DNA from: Intrasporangiaceae bacterium URHB0013
GTDB lineage: Bacteria > Actinomycetota > Actinomycetes > Actinomycetales > Dermatophilaceae
DNA length: 64,000 nt
Reading direction: 5' to 3'
NCBI GenBank assembly: GCA_000620545.1
Contig: JIBA01000013.1
Coordinates: 248,001 to 312,000, forward strand
How positions within the stretch are numbered: position 1 is the first letter of the stretch; the number at the start of each line of letters is the position of its first letter. A program made the translations under genes and the position numbers. Below, one piece after another: positions 1 to 64,000 of this stretch. The notes below the pieces were generated by a model. The model was not told where the DNA came from, did no database searches, and worked only from the letters and a program-made list of their open reading frames with translations.

Positions 1-2
1 GC

Positions 3-506
3 CGGGCAGGGGAGCGCGGCGACGATCTGGGGTCGCGGGTCGTGGCCGCCCGGCTCGCCGGCGTCGCGCTGCACCTGGGTCACCTGCTGGAGCGACGCTG
101 GCCGCCCTACGCCAAGTGGCTCGGCACGAGCTTCGCCGGCCTGCCCCGCGCCGCGCTGGCACTCGATCCCCTCGAACGCGCCTTGACGGCATCCTCCTGG
201 CGGCAGCGGGAGGACGGTCTGGCCGGGGCCCTGCGCGCGCTGGCCGTCCTCCAGCGCGAGGTCGGTCTGCCCACGGTCGACGACCCGCTGGAGCCGTTCT
301 GGGACCGGCCCTATCGCGGCGTGCGCGACACCGTCGTCGCCGTTCTCGAGGCCGACATCATCGACCCGGCCGTGCGGGCACTGCCGCGTGGCATCGGGTC
401 CGTGGAGCAGTGGAGCGACAACGTCGGCGTCCTCGTCCACCCGGCCCGACGGCATACGCCCGGCTCCGCAACACACCCGGCAACGGACAGCTCCTGCGAG
501 CTGTGA
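3..506 (+). CDS. DUF4037-type protein, C-terminal part (truncated by window edge)
   Basis: The frame is open to the left edge, so only the last 167 or so residues are visible. The block with LLERRWPPYAKWLGTSF followed by a helical stretch resembles the C-terminal part of DUF4037 proteins, which are nucleotidyltransferase-like and of unknown function. The catalytic half would lie outside the window. The final 20 residues (about HPARRHTPGSATHPATDSS) look unlike a folded end. They are encoded inside a 15-bp inverted repeat arm shared with the intergenic region, so the true C-terminus may have been altered by the terminator-like sequence. A GTG at 42 would give 154 aa but is internal to the family homology and is not the real start. 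The gene converges on kynureninase. Confidence 0.6.
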   Translation, partial: RAGERGDDLGSRVVAARLAGVALHLGHLLERRWPPYAKWLGTSFAGLPRAALALDPLERALTASSWRQREDGLAGALRALAVLQREVGLPTVDDPLEPFWDRPYRGVRDTVVAVLEADIIDPAVRALPRGIGSVEQWSDNVGVLVHPARRHTPGSATHPATDSSCEL

Positions 507-539
507 CCGGCATGGGGTGACCGCTGCCGGGTGTGTTGC
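468..539. terminator. 15-bp perfect inverted repeat between convergent genes
   Basis: Arms 468-482 and 525-539 are perfectly complementary (GCAACACACCCGGCA and its reverse complement) with a 42-nt loop. The left arm lies inside the end of the DUF4037 reading frame, and the right arm lies just past the kynU stop. The position between convergent genes suggests a bidirectional terminator. There is no U-tract, which is normal for high-GC actinobacteria. Confidence 0.5.
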
Positions 540-552
540 CGGACGGCGAGGG

Positions 553-1806
553 TCAGGTGACGGCGCCCCGCTCCGCGAACTCGGGACGCTCGAACTCGCG
601 GCCGTCGAGGACCTCCTTGACGTGCAGGGCGGCGCTCACCGCGTCGACGTGCGTGACGTAGAGGGGCGCGAAGCCGAGGCGGATGATGTCGGGCTCCCGG
701 AAGTCGCCGATGACGCCACGGGCGATGAGCGCCTGCACCACGGCGAAGGCCTGGGGGTGGCGCAGCGAGACCTGGGAGCCGCGGCGCTCCGGCTCACGCG
801 GCGTCGCCAGTGGGAGGTCGACCCCGAGCGCGTCGAGGGCGTCGATGAAGGTGCCGGTCACGGAGAGGGACGCCGCCCGGACGTCGGCGGGGGAGAGACC
901 CTCGTATGCCGTCAGCGCGGCCTCGAGGGCGAGCACCGACAGCAGCGGCGGGGTGCCGACGCGAGCCCGGTTGATCCCGGGCGCAGGCTCGTAGTCAGGA
1001 CGCATCTCGAACGGGCGGGCATGGCCCTGCCAGCCGGTGAGCGGCTGCTCGAAGTCGTCCTGGTGACGGCTGGCGACGTAGAGGAAGGCCGGGGCGCCGG
1101 GGCCGCCGTTGAGGTACTTGTAGCCGCAGCCGACCGCGAGATCGGCACCACCCGCGTCGAGGCCGACGTCCATGACACCGGCGGAGTGGCAGAGGTCCCA
1201 GCACGCGAGGGCGCCGACGGCGTGCGCAGCCTCGGTGATGGCAGGGAGGTCCCACAGCTCCCCGGTGCGGTAGTCGACGCTCGAGTAGGAAACGAGGGCG
1301 AGGGCGTCACCGACCTCGGCGATCGCGGCCACCGCGTCACGCGGGTGCACCCGGCGCACCTCGAGGCCGGCCAGGCCAGCCGCCGACTGCGTCATGTAGA
1401 GGTCGGTCGGGAAGGAGTCGGGGTCGGTGAGCACGACGCGGCGCCCGGGGCGCAGACGCCCCGCCCCGATGACGGCCTTGAAGAGGTTGACCGACGTCGA
1501 GTCGGTCACGACCACCTGGCCGGGGGCTGCCCCGACGAGTCGCCCGACGAGGTCACCCACGCGCGTCTGCGCGCCCCACCAGTCGGCCTCGTTCCACGAG
1601 CGGATGAGCCGCTCGCCCCACTGGCGGTGCATGACGTCCTGGACGACGGCCGGCACGGCGCTCGGCAACGCCCCGAGCGAGTTGCCGTCGAGGTAGATGA
1701 CGTCGTCGGGCAGGGTGAAGAGCGCCCGGGTGCCGCGGAGCGGGGAGGCGGCATCGGCCTCCGTGGCACGGGCGGTGAGGGCATCGTGGGTGTGCAGCGT
1801 CGTCAT
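553..1806 (-). CDS. kynU: Kynureninase
   Basis: 417 aa, the usual family length. This PLP enzyme (fold type I) cleaves L-kynurenine to anthranilate and alanine (or 3-hydroxykynurenine to 3-hydroxyanthranilate) in tryptophan catabolism, in the cytosol. Visible family features are [12 protein letters not shown] near residue 38, the FPTD motif at 132-135, DLCHSAG at 204-210, and the Schiff-base lysine K230 in [14 protein letters not shown]. The ATG start is set by a TACGTT -10 box (1813-1818) only 6 nt upstream, so the mRNA is probably leaderless. No kynA/kynB partner is visible; the rest of the pathway must lie elsewhere or the gene acts in salvage. The family call is firm. Confidence 0.93.
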
Positions 1807-1812
1807 GGCGGC

Positions 1813-1818
1813 AACGTA
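1813..1818 (-). promoter_or_regulatory. -10 box of kynU (leaderless)
   Basis: TACGTT on the minus strand ends 6 nt before the kynU ATG, so transcription would start at or next to the start codon. Confidence 0.55.
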
Positions 1819-1921
1819 TCCGGTGGCGTCGTGCCCATGTCAGGGACGCTCTCGCAGACGTCTCGCACCCGAGACGGTTCTCGATGCTCGACCCTTGGCG
1901 CGACCGTCGGAACCGGCGCTC

Positions 1922-1927
1922 TACGCT
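1922..1927 (+). promoter_or_regulatory. -10 box of pdxT (leaderless)
   Basis: TACGCT lies 6 nt before the GTG at 1934. No ribosome binding site is present in front of that GTG. Confidence 0.55.
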
Positions 1928-1933
1928 GGCCGG

Positions 1934-2686
1934 GTGAGCACCACCAGCGTCAGCACCACTTTCGGCTCGGCTCGGGGGACCGGACCTGGCACGGCTGCCC
2001 GCACCGCCACCACGGCCGGCCGCCACACCGCGCCGCGCATCGGCGTGCTCGCCGTCCAGGGCGACGTCCGCGAGCACCTCGCCGCGCTCACCGCCCTCGG
2101 GGCCGAGGGCGTCACGGTGCGCCGCCCCGCCGAGGTCGAGGCGATCGACGGGCTCGTCATCCCGGGGGGTGAGTCGACCGTCATGGACAAGCTCGTCCGC
2201 GCCTTCGAGCTGCGAGAGCCCCTCATGCGGCGCATCGCCGAAGGCATGCCGGCCTACGGCTCGTGCGCCGGGATGATCATGCTCGCCGACCGGATCGCCG
2301 ACGCGCGGGCCGACCAGCAGACCCTCGGCGGCCTGGACATCACGGTGCGGCGCAACGCGTTCGGCCGCCAGGTCGACTCCTTCGAGCAGGATCTCGACTA
2401 CCGCTGGGGCGACGTGTCCGCCGCGGGCACGGTGCACGCGGTCTTCATCCGCGCGCCGTGGGTCGAGCAGGCAGGCCCGCGCGTCGAGGTGCTCGCGCGC
2501 GTGAGCGAGGGCCCGGCCGCCGGTAGGATCGTCGCGGTCCGGCAGGGCAACCTCATGGCCACGTCCTTCCACCCCGAGGTGGGGGCCGACCGCCGGATCC
2601 ACGCCGAGTTCGTCTCGATCGTCAGAGCGCACCGACTCCAGCAGTCCGGTGCCAGCCAGTCACCGGAACGCGAGGACACTGCATGA
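1934..2686 (+). CDS. pdxT: Pyridoxal 5'-phosphate synthase glutaminase subunit PdxT
   Basis: 250 aa from a GTG start. It is a class I glutamine amidotransferase that hydrolyses glutamine and channels ammonia to PdxS, which makes PLP from ribose 5-phosphate and glyceraldehyde 3-phosphate. Seen here: the family start [14 protein letters not shown] (residues 36-49), [11 protein letters not shown] (about 77-87), nucleophile C111 in [11 protein letters not shown], and H213/E215 in TSFHPEV. The GTG was chosen because of the TACGCT -10 box 6 nt upstream; this leaves about 34 extra N-terminal residues rich in Thr/Ser compared with usual PdxT. Its partner pdxS is not adjacent in the window. The stop overlaps yebC by 4 nt (ATGA), so the two are probably co-transcribed. 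Confidence 0.92.
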
Positions 2687-3444
2687 GCGGCCACTCCAAA
2701 TGGGCCACCACGAAGCACCAGAAGGCGGCCAAGGACGCCAAGCGCGGCAAGCTCTTCGCCAAGCTCATCAAGAACATCGAGGTCGCTGCCCGTCAGGGCG
2801 GCGCCGACCCCGCCGGCAACCCGACGCTCTACGACGCCATCCAGAAGGCCAAGAAGACGTCGGTGCCCAACGACAACATCGACCGTGCGGTCAAGCGCGC
2901 ATCAGGTGCCGAGGCGGGCGCGGCCGACTGGCAGACGATCATGTACGAGGGCTACGCACCCAACGGCGTCGCGGTGCTCATCGAGTGCCTCACCGACAAC
3001 CGCAACCGCGCCGCTGCCGAGGTGCGCACGGCGCTGACCCGCAACGGGGGCCAGCTCGCCGACCCCGGCTCGGTGTCCTACGTCTTCAACCGCAAGGGCG
3101 TCGTCACCGTGCTCAAGGACGCCGGTTCCGAGGACGACATCCTCGAGGTGGTGCTCGAGGCAGGCGCCGAGGAGGTCAACGACAACGGCGACACCTGGGA
3201 GATCATCTCCGAGGCCAGCGACTTCGTCGCCGTCCGCAAGGCGATCCAGGACGCCGGCATCGACTACGAGTCGGCCGAGGCGTCCTTCGTCCCGAACCTC
3301 CAGGTCCCCCTCGACGTCGACGGCGCGAAGAAGATGATCCGCGTCATCGAGGCGCTCGAGGACAGCGACGACGTGCAGAACGTCTTCGCCAACGGCGACA
3401 TCCCCGACGAGGTCCTGGCGCAGCTCGACGACGACGAGGACTGA
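2683..3444 (+). CDS. YebC/PmpR family regulator
   Basis: 253 aa, full length for the family. The N-terminus [25 protein letters not shown] is diagnostic. YebC proteins are three-domain, acidic, ribosome- or DNA-associated factors; members were described as transcriptional regulators (PmpR), and more recently some were found to help translate proline stretches. Which role applies here cannot be told from sequence. The gene sits in the ATGA-coupled pdxT-yebC pair just upstream of ruvCAB, the common actinobacterial order. The C-terminus is acidic (LAQLDDDED). Tandem hairpins follow the stop. Confidence 0.93.
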
Positions 3445-3479
3445 CCGCGCGGCCACAGCGGCCCGTGCGACGACGAGGG

Positions 3480-3519
3480 GGCACGCCGGTGAACGGCGTG
3501 CCTCCCGTCCTTTCGGGAG
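3480..3519 (+). terminator. Tandem hairpins after yebC
   Basis: The first stem is GGCACGCCG (3480-3488) with CGGCGTGCC (3494-3502) and a 5-nt loop. It is followed directly by CTCCCG (3502-3507) with CGGGAG (3514-3519). The pair separates pdxT-yebC from the SOS-controlled ruv operon. Confidence 0.6.
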
Positions 3520-3527
3520 AGGGCGGT

Positions 3528-3553
3528 TAGCGTTGTCCCGAACACCTGTTCGG
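3528..3553 (+). promoter_or_regulatory. ruvCAB promoter with LexA (SOS) box
   Basis: CCGAACACCTGTTCGG at 3538-3553 is a perfect 6-4-6 palindrome matching the actinobacterial/Gram-positive LexA box CGAAC-N4-GTTCG. A TAGCGT -10 element at 3528-3533 puts the predicted transcription start at about 3540, inside the box, where LexA would block initiation. It lies 37 nt upstream of the ruvC GTG. Confidence 0.85.
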
Positions 3554-3589
3554 ATCGCCCAGAGCCCAACGCCCTCAAGGAGGTATGCC

Positions 3590-4237
3590 GTGCGCGTCCT
3601 CGCGGTCGACCCCGGGCTCACGCGGTGCGGCGTCGGCGTCGTCGACGGCGTGCCGGGCCGCAAGCTCTCCCTCGTCGACGTGGGTGTCATCCGCACGCCG
3701 TCCGGCGACCCGACGCCGAAGCGTCTCGTCGCGGTCGAGGACGAGATGAGGCAGTGGTTCGCGCGGCACCGGCCCGAGGCCGTGGCCATCGAGCGGGTCT
3801 TCGCCGACACCAACGTGTCCACCGTCATGGGCACGGCCCAGGTGACGGGGATCGTCATGATCATCGCCGAGCGACTCGGTCTGCCCGTCACCCTCCACAC
3901 GCCCACCGAGGTCAAGGCCGCGGTGAGCGGGAGCGGTCGGGCCGACAAGGCGCAGGTGACGACGATGGTGACGCGCCTGCTCGGGCTCGACACCCCGCCA
4001 CGACCGGCGGACGCGGCCGACGCCCTCGCCCTCGCGATCTGCCACGTCTGGCGCGGTGGCACCCAGAGTCGGCTCGAGGAGGCGCGGCTCGAGGTGCTGG
4101 CGCGCACCGGGAACCGGGGGAGCGGCATACCCCGTCGGGTCCCGCCCGGGGCCGCACCACCCGTGCAGCGTCTGCGCGCCGCGTCCAACCAGCCCACCCG
4201 CACGACCCGATCCCACCCTGGAGCCCAGCCCCGATGA
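3590..4237 (+). CDS. ruvC: Crossover junction endodeoxyribonuclease RuvC
   Basis: 215 aa from a GTG with an excellent ribosome site (AAGGAGG at 3578-3584, 5-nt spacer). An upstream TTG-initiated frame is rejected because it lacks this. RuvC is the Mg-dependent Holliday-junction resolvase. The catalytic acidic residues are visible: D7 in [11 protein letters not shown]68 in AVAIERV, and D141/D144 in [14 protein letters not shown]. The last 40 or so residues are a basic, proline-rich tail beyond the usual 170-180 aa core. It is the first gene of ruvC-ruvA-ruvB, with a 4-nt overlap into ruvA, and the SOS box upstream implies induction by DNA damage. Confidence 0.96.
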
Positions 4238-4836
4238 TCGCCTCGCTCTCCGGCACCGTCCTCAAGGTCGGCCTCGACACGGTCGTGGTCGGCGTCGGGG
4301 GCGTCGGCATGCTCGTGCACACCACGCCCGCGACGGCGACCTCCGTGCGGCTGGGGCAGCCCACCGAGCTCGCCACCAGCCTCGTCGTGCGTGAGGACTC
4401 GCTGACGCTCTACGGGTTCGCCACGGCCGACGAGAAGCACGTCTTCGAGACCGTCCAGACCGTCTCCGGGGTCGGGCCGCGGCTCGCCCTGGCCGTTCTC
4501 GCCGTCCATTCGCCGGATGCCGTGCGCGTGGCGCTCGGCACGGGCGACCTCGTCGCCCTGACCAAGGTCCCCGGCATCGGCCGGAAGGGGGCCGAGCGGA
4601 TGGTCCTCGAGCTCAAGGACAAGCTCGGCGCACTGCCCGGTTCGGCCGGTCACGCCGACCCCGTCCACCTCGACACGGGCGAGGCCTGGCGCGAGCAGGT
4701 CCGCGAGGCCCTCGTCGGCCTGGGCTGGACGGCTCGCCAGGCCGACGACGCGCTCGACAAGGTGGCGCCGCTCGCAGCCGAGGGCGCGGGCGTCTCGGCG
4801 CTGCTGCGCGCTGCCCTGCAGGAGCTCGGGCGATGA
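4234..4836 (+). CDS. ruvA: Holliday junction branch migration protein RuvA
   Basis: 200 aa, standard length. The ATG start overlaps the ruvC stop (ATGA). It starts [13 protein letters not shown], the OB-fold domain, followed by the helix-hairpin-helix region with [11 protein letters not shown] and [22 protein letters not shown]-terminal three-helix domain (about 145-200) contacts RuvB. RuvA tetramers hold the four-way junction and load the RuvB motor. The 4-nt overlap with ruvB suggests translational coupling and balanced synthesis. Confidence 0.97.
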
Positions 4837-5969
4837 GCCTCGAGCGCTCCTGGGAGCTCGACACCGGCTCCGAGCCGGAGGTCTGGGACGACGGGTCCTT
4901 CGACGCGACCGCACGCATCGTCGACGCCGTCGGGGACACCGACGAGCGGCAGGTCGAGGCCGCCCTGCGACCCAAGCGACTCGACGACTTCCCGGGCCAG
5001 ACGCGCGTCCGGGACCAGCTGGGGCTCGTGCTCAAGGCCGCCAAGCGCCGGGGCACGCCACCGGACCACGTCCTGCTCTCCGGTCCGCCGGGGCTGGGCA
5101 AGACCACGCTCGCGATGATCGTCGCCGGAGAGCTCGAGCAGCCGATCCGCATCACGTCCGGGCCGGCGATCCAGCACGCCGGCGACCTGGCCTCGGTGCT
5201 CTCGTCGCTCGCCGAGGGGGAGATCCTCTTCCTCGACGAGATCCACCGGATGTCCCGTTCGGCCGAGGAGATGCTCTACCTCGCCATGGAGGACTTCCGG
5301 GTCGACGTCATCATCGGCAAGGGTCCCGGCGCGACCGCGATCCCGCTCGAGCTGCCACCCTTCACCGTGGTCGGCGCCACCACCCGCGCCGGTCTGCTTC
5401 CGGCCCCGCTGCGCGACCGCTTCGGCTTCACCGGCCACCTCGACTACTACGCCGCCGCCGACCTCGTCACGATCCTGCACCGCTCGGCACGCCTGCTGGG
5501 GCTCGAGGCGGACGAGGACGGCATCCGCGAGATCGCACTGCGCTCACGCGGCACGCCACGCATCGCCAACCGCCTGCTCCGTCGGGTCCGCGACTGGGCC
5601 CAGGTTCACGGTGAGGACCGCGTCACCCACTCGGCCGCCCGGCAGGCGCTCGAGCTGTTCGACGTCGACGAGCGCGGTCTGGACCGCCTCGACCGTGCGG
5701 TCCTGGAGGCGCTGTGCCGACGGTTCAACGGTGGTCCGGTGGGGCTCTCGACCCTCGCCGTCGCCGTCGGGGAGGAGCCCGACACCGTCGAGACGGTCGC
5801 GGAGCCCTACCTCGTGCGGGAGGGCTTCATGGTGCGCACCCCGCGCGGACGGGCCGCCTCCAGCCTCGCCTGGGAGCACCTCGGCCTCACCCCGCCCCGC
5901 GACGCAGGGGCTCTCTGGACCGCGACCCTGCCGATCGACGAGGCAGGCGGCGCACGTTTCGACGCCTGA
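4833..5969 (+). CDS. ruvB: Holliday junction branch migration ATPase RuvB
   Basis: 378 aa. This AAA+ hexameric motor drives branch migration at RuvA-bound junctions. Visible are [11 protein letters not shown] near residue 46, Walker [12 protein letters not shown], Walker B DEIHRM, the sensor/arginine-finger region [19 protein letters not shown], and the C-terminal winged-helix DNA-binding domain. The N-terminal 40 or so residues are an acidic extension before the conserved core. It is the last gene of the SOS-regulated ruvCAB operon; a new promoter for yajC follows. Confidence 0.97.
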
Positions 5970-6053
5970 CGCCTGGCGTGCCGGGCTCGTCCGACCGGCG
6001 CCAAGTGCAACCAGAACGTGACCCGCACAGGCGTCGCGACGGGCCGATACGGT

Positions 6054-6082
6054 CTGACAAACTGCACCGGCGCCCGTAGACT
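6054..6082 (+). promoter_or_regulatory. yajC-secDF promoter
   Basis: CTGACA (-35, 6054-6059), a 17-nt spacer and TAGACT (-10, 6077-6082) form a near-consensus housekeeping sigma promoter. It leaves a leader of about 125 nt before yajC. I see no recognisable riboswitch fold in that leader. Confidence 0.6.
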
Positions 6083-6213
6083 CCTGCGGGCACCATCGCC
6101 GCTGCCGCGGCACCATCCGGTGCTCCCGGTCGTTGACGCGACATCCGACCCCGATCGACGGGTCGTGGCGCGCCTGCGCGAAACCGGACGAAGACACGAA
6201 GGACTGAGCTGAC

Positions 6214-6588
6214 ATGAACGACAACGGGGCCCTCTCGTTGCTGATTTTCGCCCTGCCCCTGCTGTTGCTGGGCTGGCTGTTCTTCACCCAGAACAAGCGG
6301 ATGAGGCAGATGCGAGACTTCAGCTCGTCGCTCGACATCGGTGACCGCGTCGTCACCTCGTCGGGCATCTTCGGCACGATCAAGCACCTCGACGACACCA
6401 ACGCCTGGCTCGAGATCGCGGAAGGCACGACCGTCCGCTTCGACCGACGCGCCGTCGCGATGAAGCAGTCCGACCCGGCGACGACCGACGGTCCGATGGC
6501 CGGGTCGACGCACGTCGCGCCCGACACCGACGCCCCCGTCGAAGACGCACCGGGTGCGACCCCGGGTCCCCAGCAGAACGGTCAGTGA
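6214..6588 (+). CDS. yajC: Preprotein translocase accessory subunit YajC
   Basis: 124 aa. A single N-terminal transmembrane segment (about residues 8-24, LLIFALPLLLLGWLFF) is followed by QNKRMRQMRDFSSSLDIGDRVVTSSGIFGTI, the classic YajC signature. YajC joins SecD and SecF in the membrane complex that stimulates SecYEG-dependent export. The 40-residue tail after AMKQSD is Pro/Ala/Asp-rich and probably disordered. secD begins 7 nt after the stop, so yajC-secD-secF is one operon. Confidence 0.95.
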   Translation: MNDNGALSLLIFALPLLLLGWLFFTQNKRMRQMRDFSSSLDIGDRVVTSSGIFGTIKHLDDTNAWLEIAEGTTVRFDRRAVAMKQSDPATTDGPMAGSTHVAPDTDAPVEDAPGATPGPQQNGQ

Positions 6589-6595
6589 GGCTTTC

Positions 6596-8500
6596 GTGGC
6601 AAGCAGCTCCACCAAGAAGTCGGCGAGACGGAGCCTCCTGGTCCTCTTCGTCGTCATCCTCGCCCTCGGCGGTCTCGCCGCCGGCCTGACCAAGTGGGGC
6701 GGCGGGTCCATGACCCCGAGCCTCGGCCTGGACCTCGAGGGCGGCACGGAGCTCGTGCTCGAGCCCCAGCTCACAGGCGCCGAGACGATCAGCGAGGGCC
6801 AGGTCAACCGCGCCGTCGACATCATCCGCCAGCGCATCGACGCCAACGGCGTCTCCGAGGCCGAGATCACCACCCAGGGTGGCAAGAGCATCGTCGTGTC
6901 GATTCCCGGACAGCCGTCCGCGGAGCAGCTCGACGCCCTGAGGAAGCCCTCGCAGCTGCGCTTCCGTGGTGTCTACGTCCAGGCGCTCGACTCGAACGCC
7001 ACCCAGGTCACCCCGGGCGGCACGCCCAGCGGCACCGCCACCCCGTCGGGCACGGCGACCGGCACACCGAAGCCGAGCGGCACCGCGACGTCCTCGAAGA
7101 CCGCAAAGCCCTCGACGTCCGCGACGGCGCAGAACGGCGTCGTCCCCGACGCGCTGCGCGCCGCCACGACGCCGGCCACGCCCACCCCGAAGGCGAGCAC
7201 GCCCACCGGCGCAGCCACGACGCCCGCCCCGGCGGCGACCGAGCAGCCCGCACCGACGGCTGCCGAGACCGAGGCCGCCATCAAGGCCCAGACCAGCACC
7301 GGTCTCGTCGGACTCGGCTGGGCCAAGGCCAAGGCCGACGCGGCCGCCAGCAAGGTCGCCAAGGAGTACACCGCGCTCAACTGCGCCGCTCCGGGCGCCC
7401 TCGACAAGGTCAAGGACGACCCGACGCAGCCGATCGCCACGTGCGGCGAGGACCGGGTCACCAAGTACGTCCTCGGCCCGAGCGAGATCGACGGCAGCGA
7501 GATCGCCGACGCGACGAGCGGCTACCAGCCCGGTCCCAACGGGCAGCCGACCTCCATCGTCGAGGTCGCCCTCTCCTTCAAGGATGCCGGCAAGGCCAAG
7601 TTCGCGGCCGTGACCAAGCGCCTCTTCGGCCTGCAGTCCCAGCCGCCGCTCGACCAGTTCGCCGTCGTGCTGGACAAGGGCGTCATCACGGCTCCGCAGG
7701 CGCGCGCAGTCATCACCGACGGGCGGGCCTCGATCACCGGCTCCTTCACGATCGACTCCGCCAAGCAGCTCGCGGAGCAGCTGAAGTTCGGTGCACTCCC
7801 GATCTCGTTCGCGCTGCAGACGCAGGACAACATCACCCCCCAGCTCGGTGAGGAGCAGCTGCGCATCGGTCTGCTCGCCGGCTTCATCGGCCTGTTGCTC
7901 GTCGTCGTCTACTCGCTCCTGCAGTACCGCGCCCTCGGCCTCGTGACCGTCGCCTCGCTCCTCGTGGCCTCGATCCTGACCTACCTCGCGGTCACCGTGC
8001 TCGGCACGACGCACGGCTTCCGACTGACGATGGCCGGTGTCACCGGACTCATCGTCGCCATCGGTGTCACCGCCGACAGCTTCATCGTCTACTTCGAGCG
8101 CATCCGCGACGAGGTGCGTGACGGGCGTCCGCTCGTCGCCGCGGTCGAGACCGGCTGGAAGCGTGCACGGCGCACGATCATCGCGGCCGACGGCGTCAAC
8201 TTCATCGCCGCCGCCGTCCTCTACTTCCTCGCCTCGAGCAACGTGCGCGGCTTCGCGTTCACGCTCGGTCTCACGACGCTGATCGACCTGGTCGTCGTCA
8301 TCCTGTTCACGCACCCGATGGTGCAGCTGCTGGCCCGCACGGAGTTCTTCGGCGGCGGGCACAAGTGGTCCGGCCTCGACCCCCAGCGCCTCGGCGCCAA
8401 GGACGTGTCGCGCTACCGGGGACGCGGCCAGTTCGGCACCCCCCGCCCGGCCGCCACCGTGGGCTCGGCCCGTATCGCCGAGGGGAAGGTCCAGGCATGA
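6596..8500 (+). CDS. secD: Protein translocase subunit SecD
   Basis: 634 aa from GTG 6596, preceded by GTGAGG at 5-nt spacing; an upstream ATG frame start overlaps yajC and lacks support. RND-family export motor subunit: one N-terminal transmembrane helix, the periplasmic first domain beginning LGLDLEGGTELVLEP, and five C-terminal transmembrane helices with the IGVTADSFIVYFERIRDE motif. A low-complexity Ser/Thr/Pro/Ala stretch of about 100 residues (roughly residues 140-240) interrupts the large extracytoplasmic domain, which makes this SecD longer than those of Firmicutes; actinobacterial SecD often carries such an insert. The gene overlaps secF by 4 nt. Confidence 0.96.
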   Translation: MASSSTKKSARRSLLVLFVVILALGGLAAGLTKWGGGSMTPSLGLDLEGGTELVLEPQLTGAETISEGQVNRAVDIIRQRIDANGVSEAEITTQGGKSIVVSIPGQPSAEQLDALRKPSQLRFRGVYVQALDSNATQVTPGGTPSGTATPSGTATGTPKPSGTATSSKTAKPSTSATAQNGVVPDALRAATTPATPTPKASTPTGAATTPAPAATEQPAPTAAETEAAIKAQTSTGLVGLGWAKAKADAAASKVAKEYTALNCAAPGALDKVKDDPTQPIATCGEDRVTKYVLGPSEIDGSEIADATSGYQPGPNGQPTSIVEVALSFKDAGKAKFAAVTKRLFGLQSQPPLDQFAVVLDKGVITAPQARAVITDGRASITGSFTIDSAKQLAEQLKFGALPISFALQTQDNITPQLGEEQLRIGLLAGFIGLLLVVVYSLLQYRALGLVTVASLLVASILTYLAVTVLGTTHGFRLTMAGVTGLIVAIGVTADSFIVYFERIRDEVRDGRPLVAAVETGWKRARRTIIAADGVNFIAAAVLYFLASSNVRGFAFTLGLTTLIDLVVVILFTHPMVQLLARTEFFGGGHKWSGLDPQRLGAKDVSRYRGRGQFGTPRPAATVGSARIAEGKVQA

Positions 8501-9645
8501 TCAACTTCGCTCAGGTCGGCAACGACCTCTACACGGGCAAGCGCTCGATCGAGTTCATCAAGCGCCAGAAGACCTGGTATGCCGTGTCGGCGGTGCTCAT
8601 CGCGCTCGCCCTCGTCGGCATCTTCGTCAAGGGCCTGAACTTCGGCATCGAGTTCAGCGGTGGCTCGGAGTTCCGTGTCCAAGGCGTCTCGAGCAGCGAG
8701 GGCTACGAGGAGAAGGCGCAGTCGGCCATCTCCGATGCCGGCATCCAGGGCAACGTCATCTCGACGATCGTCGGCCAGGACACGGTGCGCGTGCAGTCCG
8801 AAGCCGCCTCGGAGCGCACCGACGAGGCGCGTACCGCCCTCGCCGAGCAGTTCGGCGTCGAGGAGAGCGCCGTCAGTGCCTCGCTCATCGGCCCGAGCTG
8901 GGGGCAGTCGGTCAGCCAGCAGGCGATCCGCGGACTCGTGGTGTTCCTCATCCTCGTGACCATCGTCATGGCGCTGTACTTCCGCACCTGGAAGATGGCC
9001 GTCGCCGGTCTCGTGGCCCTGCTCCACGACCTCGTCATCACCGTCGGCATCTACGCGCTCTTCGGGTTCGAGATCACCCCGTCGTCGATGATCGGGTTCC
9101 TCACGATCCTCGGATACTCGCTCTACGACACCGTGGTCGTCTTCGACAAGGTGCGAGAGAACACCGCCGAGGCGTTCCGCACCAAGCGCATGACGTACTC
9201 CGCCGCCGCCAACCTCGCGGTCAACCAGACCCTCGTCCGCTCGATCAACACGACCGTGGTCGCGCTGCTGCCGATCGCCGCCGTCCTCTTCGTCGGCTTC
9301 ACGCTGCTCGGGCCGGGCACGCTGCTCGACCTGTCGCTCGCGCTCTTCATCGGCATCGCGGTCGGCGCGTACTCCTCGATCTTCATCGCGACACCGCTCC
9401 TCGTCGACCTGCGTCGCAACGAGCCTGCCGTCCGAGAGCTCGACAAGTACGTCGCTCGCCACGCCGCCAAGGAGGCCGTCTCCGCCTCCCAGGGCGCAGA
9501 CCAGCCGGCCTTCGTCGGTGCCGACGCCACGGGTGCAGCGGGCGACGACGCGATCGGGGCCGACGGCGCTCCGCGTCCCGTGCACAAGTACGCCCAGGCC
9601 GGGCCGCGCAACCAGCCCAAGCGCGCCCCCAAGTCGCGACGCTGA
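8497..9645 (+). CDS. secF: Protein translocase subunit SecF
   Basis: 382 aa. It starts at the ATGA overlap with secD (MINFAQVGNDLY). It has six transmembrane helices, an extracytoplasmic domain with GIEFSGGSEFRV, and a TM4-5 region FLTILGYSLYDTVVVFDKVRE typical of SecF. The C-terminal 55 or so residues are hydrophilic and end in basic PKRAPKSRR. It partners SecD in proton-motive-force-driven late translocation. A perfect 12-bp hairpin ends the operon. Confidence 0.96.
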   Translation: MINFAQVGNDLYTGKRSIEFIKRQKTWYAVSAVLIALALVGIFVKGLNFGIEFSGGSEFRVQGVSSSEGYEEKAQSAISDAGIQGNVISTIVGQDTVRVQSEAASERTDEARTALAEQFGVEESAVSASLIGPSWGQSVSQQAIRGLVVFLILVTIVMALYFRTWKMAVAGLVALLHDLVITVGIYALFGFEITPSSMIGFLTILGYSLYDTVVVFDKVRENTAEAFRTKRMTYSAAANLAVNQTLVRSINTTVVALLPIAAVLFVGFTLLGPGTLLDLSLALFIGIAVGAYSSIFIATPLLVDLRRNEPAVRELDKYVARHAAKEAVSASQGADQPAFVGADATGAAGDDAIGADGAPRPVHKYAQAGPRNQPKRAPKSRR

Positions 9646-9646
9646 A

Positions 9647-9673
9647 GGTGGGGGCCGCCGTGCGGCCCCCACC
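9647..9673 (+). terminator. Terminator hairpin after secF
   Basis: GGTGGGGGCCGC (9647-9658) pairs perfectly with 9662-9673 across a 3-nt loop, directly after the secF stop. There is no U-tract. Confidence 0.65.
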
Positions 9674-9726
9674 ACCGCAACGCCTGCGCAGCGGACCCCC
9701 GCACGTTCGACCACCCAGGAGACGGC

Positions 9727-10251
9727 GTGAGCCAGATCAGTGACCTTGTCGCGAGCAGGCTGCGCGACATCCCGGACTTCCCCACGCCGGGGGTCCTCTT
9801 CAAGGACTTCACCCCCCTCATCGCCGACGGCGCCGCCCTGGGCGAGCTCGTGCGCGACATCGCCCAGCGGTATGCCGGCCAGGTCGACGTCGTCGTCGGC
9901 ATCGAGGCACGCGGGTTCATCCTCGGCGCCGCTGTCGCCTACGAGCTCGGCCTCGGCATGGTCCCCGTCCGCAAGGCCGGCAAGCTCCCGGGGGAGACCC
10001 TCAAGCAGTCCTATGCCCTCGAGTACGGCACCGCCGAGATCGAGGTCCACACGGACTCGTTCGAGCCGGGCCAGCGCGTCCTCATCATCGACGACGTGCT
10101 CGCGACCGGGGGCACCGCCGAGGCCACCGCCCTGCTCGTCGAGCGAGCCGGCGCCGAGGTCGCCGCCATCGAGGTGGTGCTCGAGCTGGCGTTCCTCGAG
10201 GGGCGCAAGCGTCTCGCGGACCGGCCGGTCAACGCCGTCCTCACCGTGTGA
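9727..10251 (+). CDS. apt: Adenine phosphoribosyltransferase
   Basis: 174 aa from GTG with an AGGAGA-type ribosome site. It converts adenine plus PRPP to AMP in purine salvage, in the cytosol. Visible are the flexible-loop start IPDFPTPGVLFKDFTPL, GIEARGFILGAAVAYELG, and the PRPP-binding motif VLIIDDVLATGGTAEA. It lies immediately upstream of the (p)ppGpp synthetase gene, the same apt-rsh pairing as in mycobacteria (Rv2584c-Rv2583c) and Streptomyces. The rsh gene has its own -10 box, so the two may be partly independent. Confidence 0.96.
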   Translation: MSQISDLVASRLRDIPDFPTPGVLFKDFTPLIADGAALGELVRDIAQRYAGQVDVVVGIEARGFILGAAVAYELGLGMVPVRKAGKLPGETLKQSYALEYGTAEIEVHTDSFEPGQRVLIIDDVLATGGTAEATALLVERAGAEVAAIEVVLELAFLEGRKRLADRPVNAVLTV

Positions 10252-10267
10252 CCACAGACGGACCGCC

Positions 10268-10273
10268 TAGACT
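10268..10273 (+). promoter_or_regulatory. -10 box of rsh (leaderless)
   Basis: TAGACT is 6 nt upstream of the ATG at 10280, and no Shine-Dalgarno sequence is present. Confidence 0.6.
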
Positions 10274-10279
10274 CTGTTC

Positions 10280-12565
10280 ATGAGCGAGGACGTCCGCAAC
10301 GAGCTGTCCACCCCGTCGCGGGTGCGCGCACGTTTCGCCCGGTTCGGGGCCACCCGGCCGACGGGCAACCCCGTGCTCGAGCCGCTCATGACGGCGGTGC
10401 GCCAGAACCACCCGAAGGCCGACCTCTCCGTCATCGAGCGGGCGTATGCCGTCGCCGAGAGCGCGCACGAGGGCCAGATGCGCAAGAGCGGCGACGCATA
10501 CATCACGCATCCCCTGGCCGTGACGACGATCCTCGCCGAGCTCGGCATGACGCCCCCGACCCTCGCGGCGGCGCTGCTGCACGACACCGTCGAGGACACG
10601 GCATACGGCCTCGACGAGCTGCGCCGTGACTTCGGTGACGAGATCGCGATGCTCGTCGACGGGGTCACCAAGCTCGACAAGGTCACCTACGGCGAGGCCG
10701 CGCAGGCCGAGACGGTCCGCAAGATGGTCATCGCGATGGCCCGCGACATCCGCGTCCTCGTCATCAAGCTCGCCGACCGGCTGCACAACGCCCGGACCTG
10801 GCGCTACGTCAGTCCGGAGTCGGCCAAGCGCAAGGCCAACGAGACCCTCGAGATCTACGCCCCGCTGGCGCACCGTCTCGGCATGAACACCATCAAGTGG
10901 GAGCTCGAGGACCTCTCGTTCGCGACGCTCTACCCGAAGGTGTACGACGAGATCGTGCGCCTCGTCGCCGAGCGCGCCCCGGCCCGCGAGGAGTACCTCG
11001 CCGGCGTCCGCACGCAGGTCACCGAGGACCTCACGGCCGCCAAGATCAAGGCTGCCGTCACGGGCCGGCCGAAGCACTACTACTCCGTCTACCAGAAGAT
11101 GATCGTGCGCGGACGCGACTTCGAGGAGATCTACGACCTCGTCGCCGTCCGAGTGCTCGTCGACACCGTCCGTGACTGCTACGCGGCACTGGGCGCCCTT
11201 CACTCGCGGTGGAATCCGGTCCCTGGCCGGTTCAAGGACTACATCGCCATGCCGAAGTTCAACATGTACCAGTCGCTGCACACGACGGTCATCGGCCCGC
11301 AGGGCAAGCCCGTCGAGATCCAGATCCGTACGCACACCATGCACCGGCGGGCCGAGTACGGCGTGGCCGCGCACTGGAAGTACAAGGACCGGAGCAACGC
11401 CGGTGGTCCCGCGCGTCCTGGCGAGATCACCCCGCAGAACGACATGGCGTGGCTGCGTCAGCTGCTCGACTGGCAGCGCGAGACCGAGGACCCCGGCGAG
11501 TTCCTCGACTCGTTGCGCTTCGAGATGGGCAGCAGCGAGGTCTACGTCTTCACCCCAAAGGGCTCGGTCGTCGCGCTCCCGATGGGTGGCACCCCGGTCG
11601 ACTTCGCGTATGCCGTCCACACCGAGGTCGGCCACCACTGCATCGGCGCGCGCGTCAACGGCCGGCTCGTCCCGCTCGAGTCGACGCTCGAGAACGGCGA
11701 CGTCGTCGAGGTGCTCACGAGCAAGGCTGACGGCGCGGGGCCATCTCGCGACTGGCTCCAGTTCGTCAAGAGTCCGCGCGCCCGCAACAAGATCAAGCAG
11801 TGGTTCTCCAAGGAGCGCCGGGAGGAGGCCATCGAGGCCGGCAAGGACTCGATCGCCAAGGCCCTGCGCAAGCAGAACCTCCCGCTGCAGCGACTCATGA
11901 GCCACGAGTCGATGACGGCCGTCGCGACCGACCTGCGCTACCAGGACATCGAGGCGCTGTATGCCGCGGTGGGCGAGGGCCACGTCTCCGCGCAGCACGT
12001 CGTCGGCAAGGTCGTCGCATCGATGGGCGGCGTCGACGGCGCCACCGAGGACCTCGCCGAGGCCACGGTCCCGACCCGTGCCGCCAGCCGGCGCAAGCCC
12101 GGCGACCCGGGCGTCGTCGTCGTCGGGACGGCCGATGTGTGGGTCAAGCTGGCGAAGTGCTGCACGCCGGTGCCGGGTGACCCGATCATCGGCTTCGTGA
12201 CACGCGGCAACGGCGTCTCGGTGCACCGCGTCGACTGCACGAACGCCGACCAGCTGACGGCCAACCCGGAGCGGCTCATCGACGTCGAGTGGGCTCCGAG
12301 CTCGGCCAGCGTCTTCCTCGTGCAGCTGCAGGTCGAGGCGCTCGACCGCAACCGCCTTCTCAGCGACGTGACGCGCGTGCTGTCGGACCAGCACGTCAAC
12401 ATCCTGTCCGCCTCCGTGCAGACGTCACGAGACCGGGTGGCCATCTCGCGCTTCACCTTCGAGATGGGCGACCCCGCGCACCTCGACCACGTCATCAAGG
12501 CCGTGCGCAAGATCGACGGCGTCTTCGACGTCTACCGTGTCAACGGCGGCAAGTCGACGATGTAG
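10280..12565 (+). CDS. relA: Bifunctional (p)ppGpp synthetase/hydrolase (Rsh)
   Basis: 761 aa. Domain order is as expected for long RelA/SpoT proteins: the HD hydrolase domain ([39 protein letters not shown]), the synthetase domain ([40 protein letters not shown]), TGS ([16 protein letters not shown]), a zinc-finger/helical region with [17 protein letters not shown], and a C-terminal ACT domain (about 680-761). Because the HD motifs are intact, it should both make and degrade the alarmone, the single Rsh typical of actinobacteria. It acts on stalled ribosomes. Transcription is probably leaderless. Confidence 0.96.
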
Positions 12566-12583
12566 CCGTCGCGCTGCCGGGGC

Positions 12584-12664
12584 CGACGTCGAGTCGGCAC
12601 ATCCACGCGGGCGGCGAGCCGTGTGGTCGCCGCCCGATCACCGGGATGTGCCGACTCGACGTCG
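12584..12664. terminator. Nested 21-bp + 10-bp inverted repeat between rsh and the DUF349 gene
   Basis: The outer arms 12584-12604 and 12644-12664 are perfectly complementary over 21 bp. Inside the 39-nt loop a second stem (12608-12617 with 12627-12636) forms. It fills most of the intergenic space between two convergent genes, so a bidirectional terminator is the simplest reading. Confidence 0.65.
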
Positions 12665-12680
12665 AGCCGATCGCCGTGCG

Positions 12681-14855
12681 TCAGCCGCCGAACTCGGCGA
12701 CGCCGGCACGGGCCTGGTCGAGCCAGGCCTGACGTGCGTCGAGGGCCTCACGGGCCTTCTTGATCCTGCTCGCGCTGCCCGACGCCTCCGCCTTGGCCAG
12801 GTCGTCCTCGAGGTCGGCCACGGCTCGCTCGAGCTGGTCGACCATGGCGCGGGCACGGGCTGCGACCTCGGGGTTGCTCGACCTCCACCGGCGGTCCTCG
12901 GCGTCGCGCACCGTCTGCTCGACACGACGCATGGCCTTCTCGACGCGCTCCATGTCGGCCCGCGGCACCTTGCCGGCAGCGTCCCACTTGTCCTGGATGA
13001 CGCGCAGCTGGTTCTTGGCCTTCTCGAGGTCGGTCACGGGCAGGATCGCCTCGGCCTCGACGAGCAGGGCCTCCTTGACCGTGAGGTTGCCGCGGTACTG
13101 CTCCTCCTCGGCGGCCACGACCTCGTCCTTGGCCGCGAAGAAGTTGTCCTGTGCCGCCTTAAAGCGGGCCCACAGCTTGTCGTCGTCGGAGCGGCTCGCG
13201 CGGCCCGCGCGCCGCCACTCGTCCATGAGGCGCTTGAACGCACCCGCGGTGGCCGCCCAGTCGGTGCTCGTCGCCAGCTTCTCCGCCTCGGCCACGAGCC
13301 GCTCCTTGGCGCCCTTGGCATCGGCGTGCTGCGCGTCGAGTCCCGCGAAGTGGCTGCGGCGCGCCTTGTCGAAGCCGTTGCGGGCGCTGCTGAAGCGCTG
13401 CCACAGGTTCGACTCCGTCTCGCGGTCGAGACGCGTGGCGGAGCGTTGGTGCGCCTTCCACTCGTCGAGCAGCTCGCGCATCCGGGCGCCGCTGCTCTTC
13501 CACTGGATCCGGTTCTCGGGCTGAGCTGCGATCGACTCGGCCTCGGCCACGATCTTCTCGCGCTCGGCGGTCGCGGCCGCACGCGCCTCGGCGCGATGCT
13601 GCTGCTCCACGTTGCGCTTGGCGGCCAGCCCGGACTGGATCTCGTCGAGCTTGGCGGCAAGGGCGTCGAGGTCCCCGACCACGGTCGCGTCCTTGACCTG
13701 CGCCGCGAGGGTCTTGAGTCCCTCGGCGACGTCCTTGGACGGCACCTCGGGCTGCGAGAGCCGCTGCTCGAGGAGCACCGCGGAGGCGAAGAGCTCGTCG
13801 TACTTGCGGGCGAAGTAGGTCAACGCCTCCTGGTCGCTCGCGCCGGGGTAGGAGCCGACCTCCTGCTCCTCCCCGTCCTTGGTGCGGACGAAGACCGTCC
13901 CGTTCTCGTCGACGCGTCCGAAGGCTGCCGACGCGGAGTGATCGGTCGTGATCGGCGCCGGGGCCGCAGGGGTGGTCGCGGGGTGCGGTACGGCCCTGGC
14001 GAGCGCTGCCGGCGTCGGGATGACCGACGGCTTCGGGACGCTCGCCGGGGTCGGCGCGGCAGGGCTGACCTCGGTTGCCTTCGCCTCGGGGGCGTCCGCG
14101 GTCTCGCCGCCCTCGGTGCTGCTGACGGATGCCACGGCGTCAGCAGTCTCGGTGACCGCTGCGCTCGGTGCGTCGCCCTCCACGGCGAGGGACGCCGTCA
14201 CGACGGACTCAGCAGACTCGGGCTCGGTCACGGGGGCCGGCACCGCGGCCTCCGGGGACGTGCCGGCGGGGACGGCTGACTCGGGCTCCGTGACGGGGGC
14301 CGGGAACGCGGCCTCCGGGGACGTGCCCGCCGGGGCCGCTGACTCGGGCTCGGGCGTCACGTCAAGGGCCGGCTCGGGCGTCGCCTCGGCAGCAGGCTCG
14401 GGCGTCACCTCGGCAGCAGGTTCGGGCGTCACCTCGGCAGCAGGTTCGGGCGTCGCCTCGGCAGCAGGCTCGGGCTCGGGCGTCACGTCGAGGGCCGCCT
14501 CGGGCTCGGGCGTCACTTCGGCGGCAGGCTCGGCCGCAGGCTCAGGCTCGGGCGTCACGTCGAGGGCGGCCTCGGGCTCGGGCGTCGCCTCGGCGGCAGG
14601 CTCGGGCGTCGCCTCGGCGGCGGGCTCCGGCTCGGGCGTCACCGGACCAGCGTCGTCGGCACTTGCCGTCGCGTCGCCGGACTCCGTGGACTGCACGGAG
14701 GCCAGCGCCTCTGCGGTCTCGGACGAGGCCGGGGTGTCTGCGGTCTCGAGGGTGTCGGCGTTCTCGGCGGCCGGTGTGACCGCGGCCTCGGCGGGCTCCG
14801 CCTCCGTCCCGGGGGCGGTGGTGTCGTCCGGCTCGGGCTGCTTGATGTCGGTCAT
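12681..14855 (-). CDS. DUF349 domain protein with Pro/Glu/Ala repeat N-terminus
   Basis: 724 aa. Residues 1-300 or so are low complexity; residues 75-190 hold imperfect repeats of the type (T/A)PEPAAE(A/V), encoded by GC-rich repeated DNA at about 14340-14640. The rest is long alpha-helical, charged DUF349 repeats, such as WKAHQRSATRLDRETESNLW and WRRAGRASRSDDDKLWARFK, each with a W...W...R/F spacing. DUF349 function is unknown; it is abundant in actinobacteria. The start (MTDIKQPEPDD) overlaps the stop of the cyclophilin gene upstream on this strand, so the two are probably an operon. It converges on rsh across a strong hairpin. Confidence 0.85.
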   Translation of the reverse strand: MTDIKQPEPDDTTAPGTEAEPAEAAVTPAAENADTLETADTPASSETAEALASVQSTESGDATASADDAGPVTPEPEPAAEATPEPAAEATPEPEAALDVTPEPEPAAEPAAEVTPEPEAALDVTPEPEPAAEATPEPAAEVTPEPAAEVTPEPAAEATPEPALDVTPEPESAAPAGTSPEAAFPAPVTEPESAVPAGTSPEAAVPAPVTEPESAESVVTASLAVEGDAPSAAVTETADAVASVSSTEGGETADAPEAKATEVSPAAPTPASVPKPSVIPTPAALARAVPHPATTPAAPAPITTDHSASAAFGRVDENGTVFVRTKDGEEQEVGSYPGASDQEALTYFARKYDELFASAVLLEQRLSQPEVPSKDVAEGLKTLAAQVKDATVVGDLDALAAKLDEIQSGLAAKRNVEQQHRAEARAAATAEREKIVAEAESIAAQPENRIQWKSSGARMRELLDEWKAHQRSATRLDRETESNLWQRFSSARNGFDKARRSHFAGLDAQHADAKGAKERLVAEAEKLATSTDWAATAGAFKRLMDEWRRAGRASRSDDDKLWARFKAAQDNFFAAKDEVVAAEEEQYRGNLTVKEALLVEAEAILPVTDLEKAKNQLRVIQDKWDAAGKVPRADMERVEKAMRRVEQTVRDAEDRRWRSSNPEVAARARAMVDQLERAVADLEDDLAKAEASGSASRIKKAREALDARQAWLDQARAGVAEFGG

Positions 14856-15706
14856 GCCTTCTTCTCCGTCACACTGACGCTGAGGATGCTGATCGGGGAG
14901 ACGGGGGTTCCGTCCGTCGGGTTGGGGGCCACGGCCTTGTTCGCGGCAATCTTCTTGACGATGTCAAGGCCCTTGGTCACCTTCCCGAAGATCGTGTAGC
15001 CACCACCGTCGGTGGGCAACTGGGTTTCGTCGTACGTGATGAAGAACTGGCCGCCGTTGCTCTTCGGGTCCGACGTACGCGCCATGGCGAGGACGCCGGT
15101 GGGGTACTTCCCGTTCTTCGGCGCGTTCTCGATGCCGAAGGTGTAGCCGGGGCCGCCCTGCCCGGTGCCCGTGGGGTCACCGCACTGGAGGACGAAGATG
15201 CCCTCCGTGGTGACACGGTGGCACGGACTCGGGGCCCAGTAGCCGGTCTTGGCGAGGTTGATGAACGACGCGACCGTCTGCGGGGCCTTGTCACCGTCGA
15301 GCTCGAAGGTGAGGTCGCCACACGTGGTCTTGACCGTCGCGACATAGGTCTTGCCGGCCACGGCGCCCTTGGGCGGGACGTCCTTCTGCTGCTTCGGGGT
15401 GCTCTGGAGCGCCGGGGGAGCGGTGCAGCCGGCCGCGAGCTTCTGGCCCTCGGCGAGCCCGCCCGAGCTCGTCGGGGTGCTCGCCGGGGCGCTTGCCGGG
15501 GTGGTCGACCCGGCCGCGGGGGTGACCCCGTCCGAGCTGCCGACGAGCTTGGGGACGACGATGACGGCTGCGATGATGAGGATGACGGCAAGGATCACAC
15601 CGAAGACCTGCTTGTCGCGCCTGGAGTCGCTCACGGGCGGCTTGGCTGTCTTCTGCTGTTCCTCGTGGCGGCGGCGCGCACGTGCGCGTTCCTGCTCTTT
15701 GGTCAC
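14852..15706 (-). CDS. Membrane-anchored cyclophilin-type peptidyl-prolyl isomerase
   Basis: 284 aa from GTG with an AGGAGAGG ribosome site. A cytoplasmic basic segment is followed by one transmembrane helix (about residues 35-53), a Ser/Thr/Pro-rich linker and a C-terminal cyclophilin domain outside the membrane. Family motifs are FELDGDKAPQTVASFINLAKTG, CHRVTTEGIFVLQCGDPTGTG and the GGQFFITYDETQLP region. The classical catalytic arginine region is changed (CHRVT), as is common in this group. It probably helps exported proteins fold. The 4-nt overlap with the DUF349 gene suggests co-expression; a TAAAAT -10 lies 48 nt upstream. Confidence 0.9.
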   Translation of the reverse strand: MTKEQERARARRRHEEQQKTAKPPVSDSRRDKQVFGVILAVILIIAAVIVVPKLVGSSDGVTPAAGSTTPASAPASTPTSSGGLAEGQKLAAGCTAPPALQSTPKQQKDVPPKGAVAGKTYVATVKTTCGDLTFELDGDKAPQTVASFINLAKTGYWAPSPCHRVTTEGIFVLQCGDPTGTGQGGPGYTFGIENAPKNGKYPTGVLAMARTSDPKSNGGQFFITYDETQLPTDGGGYTIFGKVTKGLDIVKKIAANKAVAPNPTDGTPVSPISILSVSVTEKKA

Positions 15707-15753
15707 GAACCTCTCCTCGTACGGGCCACATGGGCGGTCCCCGGGCTTCGGTC

Positions 15754-15759
15754 ATTTTA
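15754..15759 (-). promoter_or_regulatory. -10 box of the cyclophilin operon
   Basis: TAAAAT on the minus strand is an AT-rich hexamer in a GC-rich context, about 48 nt upstream of the GTG. I could not identify a clear -35. Confidence 0.4.
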
Positions 15760-15919
15760 GGGAACGACTGAGGTGCGCACGCAGCGGGACGGGTCACGAG
15801 TCCGTGACAACTCCCCTCCGACGCGCGGATTTGCGCATGGGAGCCGCACGAACGGCACACGTGACGGCGCCCCGCCCCCGTCGAGCACGTATGCCGGGTG
15901 CCCGCGTCCGCGTCGTCGC

Positions 15920-15925
15920 TAGGCT
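15920..15925 (+). promoter_or_regulatory. -10 box of MBL-fold gene (leaderless)
   Basis: TAGGCT lies 6 nt before the GTG at 15932. Confidence 0.55.
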
Positions 15926-15931
15926 CCCAGC

Positions 15932-16633
15932 GTGCTGACCATCGCGTTCCCGGCCCGGGCGTTCGACACCAACTGCTACGTCCTCGCCGCGCAGGCGGGG
16001 GAGGAGTGCGTCATCGTCGACCCCGGGGTGGGGGTCGAGGAGACGCTGCGAGAGGTCCTGGCGGAGCACCGGCTACGGCCGGCTGCGGTGCTGCTCACCC
16101 ACGGACACGTCGACCACGTCTACTCCGTGACACCCGTCTGCGGGTCCGACACCGCGGCCTACATCCACGCCGACGACCGCTACCGCCTCCACGACCTGCT
16201 GGGACGCAGCAACCCGGGACTCATCGCGATGTTCGAGCAGCAGTTCGGCACGGCAGCGACCTGGGCCGAGCCGACGAACGTCGTCGAGATCACCGACGGC
16301 ACCCGGCTGACGCTCGCAGGCATGGAGTTCGACGCGCTCCACGCGCCCGGACACACCGAGGGATCGGTCATGTTCGGCATCGACCGGGTGCCCGACGGCA
16401 TCCGGGAGCAGGTCGACGTCGACCGGACGATGGTGACCGGCGACGTCCTCTTCGCCGGATCCGTCGGCCGCACCGACCTGCCCGGCGGAGACCCGGCCGC
16501 GATGCAGCGCAGCCTGCGCGACATCGTGCTGCCGCTTCCCGACACGACGCTCGTGCTGCCCGGCCACTACCAGGCCACCACCATGGCCCACGAGCGCGCC
16601 ACCAACCCCTACCTGAGAGACTTGCCCGCGTGA
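15932..16633 (+). CDS. MBL-fold metallo-hydrolase (glyoxalase II-like)
   Basis: 233 aa. The metal-binding signature THGHVDH (about residues 54-60), a later APGHTEGS histidine, a TGDVLFAGSVGRTDL aspartate and the final LPGHYQATT histidine together form the two-metal site of the glyoxalase II/hydroxyacylglutathione hydrolase branch. The substrate is unknown; actinobacteria use mycothiol rather than glutathione, so a mycothiol thioester is possible but not shown. The GTGA overlap with hisS matches the conserved actinobacterial pair next to rsh and the cyclophilin gene. Confidence 0.88.
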   Translation: MLTIAFPARAFDTNCYVLAAQAGEECVIVDPGVGVEETLREVLAEHRLRPAAVLLTHGHVDHVYSVTPVCGSDTAAYIHADDRYRLHDLLGRSNPGLIAMFEQQFGTAATWAEPTNVVEITDGTRLTLAGMEFDALHAPGHTEGSVMFGIDRVPDGIREQVDVDRTMVTGDVLFAGSVGRTDLPGGDPAAMQRSLRDIVLPLPDTTLVLPGHYQATTMAHERATNPYLRDLPA

Positions 16634-17988
16634 GCACCCGCCCCACCTCGAAGTCCGCCGGCAAGGTCACCCCGATCAGTGGCTTCCCGGAGTACCTCCC
16701 GTCCGAGCGCATCGTCGAGCAACGCTTCCTCGACGTCATCCGCGAGACGTTCGAGCTCCACGGGTTCTCGTCGGTCGAGACCCGGTCCATCGAGCCGATC
16801 GAGCGGCTGAGCGCCCAAGGCGAGGACGCGGACAAGGAGATCTACGCCGTATCGCGGCTCGCGGGCGGCAGTGACGACGACGCCCGCTGGGGGCTGCACT
16901 TCGACATGACGGTGCCGTTCGCCCGTTACGTGCTCGAGAACGCGGGCAAGCTCGCCTTCCCGTTCCGGCGCTACCAGATCCAGAAGGCGTGGCGCGGGGA
17001 GCGGCCCCAGGAGGGTCGGTACCGGGAGTTCACCCAGGCCGACATCGACGTCGTCGACGTCGGCCGCCTCTCACCCCACTTCGAGGCAGAGATGCCCCTT
17101 GTCATCGCCGACGTCTTCAGTCGGTTCCCGGTGGGTGAGTTCGTCATCCAGGTCAACGACCGCAAGATCCCGAACGGCTTCTACCAGGGCATCGGCATCA
17201 GCGACGTCATCGGGACGCTGCGCATCGTCGACAAGCTCGACAAGATCGGCCCGGAGAAGGTCAAGGCACTGCTCGTCGAGTCGGGGACGACGGCCGCGCA
17301 GGCCGACCAGTGCCTCGCGCTCGCCGCGATCCGCTCGACCGACCTCGGCTTCGTCGACGAGGTCCGCGCGCTCGGCGTCGAGCACCCGCTCCTCGACGAG
17401 GGACTCGAGTCCTTGGCGGGTGTCATCCGGACCGGGATGGCCCACGCGCCGGGCAAGCTCGTCGCCGACCTGCGCATCGCGCGCGGGCTCGACTACTACA
17501 CCGGCACCGTCTACGAGACGCAGTTCGTCGGGCACGAGTCGTGGGGCTCGTTCTGCTCGGGCGGCCGCTACGACGCCCTCGCGAGCGATGGCAGGAACAC
17601 CTACCCCGGGGTCGGCATCTCGATCGGCGTGACGCGGATCCTCGGCCTCCTCATCGGCCGCGGGCTCGTCACCGCGTCGCGCTCCACGCCGGCGGCCGTG
17701 CTCGTCGCCCTGACGGACGACGACTCGCGCGAGGAGGCGGTGGCGGTGGCGACCGCGCTGCGCCGGCGCGGGATCGCCTGCGAGGTGGCACCGTCCGCAG
17801 CGCGTTTCGGCAAGCAGATCCGCTACGCCGAGCGCCGGGGCATCCCCTACGTCTGGTTCCCGGGCGCAGGGGAGTCCGGCGACGAGGTCAAGGACATCCG
17901 GTCGGGTGAGCAGGTGCCGGCGTCGGCCGACTCCTGGGTCCCGCCGGCGGACGACCTCGTCCCGCAGATCACGCGGACCGACGCCTGA
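16630..17988 (+). CDS. hisS: Histidyl-tRNA synthetase
   Basis: 452 aa from the GTG overlapping the MBL-gene stop; longer upstream frames are artefacts. Class II synthetase that charges tRNA-His. Visible are motif 1 (GFPEYLPSERIVEQRFLDVIRETFELHGF), motif 2 region RYQIQKAWRGERPQEGRYREFTQADID, the histidine-binding ARGLDYYTGTVYE motif, and motif 3 GVGISIGVTRIL, followed by the C-terminal anticodon-binding domain. The family's normal length is about 420-460. Confidence 0.96.
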   Translation: MSTRPTSKSAGKVTPISGFPEYLPSERIVEQRFLDVIRETFELHGFSSVETRSIEPIERLSAQGEDADKEIYAVSRLAGGSDDDARWGLHFDMTVPFARYVLENAGKLAFPFRRYQIQKAWRGERPQEGRYREFTQADIDVVDVGRLSPHFEAEMPLVIADVFSRFPVGEFVIQVNDRKIPNGFYQGIGISDVIGTLRIVDKLDKIGPEKVKALLVESGTTAAQADQCLALAAIRSTDLGFVDEVRALGVEHPLLDEGLESLAGVIRTGMAHAPGKLVADLRIARGLDYYTGTVYETQFVGHESWGSFCSGGRYDALASDGRNTYPGVGISIGVTRILGLLIGRGLVTASRSTPAAVLVALTDDDSREEAVAVATALRRRGIACEVAPSAARFGKQIRYAERRGIPYVWFPGAGESGDEVKDIRSGEQVPASADSWVPPADDLVPQITRTDA

Positions 17989-18075
17989 GGGCGGGGCCAC
18001 CGTGTCGGCCCAGAGGGCTGAGCGGTTCCTCCGTCGCGCGCTGCTGAGGCCCGACAGCAGGGGACGCTCGCGGAG

Positions 18076-18687
18076 TCAGGCTCCCGGCGGCGGGCGCAGC
18101 CCCTGGTCCCGCAGCTCGAGGAGCGCGAGCTGCCGGACGACCTCGCGGTCCTGACGACGCCACGCGCCGGCCGGGTCGTCGGACACCCTCGCCAGCGCCC
18201 GCATGGGCTGGGTCGCCATGGCCCGGAGCGCGAAGAGGTCGAGGTCCTCACCTGCATCGATGAAACGTTGCGACTGGGTCGCATTGCGCACGAAGCGAAC
18301 CCGGACGTAGAGCCACAGGGCGAGCACGAGGACGATGGGCACGAGGGACGCCGCGAGTCCGAGGCCCAGAGCGAGCTGGTCGACGGTGTCCGCCATCGAG
18401 TTCCCTGCCTGCTGGAGGGTGGTGCCCGACCCCGCGGCCTGGTTCAGCCAGGTCCTCAGCTGGTCACCCACGAGCGGGATCTGTCCGGCCTGGTCGCCGG
18501 CACCGGTGAGGGCTCCGTTGACCGAGCGTCCCGCCGACGTGATGGAGTCGGCCGGCGCACGCAGCCGGTCGACGGCGTCGTGCACCTGGCGGCCGGCATA
18601 CACCCACAGCCCGATCCAGAGCAGCATGAGGACGTCGGAGAGGAGCTGTCGGGTCCGGCGGGCGGGAGTGTCTGCGTAGAGCTTCAC
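18076..18687 (-). CDS. Hypothetical protein with two membrane helices
   Basis: 203 aa starting at GTG 18687 (MKLYADTPARRTRQLLSDV). One transmembrane helix lies near residues 15-30 (LMLLWIGLWVYAG), then an extracytoplasmic segment of about 75 residues, then a second helix near 112-135 (LGLAASLVPIVLVLALWLYVRV) and a cytoplasmic tail. I know no assigned function; similar membrane proteins sit in this neighbourhood in related actinobacteria. Its start is coupled by a GTGA overlap to the small membrane protein upstream. No catalytic motif is visible. Confidence 0.7.
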   Translation of the reverse strand: MKLYADTPARRTRQLLSDVLMLLWIGLWVYAGRQVHDAVDRLRAPADSITSAGRSVNGALTGAGDQAGQIPLVGDQLRTWLNQAAGSGTTLQQAGNSMADTVDQLALGLGLAASLVPIVLVLALWLYVRVRFVRNATQSQRFIDAGEDLDLFALRAMATQPMRALARVSDDPAGAWRRQDREVVRQLALLELRDQGLRPPPGA

Positions 18688-18836
18688 GGGCCCATGTTGG
18701 CGAACATCAGGAGCAGGAGCACGTACAGGGCCGCGAAACCCGCGACGCTGCCGACCACGACGGTGGTCGTGAAGCCGCGTGTGTGCCACCTCGGACGACG
18801 AGTTGCCCGAGGTCGTGACCGGCCTGTGACGCCCAC
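18684..18836 (-). CDS. Small single-helix membrane protein (50 aa)
   Basis: From GTG at 18836 it encodes a basic N-terminus (GRSRPRATRRPRWHTRGF), a hydrophobic helix (TTVVVGSVAGFAALYVLLLL) and the end MFANMGP. Its stop overlaps the next gene's GTG in the GTGA manner used throughout this window, which argues that it is translated. Function unknown. The exact start is uncertain because no clear ribosome site is seen. Confidence 0.45.
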   Translation of the reverse strand: MGVTGRSRPRATRRPRWHTRGFTTTVVVGSVAGFAALYVLLLLMFANMGP

Positions 18837-18839
18837 GGA

Positions 18840-18845
18840 TACAGT
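18840..18845 (+). promoter_or_regulatory. -10 box of ald
   Basis: TACAGT, with a weak GTGACC -35 at 18815-18820 (19-nt spacing), lies about 80 nt upstream of ald in the divergent intergenic region. Confidence 0.4.
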
Positions 18846-18924
18846 TGCCTCGCGGCCCCTGTGGGCCCCTCTCAGCACGGCAACGGCGCCGTGGCCGAGT
18901 GAGCCCGGAAGGAAGTGCAGCACC

Positions 18925-20040
18925 ATGAAGGTCGGCATCCCCCGCGAGGTCAAGAACCACGAGTACCGCGTGGCCATCACGCCCTCTGGCGTCCACGAGC
19001 TCACCGAGCACGGCCACGACGTGGTCGTCGAGAAGGACGCCGGTGTGGGCTCGCAGATCAGCGACGACGAGTACGTCGCGGCCGGCGCGCGCATCATCGG
19101 CTCTGCCGACGACGTCTGGGGCGAGGCGGACATGGTGCTCAAGGTCAAGGAGCCCGTGGCCGAGGAGTACCACCGGATGCGCGAGGGCCTGACCCTCTTC
19201 ACCTACCTGCACCTGGCCGCGGACAAGCCGCTCACCGAGGAGCTCGTGGCCCGGAAGGTCACCGGCATCGCGTACGAGACGGTGCAGCTCTCCTCCGGCG
19301 ACCTCCCGCTGCTCTACCCGATGTCGGAGGTGGCCGGCTGCCTGGCGCCGCAGGTCGGCGCGCACGCGTTGATGCGGGCGCAGGGTGGTCGCGGGGTGCT
19401 GATGGGCGGGGTCGGTGGCGTGGCCAACGCCAAGGTCGTCATCCTCGGCGCCGGCGTCTCGGGCCAGAACGCCGCCAACATCGCCCTGGGCATGGGCGCC
19501 GACGTCACCCTGCTCGACACGGACCTGGACAAGCTGCGGATGTCGTTCTGGCGCTACGACAACCGCGTGCACGGCCTGGCCTCGTCCCGGCTCACCGTGC
19601 AGCAGCAGGTGCTCGAGGCCGACATGGTCATCGGCGCCGTGCTCATCCCCGGTGCGGCTGCTCCCAAGCTCGTCTCGAACGAGCTCGTCGCCCAGATGAA
19701 GCCGGGGTCCGTGCTCGTCGACATCGCGATCGACCAGGGCGGCTGCTTCGAGGACAGCCACGCCACCACGCACGCGGACCCCACCTACCGCGTGCACGAC
19801 TCCGTCTTCTACTGCGTCGCCAACATGCCCGGCGCCGTGCCCAACACCTCGACGTACGCCCTGACCAACTCGACGCTGCCGTATGCCGTGCGGCTCGCCA
19901 ACCAGGGGTGGCGCGACGCGCTGCGCACCGACCACGCGCTCGGCCTCGGACTCAACACGCATGACGGGCACGTCACGTACGCCGGCGTGGCCGAGGCCCA
20001 CGGCATGCAGTCGATCGGCCTCGAGGAGGCCCTGTCCTGA
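18925..20040 (+). CDS. ald: Alanine dehydrogenase
   Basis: 371 aa, the standard length; ATG with a GGAAGGA ribosome site. It interconverts L-alanine and pyruvate plus ammonia with NAD, in the cytosol. Visible are [20 protein letters not shown], the active-site lysine in MVLKVKEP, the catalytic histidine region [10 protein letters not shown], the NAD-binding [22 protein letters not shown], and the [15 protein letters not shown] block. It is divergent from the two membrane genes. xerD starts within its stop codon region. Confidence 0.96.
20024..20039 (+). promoter_or_regulatory. Ribosome site and CTG start of xerD
   Basis: GAGGAGG (20023-20029) is followed after 7 nt by CTG at 20037-20039, which overlaps the ald stop as CTGA. 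No ATG, GTG or TTG exists in this frame until 20352, inside the conserved protein. Confidence 0.7.
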
Positions 20041-21023
20041 CCGAGCAGCTCGTCACCGATCCGCCCGCGGCACGGCACTCGCGCCTCGAGCGCGACGTCC
20101 GCGGGTGGCTCGACCACGTCCGCGTCGAGAGGGGCGCGTCCGAGAACACCCTCACGTCGTACGCCCGCGACCTCCGCTCCTACTGCGCGTTCCTGGCGGC
20201 GCGGGGGATCGACGACACGGGCCGGGTCGGCGAGGCCGACGTCACCGACTTCCTCGCGTCGCTGCGCGAGCGCGGGCTCGCGGCCTCGTCCGCCGCGCGC
20301 ACTCTCGTCGCGGTCCGCGGGTTCCACCGCTTCCTCGCCCTCGAGGGCGAGGTGGCCGGCGACCCGGCCGCCAACGTCGCGCCACCGAAGCCGCCCGCAC
20401 GCCTGCCCAAGGCGATCCCCGTCGAGGCCGTCGAGCGCCTGCTCGCGGCCGCATCGGTCGGCGACACGCCCGAGTCGCTCCGCGACCGAGCGCTCCTCGA
20501 AGTCCTCTACGGTGTCGGCGCACGCATCAGTGAGGCCGTCGGCCTCGACGTCGACGACATCGAGACGGACGGCCCTCGCGAGCCGTCCGGTGGGGCCCCC
20601 GCTGGCGGGGGAGCGGCTTCGGTGCGGCTGCACGGCAAGGGCGGCAAGGAGCGCATCGTCCCCGTCGGCCGCTACGCGGTGGAGGCCGTGACGGCATACC
20701 TCGTGCGGGGCCGACCGGCCCTTGCCACGCACGGACAAGGCGTTCCGGCCCTCTTCCTCAACCAGCGCGGCGCCCGCCTCTCGCGGCAGTCGGCGTGGGC
20801 GGTCATCCGCCGGGCAGCCCAACGGGCCGACCTCACGGGGCACGTGTCGCCCCATACGCTGCGGCACTCCTTCGCCACCCACCTGCTCGACGGTGGGGCC
20901 GACGTCCGTGTCGTCCAGGAGCTGCTGGGACACGCCTCGGTCACGACGACCCAGATCTACACCATGGTCTCGGTGCACCGACTCCGCGAGGTCTATGCGG
21001 GCGCCCACCCCCGTGCCCGCTGA
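20037..21023 (+). CDS. xerD: Tyrosine recombinase XerD, apparently starting at CTG
   Basis: 328 aa if translation starts at CTG 20037; the first ordinary start codon (GTG 20352) would remove the whole SAM-like core-binding domain (residues about 15-105, [30 protein letters not shown] in part). The catalytic domain is complete: R163 in GARISE, K204 in KGGKER, H273/R276 in [12 protein letters not shown]299 in LLGHAS and nucleophile Y308 in TTTQIYT. With XerC it resolves chromosome dimers at dif. There is an insert of about 15 residues ([17 protein letters not shown]) in the catalytic domain. The order ald-xerD-parA-scpAB resembles M. tuberculosis Rv1701-Rv1710, so this is the housekeeping recombinase and not an integrase. 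Confidence 0.92.
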
Positions 21024-21029
21024 TAAGGT
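21024..21029 (+). promoter_or_regulatory. -10 box upstream of the parA-like gene
   Basis: TAAGGT directly follows the xerD stop. The expected transcript start is near 21036, leaving a short leader. No clear -35 was found. Confidence 0.35.
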
Positions 21030-21083
21030 CACACGTGATCAGCGCGAGGCTGACCGCAGCATCTCAGGGTACGGCCGAGCGGA

Positions 21084-22064
21084 GTGGAACACCCGGTGAA
21101 CGAGGAGTCACACGACACCATGCAGTCCGTGCCGTCCGAGGACCTCGACCAGCCCCGACGGAGCTCGGTCGGCGCCGCTCCCCGCGTGGCTCACCTGCCG
21201 GCCACCGAGTCCGCCGTCTCCGGCCCCATCGGTCCGACCGGCCGCCCGCTTCCTCACTTCCCGGACCCCGTGCCGCTCACGAGCCACGGCCCGGCGCGCA
21301 TCATCGCCATGTGCAACCAGAAGGGTGGCGTCGGCAAGACGACGACGACCATCAACCTCGGGGCCGCCCTCGCCGAGCTCGGTCGAAGGGTCCTCGTCAT
21401 CGACTTCGACCCCCAGGGTGCGCTGTCGGTCGGGCTGGGCGTCAACGCCCAGGAGCTCGACACGACGATCTACAACCTGCTCGTCGAGCGCGGTCACGAG
21501 ATCCGCGATGTCATCCAGCACACGCGCACGCCGAACCTCGACCTTGTACCGGCCAACATCGACCTGTCCGCGGCGGAGGTCCAGCTCGTCGGGGAGGTGG
21601 CCCGTGAGCAGATCCTCGCCCGGGTGCTGCGTCCCGTCGTCGACGAGTACGACGTCGTTCTCATCGACTGCCAGCCGTCACTGGGCCTGCTCACGGTCAA
21701 CGCCCTGACGGCCGCCCACGGCGTCATCATCCCGCTCGAGTGCGAGTTCTTCGCGATGCGCGGTGTCGCCCTGCTCATCGACACGATCGACAAGATCACC
21801 GACCGCCTCAACCCGCGTCTGCAGGTCGACGGCATCCTCGCCACGATGTACGACAGCCGCACGCTGCACAGCCGCGAGGTCGTGCGTTCCGTCGTGGACC
21901 ACTTCGACGAGCAGGTCTTCCACACGGTGATCAGCCGCACGGTGAAGTTCCCCGACGCGACGCTCGCCGCCGAGCCCATCACGTCCTACTCGTCCGAGCA
22001 CTCCGGTGCCAACGCCTACCGCCAGCTCGCCCGCGAGCTCATCGCGCGCGGTGGCGCAGCCTGA
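21084..22064 (+). CDS. ParA-family ATPase linked to scpAB
   Basis: 326 aa from GTG 21084; GTG 21096 or ATG 21120 (with GAGGAG upstream) are alternatives, because the first 70 residues are a disordered leader. Deviant Walker A KGGVGKTTTTINLG, Walker A' DFDPQGALSVGLG and Walker B VVLIDCQPSLGLLTVNAL define a ParA/MinD ATPase. It is the actinobacterial paralogue that sits beside scpA-scpB (Rv1708 type) and not the parABS partner near oriC, since no parB follows. Probable role in chromosome organisation or segregation; the exact role is unknown. Confidence 0.88.
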   Translation: MEHPVNEESHDTMQSVPSEDLDQPRRSSVGAAPRVAHLPATESAVSGPIGPTGRPLPHFPDPVPLTSHGPARIIAMCNQKGGVGKTTTTINLGAALAELGRRVLVIDFDPQGALSVGLGVNAQELDTTIYNLLVERGHEIRDVIQHTRTPNLDLVPANIDLSAAEVQLVGEVAREQILARVLRPVVDEYDVVLIDCQPSLGLLTVNALTAAHGVIIPLECEFFAMRGVALLIDTIDKITDRLNPRLQVDGILATMYDSRTLHSREVVRSVVDHFDEQVFHTVISRTVKFPDATLAAEPITSYSSEHSGANAYRQLARELIARGGAA

Positions 22065-22078
22065 TCCGCAGTGCTCTG

Positions 22079-23161
22079 ATGACCGAGCAGGACATCGTCG
22101 ACCGCACCACGGTCGACACCGGCGACGCCGACATGCCTGCGGTGCTCGGGGTGCCCGCGGCGCGCGACGAGTCCGATGAGATCGGCGAGGTCGGCGAGGT
22201 CAGCGCGCCGGGCGACCTGACGCTCGCTGCCGTCGCAGCCCCGGCGGAGGAGCTGACACCCGGCGGGGTGATCACGCGTCGGTCGGCGGCGCCCTTCGAG
22301 GTGCACCTCGACGTCTTCTCCGGGCCCTTCGACCTGCTGCTCGGCCTGATCAGCAAGCACAAGCTCGACATCACCGAGATCGCCCTCGCCAAGGTCACCG
22401 ACGAGTTCGTCGCCCACATCAAGACCGCCCAGGCCGCCAACAGCGACTGGGACCTCGGCCAGGCCTCCGAGTTCGTCCTCATCGCGGCCACGCTGCTCGA
22501 CCTCAAGGCCTCGCGTCTGCTCCCGCAGTCGGGACCGCAGGACGACGAGGACCTTGCCCTCATCGAGGCGCGCGACCTGCTCTTCGCGCGGCTGCTGCAG
22601 TACCGCGCGTACAAGGAGATCGCCAACACCTTCCGCGAGCGGATGGCCACGGCCGGGCGCATCACCCCGCGTCAGGCCGGCCTCGAGCCGGAGTTCGCGA
22701 GCCTGCTGCCCGAGCTCGTCATCGCCATCACACCCGAGCAGTTCGCGATGATCGCCGCTCGGGCGATGACGCCGAGGATCGCGCCGACGGTCGGCCTCGA
22801 GCACCTGCACGCGCCACAGGTCAGCGTCCGCGAGCAGGCCGCGATCATCGTCGAGCGCCTGCGCCACCGCGGCCAGGTGTCGTTCCGGAGCCTCGTGGCC
22901 GACGCCGACAGCACCCTCGTCATCGTCGCGCGCTTCCTCGCCCTGCTCGAGCTGTTCAAGGAGGCCGCCATCGCCTTCGAGCAGGCCGAGGCCCTCGGCG
23001 AGCTCGACATCCGCTGGACCGGCGCCGACGCAGGCGATGTCGCCATCGACGACGAGTTCGACGACGAGGACGACGACGACCGGGCGGACGACGACGTCCC
23101 GCAGCAGACCGAGGAGACGGGCAGCGACGCCGCCCCACGAACAGGAGCAGACGATGAGTGA
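22079..23161 (+). CDS. scpA: Segregation and condensation protein ScpA
   Basis: 360 aa from ATG 22079. The conserved kleisin core starts FEVHLDVFSGPFDLLLGLISKHKLDITEIALAKVTDEF (about residue 75) and ends with the winged-helix FLALLELFKEAAIAFEQ (about 305). The 70-residue N-terminal extension and the acidic C-terminal tail (DDEFDDEDDDDRADDD) are extra. ScpA bridges SMC heads together with ScpB in the condensin complex. It overlaps scpB by 8 nt (ATGAGTGA). Confidence 0.95.
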   Translation: MTEQDIVDRTTVDTGDADMPAVLGVPAARDESDEIGEVGEVSAPGDLTLAAVAAPAEELTPGGVITRRSAAPFEVHLDVFSGPFDLLLGLISKHKLDITEIALAKVTDEFVAHIKTAQAANSDWDLGQASEFVLIAATLLDLKASRLLPQSGPQDDEDLALIEARDLLFARLLQYRAYKEIANTFRERMATAGRITPRQAGLEPEFASLLPELVIAITPEQFAMIAARAMTPRIAPTVGLEHLHAPQVSVREQAAIIVERLRHRGQVSFRSLVADADSTLVIVARFLALLELFKEAAIAFEQAEALGELDIRWTGADAGDVAIDDEFDDEDDDDRADDDVPQQTEETGSDAAPRTGADDE

Positions 23162-23810
23162 CCAGTCGGCGCAGGGGCCCGACGCGACGGCCGAGCCCGA
23201 GCTGCTCGACGAGCGCCAGGGTGCCGACGAGCAGATCGCCTTCGACATCAACGACTTCCCGGGGGGCGCCCGTTCGGCCCTCGAGGCCGTCCTCATGGTG
23301 GTCGACGAGCCCGTGACCGAGGTGGCCCTCGCGTCCGCGCTCGAGCTGCCCGTCGACGACGTCCGCGGTCACCTGCATGCCCTCGAGGAGGAGTATGCCG
23401 CCGCGCAGCGCGGGTTCACCCTGCGCAGCGTCGCGGGTGGCTGGCGCGTCTACAGCCGGTCCGACTTCGCGCCCGTCGTGGAGAAGTTCGTCCTCGACGG
23501 GCAGCAGGCCAAGCTGACCCAGGCCTCCCTCGAGACACTCGCCGTCATCGCCTACCGCCAGCCCGTGTCGCGGGCCCGGGTCAGCGCGGTCCGCGGTGTC
23601 AACGTCGACGGCGTCGTGCGCACCCTCGCCTCCCGCGGCCTCATCGAGGAGGTCGAGGACGTCGGCGAGAGCGGTGCCATGCTCTTCCGGACGACGCCCT
23701 ACTTCCTGCAGCGGATGGGGCTGTCGTCGCTCGACGACCTCCCGGCGCTGGCGCCGTACCTCCCGGACGCCGACGTCATCGACGAGCTCATCGAGGAAGG
23801 ACACGCATGA
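23154..23810 (+). CDS. scpB: Segregation and condensation protein ScpB
   Basis: 218 aa from ATG 23154 with an AGGAG site upstream. Two winged-helix domains are recognisable: RSALEAVLMVVDEPVTEVALASAL, then RGFTLRSVAGGWRVYSR and the signature ETLAVIAYRQPVSRARVSAVRGVNVDGVV. ScpB dimers bind ScpA and SMC. It is translationally coupled to scpA (8-nt overlap) and to rluB (4-nt overlap). Confidence 0.96.
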   Translation: MSDQSAQGPDATAEPELLDERQGADEQIAFDINDFPGGARSALEAVLMVVDEPVTEVALASALELPVDDVRGHLHALEEEYAAAQRGFTLRSVAGGWRVYSRSDFAPVVEKFVLDGQQAKLTQASLETLAVIAYRQPVSRARVSAVRGVNVDGVVRTLASRGLIEEVEDVGESGAMLFRTTPYFLQRMGLSSLDDLPALAPYLPDADVIDELIEEGHA

Positions 23811-24766
23811 GCGAGTACTCCAGGTCTCCCCGCCAGCCGCGCAAGAAGGGATCCGGGCCCTCGCAGGGCCCTGGGAGCCCGGGAGGCGTACGCCGGAGCG
23901 CTCGCCCCCCGGCGGGTGGCAAGAGCGGCGGCAAGAGCGGCGGCAAGGCGACCGGCCCACGGTTCGCGGGCTCGACCAAGGCCAGCCAGCCCACGAAGCT
24001 GCCCGACCGCAAGGCCGCGCCCGAGATCGACGTCCACGACCCCGATGGCGTGCGCCTGCAGAAGCTGATGGCAGCCGGCGGGGTCGGCTCCCGCCGCGTC
24101 TGCGAGAACCTCATCGAGCAGGGACGCGTCACGGTCGACGGCCAGGTCGTCACCGAGCTGGGCGTCCGGATCAACGCGCGCAGCCAGGTCGTCCACGTGG
24201 ACGGCGTCCGCGTCAACCTCGACGAGGACCGCGTCTACCTCGCCTTCAACAAGCCCAAGGGCGTCGTCACGACCATGCACGACGAGCTGGGCCGCATCTC
24301 GCTGGCCGACTACGTCGGCAACCGCGAGGAGCGACTCTTCCACGTGGGACGGCTCGACGCCGACACCGAGGGACTGCTGCTGCTCACGAACGACGGCGAC
24401 CTCGCCCACCGGCTCCAGCACCCGGCATACGGCGTGCTCAAGACGTACGTGGCGACCATCCGCGGACCGGTCCAGCGCGACGTCGGCAAGCGGCTGCGCG
24501 AGGGCGTCGAGCTCGACGACGGCCCCGTCAGCGTCGACTCGTTCCGGATCGTGGACCACCAGCCGGGAAAGGCCATGGTCGAGGTGGTGCTGCACGAGGG
24601 GCGCAAGCACGTCGTCCGCCGCATGCTCGAGGCGGTGGGGCACCCCGTCCTCGAGCTCGTCCGCACCGAGGTCGGCCCGATCCGGCTCGCCGACCTCAGG
24701 TCCGGGCGCACGCGTCGCCTCAACAAGGCCGAGATCGGGGCCCTCTACAAGGCCGCCGGTCTGTGA
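23807..24766 (+). CDS. rluB: Ribosomal large-subunit pseudouridine synthase, RluB/RsuA family
   Basis: 319 aa. It has a basic, Gly/Lys/Ser-rich disordered N-terminus (about 75 residues), then an S4 RNA-binding domain (RLQKLMAAGGVGSRRVCENLIEQGRVTVDG) and the RsuA-type catalytic domain with the active aspartate in GRLDADTEGLLLLTN. It modifies U to pseudouridine in rRNA; the precise position cannot be read from sequence. The scpB-rluB-cmk-der order is conserved in actinobacteria. Confidence 0.92.
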   Translation: MSEYSRSPRQPRKKGSGPSQGPGSPGGVRRSARPPAGGKSGGKSGGKATGPRFAGSTKASQPTKLPDRKAAPEIDVHDPDGVRLQKLMAAGGVGSRRVCENLIEQGRVTVDGQVVTELGVRINARSQVVHVDGVRVNLDEDRVYLAFNKPKGVVTTMHDELGRISLADYVGNREERLFHVGRLDADTEGLLLLTNDGDLAHRLQHPAYGVLKTYVATIRGPVQRDVGKRLREGVELDDGPVSVDSFRIVDHQPGKAMVEVVLHEGRKHVVRRMLEAVGHPVLELVRTEVGPIRLADLRSGRTRRLNKAEIGALYKAAGL

Positions 24767-24800
24767 CCCGGACGTCCCAGATGCGAGACGCCGTGCTCGC

Positions 24801-24806
24801 TACGCT
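24801..24806 (+). promoter_or_regulatory. -10 box of tyrA (leaderless)
   Basis: TACGCT lies 6 nt before the GTG at 24813. Confidence 0.55.
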
Positions 24807-24812
24807 GGCGAG

Positions 24813-25895
24813 GTGACCACGCACGTCCGCATCGTCGGGGCAGGGCTGATCGGCACCAGCCTCGGAATCGCGCTGTCGAACAACGGGTTTCGCGTGTCGC
24901 TCGAGGACCCATCTCCGACGGCCGTCCACCTGGCACGCGACCTGCTCGCGGGCGAGGTGGCCGACGACCTGACGGCCAGACCCGACGTCGTCGTCGTCGC
25001 CGCACCGCCCGACGTCGCTGCACAGGTGGTCGTCTCCGCGCTCGACCGATGGCCCGATGCCGTCGTCACCGACGTCGCCTCCGTCAAGGAGTCGGTGCTT
25101 CGCGTCGTTCTCGACTCGGGTGCCGATGCGAGCCGCTACGTCGGGTCACACCCGATGGCCGGCCGCGAGCGGTCCGGCGCTGCCGCCGCACGGGCCGACC
25201 TCTTCGACGGTCGGGCCTGGGTTGTCGTGCCGCACGAGGCGTCGACCGATGCTGCGGTCCGTTGCGTGCGCGACCTCGCGCTCGCCGTCGGCTCCGCGGT
25301 GCGGGTCATGCCCGCCCACGAGCACGACGAGGCGGTGGCGGCGGTCTCGCACGTGCCGCAGCTCGCCGCGAGCATCGTCGCCGCCTGTCTGCGCGAGCTG
25401 CCCGAGTCAGCGGTCGGTCTCGCGGGCCAGGGACTGCGCGACGTGACCCGGATCGCCGCCAGCGACCCCCGCCTCTGGACCCAGATCCTCGCCGGCAACG
25501 CCCCGGCCGTGCGGGACGTCCTGCGGCACGTGCGCGACCAGGTCGACGACGTGGTCGGCGCTCTCGACGTGCTCGTCGACGCAGACGGCAACGGCTCGCT
25601 CGGCACGCTGAGCCGCGTCCTCGAGGCAGGCAACCTCGGCCACGCGCGGATCCCCGGCAAGCACGGCGCGGCTCCCGCGGCATACGAGGTCGTCTCCGTG
25701 GTCGTGCCCGACGAGCCGGGATCGCTCGCGCGACTGCTCACCGACGTCGGCGACGCCGGCATCAACCTCGAGGACCTGCACCTCGAGCACGGGCTGGGAC
25801 AGGCCGTCGGCGTCGCCGAGATCTCCGTGGTGCCGGCCTCCGTCGAGCCGTTGCGGGCCGAGCTGGCGCGGCTCGGTTGGCGCGTCCACGACTGA
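24813..25895 (+). CDS. tyrA: Prephenate dehydrogenase
   Basis: 360 aa from GTG. It oxidatively decarboxylates prephenate to 4-hydroxyphenylpyruvate in tyrosine synthesis. An N-terminal Rossmann motif VRIVGAGLIGTSLGIAL, VTDVASVKESVL, the prephenate-binding histidine block YVGSHPMAGRERSG, and AAVSHVPQLAAS are present. Residues about 285-360 form an ACT domain (VVSVVVPDEPGSLARLLTDVGDAGINLEDL) suggesting feedback control by an amino acid. It is inserted between rluB and cmk, a common actinobacterial arrangement. Confidence 0.94.
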   Translation: MTTHVRIVGAGLIGTSLGIALSNNGFRVSLEDPSPTAVHLARDLLAGEVADDLTARPDVVVVAAPPDVAAQVVVSALDRWPDAVVTDVASVKESVLRVVLDSGADASRYVGSHPMAGRERSGAAAARADLFDGRAWVVVPHEASTDAAVRCVRDLALAVGSAVRVMPAHEHDEAVAAVSHVPQLAASIVAACLRELPESAVGLAGQGLRDVTRIAASDPRLWTQILAGNAPAVRDVLRHVRDQVDDVVGALDVLVDADGNGSLGTLSRVLEAGNLGHARIPGKHGAAPAAYEVVSVVVPDEPGSLARLLTDVGDAGINLEDLHLEHGLGQAVGVAEISVVPASVEPLRAELARLGWRVHD

Positions 25896-25940
25896 GCCTC
25901 CGGCCCCCGGGCGGCCCCGGGGGAGGTCACGTCGAGGCAC

Positions 25941-25946
25941 TATCCT
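25941..25946 (+). promoter_or_regulatory. -10 box of cmk (leaderless)
   Basis: TATCCT lies 7 nt before the cmk ATG at 25954. Confidence 0.55.
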
Positions 25947-25953
25947 CGTCCGC

Positions 25954-26661
25954 ATGCCTGAGACCCCCGAGGACCACCTGTCCGGTTTCGTCGTCGCCGT
26001 GGACGGTCCCTCCGGGTCCGGCAAGTCGAGCGTCAGCAAGCAGGTCGCCCGGTCCCTCGGCTACGGCTACCTCGACACCGGCGCCATGTACCGTGCGTTG
26101 ACCTGGTGGTGCCTCCACGAGGGTGTCGACCTCACCGACGCGGACGCGATCACCTCTGCGGCACAGCGTTTCCCACTGGTGATCGGCACGGACCCGGACG
26201 TCCCCACGGTCGAGGTCGACGGCGCCGACGTGGCCACAGCCATCCGCGAGACCGGCATCTCGACCAACGTGTCCGCGGTCGCCGCCGTGATCCCCGTGCG
26301 CGAGATCCTCCGGGTCCTCCAGCGCCGGCTCATCTCCGAGTCGGCCAGGGCAACGGGCGGCGTCGTGGCGGAGGGGCGTGACATCACCACCGTCGTCGCT
26401 CCGGACGCTCCCGTGCGCATCCTGCTCACGGCGTCCGAGGAGGCCCGGCTCGCGCGCCGCTCCACGGAGCTGCACGGCGCCGCCGACGCGGATGCGGTCG
26501 CCGCGACCCGCTCGCAGATCGTCGACCGCGACAGGGCCGACTCGGCGGTGTCGGAGTTCACCGTGGCCGCCGACGGGGTGACGACGATCGACACCTCACA
26601 GCTGGACTTCGAGGGCTCGGTCGAGGCGGTGCTCCAGGTGGTGGCGGCGGCCCGGGCATGA
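25954..26661 (+). CDS. cmk: Cytidylate kinase
   Basis: 235 aa. It phosphorylates CMP/dCMP with ATP. The P-loop VAVDGPSGSGKSSVSKQVAR (about 11-30), YLDTGAMYRALTWW, AEGRDITTVVAPDAPVRILLTAS and RSQIVDRDRADS are the expected blocks. It heads a tightly coupled run, cmk-plsC (4-nt overlap)-der, and probably has its own leaderless promoter. Confidence 0.96.
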   Translation: MPETPEDHLSGFVVAVDGPSGSGKSSVSKQVARSLGYGYLDTGAMYRALTWWCLHEGVDLTDADAITSAAQRFPLVIGTDPDVPTVEVDGADVATAIRETGISTNVSAVAAVIPVREILRVLQRRLISESARATGGVVAEGRDITTVVAPDAPVRILLTASEEARLARRSTELHGAADADAVAATRSQIVDRDRADSAVSEFTVAADGVTTIDTSQLDFEGSVEAVLQVVAAARA

Positions 26662-27350
26662 GCCGCCCCGCCGATCCCGGCCCCTCCCGACCCCCGACGG
26701 CCCCCCACCCCCGTCGGGCAGTGGTCGGCCGATGGATCGGCACCACCATCTTCCACACGCTCTACCGGGGCCGAGCCCACCACGCCGAACGGGTGCCCCT
26801 CACCGGGCCCGTGGTGCTCGTCGCCAACCACGCAGCCTTTCTCGACGGGCCGCTCGTCTTCGGTCTCGCGCCGCGCCCCGTGAACTTCCTCGTCAAGCAG
26901 GAGGCCTTCACGGGTCCGTTCGGCTGGCTCATCCGCGGCGTGGGGCAGATCCCGATCGACCGGGCGGTCGGCGACCGGGCCGCGTTGACGACGGCGACCG
27001 CCGTGCTCGAGCGTGGCGGCGCCGTGGGCATCTTCCCCGAGGGAAACCGGGGTAGCGGCGACGTCCAGCAGGTCAACCAGGGTGCCGCCTGGATCGCCCT
27101 GCGCACGGAGGCCACCGTCGTGCCGGTCGCGGTCCGGGGCACGCGCGTTGCCGGTGGGTCCGCCGATGCGTGGCCGCGGCCCCGGGCCAGGCTTGACGTC
27201 GTCTTCGGCGACCCCTTCCAGCTGAGCGTGCCGAGCGACCTGCCGGGCCGCGATCGTCTCCGGACGGCCAGCGACCAGCTGCGCGATGCCCTCGCGTCAC
27301 ACGTACGCTCCGCGCGGTGGGAGGATGGGTCCTCAACAGACGTTCACTGA
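26658..27350 (+). CDS. plsC: 1-acyl-sn-glycerol-3-phosphate acyltransferase (PlsC family)
   Basis: 230 aa. It acylates lysophosphatidic acid (or a related lysolipid) at the membrane. The catalytic HX4D block appears as NHAAFLDGP, followed by KQEAFTGPFGWLIRGVGQIPIDR and the FPEGNRGSGDV acceptor-binding motif. The first 45 residues are Pro/Arg-rich and then weakly hydrophobic (GTTIFHTLYRG). In this chromosomal slot many actinobacteria carry such an enzyme between cmk and der. The substrate is not determined. Confidence 0.88.
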   Translation: MSRPADPGPSRPPTAPHPRRAVVGRWIGTTIFHTLYRGRAHHAERVPLTGPVVLVANHAAFLDGPLVFGLAPRPVNFLVKQEAFTGPFGWLIRGVGQIPIDRAVGDRAALTTATAVLERGGAVGIFPEGNRGSGDVQQVNQGAAWIALRTEATVVPVAVRGTRVAGGSADAWPRPRARLDVVFGDPFQLSVPSDLPGRDRLRTASDQLRDALASHVRSARWEDGSSTDVH

Positions 27351-27362
27351 TTCGAGGACACC

Positions 27363-28865
27363 GTGACTGACGAGACCGCCCGCCCCATCGACGAGGGCGC
27401 TCCGATCTCGACCCCTGGCTCTGCCGTCGACGACGCCGCCGTGGAGCGCGCCCTGCGCGCCGGGCTCGACGACTTCGAGCTCAGCCCCGAGGACCAGGCG
27501 CTGCTCGACGCCCAGGGGCCGCTGACCGACGGGGGCGGGGCGCATGGCCCGCTGCCGGTCGTGGCCGTCGTCGGCCGACCCAACGTCGGCAAGTCGAGCC
27601 TCGTCAACCGCATCCTGCGTCGTCGGGAGGCTGTCGTCGAGGACGTGCCCGGGGTCACCCGCGATCGCGTCTCCTACGAGGCCGAGTGGGGCGGACGCCG
27701 CTTCACCATCGTCGACACCGGCGGCTGGGAGGCCGACGTCACGGGCATCCACCTGCGAGTCGCCGAGCAGGCGGAGATCGCGATCGACCTGGCCGACGTC
27801 GTCATGTTCGTCGTCGACGCCACGGTCGGTGCGACCGACGACGACGAGTCGGTGGTCAAGCTGCTGCGCAGGTCGGGCAAGCCGGTCGTGCTCGTGGCCA
27901 ACAAGGTCGACGACCAGCGCGGCGAGGCCGATGCCGCCATGCTCTGGAGCCTCGGGCTGGGCCAGCCCTACCCCGTCTCGGCCGTGCACGGCAGGGGGAG
28001 CGGAGATGCCCTCGACGCCGTGCTCGAGGTGCTGCCCGACGTGTCGGCCCACGGGGCGTACGCCCAGGGCGGGCCGCGACGCGTCGCGCTGGTCGGTCGT
28101 CCCAACGTCGGCAAGTCGAGCCTGCTCAACCGCCTCGCGGGCTCGGAGCGCGTCGTCGTCGACAACGTCGCCGGCACCACCCGCGACCCGGTCGACGAGC
28201 TCATCGAGCTCGGTGGCAAGACGTGGCGCTTCGTCGACACGGCCGGCATCCGACGTCGGGTCCACCAGAGCCGCGGAGCCGACTTCTACGCCTCCCTGCG
28301 CACCCAGACGGCTCTCGAGAAGGCCGAGGTGGCCGTCGTGCTCATCGACGCCGAGGAGCCGATCGCCGAGCAGGACATCCGCGTCGTCCAGCAGGTCATC
28401 GACTCGGGCCGCGCCCTCGTCATCGCCTACAACAAGTGGGACAACCTCGACGAGGAGCGCCGCTACTACCTCGAGCGTGAGATCGAGAAGGAGCTCGTCC
28501 AGGTGCCGTGGGCGCCTCGGGCCAACATCTCGGCGCGCACGGGCCGTCACATGGACCGCCTCGTGCCCGCCATCGAGAGGGCCCTCGAGTCGTGGGACAC
28601 CCGAGTTCCCACCGGCCGCCTCAACGCCTTCCTCGGCGAGATCGTGGCCTCCCACCCGCACCCGCTCCGAGGCGGCAAGCAGCCCCGGATCCTCTTCGCG
28701 ACCCAGGCCTCGACGCGCCCACCCCGTTTCGTCATCTTCGCGTCGGGCTTCATCGAGGCGGGGTATCGCCGCTTCATCGAGCGTCGTCTGCGCGAGCAGT
28801 TCGGCTTCGAGGGCACCCCGATCGAGGTCTCGGTCCGGGTGCGCGAGAAGCGCGGCAAGCGCTGA
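27363..28865 (+). CDS. der: Ribosome biogenesis GTPase Der (EngA)
   Basis: 500 aa from GTG. Two tandem GTPase domains are visible, each with the G1 motif [10 protein letters not shown] (near residues 71 and 246), DTGGWEADV / [10 protein letters not shown]3 motifs and NKVD / NKWD G4 motifs, followed by the KH-like C-terminal domain ending [12 protein letters not shown]. Der is essential for 50S maturation. The first 60 residues are an acidic extension usual for actinobacteria. Confidence 0.96.
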
Positions 28866-28898
28866 CCGGAGGCCGACACGGGCACCCGCGGGGGTCGA

Positions 28899-28929
28899 TT
28901 GGGACCGGCGGTACCCGGTGCGCTAATGT
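28899..28929 (+). promoter_or_regulatory. Possible tRNA-Pro promoter
   Basis: TTGGGA (28899-28904), 19 nt, then TAATGT (28924-28929). The first tRNA base is 22 nt past the -10. Confidence 0.4.
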
Positions 28930-28950
28930 TCCTTTCGCCCCGAGGGGCAT

Positions 28951-29024
<74 letters not shown>

Positions 29025-29042
29025 CCGAAGAAGCAGCAGGTC

Positions 29043-29076
29043 AGAGGCCGTTCCCGCACCAGCGGGGACGGCCTCT
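29043..29076 (+). terminator. Terminator hairpin after tRNA-Pro
   Basis: A 15-bp stem, 29043-29057 with 29062-29076, has one G-U pair and a 4-nt loop, 18 nt after the tRNA. Confidence 0.75.
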
Positions 29077-29177
29077 TGGCTTGCCTGTGCCGAACGCATG
29101 CCAAGACGGGCATGCCGCTCCTTCCCCCAGGACAGGTGCGGCCGGCGTCGAGTACACCGGGGGAGCGTCGGGCGCGC

Positions 29178-29369
29178 CTATCGGTGTAGCTCGGCGCAGC
29201 TCACGCCGAGCCCCCGCGCGAGGATCGCCTCCAGCACGCCGACGAACTCCTGGGTGTCGTGGACCTCCAGCGTGAGGACCGATCGGTCTCCGGTGCGCTC
29301 CGAGCCGACCGCGTACGGCCACAGGTCCGCGTGATCGACCGCCCCTTGGACGACCACCTCCGCTCTCAT
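29178..29369 (-). CDS. Small conserved-type protein (63 aa)
   Basis: From ATG 29369: MRAEVVVQGAVDHADLWPYAV, then RSVLTLEVHDTQEFVGVLEAILARGLGVSCAELHR. The beta-rich first half followed by (V)LTxEVxDxxEfxgxLexIxxxGL resembles a family of small (about 65-75 aa) actinobacterial proteins of unknown function. The frame extends to 29516 with weaker sequence, and a GTG at 29378 is an alternative start. It stands alone, convergent with the tRNA and divergent from the secreted-protein locus. Moderate confidence that it is translated. Confidence 0.5.
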   Translation of the reverse strand: MRAEVVVQGAVDHADLWPYAVGSERTGDRSVLTLEVHDTQEFVGVLEAILARGLGVSCAELHR

Positions 29370-29632
29370 GACTGTCACATGCCCACGGACCGGCTTCGCC
29401 AAACCAACCGGCCCCGGGCCACGCCGACGCGCCAAGGGCGGGCTGAGCGCAAGGCGTGAATCGAGTTGCGGCGCAAGGTGTCCGGGCCACCGCCGCAAGA
29501 ACTTCCTATGTGGCACAAGCTACCCGCAAGGTATGCGCAACGTTGTCCGAGGTGCCCCTGAATCGCCCGATTCGCGTGTCACTGTTCCCTCAACAGCACA
29601 CCGGCAACGGCAACAGCCACCAGGGAAAGGTC

Positions 29633-30142
29633 ATGGACACCATGCGCACTCAGAAGTCCAGCTCCAAGAAGAAGAAGTCCGCAGCCTTCCTCGCCGCCGG
29701 GGTCATCGGCCTCGCGACGGCCGGCGGGGCCTATGCCTACTGGACGAGCCTCGGTGGCGGCACCGGCACCGCGTCCACCCGGGCCGGCGCCGGCAACATC
29801 TTCCTCGTCACCGGCGGCAGCGCCACCGCGATGTACCCCGGCGACGTGGCGCAGACGGTCACCGCGACGGTGAAGAACACCGGCACCGAGAGCTACAAGA
29901 TCCAGGCGGTCAAGGCCTACGTCAGGACGAACAAGGCGAACTGCGACGGCAGCGACTACAGGCTCAACGGCGCCGAGGCCCCGGTCTCCGAGGCCACGGC
30001 CGCCTCGCTCGCCGTCACGCCGGTCAGCCTCGCGCCGGCCGCGACGACGACGGTGGACTACACCCTCCAGTTCAACGACAAGACGACGAACCAGGACGCC
30101 TGCAAGGGCGCCACGGTGACCATCAACTACGTCGCCAGCTGA
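29633..30142 (+). CDS. Secreted protein with TasA/camelysin-type signal segment
   Basis: 169 aa from ATG 29633 with GGGAAAGG upstream. A very basic start (SSSKKKKS) leads into a hydrophobic segment AAFLAAGVIGLATAGGAYAYW and then TSLGGGTGTASTRAG. This pattern (hydrophobic helix, aromatic-W, then a short Gly/Ser/Thr stretch) is that of SipW-dependent TasA/CalY-like surface proteins. The mature part is beta-rich with a NTGTESYKIQAVKAYV segment and two cysteines (NCDGSD, DACKG) that could form a disulphide. No enzymatic motif. It is followed by a 12-bp hairpin. Function unknown; a fibre or surface subunit is an inference. Confidence 0.75.
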   Translation: MDTMRTQKSSSKKKKSAAFLAAGVIGLATAGGAYAYWTSLGGGTGTASTRAGAGNIFLVTGGSATAMYPGDVAQTVTATVKNTGTESYKIQAVKAYVRTNKANCDGSDYRLNGAEAPVSEATAASLAVTPVSLAPAATTTVDYTLQFNDKTTNQDACKGATVTINYVAS

Positions 30143-30146
30143 CACC

Positions 30147-30194
30147 CGGACGGGGTGGGTCGCCGGATCACACCGCGCGGCGCCACCCCGTCCG
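30147..30194 (+). terminator. 12-bp inverted repeat after the secreted-protein gene
   Basis: CGGACGGGGTGG (30147-30158) pairs perfectly with 30183-30194; the loop is 24 nt. It may reduce read-through into the next gene, so the first protein could be made in excess. Confidence 0.45.
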
Positions 30195-30269
30195 TGTGCA
30201 CGCACCGACCTGTCTGACCGGCCTCACGCCGGGAAGCACCCACGACCCGATTCTCTCCGGAGGGCTCCC

Positions 30270-30752
30270 ATGAAGACGCCGAAGACCGCCAGGCCTGCCG
30301 CCCTGGCGCTGCTCGGCGTCTTCGTCGCTCTCGTCGTGTCGGCCAACGGCATCCCGGCGATCGTCCCCGATGCCCTGCGCGACGTCCCCGGGGCAGCCGG
30401 TCTCCGTTTCACCGTCACGGGGAACGCGGGCGATCTCGTCCCCGGCCTCTGGCGCCTGGTTCCGGTCCAGGTCAGCAACCCCGGCCCCCTCCCGATCCGG
30501 GTGACCGGCCTGAGCCTGGGCGTCGCAAGCGACACTGCGCCCGCCCGTCTCGCCGCGACCAATCTGGAGATCCGGCAACCGGCGGTCTCGCAGGACCACA
30601 TGCTCGAGGTGCCTGCTCGTGCGACGGTCACGCTCCCGAGCCAAGGCCTCCGGACGGCGGCGATCCGGCTCCGGGACCTGCCCACCGTCAACCAGGACGG
30701 CTGCAAGGACTGGAGCTTCGCGCTCACCTGGTCCGGGACGGCTCAGCTCTGA
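30270..30752 (+). CDS. Secreted hypothetical protein
   Basis: 160 aa. An N-terminal signal-like helix (about residues 11-26, ALALLGVFVALVVSANG) is followed by a beta-rich domain with RFTVTGNAGDLVPGLWRLVPVQVSNPGPLPIRVTGLSL in part, an NPGPxPIxVxxLxV pattern seen in small extracellular beta-sandwich proteins. One late cysteine (QDGCKDWSF) matches a similar DACKG/GC position in its neighbour. A CTCCGGAGG ribosome site precedes the ATG, and the stop overlaps the next ATG by one base. The function is not recognised; context suggests an exported component working with its two neighbours. Confidence 0.7.
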   Translation: MKTPKTARPAALALLGVFVALVVSANGIPAIVPDALRDVPGAAGLRFTVTGNAGDLVPGLWRLVPVQVSNPGPLPIRVTGLSLGVASDTAPARLAATNLEIRQPAVSQDHMLEVPARATVTLPSQGLRTAAIRLRDLPTVNQDGCKDWSFALTWSGTAQL

Positions 30753-32494
30753 TGCCCGCACCGACGGCGCCCAGGACCCGCGCACGCCGTGCCGCCCCGA
30801 GCCGCGGCGTGCGCGCCCTTCATGTCGGGATCCTCCTCACGGTGCTGATGTCCGTCTCGGGAACCTCCTGGGCCTTCTGGACGGTGACCGGGCGTGGCAC
30901 CAGCAGTGCCGCGACGGCAACCATCAGCCCACCGTCGTCGGTCACGGCCGCCGCGGCGAACGGTGCCACCAGCGTCACCGTGACCTGGGCCGCGCCGAGT
31001 GCCGGCGTGGCGCCCACGGGCTATCGCGTCGAGCGCACCAGCATCGCGAGCGGTGTCACCGTTCCTGCCTGCGGGAGCTCGCCGTCGAGCCTGCTGTCCA
31101 CGACGTCGTGCACCGACGTGTCAGTGCCGGACGGCACGTACCGCTTCACGGTCGTCGCCGTGCGCTCCGGGTGGACGGCAACGAGCACCCCTAGCGACCC
31201 CGTGACCGTCCAGGCTGCTGTCGCCACGAGCACCTCGGTGGCCTCGACGGCCAACCCGTCGGTCGTCGGCCAGTCCGTCACCTACACCGCGAAGGTCACT
31301 GCGGTGTCCGGTGCCCCGACCGGACCGGTCGTCTTCCGTGACGGCGGGTCCGCCCTCACGTGCTCCGGTGGGTCCCAGACGCTCGTCTCGGGCACGGCGA
31401 CGTGCACCGTCGGCCACCCGTTCGCGGGCACGCGCTCGATCACGGCCACGTATGCCGGTTTGACGCCCTACGCGGCATCGTCGTCCGCCCCGCTCCTCCA
31501 GCTCGTCGGCGCCGCCTCGACGACGACGACGCTCGTCTCGTCGACGAACCCGTCGTTCGTCGGTCAGCCGGTGACCTACACCGCCACGGTGTCGGCGGCA
31601 TCGCCCGGAGGGGGCACCCCGTCCGGGGCGGTCACCTTCAAGGACGGCACCACGACACTCACGTGCGTGGGTGGCAGCCAGACCCTCGGCTCCGGCTCCG
31701 CGACCTGCGTGGTCAGCCACACCTCCGCCTCGACACGAGGCGTCACCGCCGTCTACGGCGGTTCGAGCAACCACCTGGCCTCCACGTCGACGGTCGTCAG
31801 CCAGGTCGTGGGCGCGGCAGGCACGACGACGACCCTGACCACCTCGGCAGCAACCGTTCGGACCGGTCAGAGCGTCACCTACACCGCGACCGTGGCGGTG
31901 ACGGCGCCGGGCGGGGGAGTGCCGGCCGGGACCGTCACCTTCAAGGACGGCGCGACGCCGATCAGCTGCTCCGCCGGCACGCAGGCCCTCAACGGAGCCG
32001 GCGTCGCCACCTGCATCACGTCGTTCACGACGTCCGGCTCACGGTCGGTCACGGCGACGTACGCCGGCTCCGCGAACCACACACCCTCGACCTCGGCCTC
32101 GGTCACCCAGGGGGTCGTCAACGGACAGGCGGCCGGACTCGTGTTCTCCGCCGTCACGGTCAACGGCGTCTCGGTGACACCCAGCTGTACCGGCGCCACC
32201 GGCTCCTCCTACAGCTGCACGGTCTCCGGTGGCAACAACGCGGCCGTCGTCGCAAGGGTCGGCTTCGCGACGAGCGCGAACGTCCCCGTCGCCTACAGCT
32301 CCGTGACGGAGACGATCGGCCGGTCGAGCACCGGCAAGGTCGCCGGCACGGGCACGGTGACCGTGGCTCCGGACGGCACCAGCTCGACGGCCACGGTCTC
32401 CGCGACGAAGAACGGCACGAACGCCGCAGCAGTCACCGTCACCTTCACGGAGGCGGGCGGCGCGACCTGGACGGCTGTCCTGAACCTCGTCTGA
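30752..32494 (+). CDS. Secreted Ig-like repeat protein with SipW-type signal
   Basis: 580 aa. Basic leader, hydrophobic segment VGILLTVLMSVSGTSWAFW, then TVTGRGTSSAATATIS, the same aromatic-W plus Gly/Ser pattern as the gene at 29633. A fibronectin-III-like domain (about 57-155) is followed by three Ig-like repeats of about 100 residues (about 157-252, 253-355, 356-455), each beginning TSTSV/TTTTL, SVTYTAxV and ending SxTATYxGsxxxxxSTS with a conserved Cys pair (LTC...ATC). A last beta-rich domain (455-580) follows. There is no LPXTG or transmembrane anchor. Probably an extracellular adhesive or matrix protein; no enzyme domain. Confidence 0.8.
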   Translation: MPAPTAPRTRARRAAPSRGVRALHVGILLTVLMSVSGTSWAFWTVTGRGTSSAATATISPPSSVTAAAANGATSVTVTWAAPSAGVAPTGYRVERTSIASGVTVPACGSSPSSLLSTTSCTDVSVPDGTYRFTVVAVRSGWTATSTPSDPVTVQAAVATSTSVASTANPSVVGQSVTYTAKVTAVSGAPTGPVVFRDGGSALTCSGGSQTLVSGTATCTVGHPFAGTRSITATYAGLTPYAASSSAPLLQLVGAASTTTTLVSSTNPSFVGQPVTYTATVSAASPGGGTPSGAVTFKDGTTTLTCVGGSQTLGSGSATCVVSHTSASTRGVTAVYGGSSNHLASTSTVVSQVVGAAGTTTTLTTSAATVRTGQSVTYTATVAVTAPGGGVPAGTVTFKDGATPISCSAGTQALNGAGVATCITSFTTSGSRSVTATYAGSANHTPSTSASVTQGVVNGQAAGLVFSAVTVNGVSVTPSCTGATGSSYSCTVSGGNNAAVVARVGFATSANVPVAYSSVTETIGRSSTGKVAGTGTVTVAPDGTSSTATVSATKNGTNAAAVTVTFTEAGGATWTAVLNLV

Positions 32495-32530
32495 CCCACG
32501 TCCGTACCGTCCTCCTGAGAGGGCCTGCGG

Positions 32531-33334
32531 TCAGTCGCGGCGGGCGAGCGAGAGCGCTCGTGCGCGCACCGCCTTGACGCCCTTGCGGGTCCGTCGGCGC
32601 GCACCTGCGTACACCTGCCGGCTCCGCGAGGGCTTGCTGGTGGGGTCGACGGTCAGGGCCCAGTAGCTCGTGGACTTCTTGACGGAGGCGACCGTCGGCT
32701 TGTGGTACGGCGGATCCAGGGTGAGGTGCGGGCGCTCCCACGCCACGTTGCGCTTGACGACCTTCGCCGGGGAGCCGGCGCCCACGACGTTGTTGGGCAG
32801 CGAACGAGTCACGATGGACCGCATACCGACCACGGTGCCGTCACCGATGGTCACACCGCCGAGCACACAGGCGCCGAGGCCCAGCCACACGTGGTTGCCG
32901 ATGACGATCGACCGAGCCGCATTGACGCGCTTGCCTGTGCGGACGTCGAAGATGGGATGACCGTCGTCGGCGCGGATCTGGATGTCGGAGGCGATCATGA
33001 CGTCGTCGCCGATGGTGATCGAGCTGCCCTCCGCCGTCGACATGGCCACCGTCGTCGTCGACGACACGTTCTTGCCGATGCGCACCTGGCAGCCGTCGCC
33101 GACGCGGATCGCCGCCCGGAGGCCGGGAACGCCCTTGCTGCTCGCGATCTCCACGAGGCCGTCGTCGCAGTCGAAGTCGACGATCAGCTCGGCGATGTTC
33201 TGCTGGGTCGCGACGCGCAGCACGTTGTTGCGTCCACGGAACTTGATGCGGATGTTCTTGTCGACAGTGCCGCAGAACTCGATGCGGTTCCCCCGGTCGT
33301 CGTCGTACGCCTCGAGGGTCGTCACACGGTTCAT
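32531..33334 (-). CDS. Left-handed beta-helix acyltransferase
   Basis: 267 aa. The central part has hexapeptide-type repeats (IGDDVMIASDIQIRADDGHPIFD, VIGNHVWLGLGACVLGGVTIGDG, IVTRSLPNNVVGAGSPAKVVKRN), the signature of LbH acetyl/acyltransferases that modify sugars or other small acceptors; the GHPI histidine is a candidate catalytic base. The N-terminal 100 residues are a beta-rich domain (NVLRVATQQNIAELIVDFDCDDG). The tail is basic. The start ATG is supported by a TAGAGT -10 box 7 nt upstream (leaderless). Acceptor unknown; a role in surface polysaccharide is plausible from the secreted-protein neighbours. Confidence 0.85.
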   Translation of the reverse strand: MNRVTTLEAYDDDRGNRIEFCGTVDKNIRIKFRGRNNVLRVATQQNIAELIVDFDCDDGLVEIASSKGVPGLRAAIRVGDGCQVRIGKNVSSTTTVAMSTAEGSSITIGDDVMIASDIQIRADDGHPIFDVRTGKRVNAARSIVIGNHVWLGLGACVLGGVTIGDGTVVGMRSIVTRSLPNNVVGAGSPAKVVKRNVAWERPHLTLDPPYHKPTVASVKKSTSYWALTVDPTSKPSRSRQVYAGARRRTRKGVKAVRARALSLARRD

Positions 33335-33341
33335 GGCGGCG

Positions 33342-33347
33342 ACTCTA
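33342..33347 (-). promoter_or_regulatory. -10 box of the acyltransferase gene (leaderless)
   Basis: TAGAGT on the minus strand ends 7 nt before the ATG at 33334. Confidence 0.55.
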
Positions 33348-33450
33348 GTGGTTCCCGAGACCTCGTCGAGAACCCAGCCCGAGCTGCCTCCGCCGCGCGT
33401 GGGCGATGTCGTGCAGGGGGGCCGGCGGGGGCTGGGAGACACCACAGTGG

Positions 33451-34884
33451 TCAGGACGACGACATCCGCGAGCGTGCCTCGGCGCGCGTCGACGGCGCGG
33501 GGTGACCGTTCGGCGCGCGGGCCAGGTCCGAAGCGGTGTGCCCCCGCTCCTGCTCTCCCGAATACCGCGACGGGTGGCTCGTGCGGTAGCCATCGCCCTG
33601 GGTCTCGGGTGGGTGAGCCGCCGTTCTCGCGGCTCCGACGGTGAGGACGGCGATCGCCGTCGTGACGGGTACCGCGAGCACGAGTCCGACGGCACTGGCG
33701 AGCGTGCGCACGATCTCCTCGGACAGCGACTCCGTCTGGAGCATGTCGAGAACGGGTCGCTCGTAGAGGAAGAGCAGCAGCAGCACGGGGAGCGCGGCCC
33801 CGGCATACGCGAAGACGATCGTGTAGATCGTCGACGCGATGTGGTCGCGCCCGATGCGCATGCCGGACTGGAAGAGGTCGCGCCGACCCATCGACGGTGC
33901 GGCGGCCCGCAGCTCCCACACCGCAGAGGACTGGGTGATGGTCACGTCGTTGAGCACACCGAGGCCGGCCACGATGATGGCGCACGTGAGCAGGTCCCGG
34001 GGGCTCATCGTCGTGACGAAGGACGCCAGCGTTGCCCCCTCGTCGTCGGCGACTCCGCTGAGACGCCCCATGTCGACCGCCAGCAGGCCCAGACCCGCCG
34101 TGATCGCGACGCCGAAGAGCGTGCCGGCGAGGGCCGTGCTCGTGCGCACGGAGAGCCCGTGCGCGAGATAGAGGACGACGAACATGATCGCCGACGACCC
34201 GATGAGTGCCACGAGCAGGCCCGACTGCCCTTCGAGCAGGGCGGGCAGCATGAACTTCACCACGACCAGGCCACCGAAGACCAGACCGACGAGGGCGAGC
34301 ACGCCACGCCATCGCGCGACGACGGCCACCACGACGAGGAAGAGCGCCAGCATGAGCGACAGCGGCGCCCCGCGCTGAACCTGGAGGAAGGAGTACGTCT
34401 CGGGCTGGCTGTCCTGAGCCGGCGTCCGGAGCAGCGTGACCGTGTCACCCTCCCGCAGGCCCGACGTCGAGATCGCGGGAGGAACCGAGACGGACACGAC
34501 CGGACGGACGTCGCCCGATGTCGCGGTGGGCTGCTGGAGCTGCACCGTGATGGCGCCGCACGTCGGGTCACCGTCGACCGCCTCACCGCCCTGACCCGCC
34601 GCGGACCCCGCGCCGGTCCCCGCGTCCGAACCCTCACAGACGGGCAGAACCTGCCGGACCTCGGCGATGGGGAAGGTCACACCCGGCGCCGCGAAGTCGG
34701 TCGTGCTCACCCGGTCGGGCGTCTCCGCGGTGCCGGGCCAGAAGCGCACGAGGCCGAACAGCGTGCCGGCGCCGACGAGCACGAGGAAGAGGGTGAGCGC
34801 AACCCGCGCCAAGGTGCTCACGGCGACGGTGCCGGACGCCTCGGGGGCAGTGTGGCCGTGGGTGTGCGAGTGTCCGCCGGGCAT
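33451..34884 (-). CDS. YibE/F family membrane protein
   Basis: 477 aa. His-rich N-terminus (GGHSHTHGHT), one transmembrane helix (about 24-46), an extracytoplasmic domain (about 47-170), then at least six more helices carrying the YibE/F core (LEGQSGLLVALIGSSAIMFVVLYLAHGLS, LLTCAIIVAGLGVLNDVTITQSSAVWEL). The C-terminal 60 residues are hydrophilic. YibE/F proteins are transporter-like with no proven substrate; the histidine run may bind metal, which is an inference. It is divergent from pgsA. Confidence 0.85.
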   Translation of the reverse strand: MPGGHSHTHGHTAPEASGTVAVSTLARVALTLFLVLVGAGTLFGLVRFWPGTAETPDRVSTTDFAAPGVTFPIAEVRQVLPVCEGSDAGTGAGSAAGQGGEAVDGDPTCGAITVQLQQPTATSGDVRPVVSVSVPPAISTSGLREGDTVTLLRTPAQDSQPETYSFLQVQRGAPLSLMLALFLVVVAVVARWRGVLALVGLVFGGLVVVKFMLPALLEGQSGLLVALIGSSAIMFVVLYLAHGLSVRTSTALAGTLFGVAITAGLGLLAVDMGRLSGVADDEGATLASFVTTMSPRDLLTCAIIVAGLGVLNDVTITQSSAVWELRAAAPSMGRRDLFQSGMRIGRDHIASTIYTIVFAYAGAALPVLLLLFLYERPVLDMLQTESLSEEIVRTLASAVGLVLAVPVTTAIAVLTVGAARTAAHPPETQGDGYRTSHPSRYSGEQERGHTASDLARAPNGHPAPSTRAEARSRMSSS

Positions 34885-35008
34885 GGTGCCGAGTGTGTCA
34901 GAGCACGAGGGAGCCGCTGCGTCCGCGTCCTCCGACCTGCGTCGCCGGCGCGGACCGCCGTGTCCGGATCGATGCCGAGGACGCGTCTCGAGCAGTCTGA
35001 GCGCCCGT

Positions 35009-35014
35009 TAGGCT
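35009..35014 (+). promoter_or_regulatory. -10 box of the pgsA-DUF881-sbp operon (leaderless)
   Basis: TAGGCT lies 7 nt before the GTG at 35022. Confidence 0.55.
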
Positions 35015-35021
35015 TGCCGCC

Positions 35022-35630
35022 GTGGAGGTCGAGAAGGCGGGGGAGCGCGAGCACGTCGTGACGGAGCGCCTGTTGACGATCCCCAACGTCCTGTCCGTCC
35101 TGCGACTGCTCGGTGTACCCGTCTTTCTCTGGGCGATCATCTCGGAGCGCGACGGACTCGCCCTGTCGTTGCTCCTGCTCTCCGGCGTCACCGACTACCT
35201 CGACGGGAAGATCGCGCGCCAGTTCGGCATGGAGAGCCGTCTCGGTCAGTTCCTCGACCCCATCGCCGACCGGCTCTACATCCTCACGACCCTCGTCGGC
35301 CTCGTGTGGCGCGACATCATCCCCGTCTGGCTCGTGGTCGTGCTCCTGGCGCGCGAGGCCGTCATGGGCGTCATGCTGCTCTACCTGCGCACGAAGGGGC
35401 AGGTAGGCCTCCCGGTGCACTTCGTCGGCAAGGCGGCCACGTTCAACCTCCTGTACGCCTTTCCCCTCCTGCTGCTCGCGCACCGCGACGACTGGCTCGG
35501 AGACCTCGCGCAGCCCATCGGCTGGGGCTTCGCGTGGTGGGGCGTCGTCCTCTACTGGCTCGCCGCTGTGTTCTATGCCATCCAGGCGCGCATGGTGCTG
35601 GCGCAACGTCCCCGGGTCGTGACCCCATGA
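35022..35630 (+). CDS. CDP-alcohol phosphatidyltransferase (PgsA2-like)
   Basis: 202 aa. Membrane enzyme with the CDP-alcohol phosphotransferase motif, read here as DYLDGKIARQFGMESRLGQF followed by LDPIADR (D-x2-D-G-x2-A-R ... G-x3-D-x3-D), on the cytosolic side of a six-helix bundle. It transfers a phosphatidyl group from CDP-diacylglycerol to an alcohol such as glycerol phosphate. Position and neighbours match M. tuberculosis Rv1822 (pgsA2), whose acceptor is also not certain. It overlaps the next gene (ATGA). Confidence 0.88.
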   Translation: MEVEKAGEREHVVTERLLTIPNVLSVLRLLGVPVFLWAIISERDGLALSLLLLSGVTDYLDGKIARQFGMESRLGQFLDPIADRLYILTTLVGLVWRDIIPVWLVVVLLAREAVMGVMLLYLRTKGQVGLPVHFVGKAATFNLLYAFPLLLLAHRDDWLGDLAQPIGWGFAWWGVVLYWLAAVFYAIQARMVLAQRPRVVTP

Positions 35631-36676
35631 GCACCCCGCGCCGACCGGACGAGTCGATGACGCTGCTCACCACGATGATGGAGCGACCGCTCGACGCCGG
35701 CTACCAGGAGGCCACCGACCGGCGGATCGCGGCCGGACTGCCGGGAGCCACCTCGACGCGTACGGTGCTCGTCGTCGTGCTGGCCATCCTCATCGGTTTC
35801 CTCTTCGCGGTCGCCGCGCAGTCGCTGCGGCCCAAGCCCACGGCCGCCGCCGCCGTGAAGAAGGAGCTCGTCACCCGCATCGAGGCACTGCAGAAGCACG
35901 GAAGCGCCCAGGAGAGCAAGGTGGCTGCCCTCGGCAGGCAGGTGCGTGACTACGAGGCCCTGGCCCTGAAGCAGTCGGGCGGCACCGACCTCAGCGGCAC
36001 CATCAAGGCCCTCGAGGTCCAGGCCGGCGCCGTGCCGCTCACGGGACCGGGCCTGACGTTGACGCTCGACGACGCCGCCTCCACGGACACCGACGCCGAC
36101 GCGGGCAGCCGGCCGAGCAGCGGGTTCCAGGAGGGGCGTGTCACCTCCGGGGACCTGCAGATCGTCGTCAACGGTCTCTGGGGCGCCGGTGCGGAGGCCA
36201 TCTCCATCAACGGCCACCGGCTCAGCTCCACGGCCGCCATCCGCTTCGCCGGTCAGGCGATCATCGTCGACTTCCGACCCTTGTCACGGCCCTACGTCAT
36301 CACCGCCCTCGGCAGCCCCCAGGGCATGCAGCAGCTCTTCGAGCCCTCGTTCGCCGGCCTCTACCTCTCGCAGCTGACCGACGAGTACAAGATCCGGTCC
36401 ATCCTGGCCGGTAGTGACTCCCTCACCGTGCCCGGCGACCCCGCAGCTCGGCTCGAGGTCGCGCAACCCGTGGGTCCGCCCGTAGGCTCGACCGCTCCGG
36501 GCACGACCACCCCCCGACCGGGCACGAGTGCGCCGAAGCGGAGCGCGAGTGCGGGTGACGCCCCGACAGCGACCAGCATGGCGACGAACGGCGCGCCGTC
36601 GAAGGCCTCGAGCGGCGCCACCGGCGCGGGGACCGGAAGCCCGGCGTCACCGACCAGTGAGGAGAACCCCTCGTGA
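35627..36676 (+). CDS. DUF881 protein (first of two flanking sbp)
   Basis: 349 aa from ATG 35627. A cytoplasmic start is followed by one transmembrane helix (about 46-66, TVLVVVLAILIGFLFAVAAQ), a short coiled coil (VTRIEALQKHGSAQESKVAALGRQVRDYEAL), the extracytoplasmic DUF881 domain (GPGLTLTLDDA, SGDLQIVVNGLWGAGAEAISINGHRL) and a Ser/Thr/Pro tail. DUF881 proteins are thought to belong to the cell envelope or division machinery (the Rv1823/Rv1825 type), but the role is not proven. It is co-transcribed with pgsA and sbp. Confidence 0.9.
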   Translation: MSTPRRPDESMTLLTTMMERPLDAGYQEATDRRIAAGLPGATSTRTVLVVVLAILIGFLFAVAAQSLRPKPTAAAAVKKELVTRIEALQKHGSAQESKVAALGRQVRDYEALALKQSGGTDLSGTIKALEVQAGAVPLTGPGLTLTLDDAASTDTDADAGSRPSSGFQEGRVTSGDLQIVVNGLWGAGAEAISINGHRLSSTAAIRFAGQAIIVDFRPLSRPYVITALGSPQGMQQLFEPSFAGLYLSQLTDEYKIRSILAGSDSLTVPGDPAARLEVAQPVGPPVGSTAPGTTTPRPGTSAPKRSASAGDAPTATSMATNGAPSKASSGATGAGTGSPASPTSEENPS

Positions 36677-37005
36677 TCCCAGTTCTCGGCCTCATGGCCG
36701 GACTCGCGGTGGGGCTCTTCCTCGATCCCTCGGTGCCGGTGTGGCTGCAGCCGTACCTCCCGATCGCCGTCATCGCGGCCCTGGACGCCGTGTTCGGTGC
36801 CATTCGCGCCATCCTCGACGGCATCTTCAACGACAAGGTCTTCGTCGTCTCGTTCCTCTCGAACGTCGTCGTGGCCGCGTTCATCGTCTTCCTGGGCGAC
36901 CAGCTCGGTGTCGGCTCGCAGCTCTCCACCGGTGTGGTCGTCGTGCTCGGCGTGCGGATCTTCTCGAACGTCGCCTCGATCCGCCGACACCTGTTCAAGG
37001 CCTGA
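36673..37005 (+). CDS. sbp: Small basic protein Sbp (DUF1290)
   Basis: 110 aa, three transmembrane segments: MIPVLGLMAGLAVGLFL, a long central helix IAVIAALDAVFGAIRA, and VVSFLSNVVVAAFIVFLG. The block DAVFGAIRAILDGIFNDKVFV and the end VRIFSNVASIRRHLF are the family signature. The gene lies between two DUF881 genes, as in M. tuberculosis (Rv1824) and Bacillus (sbp near ftsAZ), which hints at an envelope or division complex. GTG start, 4-nt overlap. Confidence 0.92.
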   Translation: MIPVLGLMAGLAVGLFLDPSVPVWLQPYLPIAVIAALDAVFGAIRAILDGIFNDKVFVVSFLSNVVVAAFIVFLGDQLGVGSQLSTGVVVVLGVRIFSNVASIRRHLFKA

Positions 37006-37007
37006 GC

Positions 37008-38087
37008 ATGGGCAAGCGCAACAAGGGGCGCCCCGCACCGACTCCCGCCGTCGAGCAGGATCCCTCGGTCGTGCCGCCCGCTGCTGACGCCTCGGACGAG
37101 TCGCCGCCCGACGCCACGGACGAGTCCCCGCCCGATGCCACGGACGAGTCGCCGCCCGATGCCACGGATGAGTCCCCGCTCGATGCCACGGACGAGTCGC
37201 CGCCCGATGCCACGGATGAGTCCCCGCTCGATGCCACGGACGAGTCGCCGCCCGACGCGACCGCCCCCGACGCCACGGCTGCAGACGCCACCTCCGAAGC
37301 CACACCGGAGCCAGCGCCCGACGCGAGCTCATCGGAGGTCCCCGAGACGGGGACGAGTCGGGTGCCCGTCGACGGTCGGGCGGCCTGGGCGCGCCTGCTC
37401 AAGATGAGCAGCCCACGCGCCACCCGGGCCAACGTCCTCGCGGCCCTGCTCGCGGTGCTCCTCGGCGCGGGGATCGCCGCCCAGGTCCAGCTGACGAACC
37501 AGCGCGGCCTCGACGAGCTGAGCCAGTCCGACCTCGTGCGCGTCCTCGACGACATCTCGCTGCGCTCGTCGCGCCTCGACCAGCAGGTCCGTGAGCTCGA
37601 GTCCACCCGCGACCGCCTCAAGAGCGGCACGGGGACCGCGGCCGAGGCGCTCGAGCAGGCCCAGAAGCGCGTCGACACCCTCGGCATCCTGGCCGGCACC
37701 CTCGCGGCCAAGGGACCCGGCATCACGCTGCGGATCACCGACCCGACCAACGCGGTGACCGGACCGATCGTCCTCGACATCATCCAGGAACTGCGCGACG
37801 CCGGCGCCGAGTCCATCGACGTCGGCGGCGTCCGGGTGGTGGCGTCCTCGTTCGTGGGCGACCGTGGTGGGGAGATCCTCGTCGACGGCACGCAGGTGAT
37901 GCGCCCCCTGGTGATCAAGGTGATCGGCGACTCGAAGACGCTCTCGTCGGCCATGACGATCCCCGGAGGCATCGTCGAGTCGGTGCGGCAGAAGGGCGCC
38001 GAGGCCGCCGTCACCGAGTCGAACCTCATCGAGATCACCTCACTGCACCGACCCACCGACATGACGCACGCCAAGCCGGTCGAGTGA
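37008..38087 (+). CDS. DUF881 protein with DATDESPP tandem repeats
   Basis: 359 aa from ATG 37008, 2 nt after sbp. The cytoplasmic N-terminus carries seven 8-residue repeats DESPPDAT (residues about 30-85), making a highly acidic arm not found in its paralogue. A transmembrane helix (about 143-161) follows, then a coiled coil (LDDISLRSSRLDQQVRELES) and the DUF881 domain (GPGITLRITDP, LDIIQELRDAGAESIDVGGVRV, LVIKVIGDSKTL). It corresponds by position to Rv1825. A variable repeat number between strains is likely. Confidence 0.9.
   Translation: MGKRNKGRPAPTPAVEQDPSVVPPAADASDESPPDATDESPPDATDESPPDATDESPLDATDESPPDATDESPLDATDESPPDATAPDATAADATSEATPEPAPDASSSEVPETGTSRVPVDGRAAWARLLKMSSPRATRANVLAALLAVLLGAGIAAQVQLTNQRGLDELSQSDLVRVLDDISLRSSRLDQQVRELESTRDRLKSGTGTAAEALEQAQKRVDTLGILAGTLAAKGPGITLRITDPTNAVTGPIVLDIIQELRDAGAESIDVGGVRVVASSFVGDRGGEILVDGTQVMRPLVIKVIGDSKTLSSAMTIPGGIVESVRQKGAEAAVTESNLIEITSLHRPTDMTHAKPVE
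37095..37262 (+). repeat. Seven tandem 24-bp coding repeats
   Basis: Units GACGAGTCGCCGCCCGACGC plus 4 nt, seven copies with a few synonymous or P/L changes, in frame inside the DUF881 gene. They encode DESPPDAT repeats. Confidence 0.95.
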
Positions 38088-38274
38088 CCACACCCGGGTA
38101 CCGGAGCACGCTGGGAACCAGCCGGGCCATGACTCACCGGTGCCCACTCCCTGCACGCCCCGCGCGGGCATGGCATCCTTCCACTTGCCACCGCAACATC
38201 GGCGGCACCCGCGCCCAGCAGCACGCGCATCCACCACAAGCCCTCTCGGGGCCGTGCACCGACGAAGGAGCGAC

Positions 38275-38664
38275 ATGAGCGACCTGGACTACCCCTCCGA
38301 CCTGCGCTACACCAGCGACCACGAGTGGGTCCGCGTCGGCGACGACGGAGTCGTCCGCATCGGCATCACCTCCTTCGCCCAGAACGCCCTCGGCGACGTC
38401 GTCTACGTGTCCCTCCCCGCCGTCGGCGACACGGTCACGCCGGGGGACTCGTGCGGCGAGGTCGAGTCGACGAAGTCCGTGAGCGACGTCTACGCGCCGC
38501 TCGAGGGCGAGGTCACGGCCACCAACCCCGCCCTCGACGCCTCGCCCGAGCTGATCAACTCGGACCCCTACGGGGAGGGTTGGATGTTCGAGCTGCGCCT
38601 GGCCGACGCCTCCGCCGTCGACGGCCTCATGGACGCGTCGACCTACACCGCGTCACTGTCCTGA
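38275..38664 (+). CDS. gcvH: Glycine cleavage system H protein
   Basis: 129 aa, from ATG 38275 with AAGGAG 4 nt upstream. It carries the lipoyl-lysine K67 in EVESTKSVSDVY and the family blocks RYTSDHEWVR and GITSFAQNALGDVVYVSLP, with GEGWMFELRL near the C-terminus. It shuttles the aminomethyl group between GcvP, GcvT and the lipoamide dehydrogenase. It sits apart from gcvP, separated by garA, the two merR genes and DUF151, exactly as Rv1826 is from Rv1832; gcvT is not in the window. The 187-nt upstream gap holds no aptamer that I can recognise. Confidence 0.96.
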   Translation: MSDLDYPSDLRYTSDHEWVRVGDDGVVRIGITSFAQNALGDVVYVSLPAVGDTVTPGDSCGEVESTKSVSDVYAPLEGEVTATNPALDASPELINSDPYGEGWMFELRLADASAVDGLMDASTYTASLS

Positions 38665-38724
38665 GCCCCGACGGGCACCCGTCCGTCGAGTCCCCGAGGC
38701 AGGCTCCGAGCTGCCCGGGTCAAC

Positions 38725-38730
38725 TAGAGT
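38725..38730 (+). promoter_or_regulatory. -10 box upstream of garA
   Basis: TAGAGT, about 40 nt before the garA ATG, with no clear -35. Confidence 0.4.
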
Positions 38731-38770
38731 GGATGGACCCGAATCCGCCCGCACCACAGAGGAGGACCGC

Positions 38771-39241
38771 ATGTCGAGCGACCTGCCCGACCCCGACGAC
38801 ATGAACGTCGAACCCCGCACCATGCGGTTCCAAGGCGTGCCCTCGCAGGACAGCGACCACGTCGACACCGTCGACCCGCGAGGCCTCTCGGCCGAGGACC
38901 AGGCGACCATCGAGGCCCTGCGCCCCGGAACAGCCCTGCTCGTCGTGCTCCGCGGCCCCAACACGGGCGCCCGCTTCCTGCTCGACGACCTGGAGGTGGC
39001 GGCCGGTCGCCACCCCGACTCGGACATCTTCCTCGACGACGTCACCGTCTCGCGCAAGCACGCGTCCTTCGTGGCGCAGCGCGGCGGCTACGTCGTGCGC
39101 GACGCCGGCTCGCTCAACGGCACCTACGTCAACCGGGAGCGGATCGACGAGGCCCCCCTGCACCAGGGCGACGAGGTCCAGATCGGCAAGTTCCGCCTCG
39201 TCTACTACTCCTCCGGAGCACCCCAGCACGCACAGGCATGA
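38771..39241 (+). CDS. garA: FHA-domain regulator GarA/OdhI homologue
   Basis: 156 aa from ATG 38771 with AGAGGAGG. The FHA domain (about 58-145) is strongly GarA-like: GTALLVVLRGPNTGARFLLDD, AGRHPDSDIFLDDVTVSRKHA, GSLNGTYVNRERID and GDEVQIGKFRLVYY. GarA/OdhI binds and inhibits 2-oxoglutarate-using enzymes until it is phosphorylated by PknG/PknB on an N-terminal ETTS motif. That motif is not present here; the N-terminus has only scattered Thr residues (EPRTMRFQG, HVDTVDP). Position equals Rv1827. The stop overlaps the downstream merR ATG. Confidence 0.92.
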   Translation: MSSDLPDPDDMNVEPRTMRFQGVPSQDSDHVDTVDPRGLSAEDQATIEALRPGTALLVVLRGPNTGARFLLDDLEVAAGRHPDSDIFLDDVTVSRKHASFVAQRGGYVVRDAGSLNGTYVNRERIDEAPLHQGDEVQIGKFRLVYYSSGAPQHAQA

Positions 39242-39975
39242 CCGCTGGCATGACCACGGGCACGGCGGCCGGCGACGGGGGAGCGCCGGCCCCCAGGCGC
39301 CTGACGATCGGCAAGGTCCTCGCAGCGCTCTCCGAGGACTTTCCTGACGTCACGGCGTCGAAGATCCGCTTCCTCGAGGCAGAGGGACTCGTGCTGCCGC
39401 ACCGCACGCCGTCCGGCTACCGCACGTACACCGAGGACGACGTGCGTCGGCTGCGCTACGTGCTGTCGGCGCAACGGGACCGCTACTGGCCGCTCAAGGT
39501 GATCCGCGAGGCCCTCGACGCCCTCGACCGCGGCCTGTCCGATCCGGGCGAGGAGTCGGGTGGCCGGCCGCAGCCTCCCGCGCCAGCGGCCGACCCCGAG
39601 CTTCCCGAGCCGCACGACCTCGTGGCCCGGAGCGACGTGTCGCTCACCGGGCCGGAGCTGCGTGAGGCCACGGGCATCGACCGGGACACGATGCACGCGC
39701 TCGAGACGTACGGCTTGCTCCAGCCCGACGAGAAGGGCCACTTCGGCCACGACGCGCTCGCGATCGCCGCTGCGGCGCGCACCCTCGCCGGGCACGGGCT
39801 CGAGCCGCGCCACCTGCGCCCCTTCCGCACCGCCGCGGACCGCGAGATCGGCCTTGTCGAGCAGGTCCTCGCGACGCGTCGGGGGAGTGGCACGCGGGCG
39901 GAGCGGACGGCCGAGATCGCCTCTGCCTGCATCGCGTTGCACGTCGCGCTCGTTCGCGCGGGCCTGACCCGCTGA
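39238..39975 (+). CDS. MerR-family regulator (Rv1828 type)
   Basis: 245 aa, ATGA overlap with garA. N-terminal winged-helix MerR domain: RLTIGKVLAALSEDFPDVTASKIRFLEAEGLVLPHRTPSGYRTYTEDDVRRLRYVL in part, followed by a helical C-terminal region without the metal-binding cysteines of classical MerR. It matches the conserved actinobacterial garA-merR-DUF151-merR-gcvP array. The effector is unknown. The overlap with garA implies that the phospho-signalling protein and the regulator are made together. Confidence 0.9.
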   Translation: MTAGMTTGTAAGDGGAPAPRRLTIGKVLAALSEDFPDVTASKIRFLEAEGLVLPHRTPSGYRTYTEDDVRRLRYVLSAQRDRYWPLKVIREALDALDRGLSDPGEESGGRPQPPAPAADPELPEPHDLVARSDVSLTGPELREATGIDRDTMHALETYGLLQPDEKGHFGHDALAIAAAARTLAGHGLEPRHLRPFRTAADREIGLVEQVLATRRGSGTRAERTAEIASACIALHVALVRAGLTR

Positions 39976-40002
39976 GGCCCGTCCCCGCACCGATCGGCGG
40001 GG

Positions 40003-40008
40003 TACGGT
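40003..40008 (+). promoter_or_regulatory. -10 box of the DUF151 gene (leaderless)
   Basis: TACGGT lies 6 nt before the GTG at 40015. A GGAGGA run directly abuts the GTG, too close to act as a ribosome site. Confidence 0.5.
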
Positions 40009-40014
40009 GGAGGA

Positions 40015-40533
40015 GTGAGAGAGGTCGATGTCCTGGGCGTCCGCGTCGAGATGCCCACGAACCAGCCGATCGTCCTGCTGCGTGAGCGGGACGGCGGTCG
40101 CTACCTGCCGATCTGGATCGGTGCGGCCGAGGCCGCCGCGATCACCTACGCCCAGCAGGGCGTCGTGCCGCCGCGACCCTTGACGCACGACCTCATGCGT
40201 GACCTCCTGGCCGTGCTCGGGCACGAGCTGACCGAGGTGCGCATCGTCGCCCTCAAGGACTCCGTCTTCCACGCGGCCCTCATCATCGACGGCAAGGCCG
40301 AGGTGAGCTCACGGGCGAGCGACGCCATCGCCCTCGCCCTGCGCACCGGCGCCAAGGTGCTGGTCGAGCCGGGCATCCTCGACGAGGCGGCCATCGTCGT
40401 GTCCTCGGAGGAGGACGACGAGGTCGAGCGCTTCAAGGAGTTCCTCGACCACGTGTCCGCCGAGGACTTCGAGGGTCCGGCGCCCGAGGCGGAGCCGGGC
40501 GATCGTCCCGACCTGCCGGACCGGCCGGACTGA
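40015..40533 (+). CDS. DUF151 bifunctional-nuclease-family protein
   Basis: 172 aa. Family blocks MPTNQPIVLLRERDGGRYLPIWIGAAEAAAI, PRPLTHDLMRDLLAVLG and KAEVSSRASDAIALALRTGAKV are all present. Some plant and bacterial members degrade RNA and DNA, and the mycobacterial homologue is Rv1829; its cellular task is not settled. The C-terminal 30 residues are acidic and proline-rich (PEAEPGDRPDLPDRPD). It lies between two merR genes. Confidence 0.9.
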   Translation: MREVDVLGVRVEMPTNQPIVLLRERDGGRYLPIWIGAAEAAAITYAQQGVVPPRPLTHDLMRDLLAVLGHELTEVRIVALKDSVFHAALIIDGKAEVSSRASDAIALALRTGAKVLVEPGILDEAAIVVSSEEDDEVERFKEFLDHVSAEDFEGPAPEAEPGDRPDLPDRPD

Positions 40534-40584
40534 CCACCTGCCTCCCGGCGGCGTCCGCCCGTGGCCCGCAGTCTCCTCACCTTC

Positions 40585-40607
40585 ACCTTCAGGTGCCACC
40601 TGAAGGT
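40585..40607. promoter_or_regulatory. Perfect palindrome upstream of second merR gene (candidate operator)
   Basis: ACCTTCAGGT (40585-40594), a 3-nt spacer GCC and ACCTGAAGGT (40598-40607). A further half-site-like CACCTTC lies just upstream at 40579-40585. It sits between DUF151 and merR, about 45 nt before the -35 of merR, where a MerR operator or a small terminator would be found. Confidence 0.5.
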
Positions 40608-40652
40608 TGTCCTCCTCGGCTCCGACACGCGGCCCTCACGGTCCCTCGGTGA

Positions 40653-40681
40653 TTGACCGGAGGGTGGGCGCGGCCTACCGT
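40653..40681 (+). promoter_or_regulatory. Promoter of second merR gene
   Basis: TTGACC (40653-40658), a 17-nt spacer and TACCGT (40676-40681), near consensus. The 5' leader is about 80 nt. Confidence 0.6.
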
Positions 40682-40768
40682 CAGGAGAACGACGTGACTG
40701 TAGTTATCCGGATGTCGTCTGCGCGTACGCACCATCGCGGCCCGCAGCCTGAGCAGGAGGAGGACGGC

Positions 40769-41353
40769 ATGGCAGCCATCGAGGACGCGCGCGACGCTGG
40801 TCGGGCCATGCCCGTCGGGTCCCAGGGGCTGCTGTTCACCGACGACCTGCCCGAGCTCGCCGAGGACAGCGGATACCGCGGACCGACCGCCTGCAAGGCC
40901 GCCGGCATCACCTACCGCCAGCTCGACTACTGGGCTCGCACGGGCCTCGTCGAGCCGTCCGTCCGCAGCGCGACCGGCTCCGGCACCCAACGCCTCTACG
41001 GCTTCCGCGACATCCTCGTGCTCAAGGTCGTCAAGCGGTTGCTCGACACCGGCGTGTCCCTGCAGCAGATCCGCGTCGCCATCAGCCACCTGCGCGAGCG
41101 CGGTGTCGAGGACCTCGCTCAGATCACGCTGATGAGCGACGGCGCGTCGGTCTACGAGTGCACGTCCGCCGACGAGGTCATCGACCTCGTGCAGGGCGGT
41201 CAGGGAGTCTTCGGCATCGCCGTCGGACGTGTGTGGCGCGAGGTCGAGGGCGTGCTCGCCCAGCTGCCGAGCGAGCGTGCCGACGACGACGCCCCGGGCG
41301 AGCACCCTGACGACGAGCTGGGCGCGCGTCGTCAGGCCCGGCGCCTGGCCTGA
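40769..41353 (+). CDS. MerR-family regulator (Rv1830 type)
   Basis: 194 aa from ATG 40769 with a strong AGGAGGAGG ribosome site; the longer frame to 40607 crosses the promoter and is rejected. The DNA-binding domain reads GPTACKAAGITYRQLDYWARTGLVEPSVR ... LYGFRDILVLKVVKRLLDTGVSLQQIRVAI. The C-terminal domain includes ASVYECTSADEVIDLVQGGQGVFGIAVGRVWREVE, shared by the Rv1830 group. No effector motif is known. It lies next to the glycine riboswitch and gcvP. Confidence 0.92.
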   Translation: MAAIEDARDAGRAMPVGSQGLLFTDDLPELAEDSGYRGPTACKAAGITYRQLDYWARTGLVEPSVRSATGSGTQRLYGFRDILVLKVVKRLLDTGVSLQQIRVAISHLRERGVEDLAQITLMSDGASVYECTSADEVIDLVQGGQGVFGIAVGRVWREVEGVLAQLPSERADDDAPGEHPDDELGARRQARRLA

Positions 41354-41434
41354 CCCCCGTACCACCACTCGAGGCGGCCCGACCGGAGTTCCGGTCCGGG
41401 CCGTTCGCGTGCGGGGGCAACCGCCGCCTGCTGG

Positions 41435-41440
41435 TAGATT
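41435..41440 (+). promoter_or_regulatory. -10 box of gcvP/riboswitch transcript
   Basis: TAGATT, with predicted transcription start near 41447, just before the aptamer. No good -35 is seen. Confidence 0.5.
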
Positions 41441-41460
41441 CGGTGCTGCCGATCGACCCT

Positions 41461-41577
41461 GCGTGGGAGAGTCCTCGGGGTGCACCGCACCTGCGAGGCG
41501 CCGAAGGGGCAACATCCCCGGAACCTCTCAGGCGCCAGGACCATGCGGGCGAGGCAACTCTGGAGGCACCGTCCGGT
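41461..41577 (+). promoter_or_regulatory. Glycine riboswitch (single aptamer) upstream of gcvP
   Basis: The leader has the conserved glycine-aptamer strings in order: GCGTGGGAGAG, then GGCGCCGAAGGGGCAA, CTCTCAGGC, AGGACC and GGCAACTCTGGAG. Only one aptamer is seen, not the tandem pair. A hairpin follows (about 41580-41606, CGACAGAC ... GTGTGTCG with one mismatch), a possible expression platform before the gcvP ribosome site at 41619. Glycine binding would be expected to turn gcvP on. Confidence 0.88.
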
Positions 41578-41629
41578 GCTCGACAGACGGGGAGCGTGTG
41601 TCGTCCGCTCGAACCCGTCAGGAGCCCGC

Positions 41630-44557
41630 ATGTCGATCGACCACCTCGTGCCCGTCACCACCGGAACGTCCACCGGGACGGTGATGGCCGACTTCGTGAG
41701 CCGTCACGTCGGACCAGCAGGTGACGACGTGCGCCACATGCTCGAGGTGGTCGGCCAGCCGAGCCTCGACGCGATGTGCGACCGCGCGATCCCGGGGGCC
41801 ATCCGATCCGAGTCGCCGCTGCGGATCGAGGCGGCCGCCAGCGAGAGCGCCGTCATCGACGAGCTGCGCGGGTTCGCCTCCCGCAACACGGTGCTCACCT
41901 CGCTCATCGGACTCGGCTACTACGGCACCGTCACCCCGCCGGTCGTGCGCCGCAACGTCCTCGAGAACCCCGCCTGGTACACCGCCTACACGCCCTACCA
42001 GCCGGAGATCTCCCAGGGCCGGCTCGAGGCGCTGCTCAACTTCCAGACCGTCGTCACCGACCTGACCGGCCTCGACGTCGCGGGCTCGTCGCTGCTCGAC
42101 GAGTCGACCGCCGCCGCCGAGGCGATGTCGCTGATGCGTCGAGCGAGCAAGGCGGCTGCTGACGGCGTCGTGCTCGTGGACGAGCGGCTCTTCCCGCAGA
42201 CGATCGCCGTCATGCGCACGCGCGCCGAGGCCCTCGGACTGCCGCTGGTCGTCGTCGACCTGCGGGCCGTGACCGACTCCGACTCCCTCTCCGCCGCAGC
42301 CGGCGGGCGCGCGGTCGTCGGCGCGATGGTGCAGTACCCCGACGCGACCGGCGAGATCGTCGACTGGACGCCGCTCACGACGGCTGTGCACGAGGCCAAG
42401 GGGCTCGTCACGGCGTGCGCGGACCTTCTCGCGCTCACCCTCGCCAGCGCGCCCGGAGAGTGGGGCGCCGACATCGCCGTGGGCAGCGCCCAGCGTTTCG
42501 GCGTCCCGATGGGCTTCGGCGGGCCGCACGCCGGCTACATGGCCGTCCACCGCGGCCTCGAGCGTCAGATCCCCGGGCGCCTCGTCGGCGTGTCCGTGGA
42601 CGCCGAGGGACACCAGGCCTACCGCCTCGCGCTCCAGACGCGCGAGCAGCACATCCGCCGCGAGAAGGCGACGTCCAACATCTGCACCGCGCAGGTCCTC
42701 CTCGCCGTCATGGCGAGCATGTATGCCGTGTGGCACGGCCCCGCTGGCCTCGTGGCCATCGCGTCGCGCGTGGCCGGCCTCACGACGGCACTGCGGCGGG
42801 CGCTCGTCGACGGCGGCCTCGACGTCGAGACGACCTCGTTCTTCGACACGCTGACGGTCGTCGTGCCCGGACGGGCGCACGAGGTCACGGCCGCGTTCGC
42901 TGACCGGGGCATCAACGTCTGGCCGGTCGACGCCGACCGGGTGTCGCTCAGCCTCGACGAGACCTCCACGTCCGCCACGGTGCTGGCCGTCCTCGACGCC
43001 TTCGGCGTGGAGGCGTCCGAGGGCCCCACCTCCGGCCTCGGCGCCACGGGGGCACACGGCATACCCCAGGGGCTGGTGCGCACGTCCGACTTCCTCACCC
43101 ACCCGGTCTTCCACGCGCACCACTCGGAGACGGCGATGCTGCGCTACCTGCGCCGGCTCTCGGACCGCGACTTCGCCCTCGACCGCGGCATGATCCCGCT
43201 GGGGTCGTGCACGATGAAGCTCAATGCGACCACGGAGATGGAGGCCGTGACCTGGCCCGAGTTCGCCCATCTCCACCCGTTCGCGCCGGCCGAGCAAACG
43301 GAGGGCATCCGCGCCCTCATCGACGACCTGTCCGCCTGGCTCTGCGAGATCACCGGCTACGACGCCGTGTCGCTCCAGCCCAACGCGGGTTCCCAGGGCG
43401 AGTTCGCCGGCCTGCTCGCCATCCACGCATACCACCAGGCCCGCGGGGAGGGCCACCGTCGCGTCTGCCTCATCCCAGCCAGCGCCCACGGCACGAACGC
43501 CGCGTCGGCGGTCATGGCCGGCCTCAAGGTCGTCGTCGTCAAGACGGCCACCGGCGGCACCGTCGACATGGACGACCTGCGGGCGAAGGTCGAGGCGCAC
43601 CGCGACGACCTCGCCGCGATCATGGTCACCTACCCGTCGACCCATGGCGTCTACGAGGACACCATCACCGAGCTGTGCGAGCTCGTCCACGAGGCGGGTG
43701 GTCAGGTCTACGTCGACGGCGCCAACCTCAACGCCCTCGTCGGGCTCGCCCAGCCCGGCACCTTCGGCGCCGACGTCAGCCACCTCAACCTGCACAAGAC
43801 GTTCTGCATCCCGCACGGCGGCGGCGGTCCCGGCGTCGGACCGGTTGCGGTGAGGGCGCACCTCGCGCCGCACCTGCCCAACCACCCGCTCGCCGCGGAG
43901 GCCGGCCCCGCGACGGGCGTCGGTCCGGTGTCCGCAGCCCCGTACGGCTCGGCGAGCATCCTGCCCATCTCGTGGGCGTACGTCCGACTCATGGGTGGCG
44001 ACGGCCTGCGCCACGCCACCCAGATGGCCGTCCTCGGCGCCAACTACATCGCGGCGCGGCTGCGCGAGCACTACCCGGTGCTCTACTCCGGCCACGACGG
44101 TCTCGTGGCCCACGAGTGCATCCTCGACGTCCGCCAGATCACGGCGGAGACGGGCGTGACGGTCGACGACATCGCCAAGCGCCTCGTCGACTACGGCTTC
44201 CACGCGCCGACGATGAGCTTCCCCGTGGCGGGCACGCTCATGGTCGAGCCGACAGAGTCGGAGAACCTCTACGAGCTCGACCGCTTCTGCGACGCGATGA
44301 TCGCGATCCGGGGGGAGATCGAGGCGATCCAGGCGGGCGAGATCGCCGTGGGCGACAGCATGCTCCGGCACGCGCCGCACACCGCCCGGAACATCGCGGG
44401 CGAGTGGGACCACCCCTACGAGCGCACGGAGGCCGCCTTCCCGGTCGGGATCAGCGCCGCCGACAAGTACTGGCCGCCGGTCAGCCGCATCGACGGTGCC
44501 TACGGCGACCGCAACCTCGTCTGCTCGTGCCCGCCGCCCGAGGCCTTCGAGGGCTGA
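41630..44557 (+). CDS. gcvP: Glycine dehydrogenase (decarboxylating), P protein
   Basis: 975 aa, the full single-chain form, ATG with CAGGAG at 5-nt spacing. It decarboxylates glycine and passes the aminomethyl group to lipoyl-GcvH. Both halves are present: the N-terminal half with [21 protein letters not shown] and [20 protein letters not shown], and the catalytic C-terminal half with [36 protein letters not shown] and the PLP lysine K723 in [16 protein letters not shown]. Expression is predicted to depend on the glycine riboswitch. gcvH is 3 kb upstream and gcvT is elsewhere. A 14-bp hairpin follows. Confidence 0.97.
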
Positions 44558-44574
44558 TCGCCCGACCGTCCGGC

Positions 44575-44609
44575 GCCACCACCTGACCAGCATCCGGTCA
44601 GGTGGTGGC
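44575..44609 (+). terminator. Terminator hairpin after gcvP
   Basis: A 14-bp perfect stem, 44575-44588 with 44596-44609, 7-nt loop. Confidence 0.75.
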
Positions 44610-44660
44610 CCGTCCGTGCGCCCCCTCGCGCCGGGACCGCGATTGTGGTTGTCTCGGCAC

Positions 44661-46148
44661 GTGGGAGCCGATGTCGAGCAGGCCAGGTACACACGCGAGC
44701 AGCGGCAGCAGTACCGCGAGAAGGTGCGCCGCGACCTCGACGTGTTCGAACGCATGCTCGGCAAGAGCGAGTTCGAGTTCGACCGACCCATGACGGGACT
44801 CGAGATCGAGCTCAACCTCGTCAACGAGGACCTCGGGCCCAAGCTCGACAACAAGACCGTGCTCGAGCAGATCGCCGACGAGGACTACCAGACCGAGCTC
44901 GCGCGCTACAACATCGAGCTCAACGTCCACCCCCGCCCGCTGCCAGGCGACTCCGCCATCGAGCTCGAGCAGCTGCTGCGCGAGTCGCTCAACCGGGCTT
45001 CGGCCAAGGCCGCCGAGGCGCATGCCGGCATCGTCGCCATCGGGATCCTTCCGACGGTCATGCCCGAGCACTTCGAGGGCGACTGGATCAGCGAGAACAT
45101 CCGCTATGCCGCGCTCAACAACGCGGTGCTCGACGCCCGGGGGGAGGATGTCTGGCTCGAGCTGGAGGGGCCGACGGGCGAGCGCATCGCCCGCTACTCC
45201 GACAGCCTCGCGCCCGAGTCGGCGTGCACCTCCATCCAGCTGCACCTGCAGGTCCAGCCAGAGCGTTTCGCCGACCACTGGAACGCCGCCCAGGTCCTCG
45301 CCGGGCCGCAGCTCGCGCTCGGCGCCAACTCGCCCTTCTTCCTCGGCCAGCGGCTCTGGGCCGAGACGCGCATCCCGCTCTTCACCCAGGCGACCGACAC
45401 GCGTTCGGTCGAGCTGAAGAACCAGGGCGTGCGCCCGCGCGTCTGGTTCGGCGAACGGTGGATCACCTCGATCTTCGACCTCTTCGAGGAGAACGTCCGC
45501 TACTTCCCGGCGCTCCTGCCCGAGCTCTACGACGAGGAGCCCGAGGAGGTCTTCGAGCGCGGCGAGGTGCCTCAGCTCAAGGAGCTGCGCCTGCACAACG
45601 GGACCGTCTACCGCTGGAACCGCCCGATCTACGACATCGTCGGCGGCCGTCCCCACCTGCGCGTCGAGAACCGCGTCCTGCCGGCCGGCCCGAGCATCGC
45701 TGACGTCATGGCCAACGCCGCCTTCTACTACGGCACCATGCGGGTGCTCGCCGAGGAGGACCGGCCCGTCTGGACCCGGATGAGCTTCTCCGCGGCCGAG
45801 TCGAACTTCGAGGAGGGCGCCCGCCTCGGCGTCGACGCCCGCACCTACTGGCCCGGCCTCGGTGACGTGCCGGCGACCGAGCTCGCCCTGCGCCGCCTGC
45901 TCCCGATGGCCCACGAGGGTCTCGAGCGCTGGGGTGTGTCGGCAGCCGTGCGCGACCGCTTCCTCACGATCATCGAGGAGCGCTGCCTCCGGGGCGTCAA
46001 CGGCGCCTCGTGGCAGACGGAGTGCGTGGCCCGGCTCGAGGCCCGGGGCCTCACGCGCGACAAGGCGCTGCGCGAGATGCTCGGCCGCTACATCGAGGGC
46101 ATGATGGCCAACGAGCCGGTGCACACCTGGGAGCTGCCGCGCTCGTGA
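44661..46148 (+). CDS. Glutamate-cysteine ligase-like (GCS2 family) protein
   Basis: 495 aa from GTG 44661; the frame is open further upstream but crosses the gcvP terminator. GCS2-type carboxylate-amine ligase features are MTGLEIELNLVNEDLGPKLDN (acidic metal-binding start of the active site), YNIELNVHPRPL, and SIQLHLQVQPERFADHWNAA. Actinobacteria use mycothiol instead of glutathione, so the product may not be gamma-glutamylcysteine; these enzymes in the phylum can make other gamma-glutamyl or amide bonds. No partner (gshB/ATP-grasp) is adjacent. The start codon is uncertain because no clear ribosome site or -10 is seen. Confidence 0.8.
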   Translation: MGADVEQARYTREQRQQYREKVRRDLDVFERMLGKSEFEFDRPMTGLEIELNLVNEDLGPKLDNKTVLEQIADEDYQTELARYNIELNVHPRPLPGDSAIELEQLLRESLNRASAKAAEAHAGIVAIGILPTVMPEHFEGDWISENIRYAALNNAVLDARGEDVWLELEGPTGERIARYSDSLAPESACTSIQLHLQVQPERFADHWNAAQVLAGPQLALGANSPFFLGQRLWAETRIPLFTQATDTRSVELKNQGVRPRVWFGERWITSIFDLFEENVRYFPALLPELYDEEPEEVFERGEVPQLKELRLHNGTVYRWNRPIYDIVGGRPHLRVENRVLPAGPSIADVMANAAFYYGTMRVLAEEDRPVWTRMSFSAAESNFEEGARLGVDARTYWPGLGDVPATELALRRLLPMAHEGLERWGVSAAVRDRFLTIIEERCLRGVNGASWQTECVARLEARGLTRDKALREMLGRYIEGMMANEPVHTWELPRS

Positions 46149-46228
46149 GCGCGCTCGTGAGCGCGCTCGGGTCGCCTTGTGCCACAGCGCCCCTGGCGTA
46201 TGCCGTGTGCCCGGGTCGCCGCACTACG

Positions 46229-46274
46229 CCCCGGACAGGCCCCGGACAGGCCCCGGACAGGCCCAGAAGGGCCT
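46229..46274. repeat. Three 11-bp tandem repeats ending in a small hairpin
   Basis: CCCCGGACAGG is repeated three times (46229-46261). It is followed by AGGCCC-AGAA-GGGCCT (46259-46274), a possible bidirectional terminator between the convergent GCS2 and phosphatase genes. Just upstream (46144-46170) CTCGTGAGCGCG is also tandemly duplicated at the end of the GCS2 frame. Confidence 0.7.
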
Positions 46275-46288
46275 TGGCCACGCCCTGG

Positions 46289-46915
46289 TCAGTCGGAGAG
46301 CAGGCGCCAGGGGGAGAGGTTGTACATCCCGAGGCAGCGGGTGGACCGGTGGTGCGTCAGCACGCTCATCGAGCCGGCGTCGAGGATGAGCTGCTGGCCG
46401 AAGCGCGGGTCGAGCCCGAGGTAGGTGGCGGTCAGCACGCGCAGGGCGTGGCCGTGGCCGAAGAGCGCGACGTCGCCGCGCTCGAGGTCTGGCCACACCT
46501 TGTCGATGACCTGTTGGGCGCGCGCCGACACCTGCTCGACGGTCTCGCCGGGCGTGACACCGGGCTGCACCCCGTCGACGAAGACCTCCCAGGGGTGGCC
46601 GATCTCGGCGCTGATCTGCGTCGTCGTGATGCCCTCGTAGGCGCCGTAGTCCCACTCGCGCAGCAGCGGCTCGACCTCGAAGTCGCCGAGGCCCGCGAGC
46701 TCGGCCGTCCGCTTCGCCCGCTGCAAGGGGGAGACCAGGACGCGTTCGAAGCGGTGCCGGCGCAGCACGTCCGCGAGCTCACGAGCGGCCGCCTCACCCT
46801 CGGGCAGCAGCGGCAGGTCGGTGGTCCCGGTGTGCTGCCCGCTGACCGACCACGCGGTCTCGCCGTGCCGGAAGAGGTAGATGTTGCCGGGGACGACGCC
46901 GTCGGGGGAGGCCAT
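46289..46915 (-). CDS. Histidine phosphatase (phosphoglycerate-mutase family)
   Basis: 208 aa from ATG 46915. The catalytic RHGE motif (LFRHGETAWSVSGQHTG, about residues 14-30), an acid/base glutamate in LLREWDYGAYEG and the second histidine in ALFGHGHALRVLTATYLGLD show an active branch-1 histidine phosphatase. The substrate is not determined; members include acid phosphatases and sugar-phosphate or nucleotide phosphatases. A TACTGT -10 lies 7 nt upstream, so it is probably leaderless. It is divergent from phzF. Confidence 0.88.
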   Translation of the reverse strand: MASPDGVVPGNIYLFRHGETAWSVSGQHTGTTDLPLLPEGEAAARELADVLRRHRFERVLVSPLQRAKRTAELAGLGDFEVEPLLREWDYGAYEGITTTQISAEIGHPWEVFVDGVQPGVTPGETVEQVSARAQQVIDKVWPDLERGDVALFGHGHALRVLTATYLGLDPRFGQQLILDAGSMSVLTHHRSTRCLGMYNLSPWRLLSD

Positions 46916-46922
46916 GCCCGCC

Positions 46923-46928
46923 ACAGTA
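46923..46928 (-). promoter_or_regulatory. -10 box of the histidine phosphatase gene (leaderless)
   Basis: TACTGT on the minus strand, 7 nt before the ATG at 46915. Confidence 0.55.
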
Positions 46929-46987
46929 TCGGCGCGTGCCGGACCCCGGCCCTGCCGCGGTGGCCGGCGCTCGGGCACACTCAGGTG

Positions 46988-47857
46988 ATGGACCTCCCCT
47001 TCCACCTGCTCAACGTCTTCTCCATCGAAGGGGAGCCCTTCTCCGGCAACCCGCTGTGCGTCTTCCCCGAGGCCGGCGACCTCTCCGACGACGAGATGCT
47101 CGCGTGGGCCCGCCAGTTCAACCTCAGCGAGTCGACGTTCGTCACCTCGGTCGGCGACGGGGCCGCCTCGGGTGACGCGGCGGTGCGGATCTTCACCCCC
47201 GGGCACGAGATGCCGTTCGCCGGACACCCCACCCTCGGCGCGGCCGAGGTGGTGGCCGCCCTGAGCGGTGGACTGGATGCCGTGGCGTTGTGCATGCCGG
47301 CAGGGCGCATCGAGGTCGGCCGGGTCGACGGCGGCTGGCGGCTCGCCGCACGCCCCGCGACCCTGCGCGAGGTGACCTCGAGCGGTGCCGACCTGGCTGC
47401 TGCGCTCGGCATCGACCGCATGCTCGTCGTCCGCTCCGACGCCTCGTGGGTCGACGCGGGGGTCGAGCAGCTGCTCGTGCGCCTCGACTCCATCGACGCG
47501 GTCCGGGCGTGCGACCCGGACGCGCACCTCATGGCCGAGCACATGACCTCGCCGGGACGCCCCCCGCACGTCTATGCCTGGGCGTGGACCGGCCCCAAGA
47601 CGATCGAGGCCCGGCTCTTCTACACCCAGGGTCAGGCGGTCCTCGAGGACCCCGCCACCGGCTCCGCGTGTGCCAACCTCGGAGGCTGGCTCGTGGCCCA
47701 GGGTGCCCGCGACGTCTCGGTCGTCGTCAGCCAGGGGACTGCCGTCTGCCGACCGTCGCGCCTGCTCCTCGACGTCGATGTTGCCGGTGCGGTGCACGTC
47801 GGGGGACGCGTCGAGACGGTGGGGCAGGGCACGTGCGCCCTGGGACGGGGCGCCTGA
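46988..47857 (+). CDS. PhzF-family isomerase/epimerase
   Basis: 289 aa from ATG 46988. The N-terminal VFSIEGEPFSGNPLCVFPEAGDLSDDEM, FNLSESTFV with its catalytic glutamate, the RIFTPGHEMPFAGHPTLGAAEVV block and the later EDPATGSACANLGGWL are PhzF signatures. PhzF itself acts in phenazine synthesis, but most members are stand-alone enzymes of unknown substrate; no other phenazine genes are present, so a general metabolic role is more likely. DUF1697 starts 1 nt after its stop. Confidence 0.88.
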   Translation: MDLPFHLLNVFSIEGEPFSGNPLCVFPEAGDLSDDEMLAWARQFNLSESTFVTSVGDGAASGDAAVRIFTPGHEMPFAGHPTLGAAEVVAALSGGLDAVALCMPAGRIEVGRVDGGWRLAARPATLREVTSSGADLAAALGIDRMLVVRSDASWVDAGVEQLLVRLDSIDAVRACDPDAHLMAEHMTSPGRPPHVYAWAWTGPKTIEARLFYTQGQAVLEDPATGSACANLGGWLVAQGARDVSVVVSQGTAVCRPSRLLLDVDVAGAVHVGGRVETVGQGTCALGRGA

Positions 47858-47858
47858 C

Positions 47859-48398
47859 GTGCCCACGTGGATCGGCTTCCTCCGGGCCGTCAACGTCGGC
47901 AAGCGGCAGGTACGGATGCAGACGCTGCGGGAGTTGCTCGTGGCCGAGGGTTACGAGGACGTCGAGACCCACATCCAGAGCGGCAACCTCAAGGTCCGCT
48001 CGGCCACCCGCAGCGCGGCCAAGGTCGAGGCCGACCTGCGCCGGGCCATCAGCGCCGCGTTCGGCTTCGACGTCCCGGTCATCGTGCGCACCCCCGCACA
48101 GCTGAGCCGGCTCGCCGACGAGGCTGAGGCACTCGAGTCGCCGATCGCAGCCGACGCGAGGCGCTACGTCACCTTCATGACAGGCGACCTCGACCCGAAG
48201 GGGGTGGAGGCGCTGCACGCCTGGGACGTCGCCACGGAGGGGGCACGCGTCGTGGGCAACGACGTCGTCCTGTTCCTCGCCGACGGGGTCCAGGCCGCGC
48301 GGCTGAGCAATGCCCGCCTCGAAAAGCTCACGGGCGCCGTCGGCACATCACGCAACATCGCCGTCGTGCGGGCGCTCGCCGACAAGTGGGGCGGCTGA
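47859..48398 (+). CDS. DUF1697 protein
   Basis: 179 aa from GTG 47859. It has the typical DUF1697 pattern: WIGFLRAVNVGKRQVRMQTLRELLVAEGYEDVETHIQSGNLKV in part at the N-terminus and SNARLEKLTGAVGTSRNIAVVRALADK at the C-terminus. Proteins of this family are small, cytosolic and functionally undescribed. It is cotranscribed with phzF (stop TGA and start GTG one base apart) and convergent with rlmB at 22 nt. Confidence 0.85.
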   Translation: MPTWIGFLRAVNVGKRQVRMQTLRELLVAEGYEDVETHIQSGNLKVRSATRSAAKVEADLRRAISAAFGFDVPVIVRTPAQLSRLADEAEALESPIAADARRYVTFMTGDLDPKGVEALHAWDVATEGARVVGNDVVLFLADGVQAARLSNARLEKLTGAVGTSRNIAVVRALADKWGG

Positions 48399-48420
48399 CG
48401 CAGGAGCGCCCCGCCCGGTG

Positions 48421-49182
48421 TCAGAGACGAGAGCGGCGGACCAGCTCGAAGCAGACGACGGCGGCTGCGGCGGAGACGTTGAGCGACTCCACGCCCGCGG
48501 CCATCGGGATCGACACCCACGTGTCGACGAGGTCGGCCACCTCCGGAGTGAGCCCGGCCGTCTCGCTTCCGAGCACGAAGGCGATCGGCTCCGGCAGGTG
48601 GGCGGCGAAGAGGTCGTCGTCACCGCCTGCGTCGAGCCCGACGACGTGGAAGCCGGCACGTCTGAGGTCACCCACCGCCTCGGCCGCGGTGAACGTCTTG
48701 AGGATCGGCGCCCTGAAGGCGACACCGGCCGACGCCTTGACGACGAGCGGGTCCAGCGACGCGACGCCCTTGCGCGGGACGACGATGCCGTCGATCCCCG
48801 CTGCCGTTGCCGAGCGGAGGATCATCCCCACGTTGGCGGGGGTCGTCACGCCGTCGAGCACGAGCACGGACCGCAGGGAGGCCGCGTCCGTCGCGAGGGT
48901 CGACTCGAGCGGACGCATCCGAGGTGCCACGACATCGGCGAAGACGCCCTGGTCCTGGCGGCCGTTGCCGGCAAGCTTCTTGACCCGCTCGGCGCTCGCG
49001 TACTGCACCTCGACGCCGCGACGCCGCGCCGCCTGCTGGATCTCACGCAGGCCGCTGCCGCGCGCCCCGTCGGCGATGACGACCTTGTCGACGTGCAGGT
49101 CGCCGTCGAGGAGCACCTCGTGGACGGGGTTGCGGCCGTAGACCGTGATGAAGCGGTCCTTGGGGGAGATCTCTGCGCTCAC
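48421..49182 (-). CDS. rlmB: 23S rRNA 2'-O-methyltransferase, TrmH/RlmB family
   Basis: 253 aa from GTG 49182. An N-terminal SpoU substrate-binding domain (VYGRNPVHEVLL) and the C-terminal SPOUT knot with LDGVTTPANVGMILRSATAAG, FVLGSETAGLTPEV and SIPMAAGVESLNVSAAAAVV (the three SpoU motifs) support RlmB, which methylates the ribose of a guanosine in 23S rRNA. The frame upstream of 49182 is non-coding shadow. The same motifs occur in other TrmH-type enzymes, including self-resistance methylases, so the exact site is inferred. Confidence 0.88.
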   Translation of the reverse strand: MSAEISPKDRFITVYGRNPVHEVLLDGDLHVDKVVIADGARGSGLREIQQAARRRGVEVQYASAERVKKLAGNGRQDQGVFADVVAPRMRPLESTLATDAASLRSVLVLDGVTTPANVGMILRSATAAGIDGIVVPRKGVASLDPLVVKASAGVAFRAPILKTFTAAEAVGDLRRAGFHVVGLDAGGDDDLFAAHLPEPIAFVLGSETAGLTPEVADLVDTWVSIPMAAGVESLNVSAAAAVVCFELVRRSRL

Positions 49183-49254
49183 GGCGACAGGATCCCACAG
49201 GGCGGGGGACGCGCCCGGACGGCCGGGAATGAGCGAGGGCGCGACGACGTTCGG

Positions 49255-49273
49255 TATGATTGAATCGTCAATC
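49255..49273 (+). promoter_or_regulatory. -10 box with overlapping palindromic operator (flavin oxidoreductase operon)
   Basis: TATGAT (49255-49260) is a near-perfect -10. It is overlapped by GATTGAATCGTCAATC (49258-49273), a perfect 6-4-6 palindrome, AT-rich in this genome. A repressor bound there would block RNA polymerase. The candidate class is MarR/HxlR-like, an inference from operator size; no such regulator gene is adjacent. Confidence 0.6.
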
Positions 49274-49290
49274 ACAAGGAGCTGGGACAC

Positions 49291-50463
49291 ATGCAGTTCG
49301 GGATCTTCACCGTCGGCGACGTGACCACGGACCCCACGACGGGCCGTACACCCACCGAGCACGACCGGATCGAGGCGACGGTCGCCATCGCCACCAAGGC
49401 GGAGGAGGTCGGTCTCGACGTCTTCGCGACCGGACAGCACCACAACCCGCCGTTCATCCCGTCGGCCCCGACGACGACGCTGGCCTACATCGCCGCCCGG
49501 ACCGAGCGGATCATCCTCTCCACCTCTACGACGCTCATCACCACGACCGACCCCGTGCGGATCGCGGAGGACTACGCGACGCTGCAGCACCTGAGCAACG
49601 GGCGGATGGACCTCATGATGGGGCGGGGCAACACCGGCCCGGTCTACCCGTGGTTCGGCAAGGACATCCGCGACGGCATCCCGCTCGCCATCGAGAACTA
49701 CGCCCTGCTGCACCGCCTGTGGCGCGAGGACGTCGTCGACTGGCAGGGGAAGTACCGCACCCCGCTGCAGGGCTTCACCTCGACGCCCCGTCCGCTCGAC
49801 GGCGTGCCGCCGTTCGTCTGGCACGGCTCGATCCGGAGCCCCGAGATCGCCGAGCAGGCGGCCTACTACGGCGACGGCTTCTTCTCCAACCACATCTTCT
49901 GGCCGGCCAGCCACACCAAGCAGATGGTGCAGCTCTACCGCCGCCGCTTCGAGCACTACGGCCACGGCAGCGCCGACCAAGCCATCGTCGGCCTCGGTGG
50001 TCAGGTGTTCATGCGCAAGAACAGCCAGGACGCCGTCCGCGAGTTCCGCCCCTACTTCGACAATGCCCCCGTCTACGGCCACGGCCCTTCGCTCGAGGAG
50101 TTCACGAGCCAGACGCCCCTGACCGTCGGCAGCCCGCAGGAGGTCATTGAGAAGACGCTCGGCTTCCGCGAGTACGCCGGTGACTACCAGCGCCAGCTGT
50201 GGCTGCTCGACCACGCGGGCCTGCCGCTCAAGACCGTCCTCGAGCAGCTCGACATCCTCGGCGAGGAGGTCGTGCCCGTCCTGCGCAAGGAGTTCGCCGC
50301 TCTCAAGCCCGCGCACGTCCCCGACGCCCCCACCCACTCGAGCCTGCTGGCGCGCGGCGGCGCACACGACACAACGGTTCCCGCCGTCGACGACGTGACC
50401 GGCGCGTCGCCCGAGCCGTCCACCGCAGCAACCGCCCCGACCACCCTGGAGGTGACGAAGTGA
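49291..50463 (+). CDS. LLM-class flavin-dependent oxidoreductase
   Basis: 390 aa, ATG 49291 with AAGGAG. Bacterial-luciferase-type TIM barrel: MQFGIFTVGD, EVGLDVFATGQHHNP, STSTTLITTTDPVRIAEDYATLQHLSNGRMDLMMGRGN in part and WHGSIRSPEIAEQAAYYGDGFFSNHIFW. It uses reduced FMN for a monooxygenation of unknown substrate. The last 50 or so residues are a disordered Pro/Thr/Ala extension. It is translationally coupled (4-nt GTGA) to an FMN reductase, giving a self-contained two-component monooxygenase. Confidence 0.92.
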   Translation: MQFGIFTVGDVTTDPTTGRTPTEHDRIEATVAIATKAEEVGLDVFATGQHHNPPFIPSAPTTTLAYIAARTERIILSTSTTLITTTDPVRIAEDYATLQHLSNGRMDLMMGRGNTGPVYPWFGKDIRDGIPLAIENYALLHRLWREDVVDWQGKYRTPLQGFTSTPRPLDGVPPFVWHGSIRSPEIAEQAAYYGDGFFSNHIFWPASHTKQMVQLYRRRFEHYGHGSADQAIVGLGGQVFMRKNSQDAVREFRPYFDNAPVYGHGPSLEEFTSQTPLTVGSPQEVIEKTLGFREYAGDYQRQLWLLDHAGLPLKTVLEQLDILGEEVVPVLRKEFAALKPAHVPDAPTHSSLLARGGAHDTTVPAVDDVTGASPEPSTAATAPTTLEVTK

Positions 50464-51071
50464 CCCCGTTCCACATCGCCGTCATCACGGCCGGCGTGAC
50501 GCAGCCGTCGTCGACGCGCCTGCTGGCCGACCGCCTCACCGATGCCACGGTCCGGGCGCTTTCCCCCCGCGAGGTCGTCGTCGAGGTCGTCGACGTGCGC
50601 GACGTCGCGCACGACCTGACGAACAACGTTCTCACCGGCTTCGCCTCACCCGAGCTGCAGGTGCGCCTCGACGCGATCATGGAGGCGGACGCCGTCGTCG
50701 TCGCGACCCCGGTGTACGCCGCGTCGTACAGCGGTCTGTTCAAGATGCTCGTCGACGTGCTCCCCAGGGACGCCCTGCGCGACACCCCGGTGCTGCTCGG
50801 TGCGACCGGCGGTACGGCCCGCCACTCGCTCGTGATCGAGCACGCCCTCCGGCCTCTCTTCGCCCACCTCGGCGCGCTCGTGGCCCCGGTGGCGGTCTTC
50901 GCGGCCAGCGAGGACTGGGGCAGCGTCGACGCCGGTCGGCTGGGCGAGCGCATCGAACGCGCCGGGACGGCGTTTGCGGCTCTCGTGAGCGGTTCACCTC
51001 GGTCGGCTCGCGTCGACCCGTTCGACGAGGTCACGCCGTTCGAGTCGATGCTCACGGACCTGCGCGGCTGA
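50460..51071 (+). CDS. NAD(P)H-dependent FMN reductase (CE1759 type)
   Basis: 203 aa from the GTG overlapping the previous stop. Flavodoxin-like fold: FHIAVITAGVTQPSSTRLLADRL, AVVVATPVYAASYSGLFKMLVDVLP with the FMN-binding PVY segment, and GATGGTARHSLVIEHALRPLFAHLGA. It supplies reduced flavin to the LLM monooxygenase encoded upstream. Pairs of this type are known in Corynebacterium and relatives, often induced by thiol or electrophile stress. Confidence 0.92.
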   Translation: MTPFHIAVITAGVTQPSSTRLLADRLTDATVRALSPREVVVEVVDVRDVAHDLTNNVLTGFASPELQVRLDAIMEADAVVVATPVYAASYSGLFKMLVDVLPRDALRDTPVLLGATGGTARHSLVIEHALRPLFAHLGALVAPVAVFAASEDWGSVDAGRLGERIERAGTAFAALVSGSPRSARVDPFDEVTPFESMLTDLRG

Positions 51072-51172
51072 CCGCCTGCGGACCCGGTCGGACGCGCAAG
51101 CCCGGCCGGGTCGGGCTGGTTTCGGCAAAGTCGGTCAGGGATCACACCGCAAGCCACGGCAGACTCTGGGAC

Positions 51173-52435
51173 ATGACCACTCCCGGGTCGAGCCCGTCCC
51201 TCGCGCGGCGACTGACCACCGCGGACGCGGTCCTCATCGGCGTCGGCTCGATGGTGGGCGCCGGCATCTTCAGTGCCTTCGCGCCCGCGGCCCGGGCAGC
51301 CGGTGGGTGGCTCCTCGCCGCCCTCGGGGTGGCTGCCGTCGTCGCCCTGTGCAACGCGACGTCGTCTGCTCAGCTCGCCGCCCAGTACCCGACGTCCGGC
51401 GGCACCTACGTCTACGGACGCGAGCGCCTCGGCCCCTGGTGGGGATTCACGGCAGGGTGGGCCTTCGTCATCGGCAAGACCGCCAGCTGCGCGGCGATGG
51501 CTCTCGTCTTCGCGGCCTACGTCGTCCCGGGTCCCTGGCAGAAGATGGCCGCGGTCCTCGCCGTCGTCTCCCTCGCGGCAGTCAACTACCGCGGCATCAC
51601 GCGTACGGCTCAGCTCACCCGCATCATCGTCGTGACCGTGATCGCGGCCCTCTGCGTCGTTCTCGTCGTGGTGACCGCCTTGGGCGCCGTCACCTCGGGT
51701 CCGCTCCCGGAGGCTCCGGGTCAGGTCGGCCCCGCCGGCGTCCTCCAGGGGGCGGCCATCCTCTTCTTCGCCTTCGCCGGCTACGCGCGCATCGCCACGC
51801 TGGGGGAGGAGGTCGTCGACCCTGGGCGCACCATCCCGCGCGCGATCCTCATGGCCTTCGCCGTCGTCGTGCCGTTGTATGCCGTCACTGCGGTCGTGCT
51901 CGTGCGCTCACTCGGGACCGCCGGGCTGGCGCTGAGCAGTGCGCCGCTGCGCGATGCAGCCGTGACCGTCGACGCTGCTGCATGGCTGCAGGCGCTGGTG
52001 GTCCTGGCGGCAGCCGCCGCCACCCTCGGCGCCCTGCTGGCTCTCGTCGCCGGAGTCGGACGCACCGCCCTCGCCATGGCCCGCCACGGGGATCTGCCGC
52101 GCCCGCTGGCGGCGGTCCACCCGCGCTACTCCGTGCCCCACGTCGCAGAAGTCGCTGTCGCCACCGTCGTCAGCCTCCTCGTCCTCCTCGGCGACCTGCG
52201 GGGCGTCATCGGTTTCTCCTCCTTCGGCGTCCTCATCTACTACGCGGTGGCCAACGCGGCGGCACTGACACAGGACCCGCTGCACCGCCGCTACCCGCGA
52301 GCTCTCGCGGTGACGGGGCTGGGAGGTTGCGTCGCCCTGGCCCTCGCCGTCCCATCCGCCTCGCTCGTCGCGGGCGCCGTCGTGCTGGCCTCCGGCCTCC
52401 TCGGGCGTCTCGTCGTCCTCCGCCGCCGGCCCTGA
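51173..52435 (+). CDS. APC-family amino acid/polyamine permease
   Basis: 420 aa, about 12 transmembrane helices. The substrate-binding turn of TM1 reads GVGSMVGAGIFSAFAPAARAAGGW, with TSGGTYVYGRERLGPWWGFTAGW following and a TM6 region ILFFAFAGYARIATLGEEVVDPGRTIPRAI. These are the APC superfamily marks for cytosolic uptake of amino acids or related solutes; the substrate is not predictable. A CAGACT box 7 nt before the ATG resembles the leaderless promoters elsewhere (one mismatch to TANNNT). It stands alone. Confidence 0.9.
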   Translation: MTTPGSSPSLARRLTTADAVLIGVGSMVGAGIFSAFAPAARAAGGWLLAALGVAAVVALCNATSSAQLAAQYPTSGGTYVYGRERLGPWWGFTAGWAFVIGKTASCAAMALVFAAYVVPGPWQKMAAVLAVVSLAAVNYRGITRTAQLTRIIVVTVIAALCVVLVVVTALGAVTSGPLPEAPGQVGPAGVLQGAAILFFAFAGYARIATLGEEVVDPGRTIPRAILMAFAVVVPLYAVTAVVLVRSLGTAGLALSSAPLRDAAVTVDAAAWLQALVVLAAAAATLGALLALVAGVGRTALAMARHGDLPRPLAAVHPRYSVPHVAEVAVATVVSLLVLLGDLRGVIGFSSFGVLIYYAVANAAALTQDPLHRRYPRALAVTGLGGCVALALAVPSASLVAGAVVLASGLLGRLVVLRRRP

Positions 52436-52497
52436 GTGGCGGCGCCGCCCAGACACGCGGGGGAGTGCTCCCCATGGACGCGTGGGGAGACCCGATC

Positions 52498-52503
52498 TAC
52501 CGT
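52498..52503 (+). promoter_or_regulatory. -10 box of the WXG100-lipase gene
   Basis: TACCGT, about 27 nt before the GTG start. Confidence 0.4.
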
Positions 52504-52529
52504 GGGCGCACCATCGACAGGAGGCCCGC

Positions 52530-53726
52530 GTGCTCTACCGCAGGGGTGCAGACCCAGAAGCCCTCGACCACTTCGCGGGTGAGCTCACCGCCTGGGCCAC
52601 CGAGGTCGACGGCATCCGGTCGACCAGCACACGCGCGCTCGCCGTCATCGGCCGGTCCTGGGGCGGCGACGACGCCCAGGCGGCCCAGGAGACCTGGCGC
52701 TCCACGTCCGCAGCCCTCGTGGCGTTCGGCACGACGCTCGAGACGATGTCGCGACGGCTCGCCGACAACGCCCGCGCCCAGCGCGGCACGAGCGGTGATG
52801 GCACACGGCCGAGCAGCCCGGGCGGTCTCCCCAGGCCGCTCCCCGGGCCCTTTCCCGGGCCCGGCGGCACGGGGTCGGCCGGAGCCGACGCCGTGCCCGA
52901 GCCGGTGCCGGTCGGCGAGCAGGTGCGCGGGAACACGCCACACGACATCGACCTGGAGCTCGCTCACCTCGCGGAGAACGTCTACGACCCGAGCGACGTC
53001 GACGGCTGGAGCCCGCTCGGTCCAGCAGAGATCGAAACGCTCGGAATCGACCCGGGCAGTCTCCACCGTGGCGACGGCTTCGACGCAGCCGTCTACCGCA
53101 ACGAGGCCGGTCAGTACGTCCTCGCGTTTGCCGGCACGTCGTCGCTGACCGACTGGGGCACCAACCTGCAACAAGGTGTCGGGGCACTGAGTGGTCAGCA
53201 CCTGCGGGCGATCGCCATGGCCCAGAGCCTCGCCGGGGCCGTGGGCAGCGAGAACGTGGTCATCACCGGCCACTCGCTCGGTGGAGGTCTCGCGAGCACC
53301 GCCTCGGTCGCCACTGACATCCCAGCCGTGACGTTCAACGCTGCTGGCGTCCACCCCAACACGGTGCTGGCGGCGAGCGCGCTCGGCAACGACCACGGCG
53401 GGTACTCATCGGGCCAGATCCGCAACTACCACGTGCGTGGAGAGCTCCTCACCACCCTGCAGAACCCGCTCGGCTCCTTCGTGGACCACTTACCCTTCGC
53501 CGGGGACAACGCCCTGCCGAACGCACTGGGGACGCAGATCGCCGTCAACCCCGCCCACGGGCCCGAGATCACGGTGTCGAGATGGGCCGGTCTCGCGGGT
53601 ACGTTGGCCCCGGCCGTCGCCGGCATCGACGCCGGCATCGACGTCATCGCCTGGTCCACGGATGCCCACGGCGGAGGGTCGGTCGTCGACGCCATGGAGG
53701 CGAGCACGTACTTCGGCAAGCAGTGA
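52530..53726 (+). CDS. WXG100-like domain fused to alpha/beta-hydrolase (lipase class 3-like)
   Basis: 398 aa from GTG 52530 with ACAGGAGG at 6-nt spacing. Residues 10-85 form a helix-WGG-helix hairpin (W44-G45-G46 in VIGRSWGGDDAQAAQETW) like WXG100/ESX substrates. A Pro/Gly-rich linker (93-125) follows. Then comes an alpha/beta hydrolase (about 130-395) with the nucleophile elbow GHSLGGG (Ser249) and FAGTSSLTDWGTN, as in class 3 lipases and Mbeg1-like phospholipases. There is no Sec signal, so export would have to be type VII. No ESX apparatus or obvious immunity gene is within the window. Probable secreted lipolytic effector; this is inference. Confidence 0.8.
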   Translation: MLYRRGADPEALDHFAGELTAWATEVDGIRSTSTRALAVIGRSWGGDDAQAAQETWRSTSAALVAFGTTLETMSRRLADNARAQRGTSGDGTRPSSPGGLPRPLPGPFPGPGGTGSAGADAVPEPVPVGEQVRGNTPHDIDLELAHLAENVYDPSDVDGWSPLGPAEIETLGIDPGSLHRGDGFDAAVYRNEAGQYVLAFAGTSSLTDWGTNLQQGVGALSGQHLRAIAMAQSLAGAVGSENVVITGHSLGGGLASTASVATDIPAVTFNAAGVHPNTVLAASALGNDHGGYSSGQIRNYHVRGELLTTLQNPLGSFVDHLPFAGDNALPNALGTQIAVNPAHGPEITVSRWAGLAGTLAPAVAGIDAGIDVIAWSTDAHGGGSVVDAMEASTYFGKQ

Positions 53727-53821
53727 TCTGCTGGCACGCCGGTCCCGGGTTGCAGCCGCGGCCGACGACGGGGTCGGCGTCGGCGTGTGACGCTGCCGCT
53801 TCTACGACCCAGGTACGCGGG

Positions 53822-54247
53822 TCACCTCGTGGCTGTCGCCGCCCGCTCTGCTGCCTGGACGTCCGCCCGTGTCGGTGGCAGCACGTGGGTGGCATACGGC
53901 TCCGGATGACGGCGGAGGTAGACCTTGATGTACGGGCACAGCGCGACGATCGAGCGCCCGGATGCGACTGTCGCGTCGAGCGCGTGCGCGGCGAGGCGTC
54001 CGGCGAGGCCCTGACCCTCGTGGTCGGGGCTGACCTCCGTGTGGAAGAAGACAACACGTGCGGGTGCGCCGGGGCCGCCGGGTGCGTCGGGCTCGTCACC
54101 CGGGACGACGGCGTAGCTGGCGATGCCGACCACGCGGTCACCGTCGCGCAGTTCGAACCGCCCGCGTGTCGGGTTGTCGACCACCTCGATGTCATCGGAT
54201 CCGTCGTCGCCCGAGACGATCTGGCCCTCACCCGTCTGCTCTGTCAT
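53822..54247 (-). CDS. GNAT-family N-acetyltransferase (small, YjdJ-like)
   Basis: 141 aa from ATG 54247. Core sequence FFHTEVSPDHEGQGLAGRLAAHALDATVASGRSIVALCPYIKVYLRRHPE has the acetyl-CoA loop (EGQGLAGRL) and the CPYIxxYLxxHPE motif of the small single-domain GNAT group often annotated as YidJ/YjdJ-type. The substrate is unknown. It is divergent from the YciO gene with a 25-bp gap and convergent with the WXG100-lipase gene; it is not an evident immunity protein. Confidence 0.85.
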   Translation of the reverse strand: MTEQTGEGQIVSGDDGSDDIEVVDNPTRGRFELRDGDRVVGIASYAVVPGDEPDAPGGPGAPARVVFFHTEVSPDHEGQGLAGRLAAHALDATVASGRSIVALCPYIKVYLRRHPEPYATHVLPPTRADVQAAERAATATR

Positions 54248-54272
54248 GAGGCCAGCATGGCAGGGTGGGCAC

Positions 54273-54893
54273 ATGGCGAAGTACTACGACGTCCACCCGG
54301 TGGACCCCCAGCCGCGGGCGATCGGGCAGGCGGTCGAGATCCTGCGGTCCGGTGGGCTCATCGCCTACCCCACCGACTCCTGCTTCGCCCTCGGCTGCTC
54401 CCTCGACAACCCGGAGGGCAAGGAGCGGATTCTCAGGATCCGGAACCTCGACGACAAGCACCACTTCACGCTCGTCTGCTCCGACTTCGCACAGCTGGGC
54501 CAGTTCGTGCACCTCGACAACTCCGTCTTCCGGGCCATCAAGGCCGTGACTCCCGGGCCCTACACGTTCATCCTGCCCGCGACGAAGGAGGTGCCCCGGC
54601 GTCTGCTGCACGCGAGGAAGAAGACCGTGGGCGTGCGCATCCCGGAGCACCCTGTCGTCCGCGAACTGCTCAAGGCCATGGGCGAGCCCATCCTCTCCAG
54701 CACGCTCCTCCTGCCCGGTGACGAGGAGCCGATGACGGAGGGGTGGGAGATCAAGGACCGCCTCGACCACGTCATCGACGCCGTGGTCGACTCGGGGGAG
54801 TGCGGCCTCGAGCCGACGACGGTCGTCGACTACTCCGACGGCCAGGCCGTCGTCACTCGTGTCGGTGCAGGCGACCCGAGCCCGTTCGAGTGA
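54273..54893 (+). CDS. YciO/Sua5 family protein (L-threonylcarbamoyladenylate synthase-like)
   Basis: 206 aa, ATG 54273. YrdC/Sua5 fold: GQAVEILRSGGLIAYPTDSCFALGCSL, the KxR substrate motif region (RIRNLDDKHHFTLVCSDF) and TPGPYTFILPATKEVPRRLL. YrdC/Sua5 enzymes make threonylcarbamoyl-AMP for tRNA t6A. The protein resembles the YciO branch, whose role is less clear and which lacks strong synthase activity in some species. Another tsaC may lie elsewhere. No operon partner. Confidence 0.88.
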   Translation: MAKYYDVHPVDPQPRAIGQAVEILRSGGLIAYPTDSCFALGCSLDNPEGKERILRIRNLDDKHHFTLVCSDFAQLGQFVHLDNSVFRAIKAVTPGPYTFILPATKEVPRRLLHARKKTVGVRIPEHPVVRELLKAMGEPILSSTLLLPGDEEPMTEGWEIKDRLDHVIDAVVDSGECGLEPTTVVDYSDGQAVVTRVGAGDPSPFE

Positions 54894-54957
54894 CCCCGCC
54901 GCCGGTGACGGCGCCGTCCCTCTGTCGCGGTGGCGCCAGGTGCTGTTCAATCAGGCC

Positions 54958-56901
54958 ATGAGCGACGCGGTCCCGGACGTCCGACCCACGGCGGAGTCGG
55001 TGGCCTCGCTGCTCGAGGAGCTCGACGACCACGACCGCGAGACGATCGAGCTGCGGCTGGAGAGATGGTCCGACGACCTCGTGGCTGCGCTCATGGTGCT
55101 CTACCCCGAGCACGACGTGGCGGCGCTCGCGCTGCGCCTCGTCCAGAGTGCGGTGGCCGGTCACCGCCGGCGTTCGCCCGAGCTGCGGCGCCTCGACCAG
55201 CGGCGGCTGCTGCGCCCGGACTGGCTGCAGCAGCCGGGCATGTTCGGTTACGCCTGCTACACGGACCGGTTCGCCGGGGACCTCAGGGGGCTGCGGGACC
55301 GCGTGGACTACCTGCGCGACCTCGGCGTCAGCTACCTGCACCTCATGCCGCTGCTCCAGCCGCGCGACGGCGACAACGACGGCGGTTACGCGGTGCAGGA
55401 CTACCGAGCCGTCCGGGCCGACCTGGGGGACGTCGAGGACCTGCAGCGGCTCGCGAGCGACCTTCGGGGGCAAGGCATCTCCCTCGTTCTCGACCTCGTG
55501 CTCAACCACGTCGCCCGTGAGCACGAGTGGGCGAGCCGCGCTCGGGCGGGGGAGTCGCACTACCGCGACTACTTCCATGTCTATCCCGACCGTGTCATGC
55601 CGGATGCCTACGAGCGCACGCTTCCCGAGGTGTTCCCCGACTTCGCCCCGGGCAACTTCACGTGGGACGACGAGCTCGAGGGCTGGGTCTGGACGACCTT
55701 CAACGAATGGCAGTGGGACGTCAACTGGGCCAACCCCGACGTCCTCGTCGAGTATGCGGAGATCGTGCTCCACCTCGCCAACCTCGGCGTCGAGGTATTG
55801 CGGCTCGATGCCATCGCGTTCACGTGGAAGCGGCTCGGAACACACTGCCAGAACCAGCCGGAGGTCCATGCCGTCACCCAGGCGTTGCGCACCGTGGCGC
55901 GCATCGCGTGCCCGGCGCTCGCGTTCAAGGCCGAGGCGATCGTCGGTCCGCGCGACCTCGTCCAGTACCTCGGTCAGGGCGCGCACGCCGGCCGCGTCAG
56001 CGACCTCGCCTACCACAACAGCCTCATGGTCCAGGTCTGGTCGATGCTCGCCACCGGCAGCACAGACCTCGCGAAGCGAGCACTCTCGGCGCTGCCGACC
56101 ACGCCGACGAGCGGCACGTGGATCTGCTACGTCCGCTGCCACGACGACATCGGTTGGGCGATCGACGACGCCGACGCTGCAGCGGCGGGCCTCGACGGCC
56201 CGGCACACCGCCGCTTCCTGTCCAACTGGTACTCCGGCGAACACCCTGGCTCGTGGGCGCACGGTCTCGTCTTCCAGCACAACCCGACCACGGGCGACAA
56301 GCGCATCAGCGGCACGGCGGCATCGCTCACCGGCCTGGCCGACGCCGAGACACGTCACGACGCCGAGGGAACGGGGCTGGGACTGGCCCGACTCTTCCTG
56401 GCCCACGCCCTGGTCGCGGGGTGGGGCGGCATCCCCGTCGTGTGGAGCGGCGACGAGCTCGGCATGCCGAGCGACCCGCACTGGGCTCGGGAGCTGGGGC
56501 ACGAGGACGACAACCGATGGGCCCATCGTGAGCGGCTCGACTGGACTCTCGCGGCACGTCGGTCCGATCTCGAGACCGTCCCGGGGAAGGTGTTCCAAGG
56601 CCTGCGTCACCTCGCCGGTGTGCGCGCGGGACTGCCACAGCTGCATGCCTCCGCACTGACCCGGGTGCTGCTCGAGACGGACGACGGCGTGCTGGCCGTG
56701 CTCCGCACGCACCCGAGCGGGGCGATGGTCTGCGTCTACAACGTCACCGCGTCGTGGCAGGCCATCGAGGTGCGCCACTTCGCCGACGTCGGCATCTCGC
56801 AACCCTTCGATGCTCTCGGCGGCCACCGCGTGTTCGGCGGCGCTGAGGGCTGGGCATCGCTCGCTCCGTACGCTGCCTGGTGGGTCGTCCAAGGACCCTG
56901 A
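54958..56901 (+). CDS. Amylosucrase (GH13_4)
   Basis: 647 aa from ATG 54958, the normal amylosucrase length. It converts sucrose to alpha-1,4-glucan with release of fructose. The N-terminal helical domain is followed by the (beta/alpha)8 barrel; catalytic nucleophile D284 (LRLDAIAF), acid E326 (AFKAEAIVG) and D396 (RCHDDIGW) are present, with DGDNDGGYAVQDYR and FNEWQWDVNWANPDV as in known amylosucrases. There is no signal peptide, so it is intracellular. It is rare in actinobacteria; nothing for sucrose uptake is adjacent. A 15-bp hairpin and a palindrome lie in the 193 nt before the convergent CotH gene. Confidence 0.92.
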   Translation: MSDAVPDVRPTAESVASLLEELDDHDRETIELRLERWSDDLVAALMVLYPEHDVAALALRLVQSAVAGHRRRSPELRRLDQRRLLRPDWLQQPGMFGYACYTDRFAGDLRGLRDRVDYLRDLGVSYLHLMPLLQPRDGDNDGGYAVQDYRAVRADLGDVEDLQRLASDLRGQGISLVLDLVLNHVAREHEWASRARAGESHYRDYFHVYPDRVMPDAYERTLPEVFPDFAPGNFTWDDELEGWVWTTFNEWQWDVNWANPDVLVEYAEIVLHLANLGVEVLRLDAIAFTWKRLGTHCQNQPEVHAVTQALRTVARIACPALAFKAEAIVGPRDLVQYLGQGAHAGRVSDLAYHNSLMVQVWSMLATGSTDLAKRALSALPTTPTSGTWICYVRCHDDIGWAIDDADAAAAGLDGPAHRRFLSNWYSGEHPGSWAHGLVFQHNPTTGDKRISGTAASLTGLADAETRHDAEGTGLGLARLFLAHALVAGWGGIPVVWSGDELGMPSDPHWARELGHEDDNRWAHRERLDWTLAARRSDLETVPGKVFQGLRHLAGVRAGLPQLHASALTRVLLETDDGVLAVLRTHPSGAMVCVYNVTASWQAIEVRHFADVGISQPFDALGGHRVFGGAEGWASLAPYAAWWVVQGP

Positions 56902-56995
56902 GCGCGCATCCGGTCTACCGCGCCCCTGCGATGCGTGCGAGTCCTCGATGCGTTTGCCGCCGCCGGACTCGGTCGCCATGCAAGGCAACGAGTCT

Positions 56996-57035
56996 CCTTG
57001 TGGCACAAGGCGATTCGCTCATAATCGACATTATG
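56996..57035. promoter_or_regulatory. Palindrome CCTTGTGGCACAAGG and ATAATCGACATTATG element
   Basis: A perfect 7-1-7 palindrome at 56996-57010 is followed 10 nt later by ATAATCGACATTATG (57021-57035), a 5-4-5 palindromic core. The latter recurs in inverse orientation at 61956-61970. Both are AT-rich islands in a convergent intergenic space. Confidence 0.5.
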
Positions 57036-57049
57036 CAACCCAGGCTTGA

Positions 57050-57090
57050 CCGGTGTCCCGTTGCCGACAGCATCAGCAACGGGACACCGG
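57050..57090. terminator. 15-bp terminator hairpin after cotH-like gene
   Basis: CCGGTGTCCCGTTGC (57050-57064) pairs perfectly with 57076-57090, 11-nt loop, 5 nt past the cotH-like stop. It probably serves both convergent genes. Confidence 0.75.
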
Positions 57091-57094
57091 AGGC

Positions 57095-59236
57095 TCAGAA
57101 CGCCCTGGGGACGAGCTGGATCCTCACGGCCTCGACACGTTTGGCCTGACCCACGGTCCCGGCAGTCGCCCCGTCCCTGACCCACGGCTGCCAGCCGACG
57201 GCCTCGACGTGAGCGGTGTAGCGGATGGTGTAGTGCTTCGCCAGCTCTCCGGTCAGCCGCATCTGGAGCGCCTCCAGACGCCGGCCCTGGCCCACCGTGC
57301 CGATCAACGTCGGCGGAGTGGCCCAGCTCATCCAGCCGATGCCCTGGACGTTCGCGCGATACTCGACGTGACCCGCGAAGGGCAGCCGCGCCGTGGACAT
57401 CCGAAGCGCCTCCAGCCGCAGCGCCCGACCCGTGGTACCGCTCACGGCACCGTCGGACACGGCAGCCATCCACCCGATGTTCTGGACATGCGCCGCATAC
57501 GTCGTCGACGGCGCCTTCGCCAGCAGCCGCACCTGGATGGCCTCGATGCGCAACGCACGTCCCGTCGTGCCGGCCGTCGCGCCGTTCTTGACCCAGCCCA
57601 TCCAGCCGACGTTCTGCACGTGGACCCGGTAGGACAGGTCGAACCGCGACGCCAGCTGGTCGGTGAGGCGCAGCTGGACGGCCTCGAGCCGCAGCGAACG
57701 TCCGGTCGTGCCGACGAGTGCGCCGGGTGCGGCCCAGCCCGTCCACCCGACGTTCTGCACGTGGCCGTTGCCCTGGACCCCACCCGTGAGCGCCGTGCCG
57801 GAGACTGCGAACTTCAGCGCCTCGAGGCGTCGGAGCTCGCCGATGGTGCCGGCGACCATCCCCGAGGAGACGGGCGGCTGCCACCCGGTGCCGGCGAGGT
57901 AGGCCGGGAACGTCATCGTGGGCATGCTCGCGCCGTAGGCCTGACGGAGGCAGGCCGCGCGGCCCGACATCCAGTTCTTCAAGGACGTGACGCCCTTGTC
58001 GAAGGTGGCCGCCGTGTAGCCGAGGTTGCCGGTCCAGCGCTCGAAGTTGCGGCGGGCGGACGCGTCGATCTGCGTCTTGAGCGTGTTGATGTCCGCCAGC
58101 GTCGTGTTGATCTGGCCCGCGAAGGTCGAGGCGTACATCTGGTTCGTCAGCGCGATGAACTGCTTGTTGCGCATGAGCGTCTCGAACCAGTTGTGCCGCT
58201 TCGCCCGGATGTAGCTGGTGGACTTGACGTACTCGGCCGTCGGGTCGCCGCCCCACTCGCGGGCAGCGAAGTTGCCCATCGCGACGTCCATGTCCCACAC
58301 CGGGCCTGCGTGCAGCTTGTCCGTCGGGCCGTTCTTGTAGAAGTAGACGCTCGAGCGGTCGAAGTCGTAGTTCTCGGTGAGCTCGTGGATGAAGTAGTAC
58401 TTGACGAACGAGTCGACGTCGATGAGCGAGCTGATCTTCTGCCAGTCCGGTGCGGGCGCGTAGAGCTCGGTCTCCAGCGCGTTGACATCGGCCTTGATCT
58501 CCTCGTAGGCGGCCGCCACGGTCGGGTTGAGCACGTCGCTCACCCCCAGCGTGGCGTCCTTGAGCACGAAGAGGGTCTTGTTCCGGTCGGTGAGGAAGAA
58601 GTGCGGCTCTGCCGCGCCGTGGATGTAGTCGAGCTCGAGGAGCACCCCGTGGTCGTCGGTGAGCGCGACGCGGGTCGGACCGACCTCGGTCTTCTCGACG
58701 AGCAGGTAGTTGCCGAGGTACTCGCCGTTGATCTCGAGGTCGACGAACCGCGACTCCGGCGAGTACGCGAGTCCGAAGTCGTTCGCGAGGTCGTAGGAGA
58801 TCTTGTTGCGCAGCAGCGACGGGTCCTGGTGGTTGGCGAGGAGGACCCAGGTGCGGCTCGGCTGCATGCCCAGCACGGGCACGGCGGTGGTGAACTTCAG
58901 CTGGTAGGGCCGCTTGTCCAGCGTCCACGTGTGGTTGCCGCGGCCCTTGATGGTCGCGCTCGCGTCGACGATGTCGTTGGCGGCGTCGGACCCGTCGACG
59001 AGGTTGACCGTGGCCTTGACGGAGTTGTCCTTGTTGGCGTGGAGGTAGTCGAAGCTGTTCTTCGTCGGGTCCGGGTCGGTCAGCGCGACGGACACGAGCG
59101 GCAGGTTCGTCAGCGGCACAGCAGCCGCGGCCACCGCGGGCGCCGGCGCGGAGGCCTGCGCGGCGCCGGGCGAGCCCGAGACCAAAAGAGTGAGCGTTGC
59201 GAGGGCTGCGAGAATGCCCCGTCGTCGAGTCTTCAT
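57095..59236 (-). CDS. Secreted CotH kinase with C-terminal ChW repeats
   Basis: 713 aa from ATG 59236, residue 31 of a longer frame, chosen because it begins a textbook signal peptide (MKTRRR, hydrophobic ILAALATLTLLVSG, GAAQAS cleavage region). Residues 60-430 form a CotH-type atypical kinase: LLRNKISYDLAND, INGEYLGNYLLVEKTEVG and the metal-site VWDMD (D315, D317). Residues 440-713 hold six ChW (clostridial hydrophobic W) repeats of about 45 residues, e.g. HVQNVGWMGWVKNG then AGTTGRALRIEAIQVRL. CotH kinases phosphorylate spore coat proteins in Bacillus; ChW repeats bind cell walls or polysaccharides in clostridia. No spore genes are here, so the role is unknown. Confidence 0.88.
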   Translation of the reverse strand: MKTRRRGILAALATLTLLVSGSPGAAQASAPAPAVAAAAVPLTNLPLVSVALTDPDPTKNSFDYLHANKDNSVKATVNLVDGSDAANDIVDASATIKGRGNHTWTLDKRPYQLKFTTAVPVLGMQPSRTWVLLANHQDPSLLRNKISYDLANDFGLAYSPESRFVDLEINGEYLGNYLLVEKTEVGPTRVALTDDHGVLLELDYIHGAAEPHFFLTDRNKTLFVLKDATLGVSDVLNPTVAAAYEEIKADVNALETELYAPAPDWQKISSLIDVDSFVKYYFIHELTENYDFDRSSVYFYKNGPTDKLHAGPVWDMDVAMGNFAAREWGGDPTAEYVKSTSYIRAKRHNWFETLMRNKQFIALTNQMYASTFAGQINTTLADINTLKTQIDASARRNFERWTGNLGYTAATFDKGVTSLKNWMSGRAACLRQAYGASMPTMTFPAYLAGTGWQPPVSSGMVAGTIGELRRLEALKFAVSGTALTGGVQGNGHVQNVGWTGWAAPGALVGTTGRSLRLEAVQLRLTDQLASRFDLSYRVHVQNVGWMGWVKNGATAGTTGRALRIEAIQVRLLAKAPSTTYAAHVQNIGWMAAVSDGAVSGTTGRALRLEALRMSTARLPFAGHVEYRANVQGIGWMSWATPPTLIGTVGQGRRLEALQMRLTGELAKHYTIRYTAHVEAVGWQPWVRDGATAGTVGQAKRVEAVRIQLVPRAF

Positions 59237-59455
59237 GATGGCCGATTCCTCCCCACGCCCGTTATGGGCGAATTGCCACACATAGACGTATTTGCCTATG
59301 CCACAAGGGAATTGGTCCCCCAACACCCTTGTTGTGAGGTTAGGACGGCATTGTCGCGAGCGTGGGCAGATGGGGAAATACGTCCACGGAGGCGGCGCGC
59401 ATGGGCAGGCGCACCCGCCGCCGGCGACCGCCCTACAGGGAGGGTCGGCCGAGCG

Positions 59456-60628
59456 TCAGCGTGGGGTCAGGGGGAGTGTCAGGTTCAGCCAGCTACCGTG
59501 CGGGTGGCACGTGCCGAGAGCCAGCGGCCCCAGCTCGCGTGCCTTGCGCCACCGCCTCACGCCGAGAACGGTGCTTCCGTCGACCGCGTCATGGGGTACC
59601 TCGATGCCGGGCACACATCCGGGTGGTTCAGCCGTCAGCCAGGTCAGGTCCGGCGCCTGGCGCGAGAGGGCCTCGATGGCGCTCGCGAGGTCGTCGCGCC
59701 GGTCGGGCGCCAGGTAGGTCATGGCCCAGGAGCTCAGCACCACGACGTGGGCGTCGGCCCCTGCCGACCTCCGGGCCCGGTCGACGGCGGTTGCGAGGCC
59801 ATCGACCATGTCGCCCGCAAGCACCGGCGGGGGATCGGGTCGAAGCAGGTCTCGGGCGCTGCGAAACCTCTCGACGCGGCCGGGCACCTCGGGCCACAGG
59901 CAGGCCTCCAGCCAGCGCACGGCCTCGTCGTCGCGGAGGTCCACCGGCGCCGCGTCGACTCCCACCCGGCCATGAACGGGTGGCAGGCCCGTGCGTGCGG
60001 CGATCCGGGCACCGACGCCCGTCCGGTCGTCGCCCGAGCAGCGGACCGGAGATGCGGGGTCACCGACCTGCACCGGGCCGTCAGGGGACCGGAGCTCGAC
60101 GGAGTACCGGTCGAGGGCGAGCAGCAGGCCCGCACTCGCACCGAGCTCGACCAGCGCCAACGGGGTGTCCGGACGGTCTGCGGTCGCGGCGGCCAGGCCG
60201 ACGGTGACGTACACCGCGCGGTTGACCTCGTTCGTCTGCGTGGCACGCGTCGCGATCCGATCGCTGATCTCGTCCGCATGGTCGAGGACCGTCCGCCGCA
60301 CGTCCGGCCATGGATCTCCATGGGCCAGCGCCCCGGCACCGGCCACGCTCGGATACCACTGTGCCGCAGGAACGTCCGGCCGTCGGAGCACGAGGTCATG
60401 CAGGGCCGCGAGCCACAGGACCGGACGTGCCTGACCCGGCCGAGCGGACAGCAGCAGTGACGCCGTCTCGTCGTCCTCGGCGACATGGCGGCTGATCGTG
60501 GAGTAGAGGGGCAAGGCCGCGTACTCCTGGGCGAACTCGGCGAAGCGCCGCTGGATCCGCGCCAGCCGGACCTGCGCCGGCTCGCTTGGCGGAACGGCCG
60601 ATTCAGGCACCGGTGACGCCGTCGACAT
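59456..60628 (-). CDS. DUF2332 protein
   Basis: 390 aa from ATG 60628 (GTG 60634 possible). Typical DUF2332 blocks: AEFAQEYAALPLYSTISRHVAEDD, LALVELGASAGLLLALDRYS (a GxSxG-like stretch), VLSSWAMTYLAPDRRDDL and a C-terminal TCHPHGSWLNLTLP. These proteins have a methyltransferase-like fold by their VELGASAG motif, but no activity has been shown. It lies 40 nt after the rlmC stop on the same strand, so it may be co-transcribed with rlmC. Its product is likely cytosolic. Confidence 0.85.
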   Translation of the reverse strand: MSTASPVPESAVPPSEPAQVRLARIQRRFAEFAQEYAALPLYSTISRHVAEDDETASLLLSARPGQARPVLWLAALHDLVLRRPDVPAAQWYPSVAGAGALAHGDPWPDVRRTVLDHADEISDRIATRATQTNEVNRAVYVTVGLAAATADRPDTPLALVELGASAGLLLALDRYSVELRSPDGPVQVGDPASPVRCSGDDRTGVGARIAARTGLPPVHGRVGVDAAPVDLRDDEAVRWLEACLWPEVPGRVERFRSARDLLRPDPPPVLAGDMVDGLATAVDRARRSAGADAHVVVLSSWAMTYLAPDRRDDLASAIEALSRQAPDLTWLTAEPPGCVPGIEVPHDAVDGSTVLGVRRWRKARELGPLALGTCHPHGSWLNLTLPLTPR

Positions 60629-60668
60629 GCTCACGCACGCGCGGTCCAGGACGTCCGCCGATGGGAGG

Positions 60669-61871
60669 TCATGGCCGGCGCCCTACGCCAACGGAATCGA
60701 CTGGTGCAGAAGCCGTCCCACGTTCCATGAGGATGATGACCTCGTGGTGCGACGTCTGGGGGAACATGTCGAAGAGGCGCGCCTCGCGGACGGCGAACGA
60801 GGGCAGCAGAGCGAGATCGCGGGCGAGGCTGTCGACGTTGCAGCTCGAGTAGGTCACGTGCGTGGCCCCCGAGGTCTCGAGCCAGGCCGTAAGGGCGGGC
60901 CCGATGCCGCGGCGGGGCGGGTTGACGACGACCATCGACGGCGCGGCTCCCAGCAGCTCCCGTTCGAGGGTCTCCACGTCGGTGGCGTCGCCTGCGCGGA
61001 ACTCCAGCAGCCCCATGTCGGGGTGGTCGGCACGCAGCCGCGACGCGCTGGTCTCCGCACTGCGGACTGCCTCGACGGAGACCTCGACACCCAGGACGCG
61101 GCGAGCGCCGGCCTTGGCGCAGTGGAGCGCGAATCCGCCCACCCCGCAGTAGAGGTCGAGCACCGCAGCCGGACCGACCGCCTCCGTCCAGTCCTGCGCC
61201 TGGCGGTAGAGCGCAGACGCGACAGCAGTGTTCGTCTGGAAGAAGCTGTTGGGGCGGAGGAAGAGGGTGATGTCGTCCAACGGCATCGCCAGCTCGCCAC
61301 TGCGAGTCAGGACGATCTCGGTGTCGCCCTCGAGGATGGCCTTGTGCTCCGGCTGGAGGTTGACCGTCACGACCGACACCTCGGGCAGGCGCGCCTGCAG
61401 CAGGGCGAGACGCGACTCGAGCAGGGCCAGGTGCCGCCGCGAGCGCAGGACGAGGCGGAGCATGACCTTGCCGGTGGGGGAGAGGGTCAGGATCAGGTGC
61501 TTGAGCTCACCACGACGCCCGGCGACGTCATAGGGCTCGAGGCCGACCTCGTCGACGACGTCGGCGAGGCGAGGTATGAGTTGCTGCAGCGTCGGCTCGT
61601 AGAGGCCGCAGCCGCGCAGGTCGACTCCGGTGCCGTCGCCGTCGAGGATCCCGACGGTCACCGCGCCGACGACGCCGCCGACGACGAGCTTGGCCTTGTT
61701 GCGGAAGGCCGACTCGGCGCTGGGAAAGGCCTCGAGCCAGGTGACGTCCGGGGCGACGGTCGCCAGGGCGTGTCGGCAGCGTGCCTCCTTGTCCGCGAGC
61801 TGCACGGCATACGGAACACCCATGAGGGCACACGAGCGGCAGCGGCCGGCGTCGAAGTAGTCACACTGCAT
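60669..61871 (-). CDS. rlmC: 23S rRNA (uracil-C5)-methyltransferase RlmC/RumB-like
   Basis: 400 aa from ATG 61871. The iron-sulphur cysteines C3-x7-C11-x2-C14 (MQCDYFDAGRCRSCALM) and a later GCGLYEP, the SAM-binding VLDLYCGVGGFALHCA, and the catalytic cysteine YSSCNVDSLARDL are in place. RlmC methylates U747 in 23S rRNA using a covalent Cys intermediate. The frame upstream to 62210 crosses the regulatory region and has no homology, so it is rejected. It is divergent from helR, with a hairpin and a palindrome between. Confidence 0.9.
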   Translation of the reverse strand: MQCDYFDAGRCRSCALMGVPYAVQLADKEARCRHALATVAPDVTWLEAFPSAESAFRNKAKLVVGGVVGAVTVGILDGDGTGVDLRGCGLYEPTLQQLIPRLADVVDEVGLEPYDVAGRRGELKHLILTLSPTGKVMLRLVLRSRRHLALLESRLALLQARLPEVSVVTVNLQPEHKAILEGDTEIVLTRSGELAMPLDDITLFLRPNSFFQTNTAVASALYRQAQDWTEAVGPAAVLDLYCGVGGFALHCAKAGARRVLGVEVSVEAVRSAETSASRLRADHPDMGLLEFRAGDATDVETLERELLGAAPSMVVVNPPRRGIGPALTAWLETSGATHVTYSSCNVDSLARDLALLPSFAVREARLFDMFPQTSHHEVIILMERGTASAPVDSVGVGRRP

Positions 61872-61955
61872 CACGGGCAAGGCTACGGCGCTGGCGAGGC
61901 GTCGGGGACCGCGGGCCGAGGCCGCGAGGAGGGAGGGTCGACCACGACAAAGTGA

Positions 61956-61970
61956 CATAATGTCGATTAT
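61956..61970. promoter_or_regulatory. Palindromic AT-rich element (inverse copy of 57021-57035)
   Basis: CATAATGTCGATTAT, reverse complement of the element at 57021-57035. It lies 85 nt upstream of rlmC. It contains -10-like hexamers (CATAAT, GATAAT) on both strands. Confidence 0.5.
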
Positions 61971-62032
61971 CGGCGTTATGCGGTAACCGCTGGTGCGCGA
62001 GACGGCTACGGCCCTGGGCGGTGGGCACATGC

Positions 62033-62061
62033 AAAAGGAAGGAAGCACCGGGCTTCCTTCC
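62033..62061 (-). terminator. Hairpin with U-tract on the minus strand
   Basis: GGAAGGAAGC (62037-62046) pairs with 62052-62061, 5-nt loop. On the minus strand it is followed by TTTT (62036-62033). It could stop minus-strand transcription from the helR side before rlmC, or be a structured leader. A -10-like TATACG (62075-62070) and -35-like TTGCCG (62098-62093) lie upstream on the minus strand. Confidence 0.5.
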
Positions 62062-62084
62062 ACTCCCAACGTATAGCGCACCCC

Positions 62085-62104
62085 GGGGCTTGCGGCAAGA
62101 CCCC
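62085..62104 (+). promoter_or_regulatory. Rifamycin-associated element (RAE) upstream of helR
   Basis: GGGGCTTGCGGCAAGACCCC differs by one base from the published RAE consensus that marks rifamycin-inducible genes in actinobacteria. It lies 58 nt before the helR GTG, inside a longer imperfect palindrome (62079-62111). TTGCGG within it could be a -35, with CAGAAT (62115-62120) as a weak -10. Confidence 0.85.
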
Positions 62105-62161
62105 GGGGGTGACACAGAATTCGCTGGCCGACACCAGAACCCAGCGGACGGAGCCCACCGC

Positions 62162-64000
62162 GTGAACCCTCTGGCCACCAGCGCCTTCGACCTTCGCAAC
62201 CACCTCGCACCCAAGGCCGATCCGGCCCTCATCGCCCAGGACGACACGCACTTCGCGGCCGTGGCCGAGACCCTCGAGGCGACGATCACCGAGCTTTCCG
62301 ACCGCCTCGACGCTGCGCTGCGCGCACCGGCAGGCAGCGGCCAGGCGGCGCTGGACCGCGACCAGGAGGTCCATCGCTTGACCGCTCGACTGCGTGCCCT
62401 GCGGCGCTACGGACTCGACCTGTGTCTCGGCCGCATCGTGCCCGAGAACGACTCTCGACCCATCTACGTCGGACGCCTGGGGCTCACCGACAGCGCGGGA
62501 CGGCGGCTCCTTCTCGACTGGCGCTCCCCTGCGGCCGAGCCCTTCTTCGGCGCCACCCACGGCAACCCCATGGGCCTCGCGAGCCGCCGACGCTACCGCT
62601 GGACCCGTGGCCGGGTCACCGACTACTGGGACGAGGTGTTCACGCCGGACGCACTCGAGGGACGCGTCGCCCTGGACGACGAGTCCGCCTTCATCGCCTC
62701 CCTCGGCGCCAGCCGCTCGCCGCGGATGCGCGACGTGCTCAGCACCATCCAGGCCGACCAGGACGCCATCATCCGGGCAGGATCCCGGGGCGCCCTCGTC
62801 GTGGACGGAGGGCCCGGCACGGGCAAGACGGTCGTGGCGCTGCACCGGACGGCATACCTGCTCTACTCCGACCCGCGCCTCGGCCACCGTCGCGGCGGCG
62901 TGCTCTTCGTCGGCCCGCACGAGCCCTACCTCTCCTACGTCTCCGACGTCCTGCCCAGCCTGGGCGAGGAAGGCGTGCAGACCTGCACGCTGCGCGACCT
63001 CGTCGCCGAAGGCGCCACCGCGCGACCCGAGGACGACCCGGAGGTGGCTCGGCTCAAGGCCTCGATGGACCTCGTGCGCGCCATCGAGCCGGCCGTGGCG
63101 CTGTACGAAGAACCCCCGACCGCAGGCATGGAGGTCGTGACCCCCTGGGCGGACGTGTGGCTCTCCCCCGCCGACTGGGCCGAGGCCTTCACCGCCGGCG
63201 TCAGCACGCCTCACAACGAGGCTCGCGACGACGTCTGGGAGGCCCTGGTCACCATCCTCGTCGAGCGTCACGACCTGGAGGTGCGGATCGACGACGACGG
63301 CGAGGACGTGGAGCTCGAGGCCACCCCAGCGGCGGTCCGGCGCTCACTCGAGCAGAACCGCGAGCTGCGCACGGCGTTCGACCGGACGTGGCCGCTCCTC
63401 GACGCCGCGGACCTCGTCGGCGACCTCTGGACGGTACCGGCCTACCTGCGCCGGTGCGCACCGGCACTGGGCATCGATGCGGTGCGCCGCCTCCAGCGGC
63501 CGGAGCCGGACGCGTGGACGGTGTCGGACCTCCCACTGCTCGACGCGGCGCGGCTGCGTCTGGGTGACCCGGAGGCCGCACGACGCCGTCGCCGGCGCGA
63601 CAGGGTGCTCGCCGTGGAGCGTGAGCAGCGGTCCGCGGTGGTCGAGCACCTCATCGCGTCCGACGACTCGGACATGCACGTCATGTCGATGCTCCGTGGC
63701 GCGGACCTCCAGGACGCCCTCGACGACGACGCCGCAGGACCGAGCGTCGATCCCGACCTGCTGGCCGGACCGTTCGCCCACGTGGTCGTGGACGAGGCCC
63801 AGGAACTGACCGACGCGGAGTGGCAGATGCTGCTGAACCGGTGCCCGTCGCGGAGCCTCACCATCGTCGGCGACCGGGCTCAGGCCCGCCACGGCTTCCC
63901 GGAGTCGTGGGAGACACGGCTGGAGCGCATCGGTCTGCACCGGGCCGCCGTGGCCTCCCTCAGCATCAACTACCGGACCCCGGCGGAGGTCATGGCCGAG
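62162..64000 (+). CDS. helR: RNA polymerase recycling motor ATPase HelR (3' end outside window)
   Basis: 613 codons are visible; it runs off the right edge. It is a HelD/HelR superfamily-1 ATPase. Seen: an N-terminal coiled-coil-like region, the TDSAGRRLLLDWRSPAAEPF block, Walker A DGGPGTGKTVVALHRTAYLL (about residue 215), a VDEAQELTDAEWQML Walker B (about 545), and TIVGDRAQARHG. These proteins displace RNA polymerase from DNA; HelR also removes rifamycin from the enzyme. The RAE upstream and the sequence type favour HelR over plain HelD. Start GTG 62162 follows GGACGGAG. Confidence 0.9.
   Translation, partial: MNPLATSAFDLRNHLAPKADPALIAQDDTHFAAVAETLEATITELSDRLDAALRAPAGSGQAALDRDQEVHRLTARLRALRRYGLDLCLGRIVPENDSRPIYVGRLGLTDSAGRRLLLDWRSPAAEPFFGATHGNPMGLASRRRYRWTRGRVTDYWDEVFTPDALEGRVALDDESAFIASLGASRSPRMRDVLSTIQADQDAIIRAGSRGALVVDGGPGTGKTVVALHRTAYLLYSDPRLGHRRGGVLFVGPHEPYLSYVSDVLPSLGEEGVQTCTLRDLVAEGATARPEDDPEVARLKASMDLVRAIEPAVALYEEPPTAGMEVVTPWADVWLSPADWAEAFTAGVSTPHNEARDDVWEALVTILVERHDLEVRIDDDGEDVELEATPAAVRRSLEQNRELRTAFDRTWPLLDAADLVGDLWTVPAYLRRCAPALGIDAVRRLQRPEPDAWTVSDLPLLDAARLRLGDPEAARRRRRRDRVLAVEREQRSAVVEHLIASDDSDMHVMSMLRGADLQDALDDDAAGPSVDPDLLAGPFAHVVVDEAQELTDAEWQMLLNRCPSRSLTIVGDRAQARHGFPESWETRLERIGLHRAAVASLSINYRTPAEVMAE

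What the first reader, a model, noticed from the sequence alone, without database searches (positions are those of the whole stretch)
62033..62162. Rifamycin-associated element with a possible two-way control region in front of helR
The 20-nt element at 62085-62104 is one base off the known RAE. It sits upstream of a HelR-type motor ATPase, which fits rifamycin-inducible displacement of drug-bound RNA polymerase. On the opposite strand the same DNA offers TTGCCG-17 nt-TATACG, followed at once by a stem-loop with four U residues facing rlmC. The RAE could therefore also drive a short minus-strand RNA, or this hairpin could shield rlmC from helR antisense noise. The minus-strand part is my inference; the RAE match itself is direct.
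Basis: partly seen in the sequence, partly recalled or inferred. Interest (0 to 1): 0.75.

Follow-up and report, generated by a model that had tools for sequence, protein, structure and literature searches.

The report
Rifamycin element is a back-to-back promoter
The DNA tag that marks rifamycin-defence genes in actinobacteria appears to sit at the exact centre of two mirror-image promoters, one facing the defence gene and a better-looking one facing away, which suggests that the drug's own target, RNA polymerase, may be the sensor.

Summary
The rifamycin-associated element (RAE) is real (62085-62104) and lies before an intact helR. The RAE palindrome thus reads as two overlapping -35 boxes of a base-exact, symmetric, back-to-back promoter pair: a consensus-like outward arm and a weak gene arm. 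The outward RNA is predicted to start at GG, which opens the hairpin. Papers I could read call the RAE mechanism unknown, and I found no description of this architecture there. It parallels the 2026 Bacillus subtilis rifampicin alarm (strong antisense promoter, 19-bp spacer, GTP start, terminator), but is divergent, not convergent. Simple promoter competition cannot give induction, so either arrested polymerase at the outward arm helps the gene arm, or a protein binds the RAE. Architecture: strongly supported by sequence. Sensing mechanism: inferred, about even odds. No expression data were examined.

The parts
62085..62104 (.). RAE palindrome; symmetry centre at 62094
   Evidence: one of the 134 sites compared from then on
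62090..62095 (+). -35 box of the gene-facing arm, TTGCGG
   Evidence: in register with the 114-site comparison
62093..62098 (-). -35 box of the outward arm, TTGCCG; overlaps the gene-arm -35 by 3 bp
62115..62120 (+). -10 box of the gene-facing arm, CAGAAT, 19-bp spacer (C at the -12 position)
   Evidence: NANNNT at this offset in 111 of 114 sites, TANNNT in 0 of 114
62068..62073 (-). -10 box of the outward arm, TACGTT, 19-bp spacer
   Evidence: TANNNT at this offset in 111 of 114 sites, 1.2 expected
62061..62061 (-). predicted outward transcription start (GG at 62061-62060), 33 bp from the RAE centre
   Evidence: GG at this place in 105 of 114 sites; the distance rule from -10 to start is recalled
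62037..62061 (-). hairpin GGAAGGAAGCCCGGTGCTTCCTTCC, predicted to begin at the first base of the outward RNA
62033..62036 (-). T-tract after the hairpin; outward RNA predicted to be about 30 nt
62127..62127 (+). predicted gene-arm start (approximate, plus or minus 4 bp)
   Evidence: inferred from the -10 position
62162..64000 (+). helR, runs off the window; 727 aa in the genome (L208:263-2443)
60669..61871 (-). RlmC-like 23S rRNA methyltransferase gene, downstream of the outward arm
   Evidence: best NCBIfam scores below the curated cut-offs

Best explanation
The RAE is the shared -35 core of two symmetric, back-to-back sigma-A-type promoters (shown by comparative sequence; promoter activity is inferred). 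The outward arm (T at -12, A at -11, T at -7, 19-bp spacer, G start) should draw most polymerases and make a dead-end RNA of about 30 nt, often ended by its own hairpin. The gene arm has the same spacer but an almost invariably crippled -10 (mostly CAnAAT). I infer that RNA polymerase itself is the rifamycin sensor: the outward arm is a trap where drug-bound polymerase, unable to make more than 2-3 nt, is arrested, and this arrested complex (or the loss of outward firing) raises output from the gene arm. Because passive competition for one shared site cannot raise the gene arm, I favour the version in which the arrested outward polymerase helps a drug-free polymerase engage the weak gene arm, by DNA distortion or contact at the shared -35. 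That last step is the least certain.
For: Base-exact two-sided conservation at 114 sites before helR, rox, glycosyltransferase, arr and rph genes (the assigned gene of each of the 116 oriented sites has its best match to the reference of its own family). The gene arm faces the defence gene in 112 of 116 assigned sites, faces away in 0, and 4 lack the module. Of the 18 sites without a single assigned gene, 14 have the module and 4 (L064, L092, L097, L157) do not. A promoter-only pattern without the G/C arms, up to 3 mismatches, hits 193 of 393 class genomes; the same pattern read backwards hits 12 (my count of the listing). Outward GG start in 105 of 114. Precedent that polymerase can be the sensor: B. 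subtilis helD and pps, whose antisense promoters also have 19-bp spacers, with, for helD, a GTP start and a nearby terminator (PMC12802891); and M. smegmatis rpoBC, where inhibition of a sensitive polymerase was needed for induction (PMC6181997).
Against: No expression data. If the two polymerases exclude each other, arrest at the outward arm should lower, not raise, the gene arm: 0 of 200,000 parameter draws gave induction. Helpful co-binding needs two polymerases to tolerate overlapping -35 boxes, which is not shown; steric exclusion is stated for bidirectional promoters that share a -10 (PMC12825309). The G/C arms of the RAE are kept even when not selected for (left GGG 27 of 29, right CCC 24 of 29), which overlapping -35 boxes alone do not explain and which fits a DNA-binding protein. 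The terminator is not universal: an exact 6-bp hairpin from the start in 41 of 114, in 0 of 11 arr loci. A second, upstream sense promoter is reported for M. smegmatis helD (PMC10719064). Two RAE-like palindromes with a changed centre (L158, L159) show no module.
Confidence: 0.45

Rival explanations
1. A dedicated rifamycin-responsive DNA-binding protein reads the RAE palindrome and controls both promoter arms at once, as a repressor released by the drug or as an activator. The outward arm and its short RNA are co-regulated output or serve autoregulation.
For: Palindrome with conserved G/C arms beyond the -35 bases; strict symmetry and fixed spacing fit one symmetric protein; weak -10 boxes and 19-bp spacers are common at protein-controlled promoters (recalled). 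The 2022 review and the 2026 paper both raise an unknown factor. Loss of induction when half the RAE is deleted (reported in PMC10719064) fits.
Against: No such protein is named in the passages I read. It does not explain why an outward promoter with a consensus -10 is kept at 111 of 114 sites. An RAE module also occurs in a bin labelled Chloroflexi (L106), where the factor would have to have moved too; mis-binning is possible. A regulator gene linked to the RAE was not searched for systematically.
Confidence: 0.33
2. B. subtilis-type collision alarm: a sense promoter further upstream meets the outward promoter head-on; rifampicin stops outward firing and lets upstream sense polymerases through.
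For: Mechanism supported by experiment for B. subtilis helD and pps (PMC12802891). An upstream sense start about 20 bp before the RAE is reported for M. smegmatis. A convergent scheme gives some induction in 32% of parameter draws, more than twofold in 8%.
Against: 0 of 114 sites have a sense TTG-15..19-TANNNT between -125 and -35 (shuffles 0.63), and sense TANNNT is below chance there (10 against 17.4). Conservation ends near -53. A start 20 bp before the RAE would overlap the outward start instead of facing it at 39 bp as in B. subtilis.
Confidence: 0.07
3. The outward arm is a bystander or insulator: it makes a short terminated RNA that keeps stray transcription out of the neighbour (here rlmC) or merely reflects promoter symmetry, with no part in drug sensing.
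For: Divergent transcription from symmetric promoters is described as ubiquitous in prokaryotes (PMC12825309). In this window the hairpin stands between the RAE and rlmC.
Against: The outward -10 is closer to consensus than the gene arm and as well kept; T at -12 is kept in 111 of 114 outward arms against 2 of 114 gene arms, which drift would not do. RlmC is next to only 1 of 132 loci.
Confidence: 0.15

Closest known systems
Rifamycin-associated element (RAE; Spanogiannopoulos 2014, Surette 2022, Hurst-Hess 2022: known to me through PMC10719064, PMC12802891 and PMC8655204; the originals were not read)
   Same: Same palindrome (letters recalled) and gene families (helR, rox, arr, glycosyltransferase named in those papers; rph); overlap with the -35 of a sense promoter already noted for mycobacteria
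   Different: The outward promoter arm, the base-exact mirror symmetry, the C-at-minus-12 rule and the outward RNA hairpin are not described in the passages I read
Bacillus subtilis helD/pps dual-promoter rifampicin alarm (PMC12802891; abstract, sections 47-50 and passages read)
   Same: Two opposed promoters, weak sense and strong antisense, 19-bp spacer in the antisense promoter, G start, short terminated antisense RNA, HelD-family gene
   Different: There the promoters converge, with starts 39 bp apart; here they diverge and share a -35, so the outward polymerase cannot collide with the gene-arm polymerase
Bidirectional promoters of Escherichia coli (PMC12825309; abstract and passages read)
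   Same: DNA symmetry lets polymerase bind in two orientations and make divergent RNAs
   Different: Those tested there share the -10 element; here the -35 is shared and the predicted starts lie about 66 bp apart
Mycobacterial rpoBC tandem promoters (PMC6181997; passages read)
   Same: Low-dose rifampicin raises output through unequal action on two promoters, with polymerase as target and sensor
   Different: Tandem, not divergent; the inter-promoter sequence is needed in M. smegmatis; I saw no mention of an RAE

Membership tests
RAE | 19-bp palindrome GGGNCTTGCNGCAAGNCCC | tested here: met
   Consensus recalled. Recurrence: 16 of 296 phylum genomes have a 0-mismatch GGGGCTTGCGGCAAGNCCCC (my count); at up to 2 mismatches 61 of 296, but the reversed control also hits 45 of 296, so that level is noisy
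RAE | lies just upstream of a rifamycin-defence gene | tested here: met
   HelR, 727 aa, 1249.6 bits against a cut-off of 750; 57 bp between the RAE and the start codon
RAE | confers rifamycin-inducible expression | not testable with these tools
   needs RNA data
B. subtilis-type convergent dual-promoter alarm | two opposed promoters upstream of the gene, antisense arm stronger | tested here: inconclusive
   two opposed arms met; antisense arm closer to consensus, but strength itself was not measured
B. subtilis-type convergent dual-promoter alarm | promoters converge, with the sense start upstream of the antisense promoter | tested here: not met
   0 of 114 sites have an upstream sense promoter by pattern; the gene arm lies downstream and diverges
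B. subtilis-type convergent dual-promoter alarm | antisense promoter with 19-bp spacer and nearby terminator | tested here: met
   spacer 19 in 111 of 114; hairpin plus four T in this window; terminator not universal at other sites
Bidirectional promoter, E. coli type | one -10 element shared by both directions | tested here: not met
   two -10 boxes with 41 bp between them; the -35 is shared
Intrinsic terminator | GC-rich stem followed by a T-run on the transcribed strand | tested here: met
   the run is only four T

The most novel reading that the evidence does not exclude
The RAE needs no transcription factor: rifamycin-arrested RNA polymerase, parked at the outward arm, acts as the activator of the gene arm, so the poisoned drug target is itself the inducer of its own rescue genes across actinobacteria.
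Probability: 0.3. Interest if true: 0.92.

Novelty: new variant of a known kind. Interest (0 to 1): 0.78.

Why it matters
How actinobacteria sense rifamycins through the RAE is stated as unresolved in 2022 and 2026 papers, which raise an unknown factor. A conserved second promoter arm gives a concrete alternative, polymerase as its own sensor, that one in vitro transcription assay can test. It would unify the actinobacterial and Bacillus rifampicin responses and explain why the element works before unrelated genes. It also defines a promoter geometry (shared -35, mirror-image arms, starts about 66 bp apart) that I did not find described in my searches.

Tried and rejected
TANNNT falls at spacer 19 in 111 of 114 sites, at spacer 18 in 1 (L102, a 1-bp shift), and at none of the other 16 offsets tested.

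Hairpin covariation: exact 6-bp stems from the predicted start occur in 41 of 114 against an arm-swap expectation of 4.4 (different arms only) to 10.9. With 8-bp arms and G-U allowed it is 43 of 114 against 15.3; with one mismatch also allowed it is 63 against 50.6, which does not discriminate. So the terminator is supported for about a third of sites by the strict tests, not for all. A looser scan gave 41 of 114 with hairpin and at least four T, 6.25 in shuffles, 0 of 114 on the sense side; hairpins alone were 82 against 51.5 in shuffles and 22 on the sense side.

Conserved upstream sense promoter: not found. Rfam: no relevant match in the window stretch or in 4 fetched loci. Passive occlusion as the inducing mechanism: rejected by algebra and 200,000 draws. 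Orientation by the RAE centre base: rejected, G in 94 and C in 22 of 116 in the gene sense.

Rows dropped: L004 (same place as L001); palindromes with an A or T centre (10 in L036-L157: 7 without and 3 with the module); 18 of 134 sites without a single gene assignment (7 had two candidate genes, all 7 with the module; of 11 with none, 7 have the module: 6 are cut off within 265 bp on the gene side, the seventh is L055); 2 of 116 for redundancy or gaps. The 114 include the window's own site. ORF clusters of 21, 9, 4 and 4 members were taken as shadow frames and not scanned. One or two representatives per gene family were scanned against HMM libraries; the glycosyltransferase representative scores 507.6 bits on Rgt, under its cut-off of 800. 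The other assigned genes were checked by BLAST only. One search used 29 of the 30 loci (the window's own left out).

Literature limits: the original RAE papers were not read (one look-up failed because the paper is not held; the others I did not look up); no preprints are held; supplements were not readable. All 10 searches used.

Full report
WHAT WAS CHECKED. The finding names an RAE in front of helR and an inferred minus-strand promoter with a hairpin. The RAE is at 62085-62104 with no mismatch to GGGGCTTGCGGCAAGNCCCC and is the only such site in the 4.57-Mb genome. Downstream, from 62162, is an intact 727-aa HelR (1249.6 bits against a cut-off of 750). Upstream, on the minus strand, is an RlmC-like gene, 60669-61871 (best scores under the curated cut-offs). 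The hairpin 62061-62037 with TTTT is a terminator-like site with z = -3.5.

A COMPARISON THAT DOES NOT PRESUPPOSE PROMOTERS OR SIDE. With loci this gave 135 sites with a G or C centre, 134 after removing one duplicate. Nearby ORFs were clustered. Representatives of five clusters are HelD/HelR, rifampin monooxygenase (rox), a glycosyltransferase related to Rgt (below that model's cut-off), Arr and Rph. 116 sites have one such gene on one side only, and in all 116 the gene's best match is to the reference of its own family. 114 remain after removal of near-duplicates or gapped rows: helR 48, rox 38, arr 11, rph 9, glycosyltransferase 8; the window's site is one of them.

THE SYMMETRIC PROMOTER PAIR. 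Counting from the RAE centre, the outward strand carries TANNNT at 21-26 in 111 of 114 sites. The expectation is 1.2, and at the 17 other offsets tested it occurs once in all. The gene strand carries NANNNT at 21-26 in 111 of 114 and TANNNT in none. The -12 base of the gene arm is C in 100, G in 11, T in 2 and A in 1; that of the outward arm is T in 111. Both boxes stand 19 bp from a TTG that is half of the RAE core TTGNNNCAA. The RAE therefore reads as two overlapping -35 boxes, and the placement of the boxes is mirror-symmetric to the base over 53 bp. In the window: gene arm TTGCGG (62090-62095) - 19 - CAGAAT (62115-62120); outward arm TTGCCG (62098-62093) - 19 - TACGTT (62073-62068).

CONTROLS. 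The gene arm faces the defence gene in 112 of 116 sites, never away; 4 lack the module. Of the 18 sites without a single assigned gene, 14 have the module and 4 do not (an archaeal, a Nitrospirae, a Paraburkholderia and a viral contig; L097 has NANNNT on one side only). Of the 14, seven had two candidate genes, six are cut off within 265 bp on the gene side, and one, L055, faces an efflux transporter gene. Palindromes with an A or T centre: 7 without, 3 with the module. A pattern with only the promoter bases and TTGNNNCAA, without the G/C arms, up to 3 mismatches, hits 193 of 393 class genomes; read backwards it hits 12 (my count of the listing); some weak hits in small AT-rich genomes are probably noise. 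The plain RAE pattern at 2 mismatches is noisier: 61 of 296 phylum genomes against 45 for the reversed control, while 16 have a 0-mismatch site (my counts). In 14 loci fetched from more distant genomes (L158-L171), 11 show both arms, some with a changed centre triplet (TTGCGTCAA in L160-L162, TTGAAGCAA in L171); L158 and L159, also with a changed centre, do not, and L170 falls outside the script's core pattern.

THE OUTWARD RNA. Seven bases beyond the outward -10 the sequence is GG in 105 of 114 sites, and in many this GG is the first base pair of a hairpin, so the RNA is predicted to be little more than a hairpin with a short U tail (about 30 nt here). Exact 6-bp stems occur in 41 of 114, against 4.4 to 10.9 when arms are swapped between sites, 28 of them with at least four T in the next eight bases; there are 12 distinct arms. 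A looser definition no longer beats the swap control (63 against 50.6), and 0 of 11 arr loci have the exact stem. The outward promoter is the near-universal part; the terminator is frequent. An RlmC-like gene occurs in only 1 of 132 loci, so the hairpin is not an rlmC feature. Nothing relevant in Rfam.

HOW IT MAY WORK. The 2026 B. subtilis paper shows a strong antisense promoter, with a 19-bp spacer, a G start and a nearby terminator, that senses rifampicin because drug-bound polymerase is arrested there (PMC12802891; abstract, sections 47-50 and passages read). The same paper says that the actinobacterial RAE mechanism remains to be elucidated and that an unknown factor possibly binds. The outward arm matches that antisense promoter in spacer, G start and (often) terminator, but it points away from, not at, the gene-arm polymerase, and no upstream sense promoter is visible by pattern (0 of 114). 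In a passive model in which drug-free and drug-bound polymerases compete for one site, gene-arm output always falls with the bound fraction; the derivative is negative for all rates, and 0 of 200,000 draws showed induction. A convergent scheme gave some induction in 32% (more than twofold in 8%), and a model where the arrested outward polymerase recruits a neighbour gave some in 71% (more than twofold in 48%), with an assumed 100-fold effect. These show what is possible, not what happens. So if polymerase is the sensor, either the arrested outward complex must help the gene arm, or outward firing must harm it by something other than occupancy. I favour the former, at about even odds overall against a protein factor and the rest.

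AGAINST THE FAVOURED READING. The GGG and CCC arms persist when not selected for (27 and 24 of 29) and are not explained by -35 boxes. Co-binding of two polymerases at overlapping -35 boxes is unproven. A review reports an upstream sense start for M. smegmatis helD, and loss of induction in M. abscessus on deleting half the RAE (PMC10719064, section 9 read); the latter fits all models. No transcript data were examined.

NOVELTY. Ten full-text searches and passages of papers they led to gave no description of an outward promoter at the RAE. A 2026 review calls the induction mechanism of the two M. abscessus rifamycin genes yet to be known (PMC13001253, passages). The original RAE papers and preprints were not read, so prior description there is possible.

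SHOWN AND INFERRED. Shown by sequence: RAE, intact helR, conserved -10 boxes on both sides, exact spacing, arm asymmetry, gene-side orientation, hairpins at many sites. Inferred: promoter activity and strength, start sites, RNA length, rifamycin response, polymerase as sensor.

Noticed in passing
L055:116-1794: A complete RAE module whose gene arm faces, 94 bp on, a 522-aa MFS efflux transporter (Pfam MFS_1, 162.9 bits; 212.3 bits on DHA2/EmrB, cut-off 230.2) and not one of the five known families: a candidate rifamycin efflux gene in Actinoplanes aureus.
   Followed up: partly
gene-side 5' UTR of RAE loci, +27 to +90 from the RAE centre: A second conserved motif downstream of the gene arm, GGCCGAAGCC then ACCTGCGGAAA: TGCGGAAA in 28 of 114 sites against 0.28 in shuffles. 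Role unknown.
   Followed up: partly
L106:1889-1907: A complete RAE promoter pair before an rph-family gene in a bin labelled Chloroflexi: horizontal transfer or mis-binning.
   Followed up: no
L149:1486-2024: Two RAE modules about 520 bp apart whose gene arms face away from each other, one towards a glycosyltransferase-like and one towards a HelR-like gene.
   Followed up: partly
L081:2661-2679: RAE whose gene arm faces a glycosyltransferase while a HelD-like gene lies on the outward side.
   Followed up: partly
window 61953-61989: Nested AT-rich dyads (TGACATAATGTC, GTTATGCGGTAAC) between the hairpin and rlmC, perhaps the rlmC promoter or an operator.
   Followed up: no
window 57095-59326 (-): CotH kinase domain followed by six ChW repeats (Pfam).
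   Followed up: no
window 59456-60634 (-): DUF2332 protein (Pfam PF10094).
   Followed up: no
outward arm, e.g. window 62079-62067 (-): The outward arm CGCTATANGTT differs by one inserted base from the CGCTATNGTT motif reported for the strong mycobacterial rpoBC promoter II (PMC6181997).
   Followed up: no
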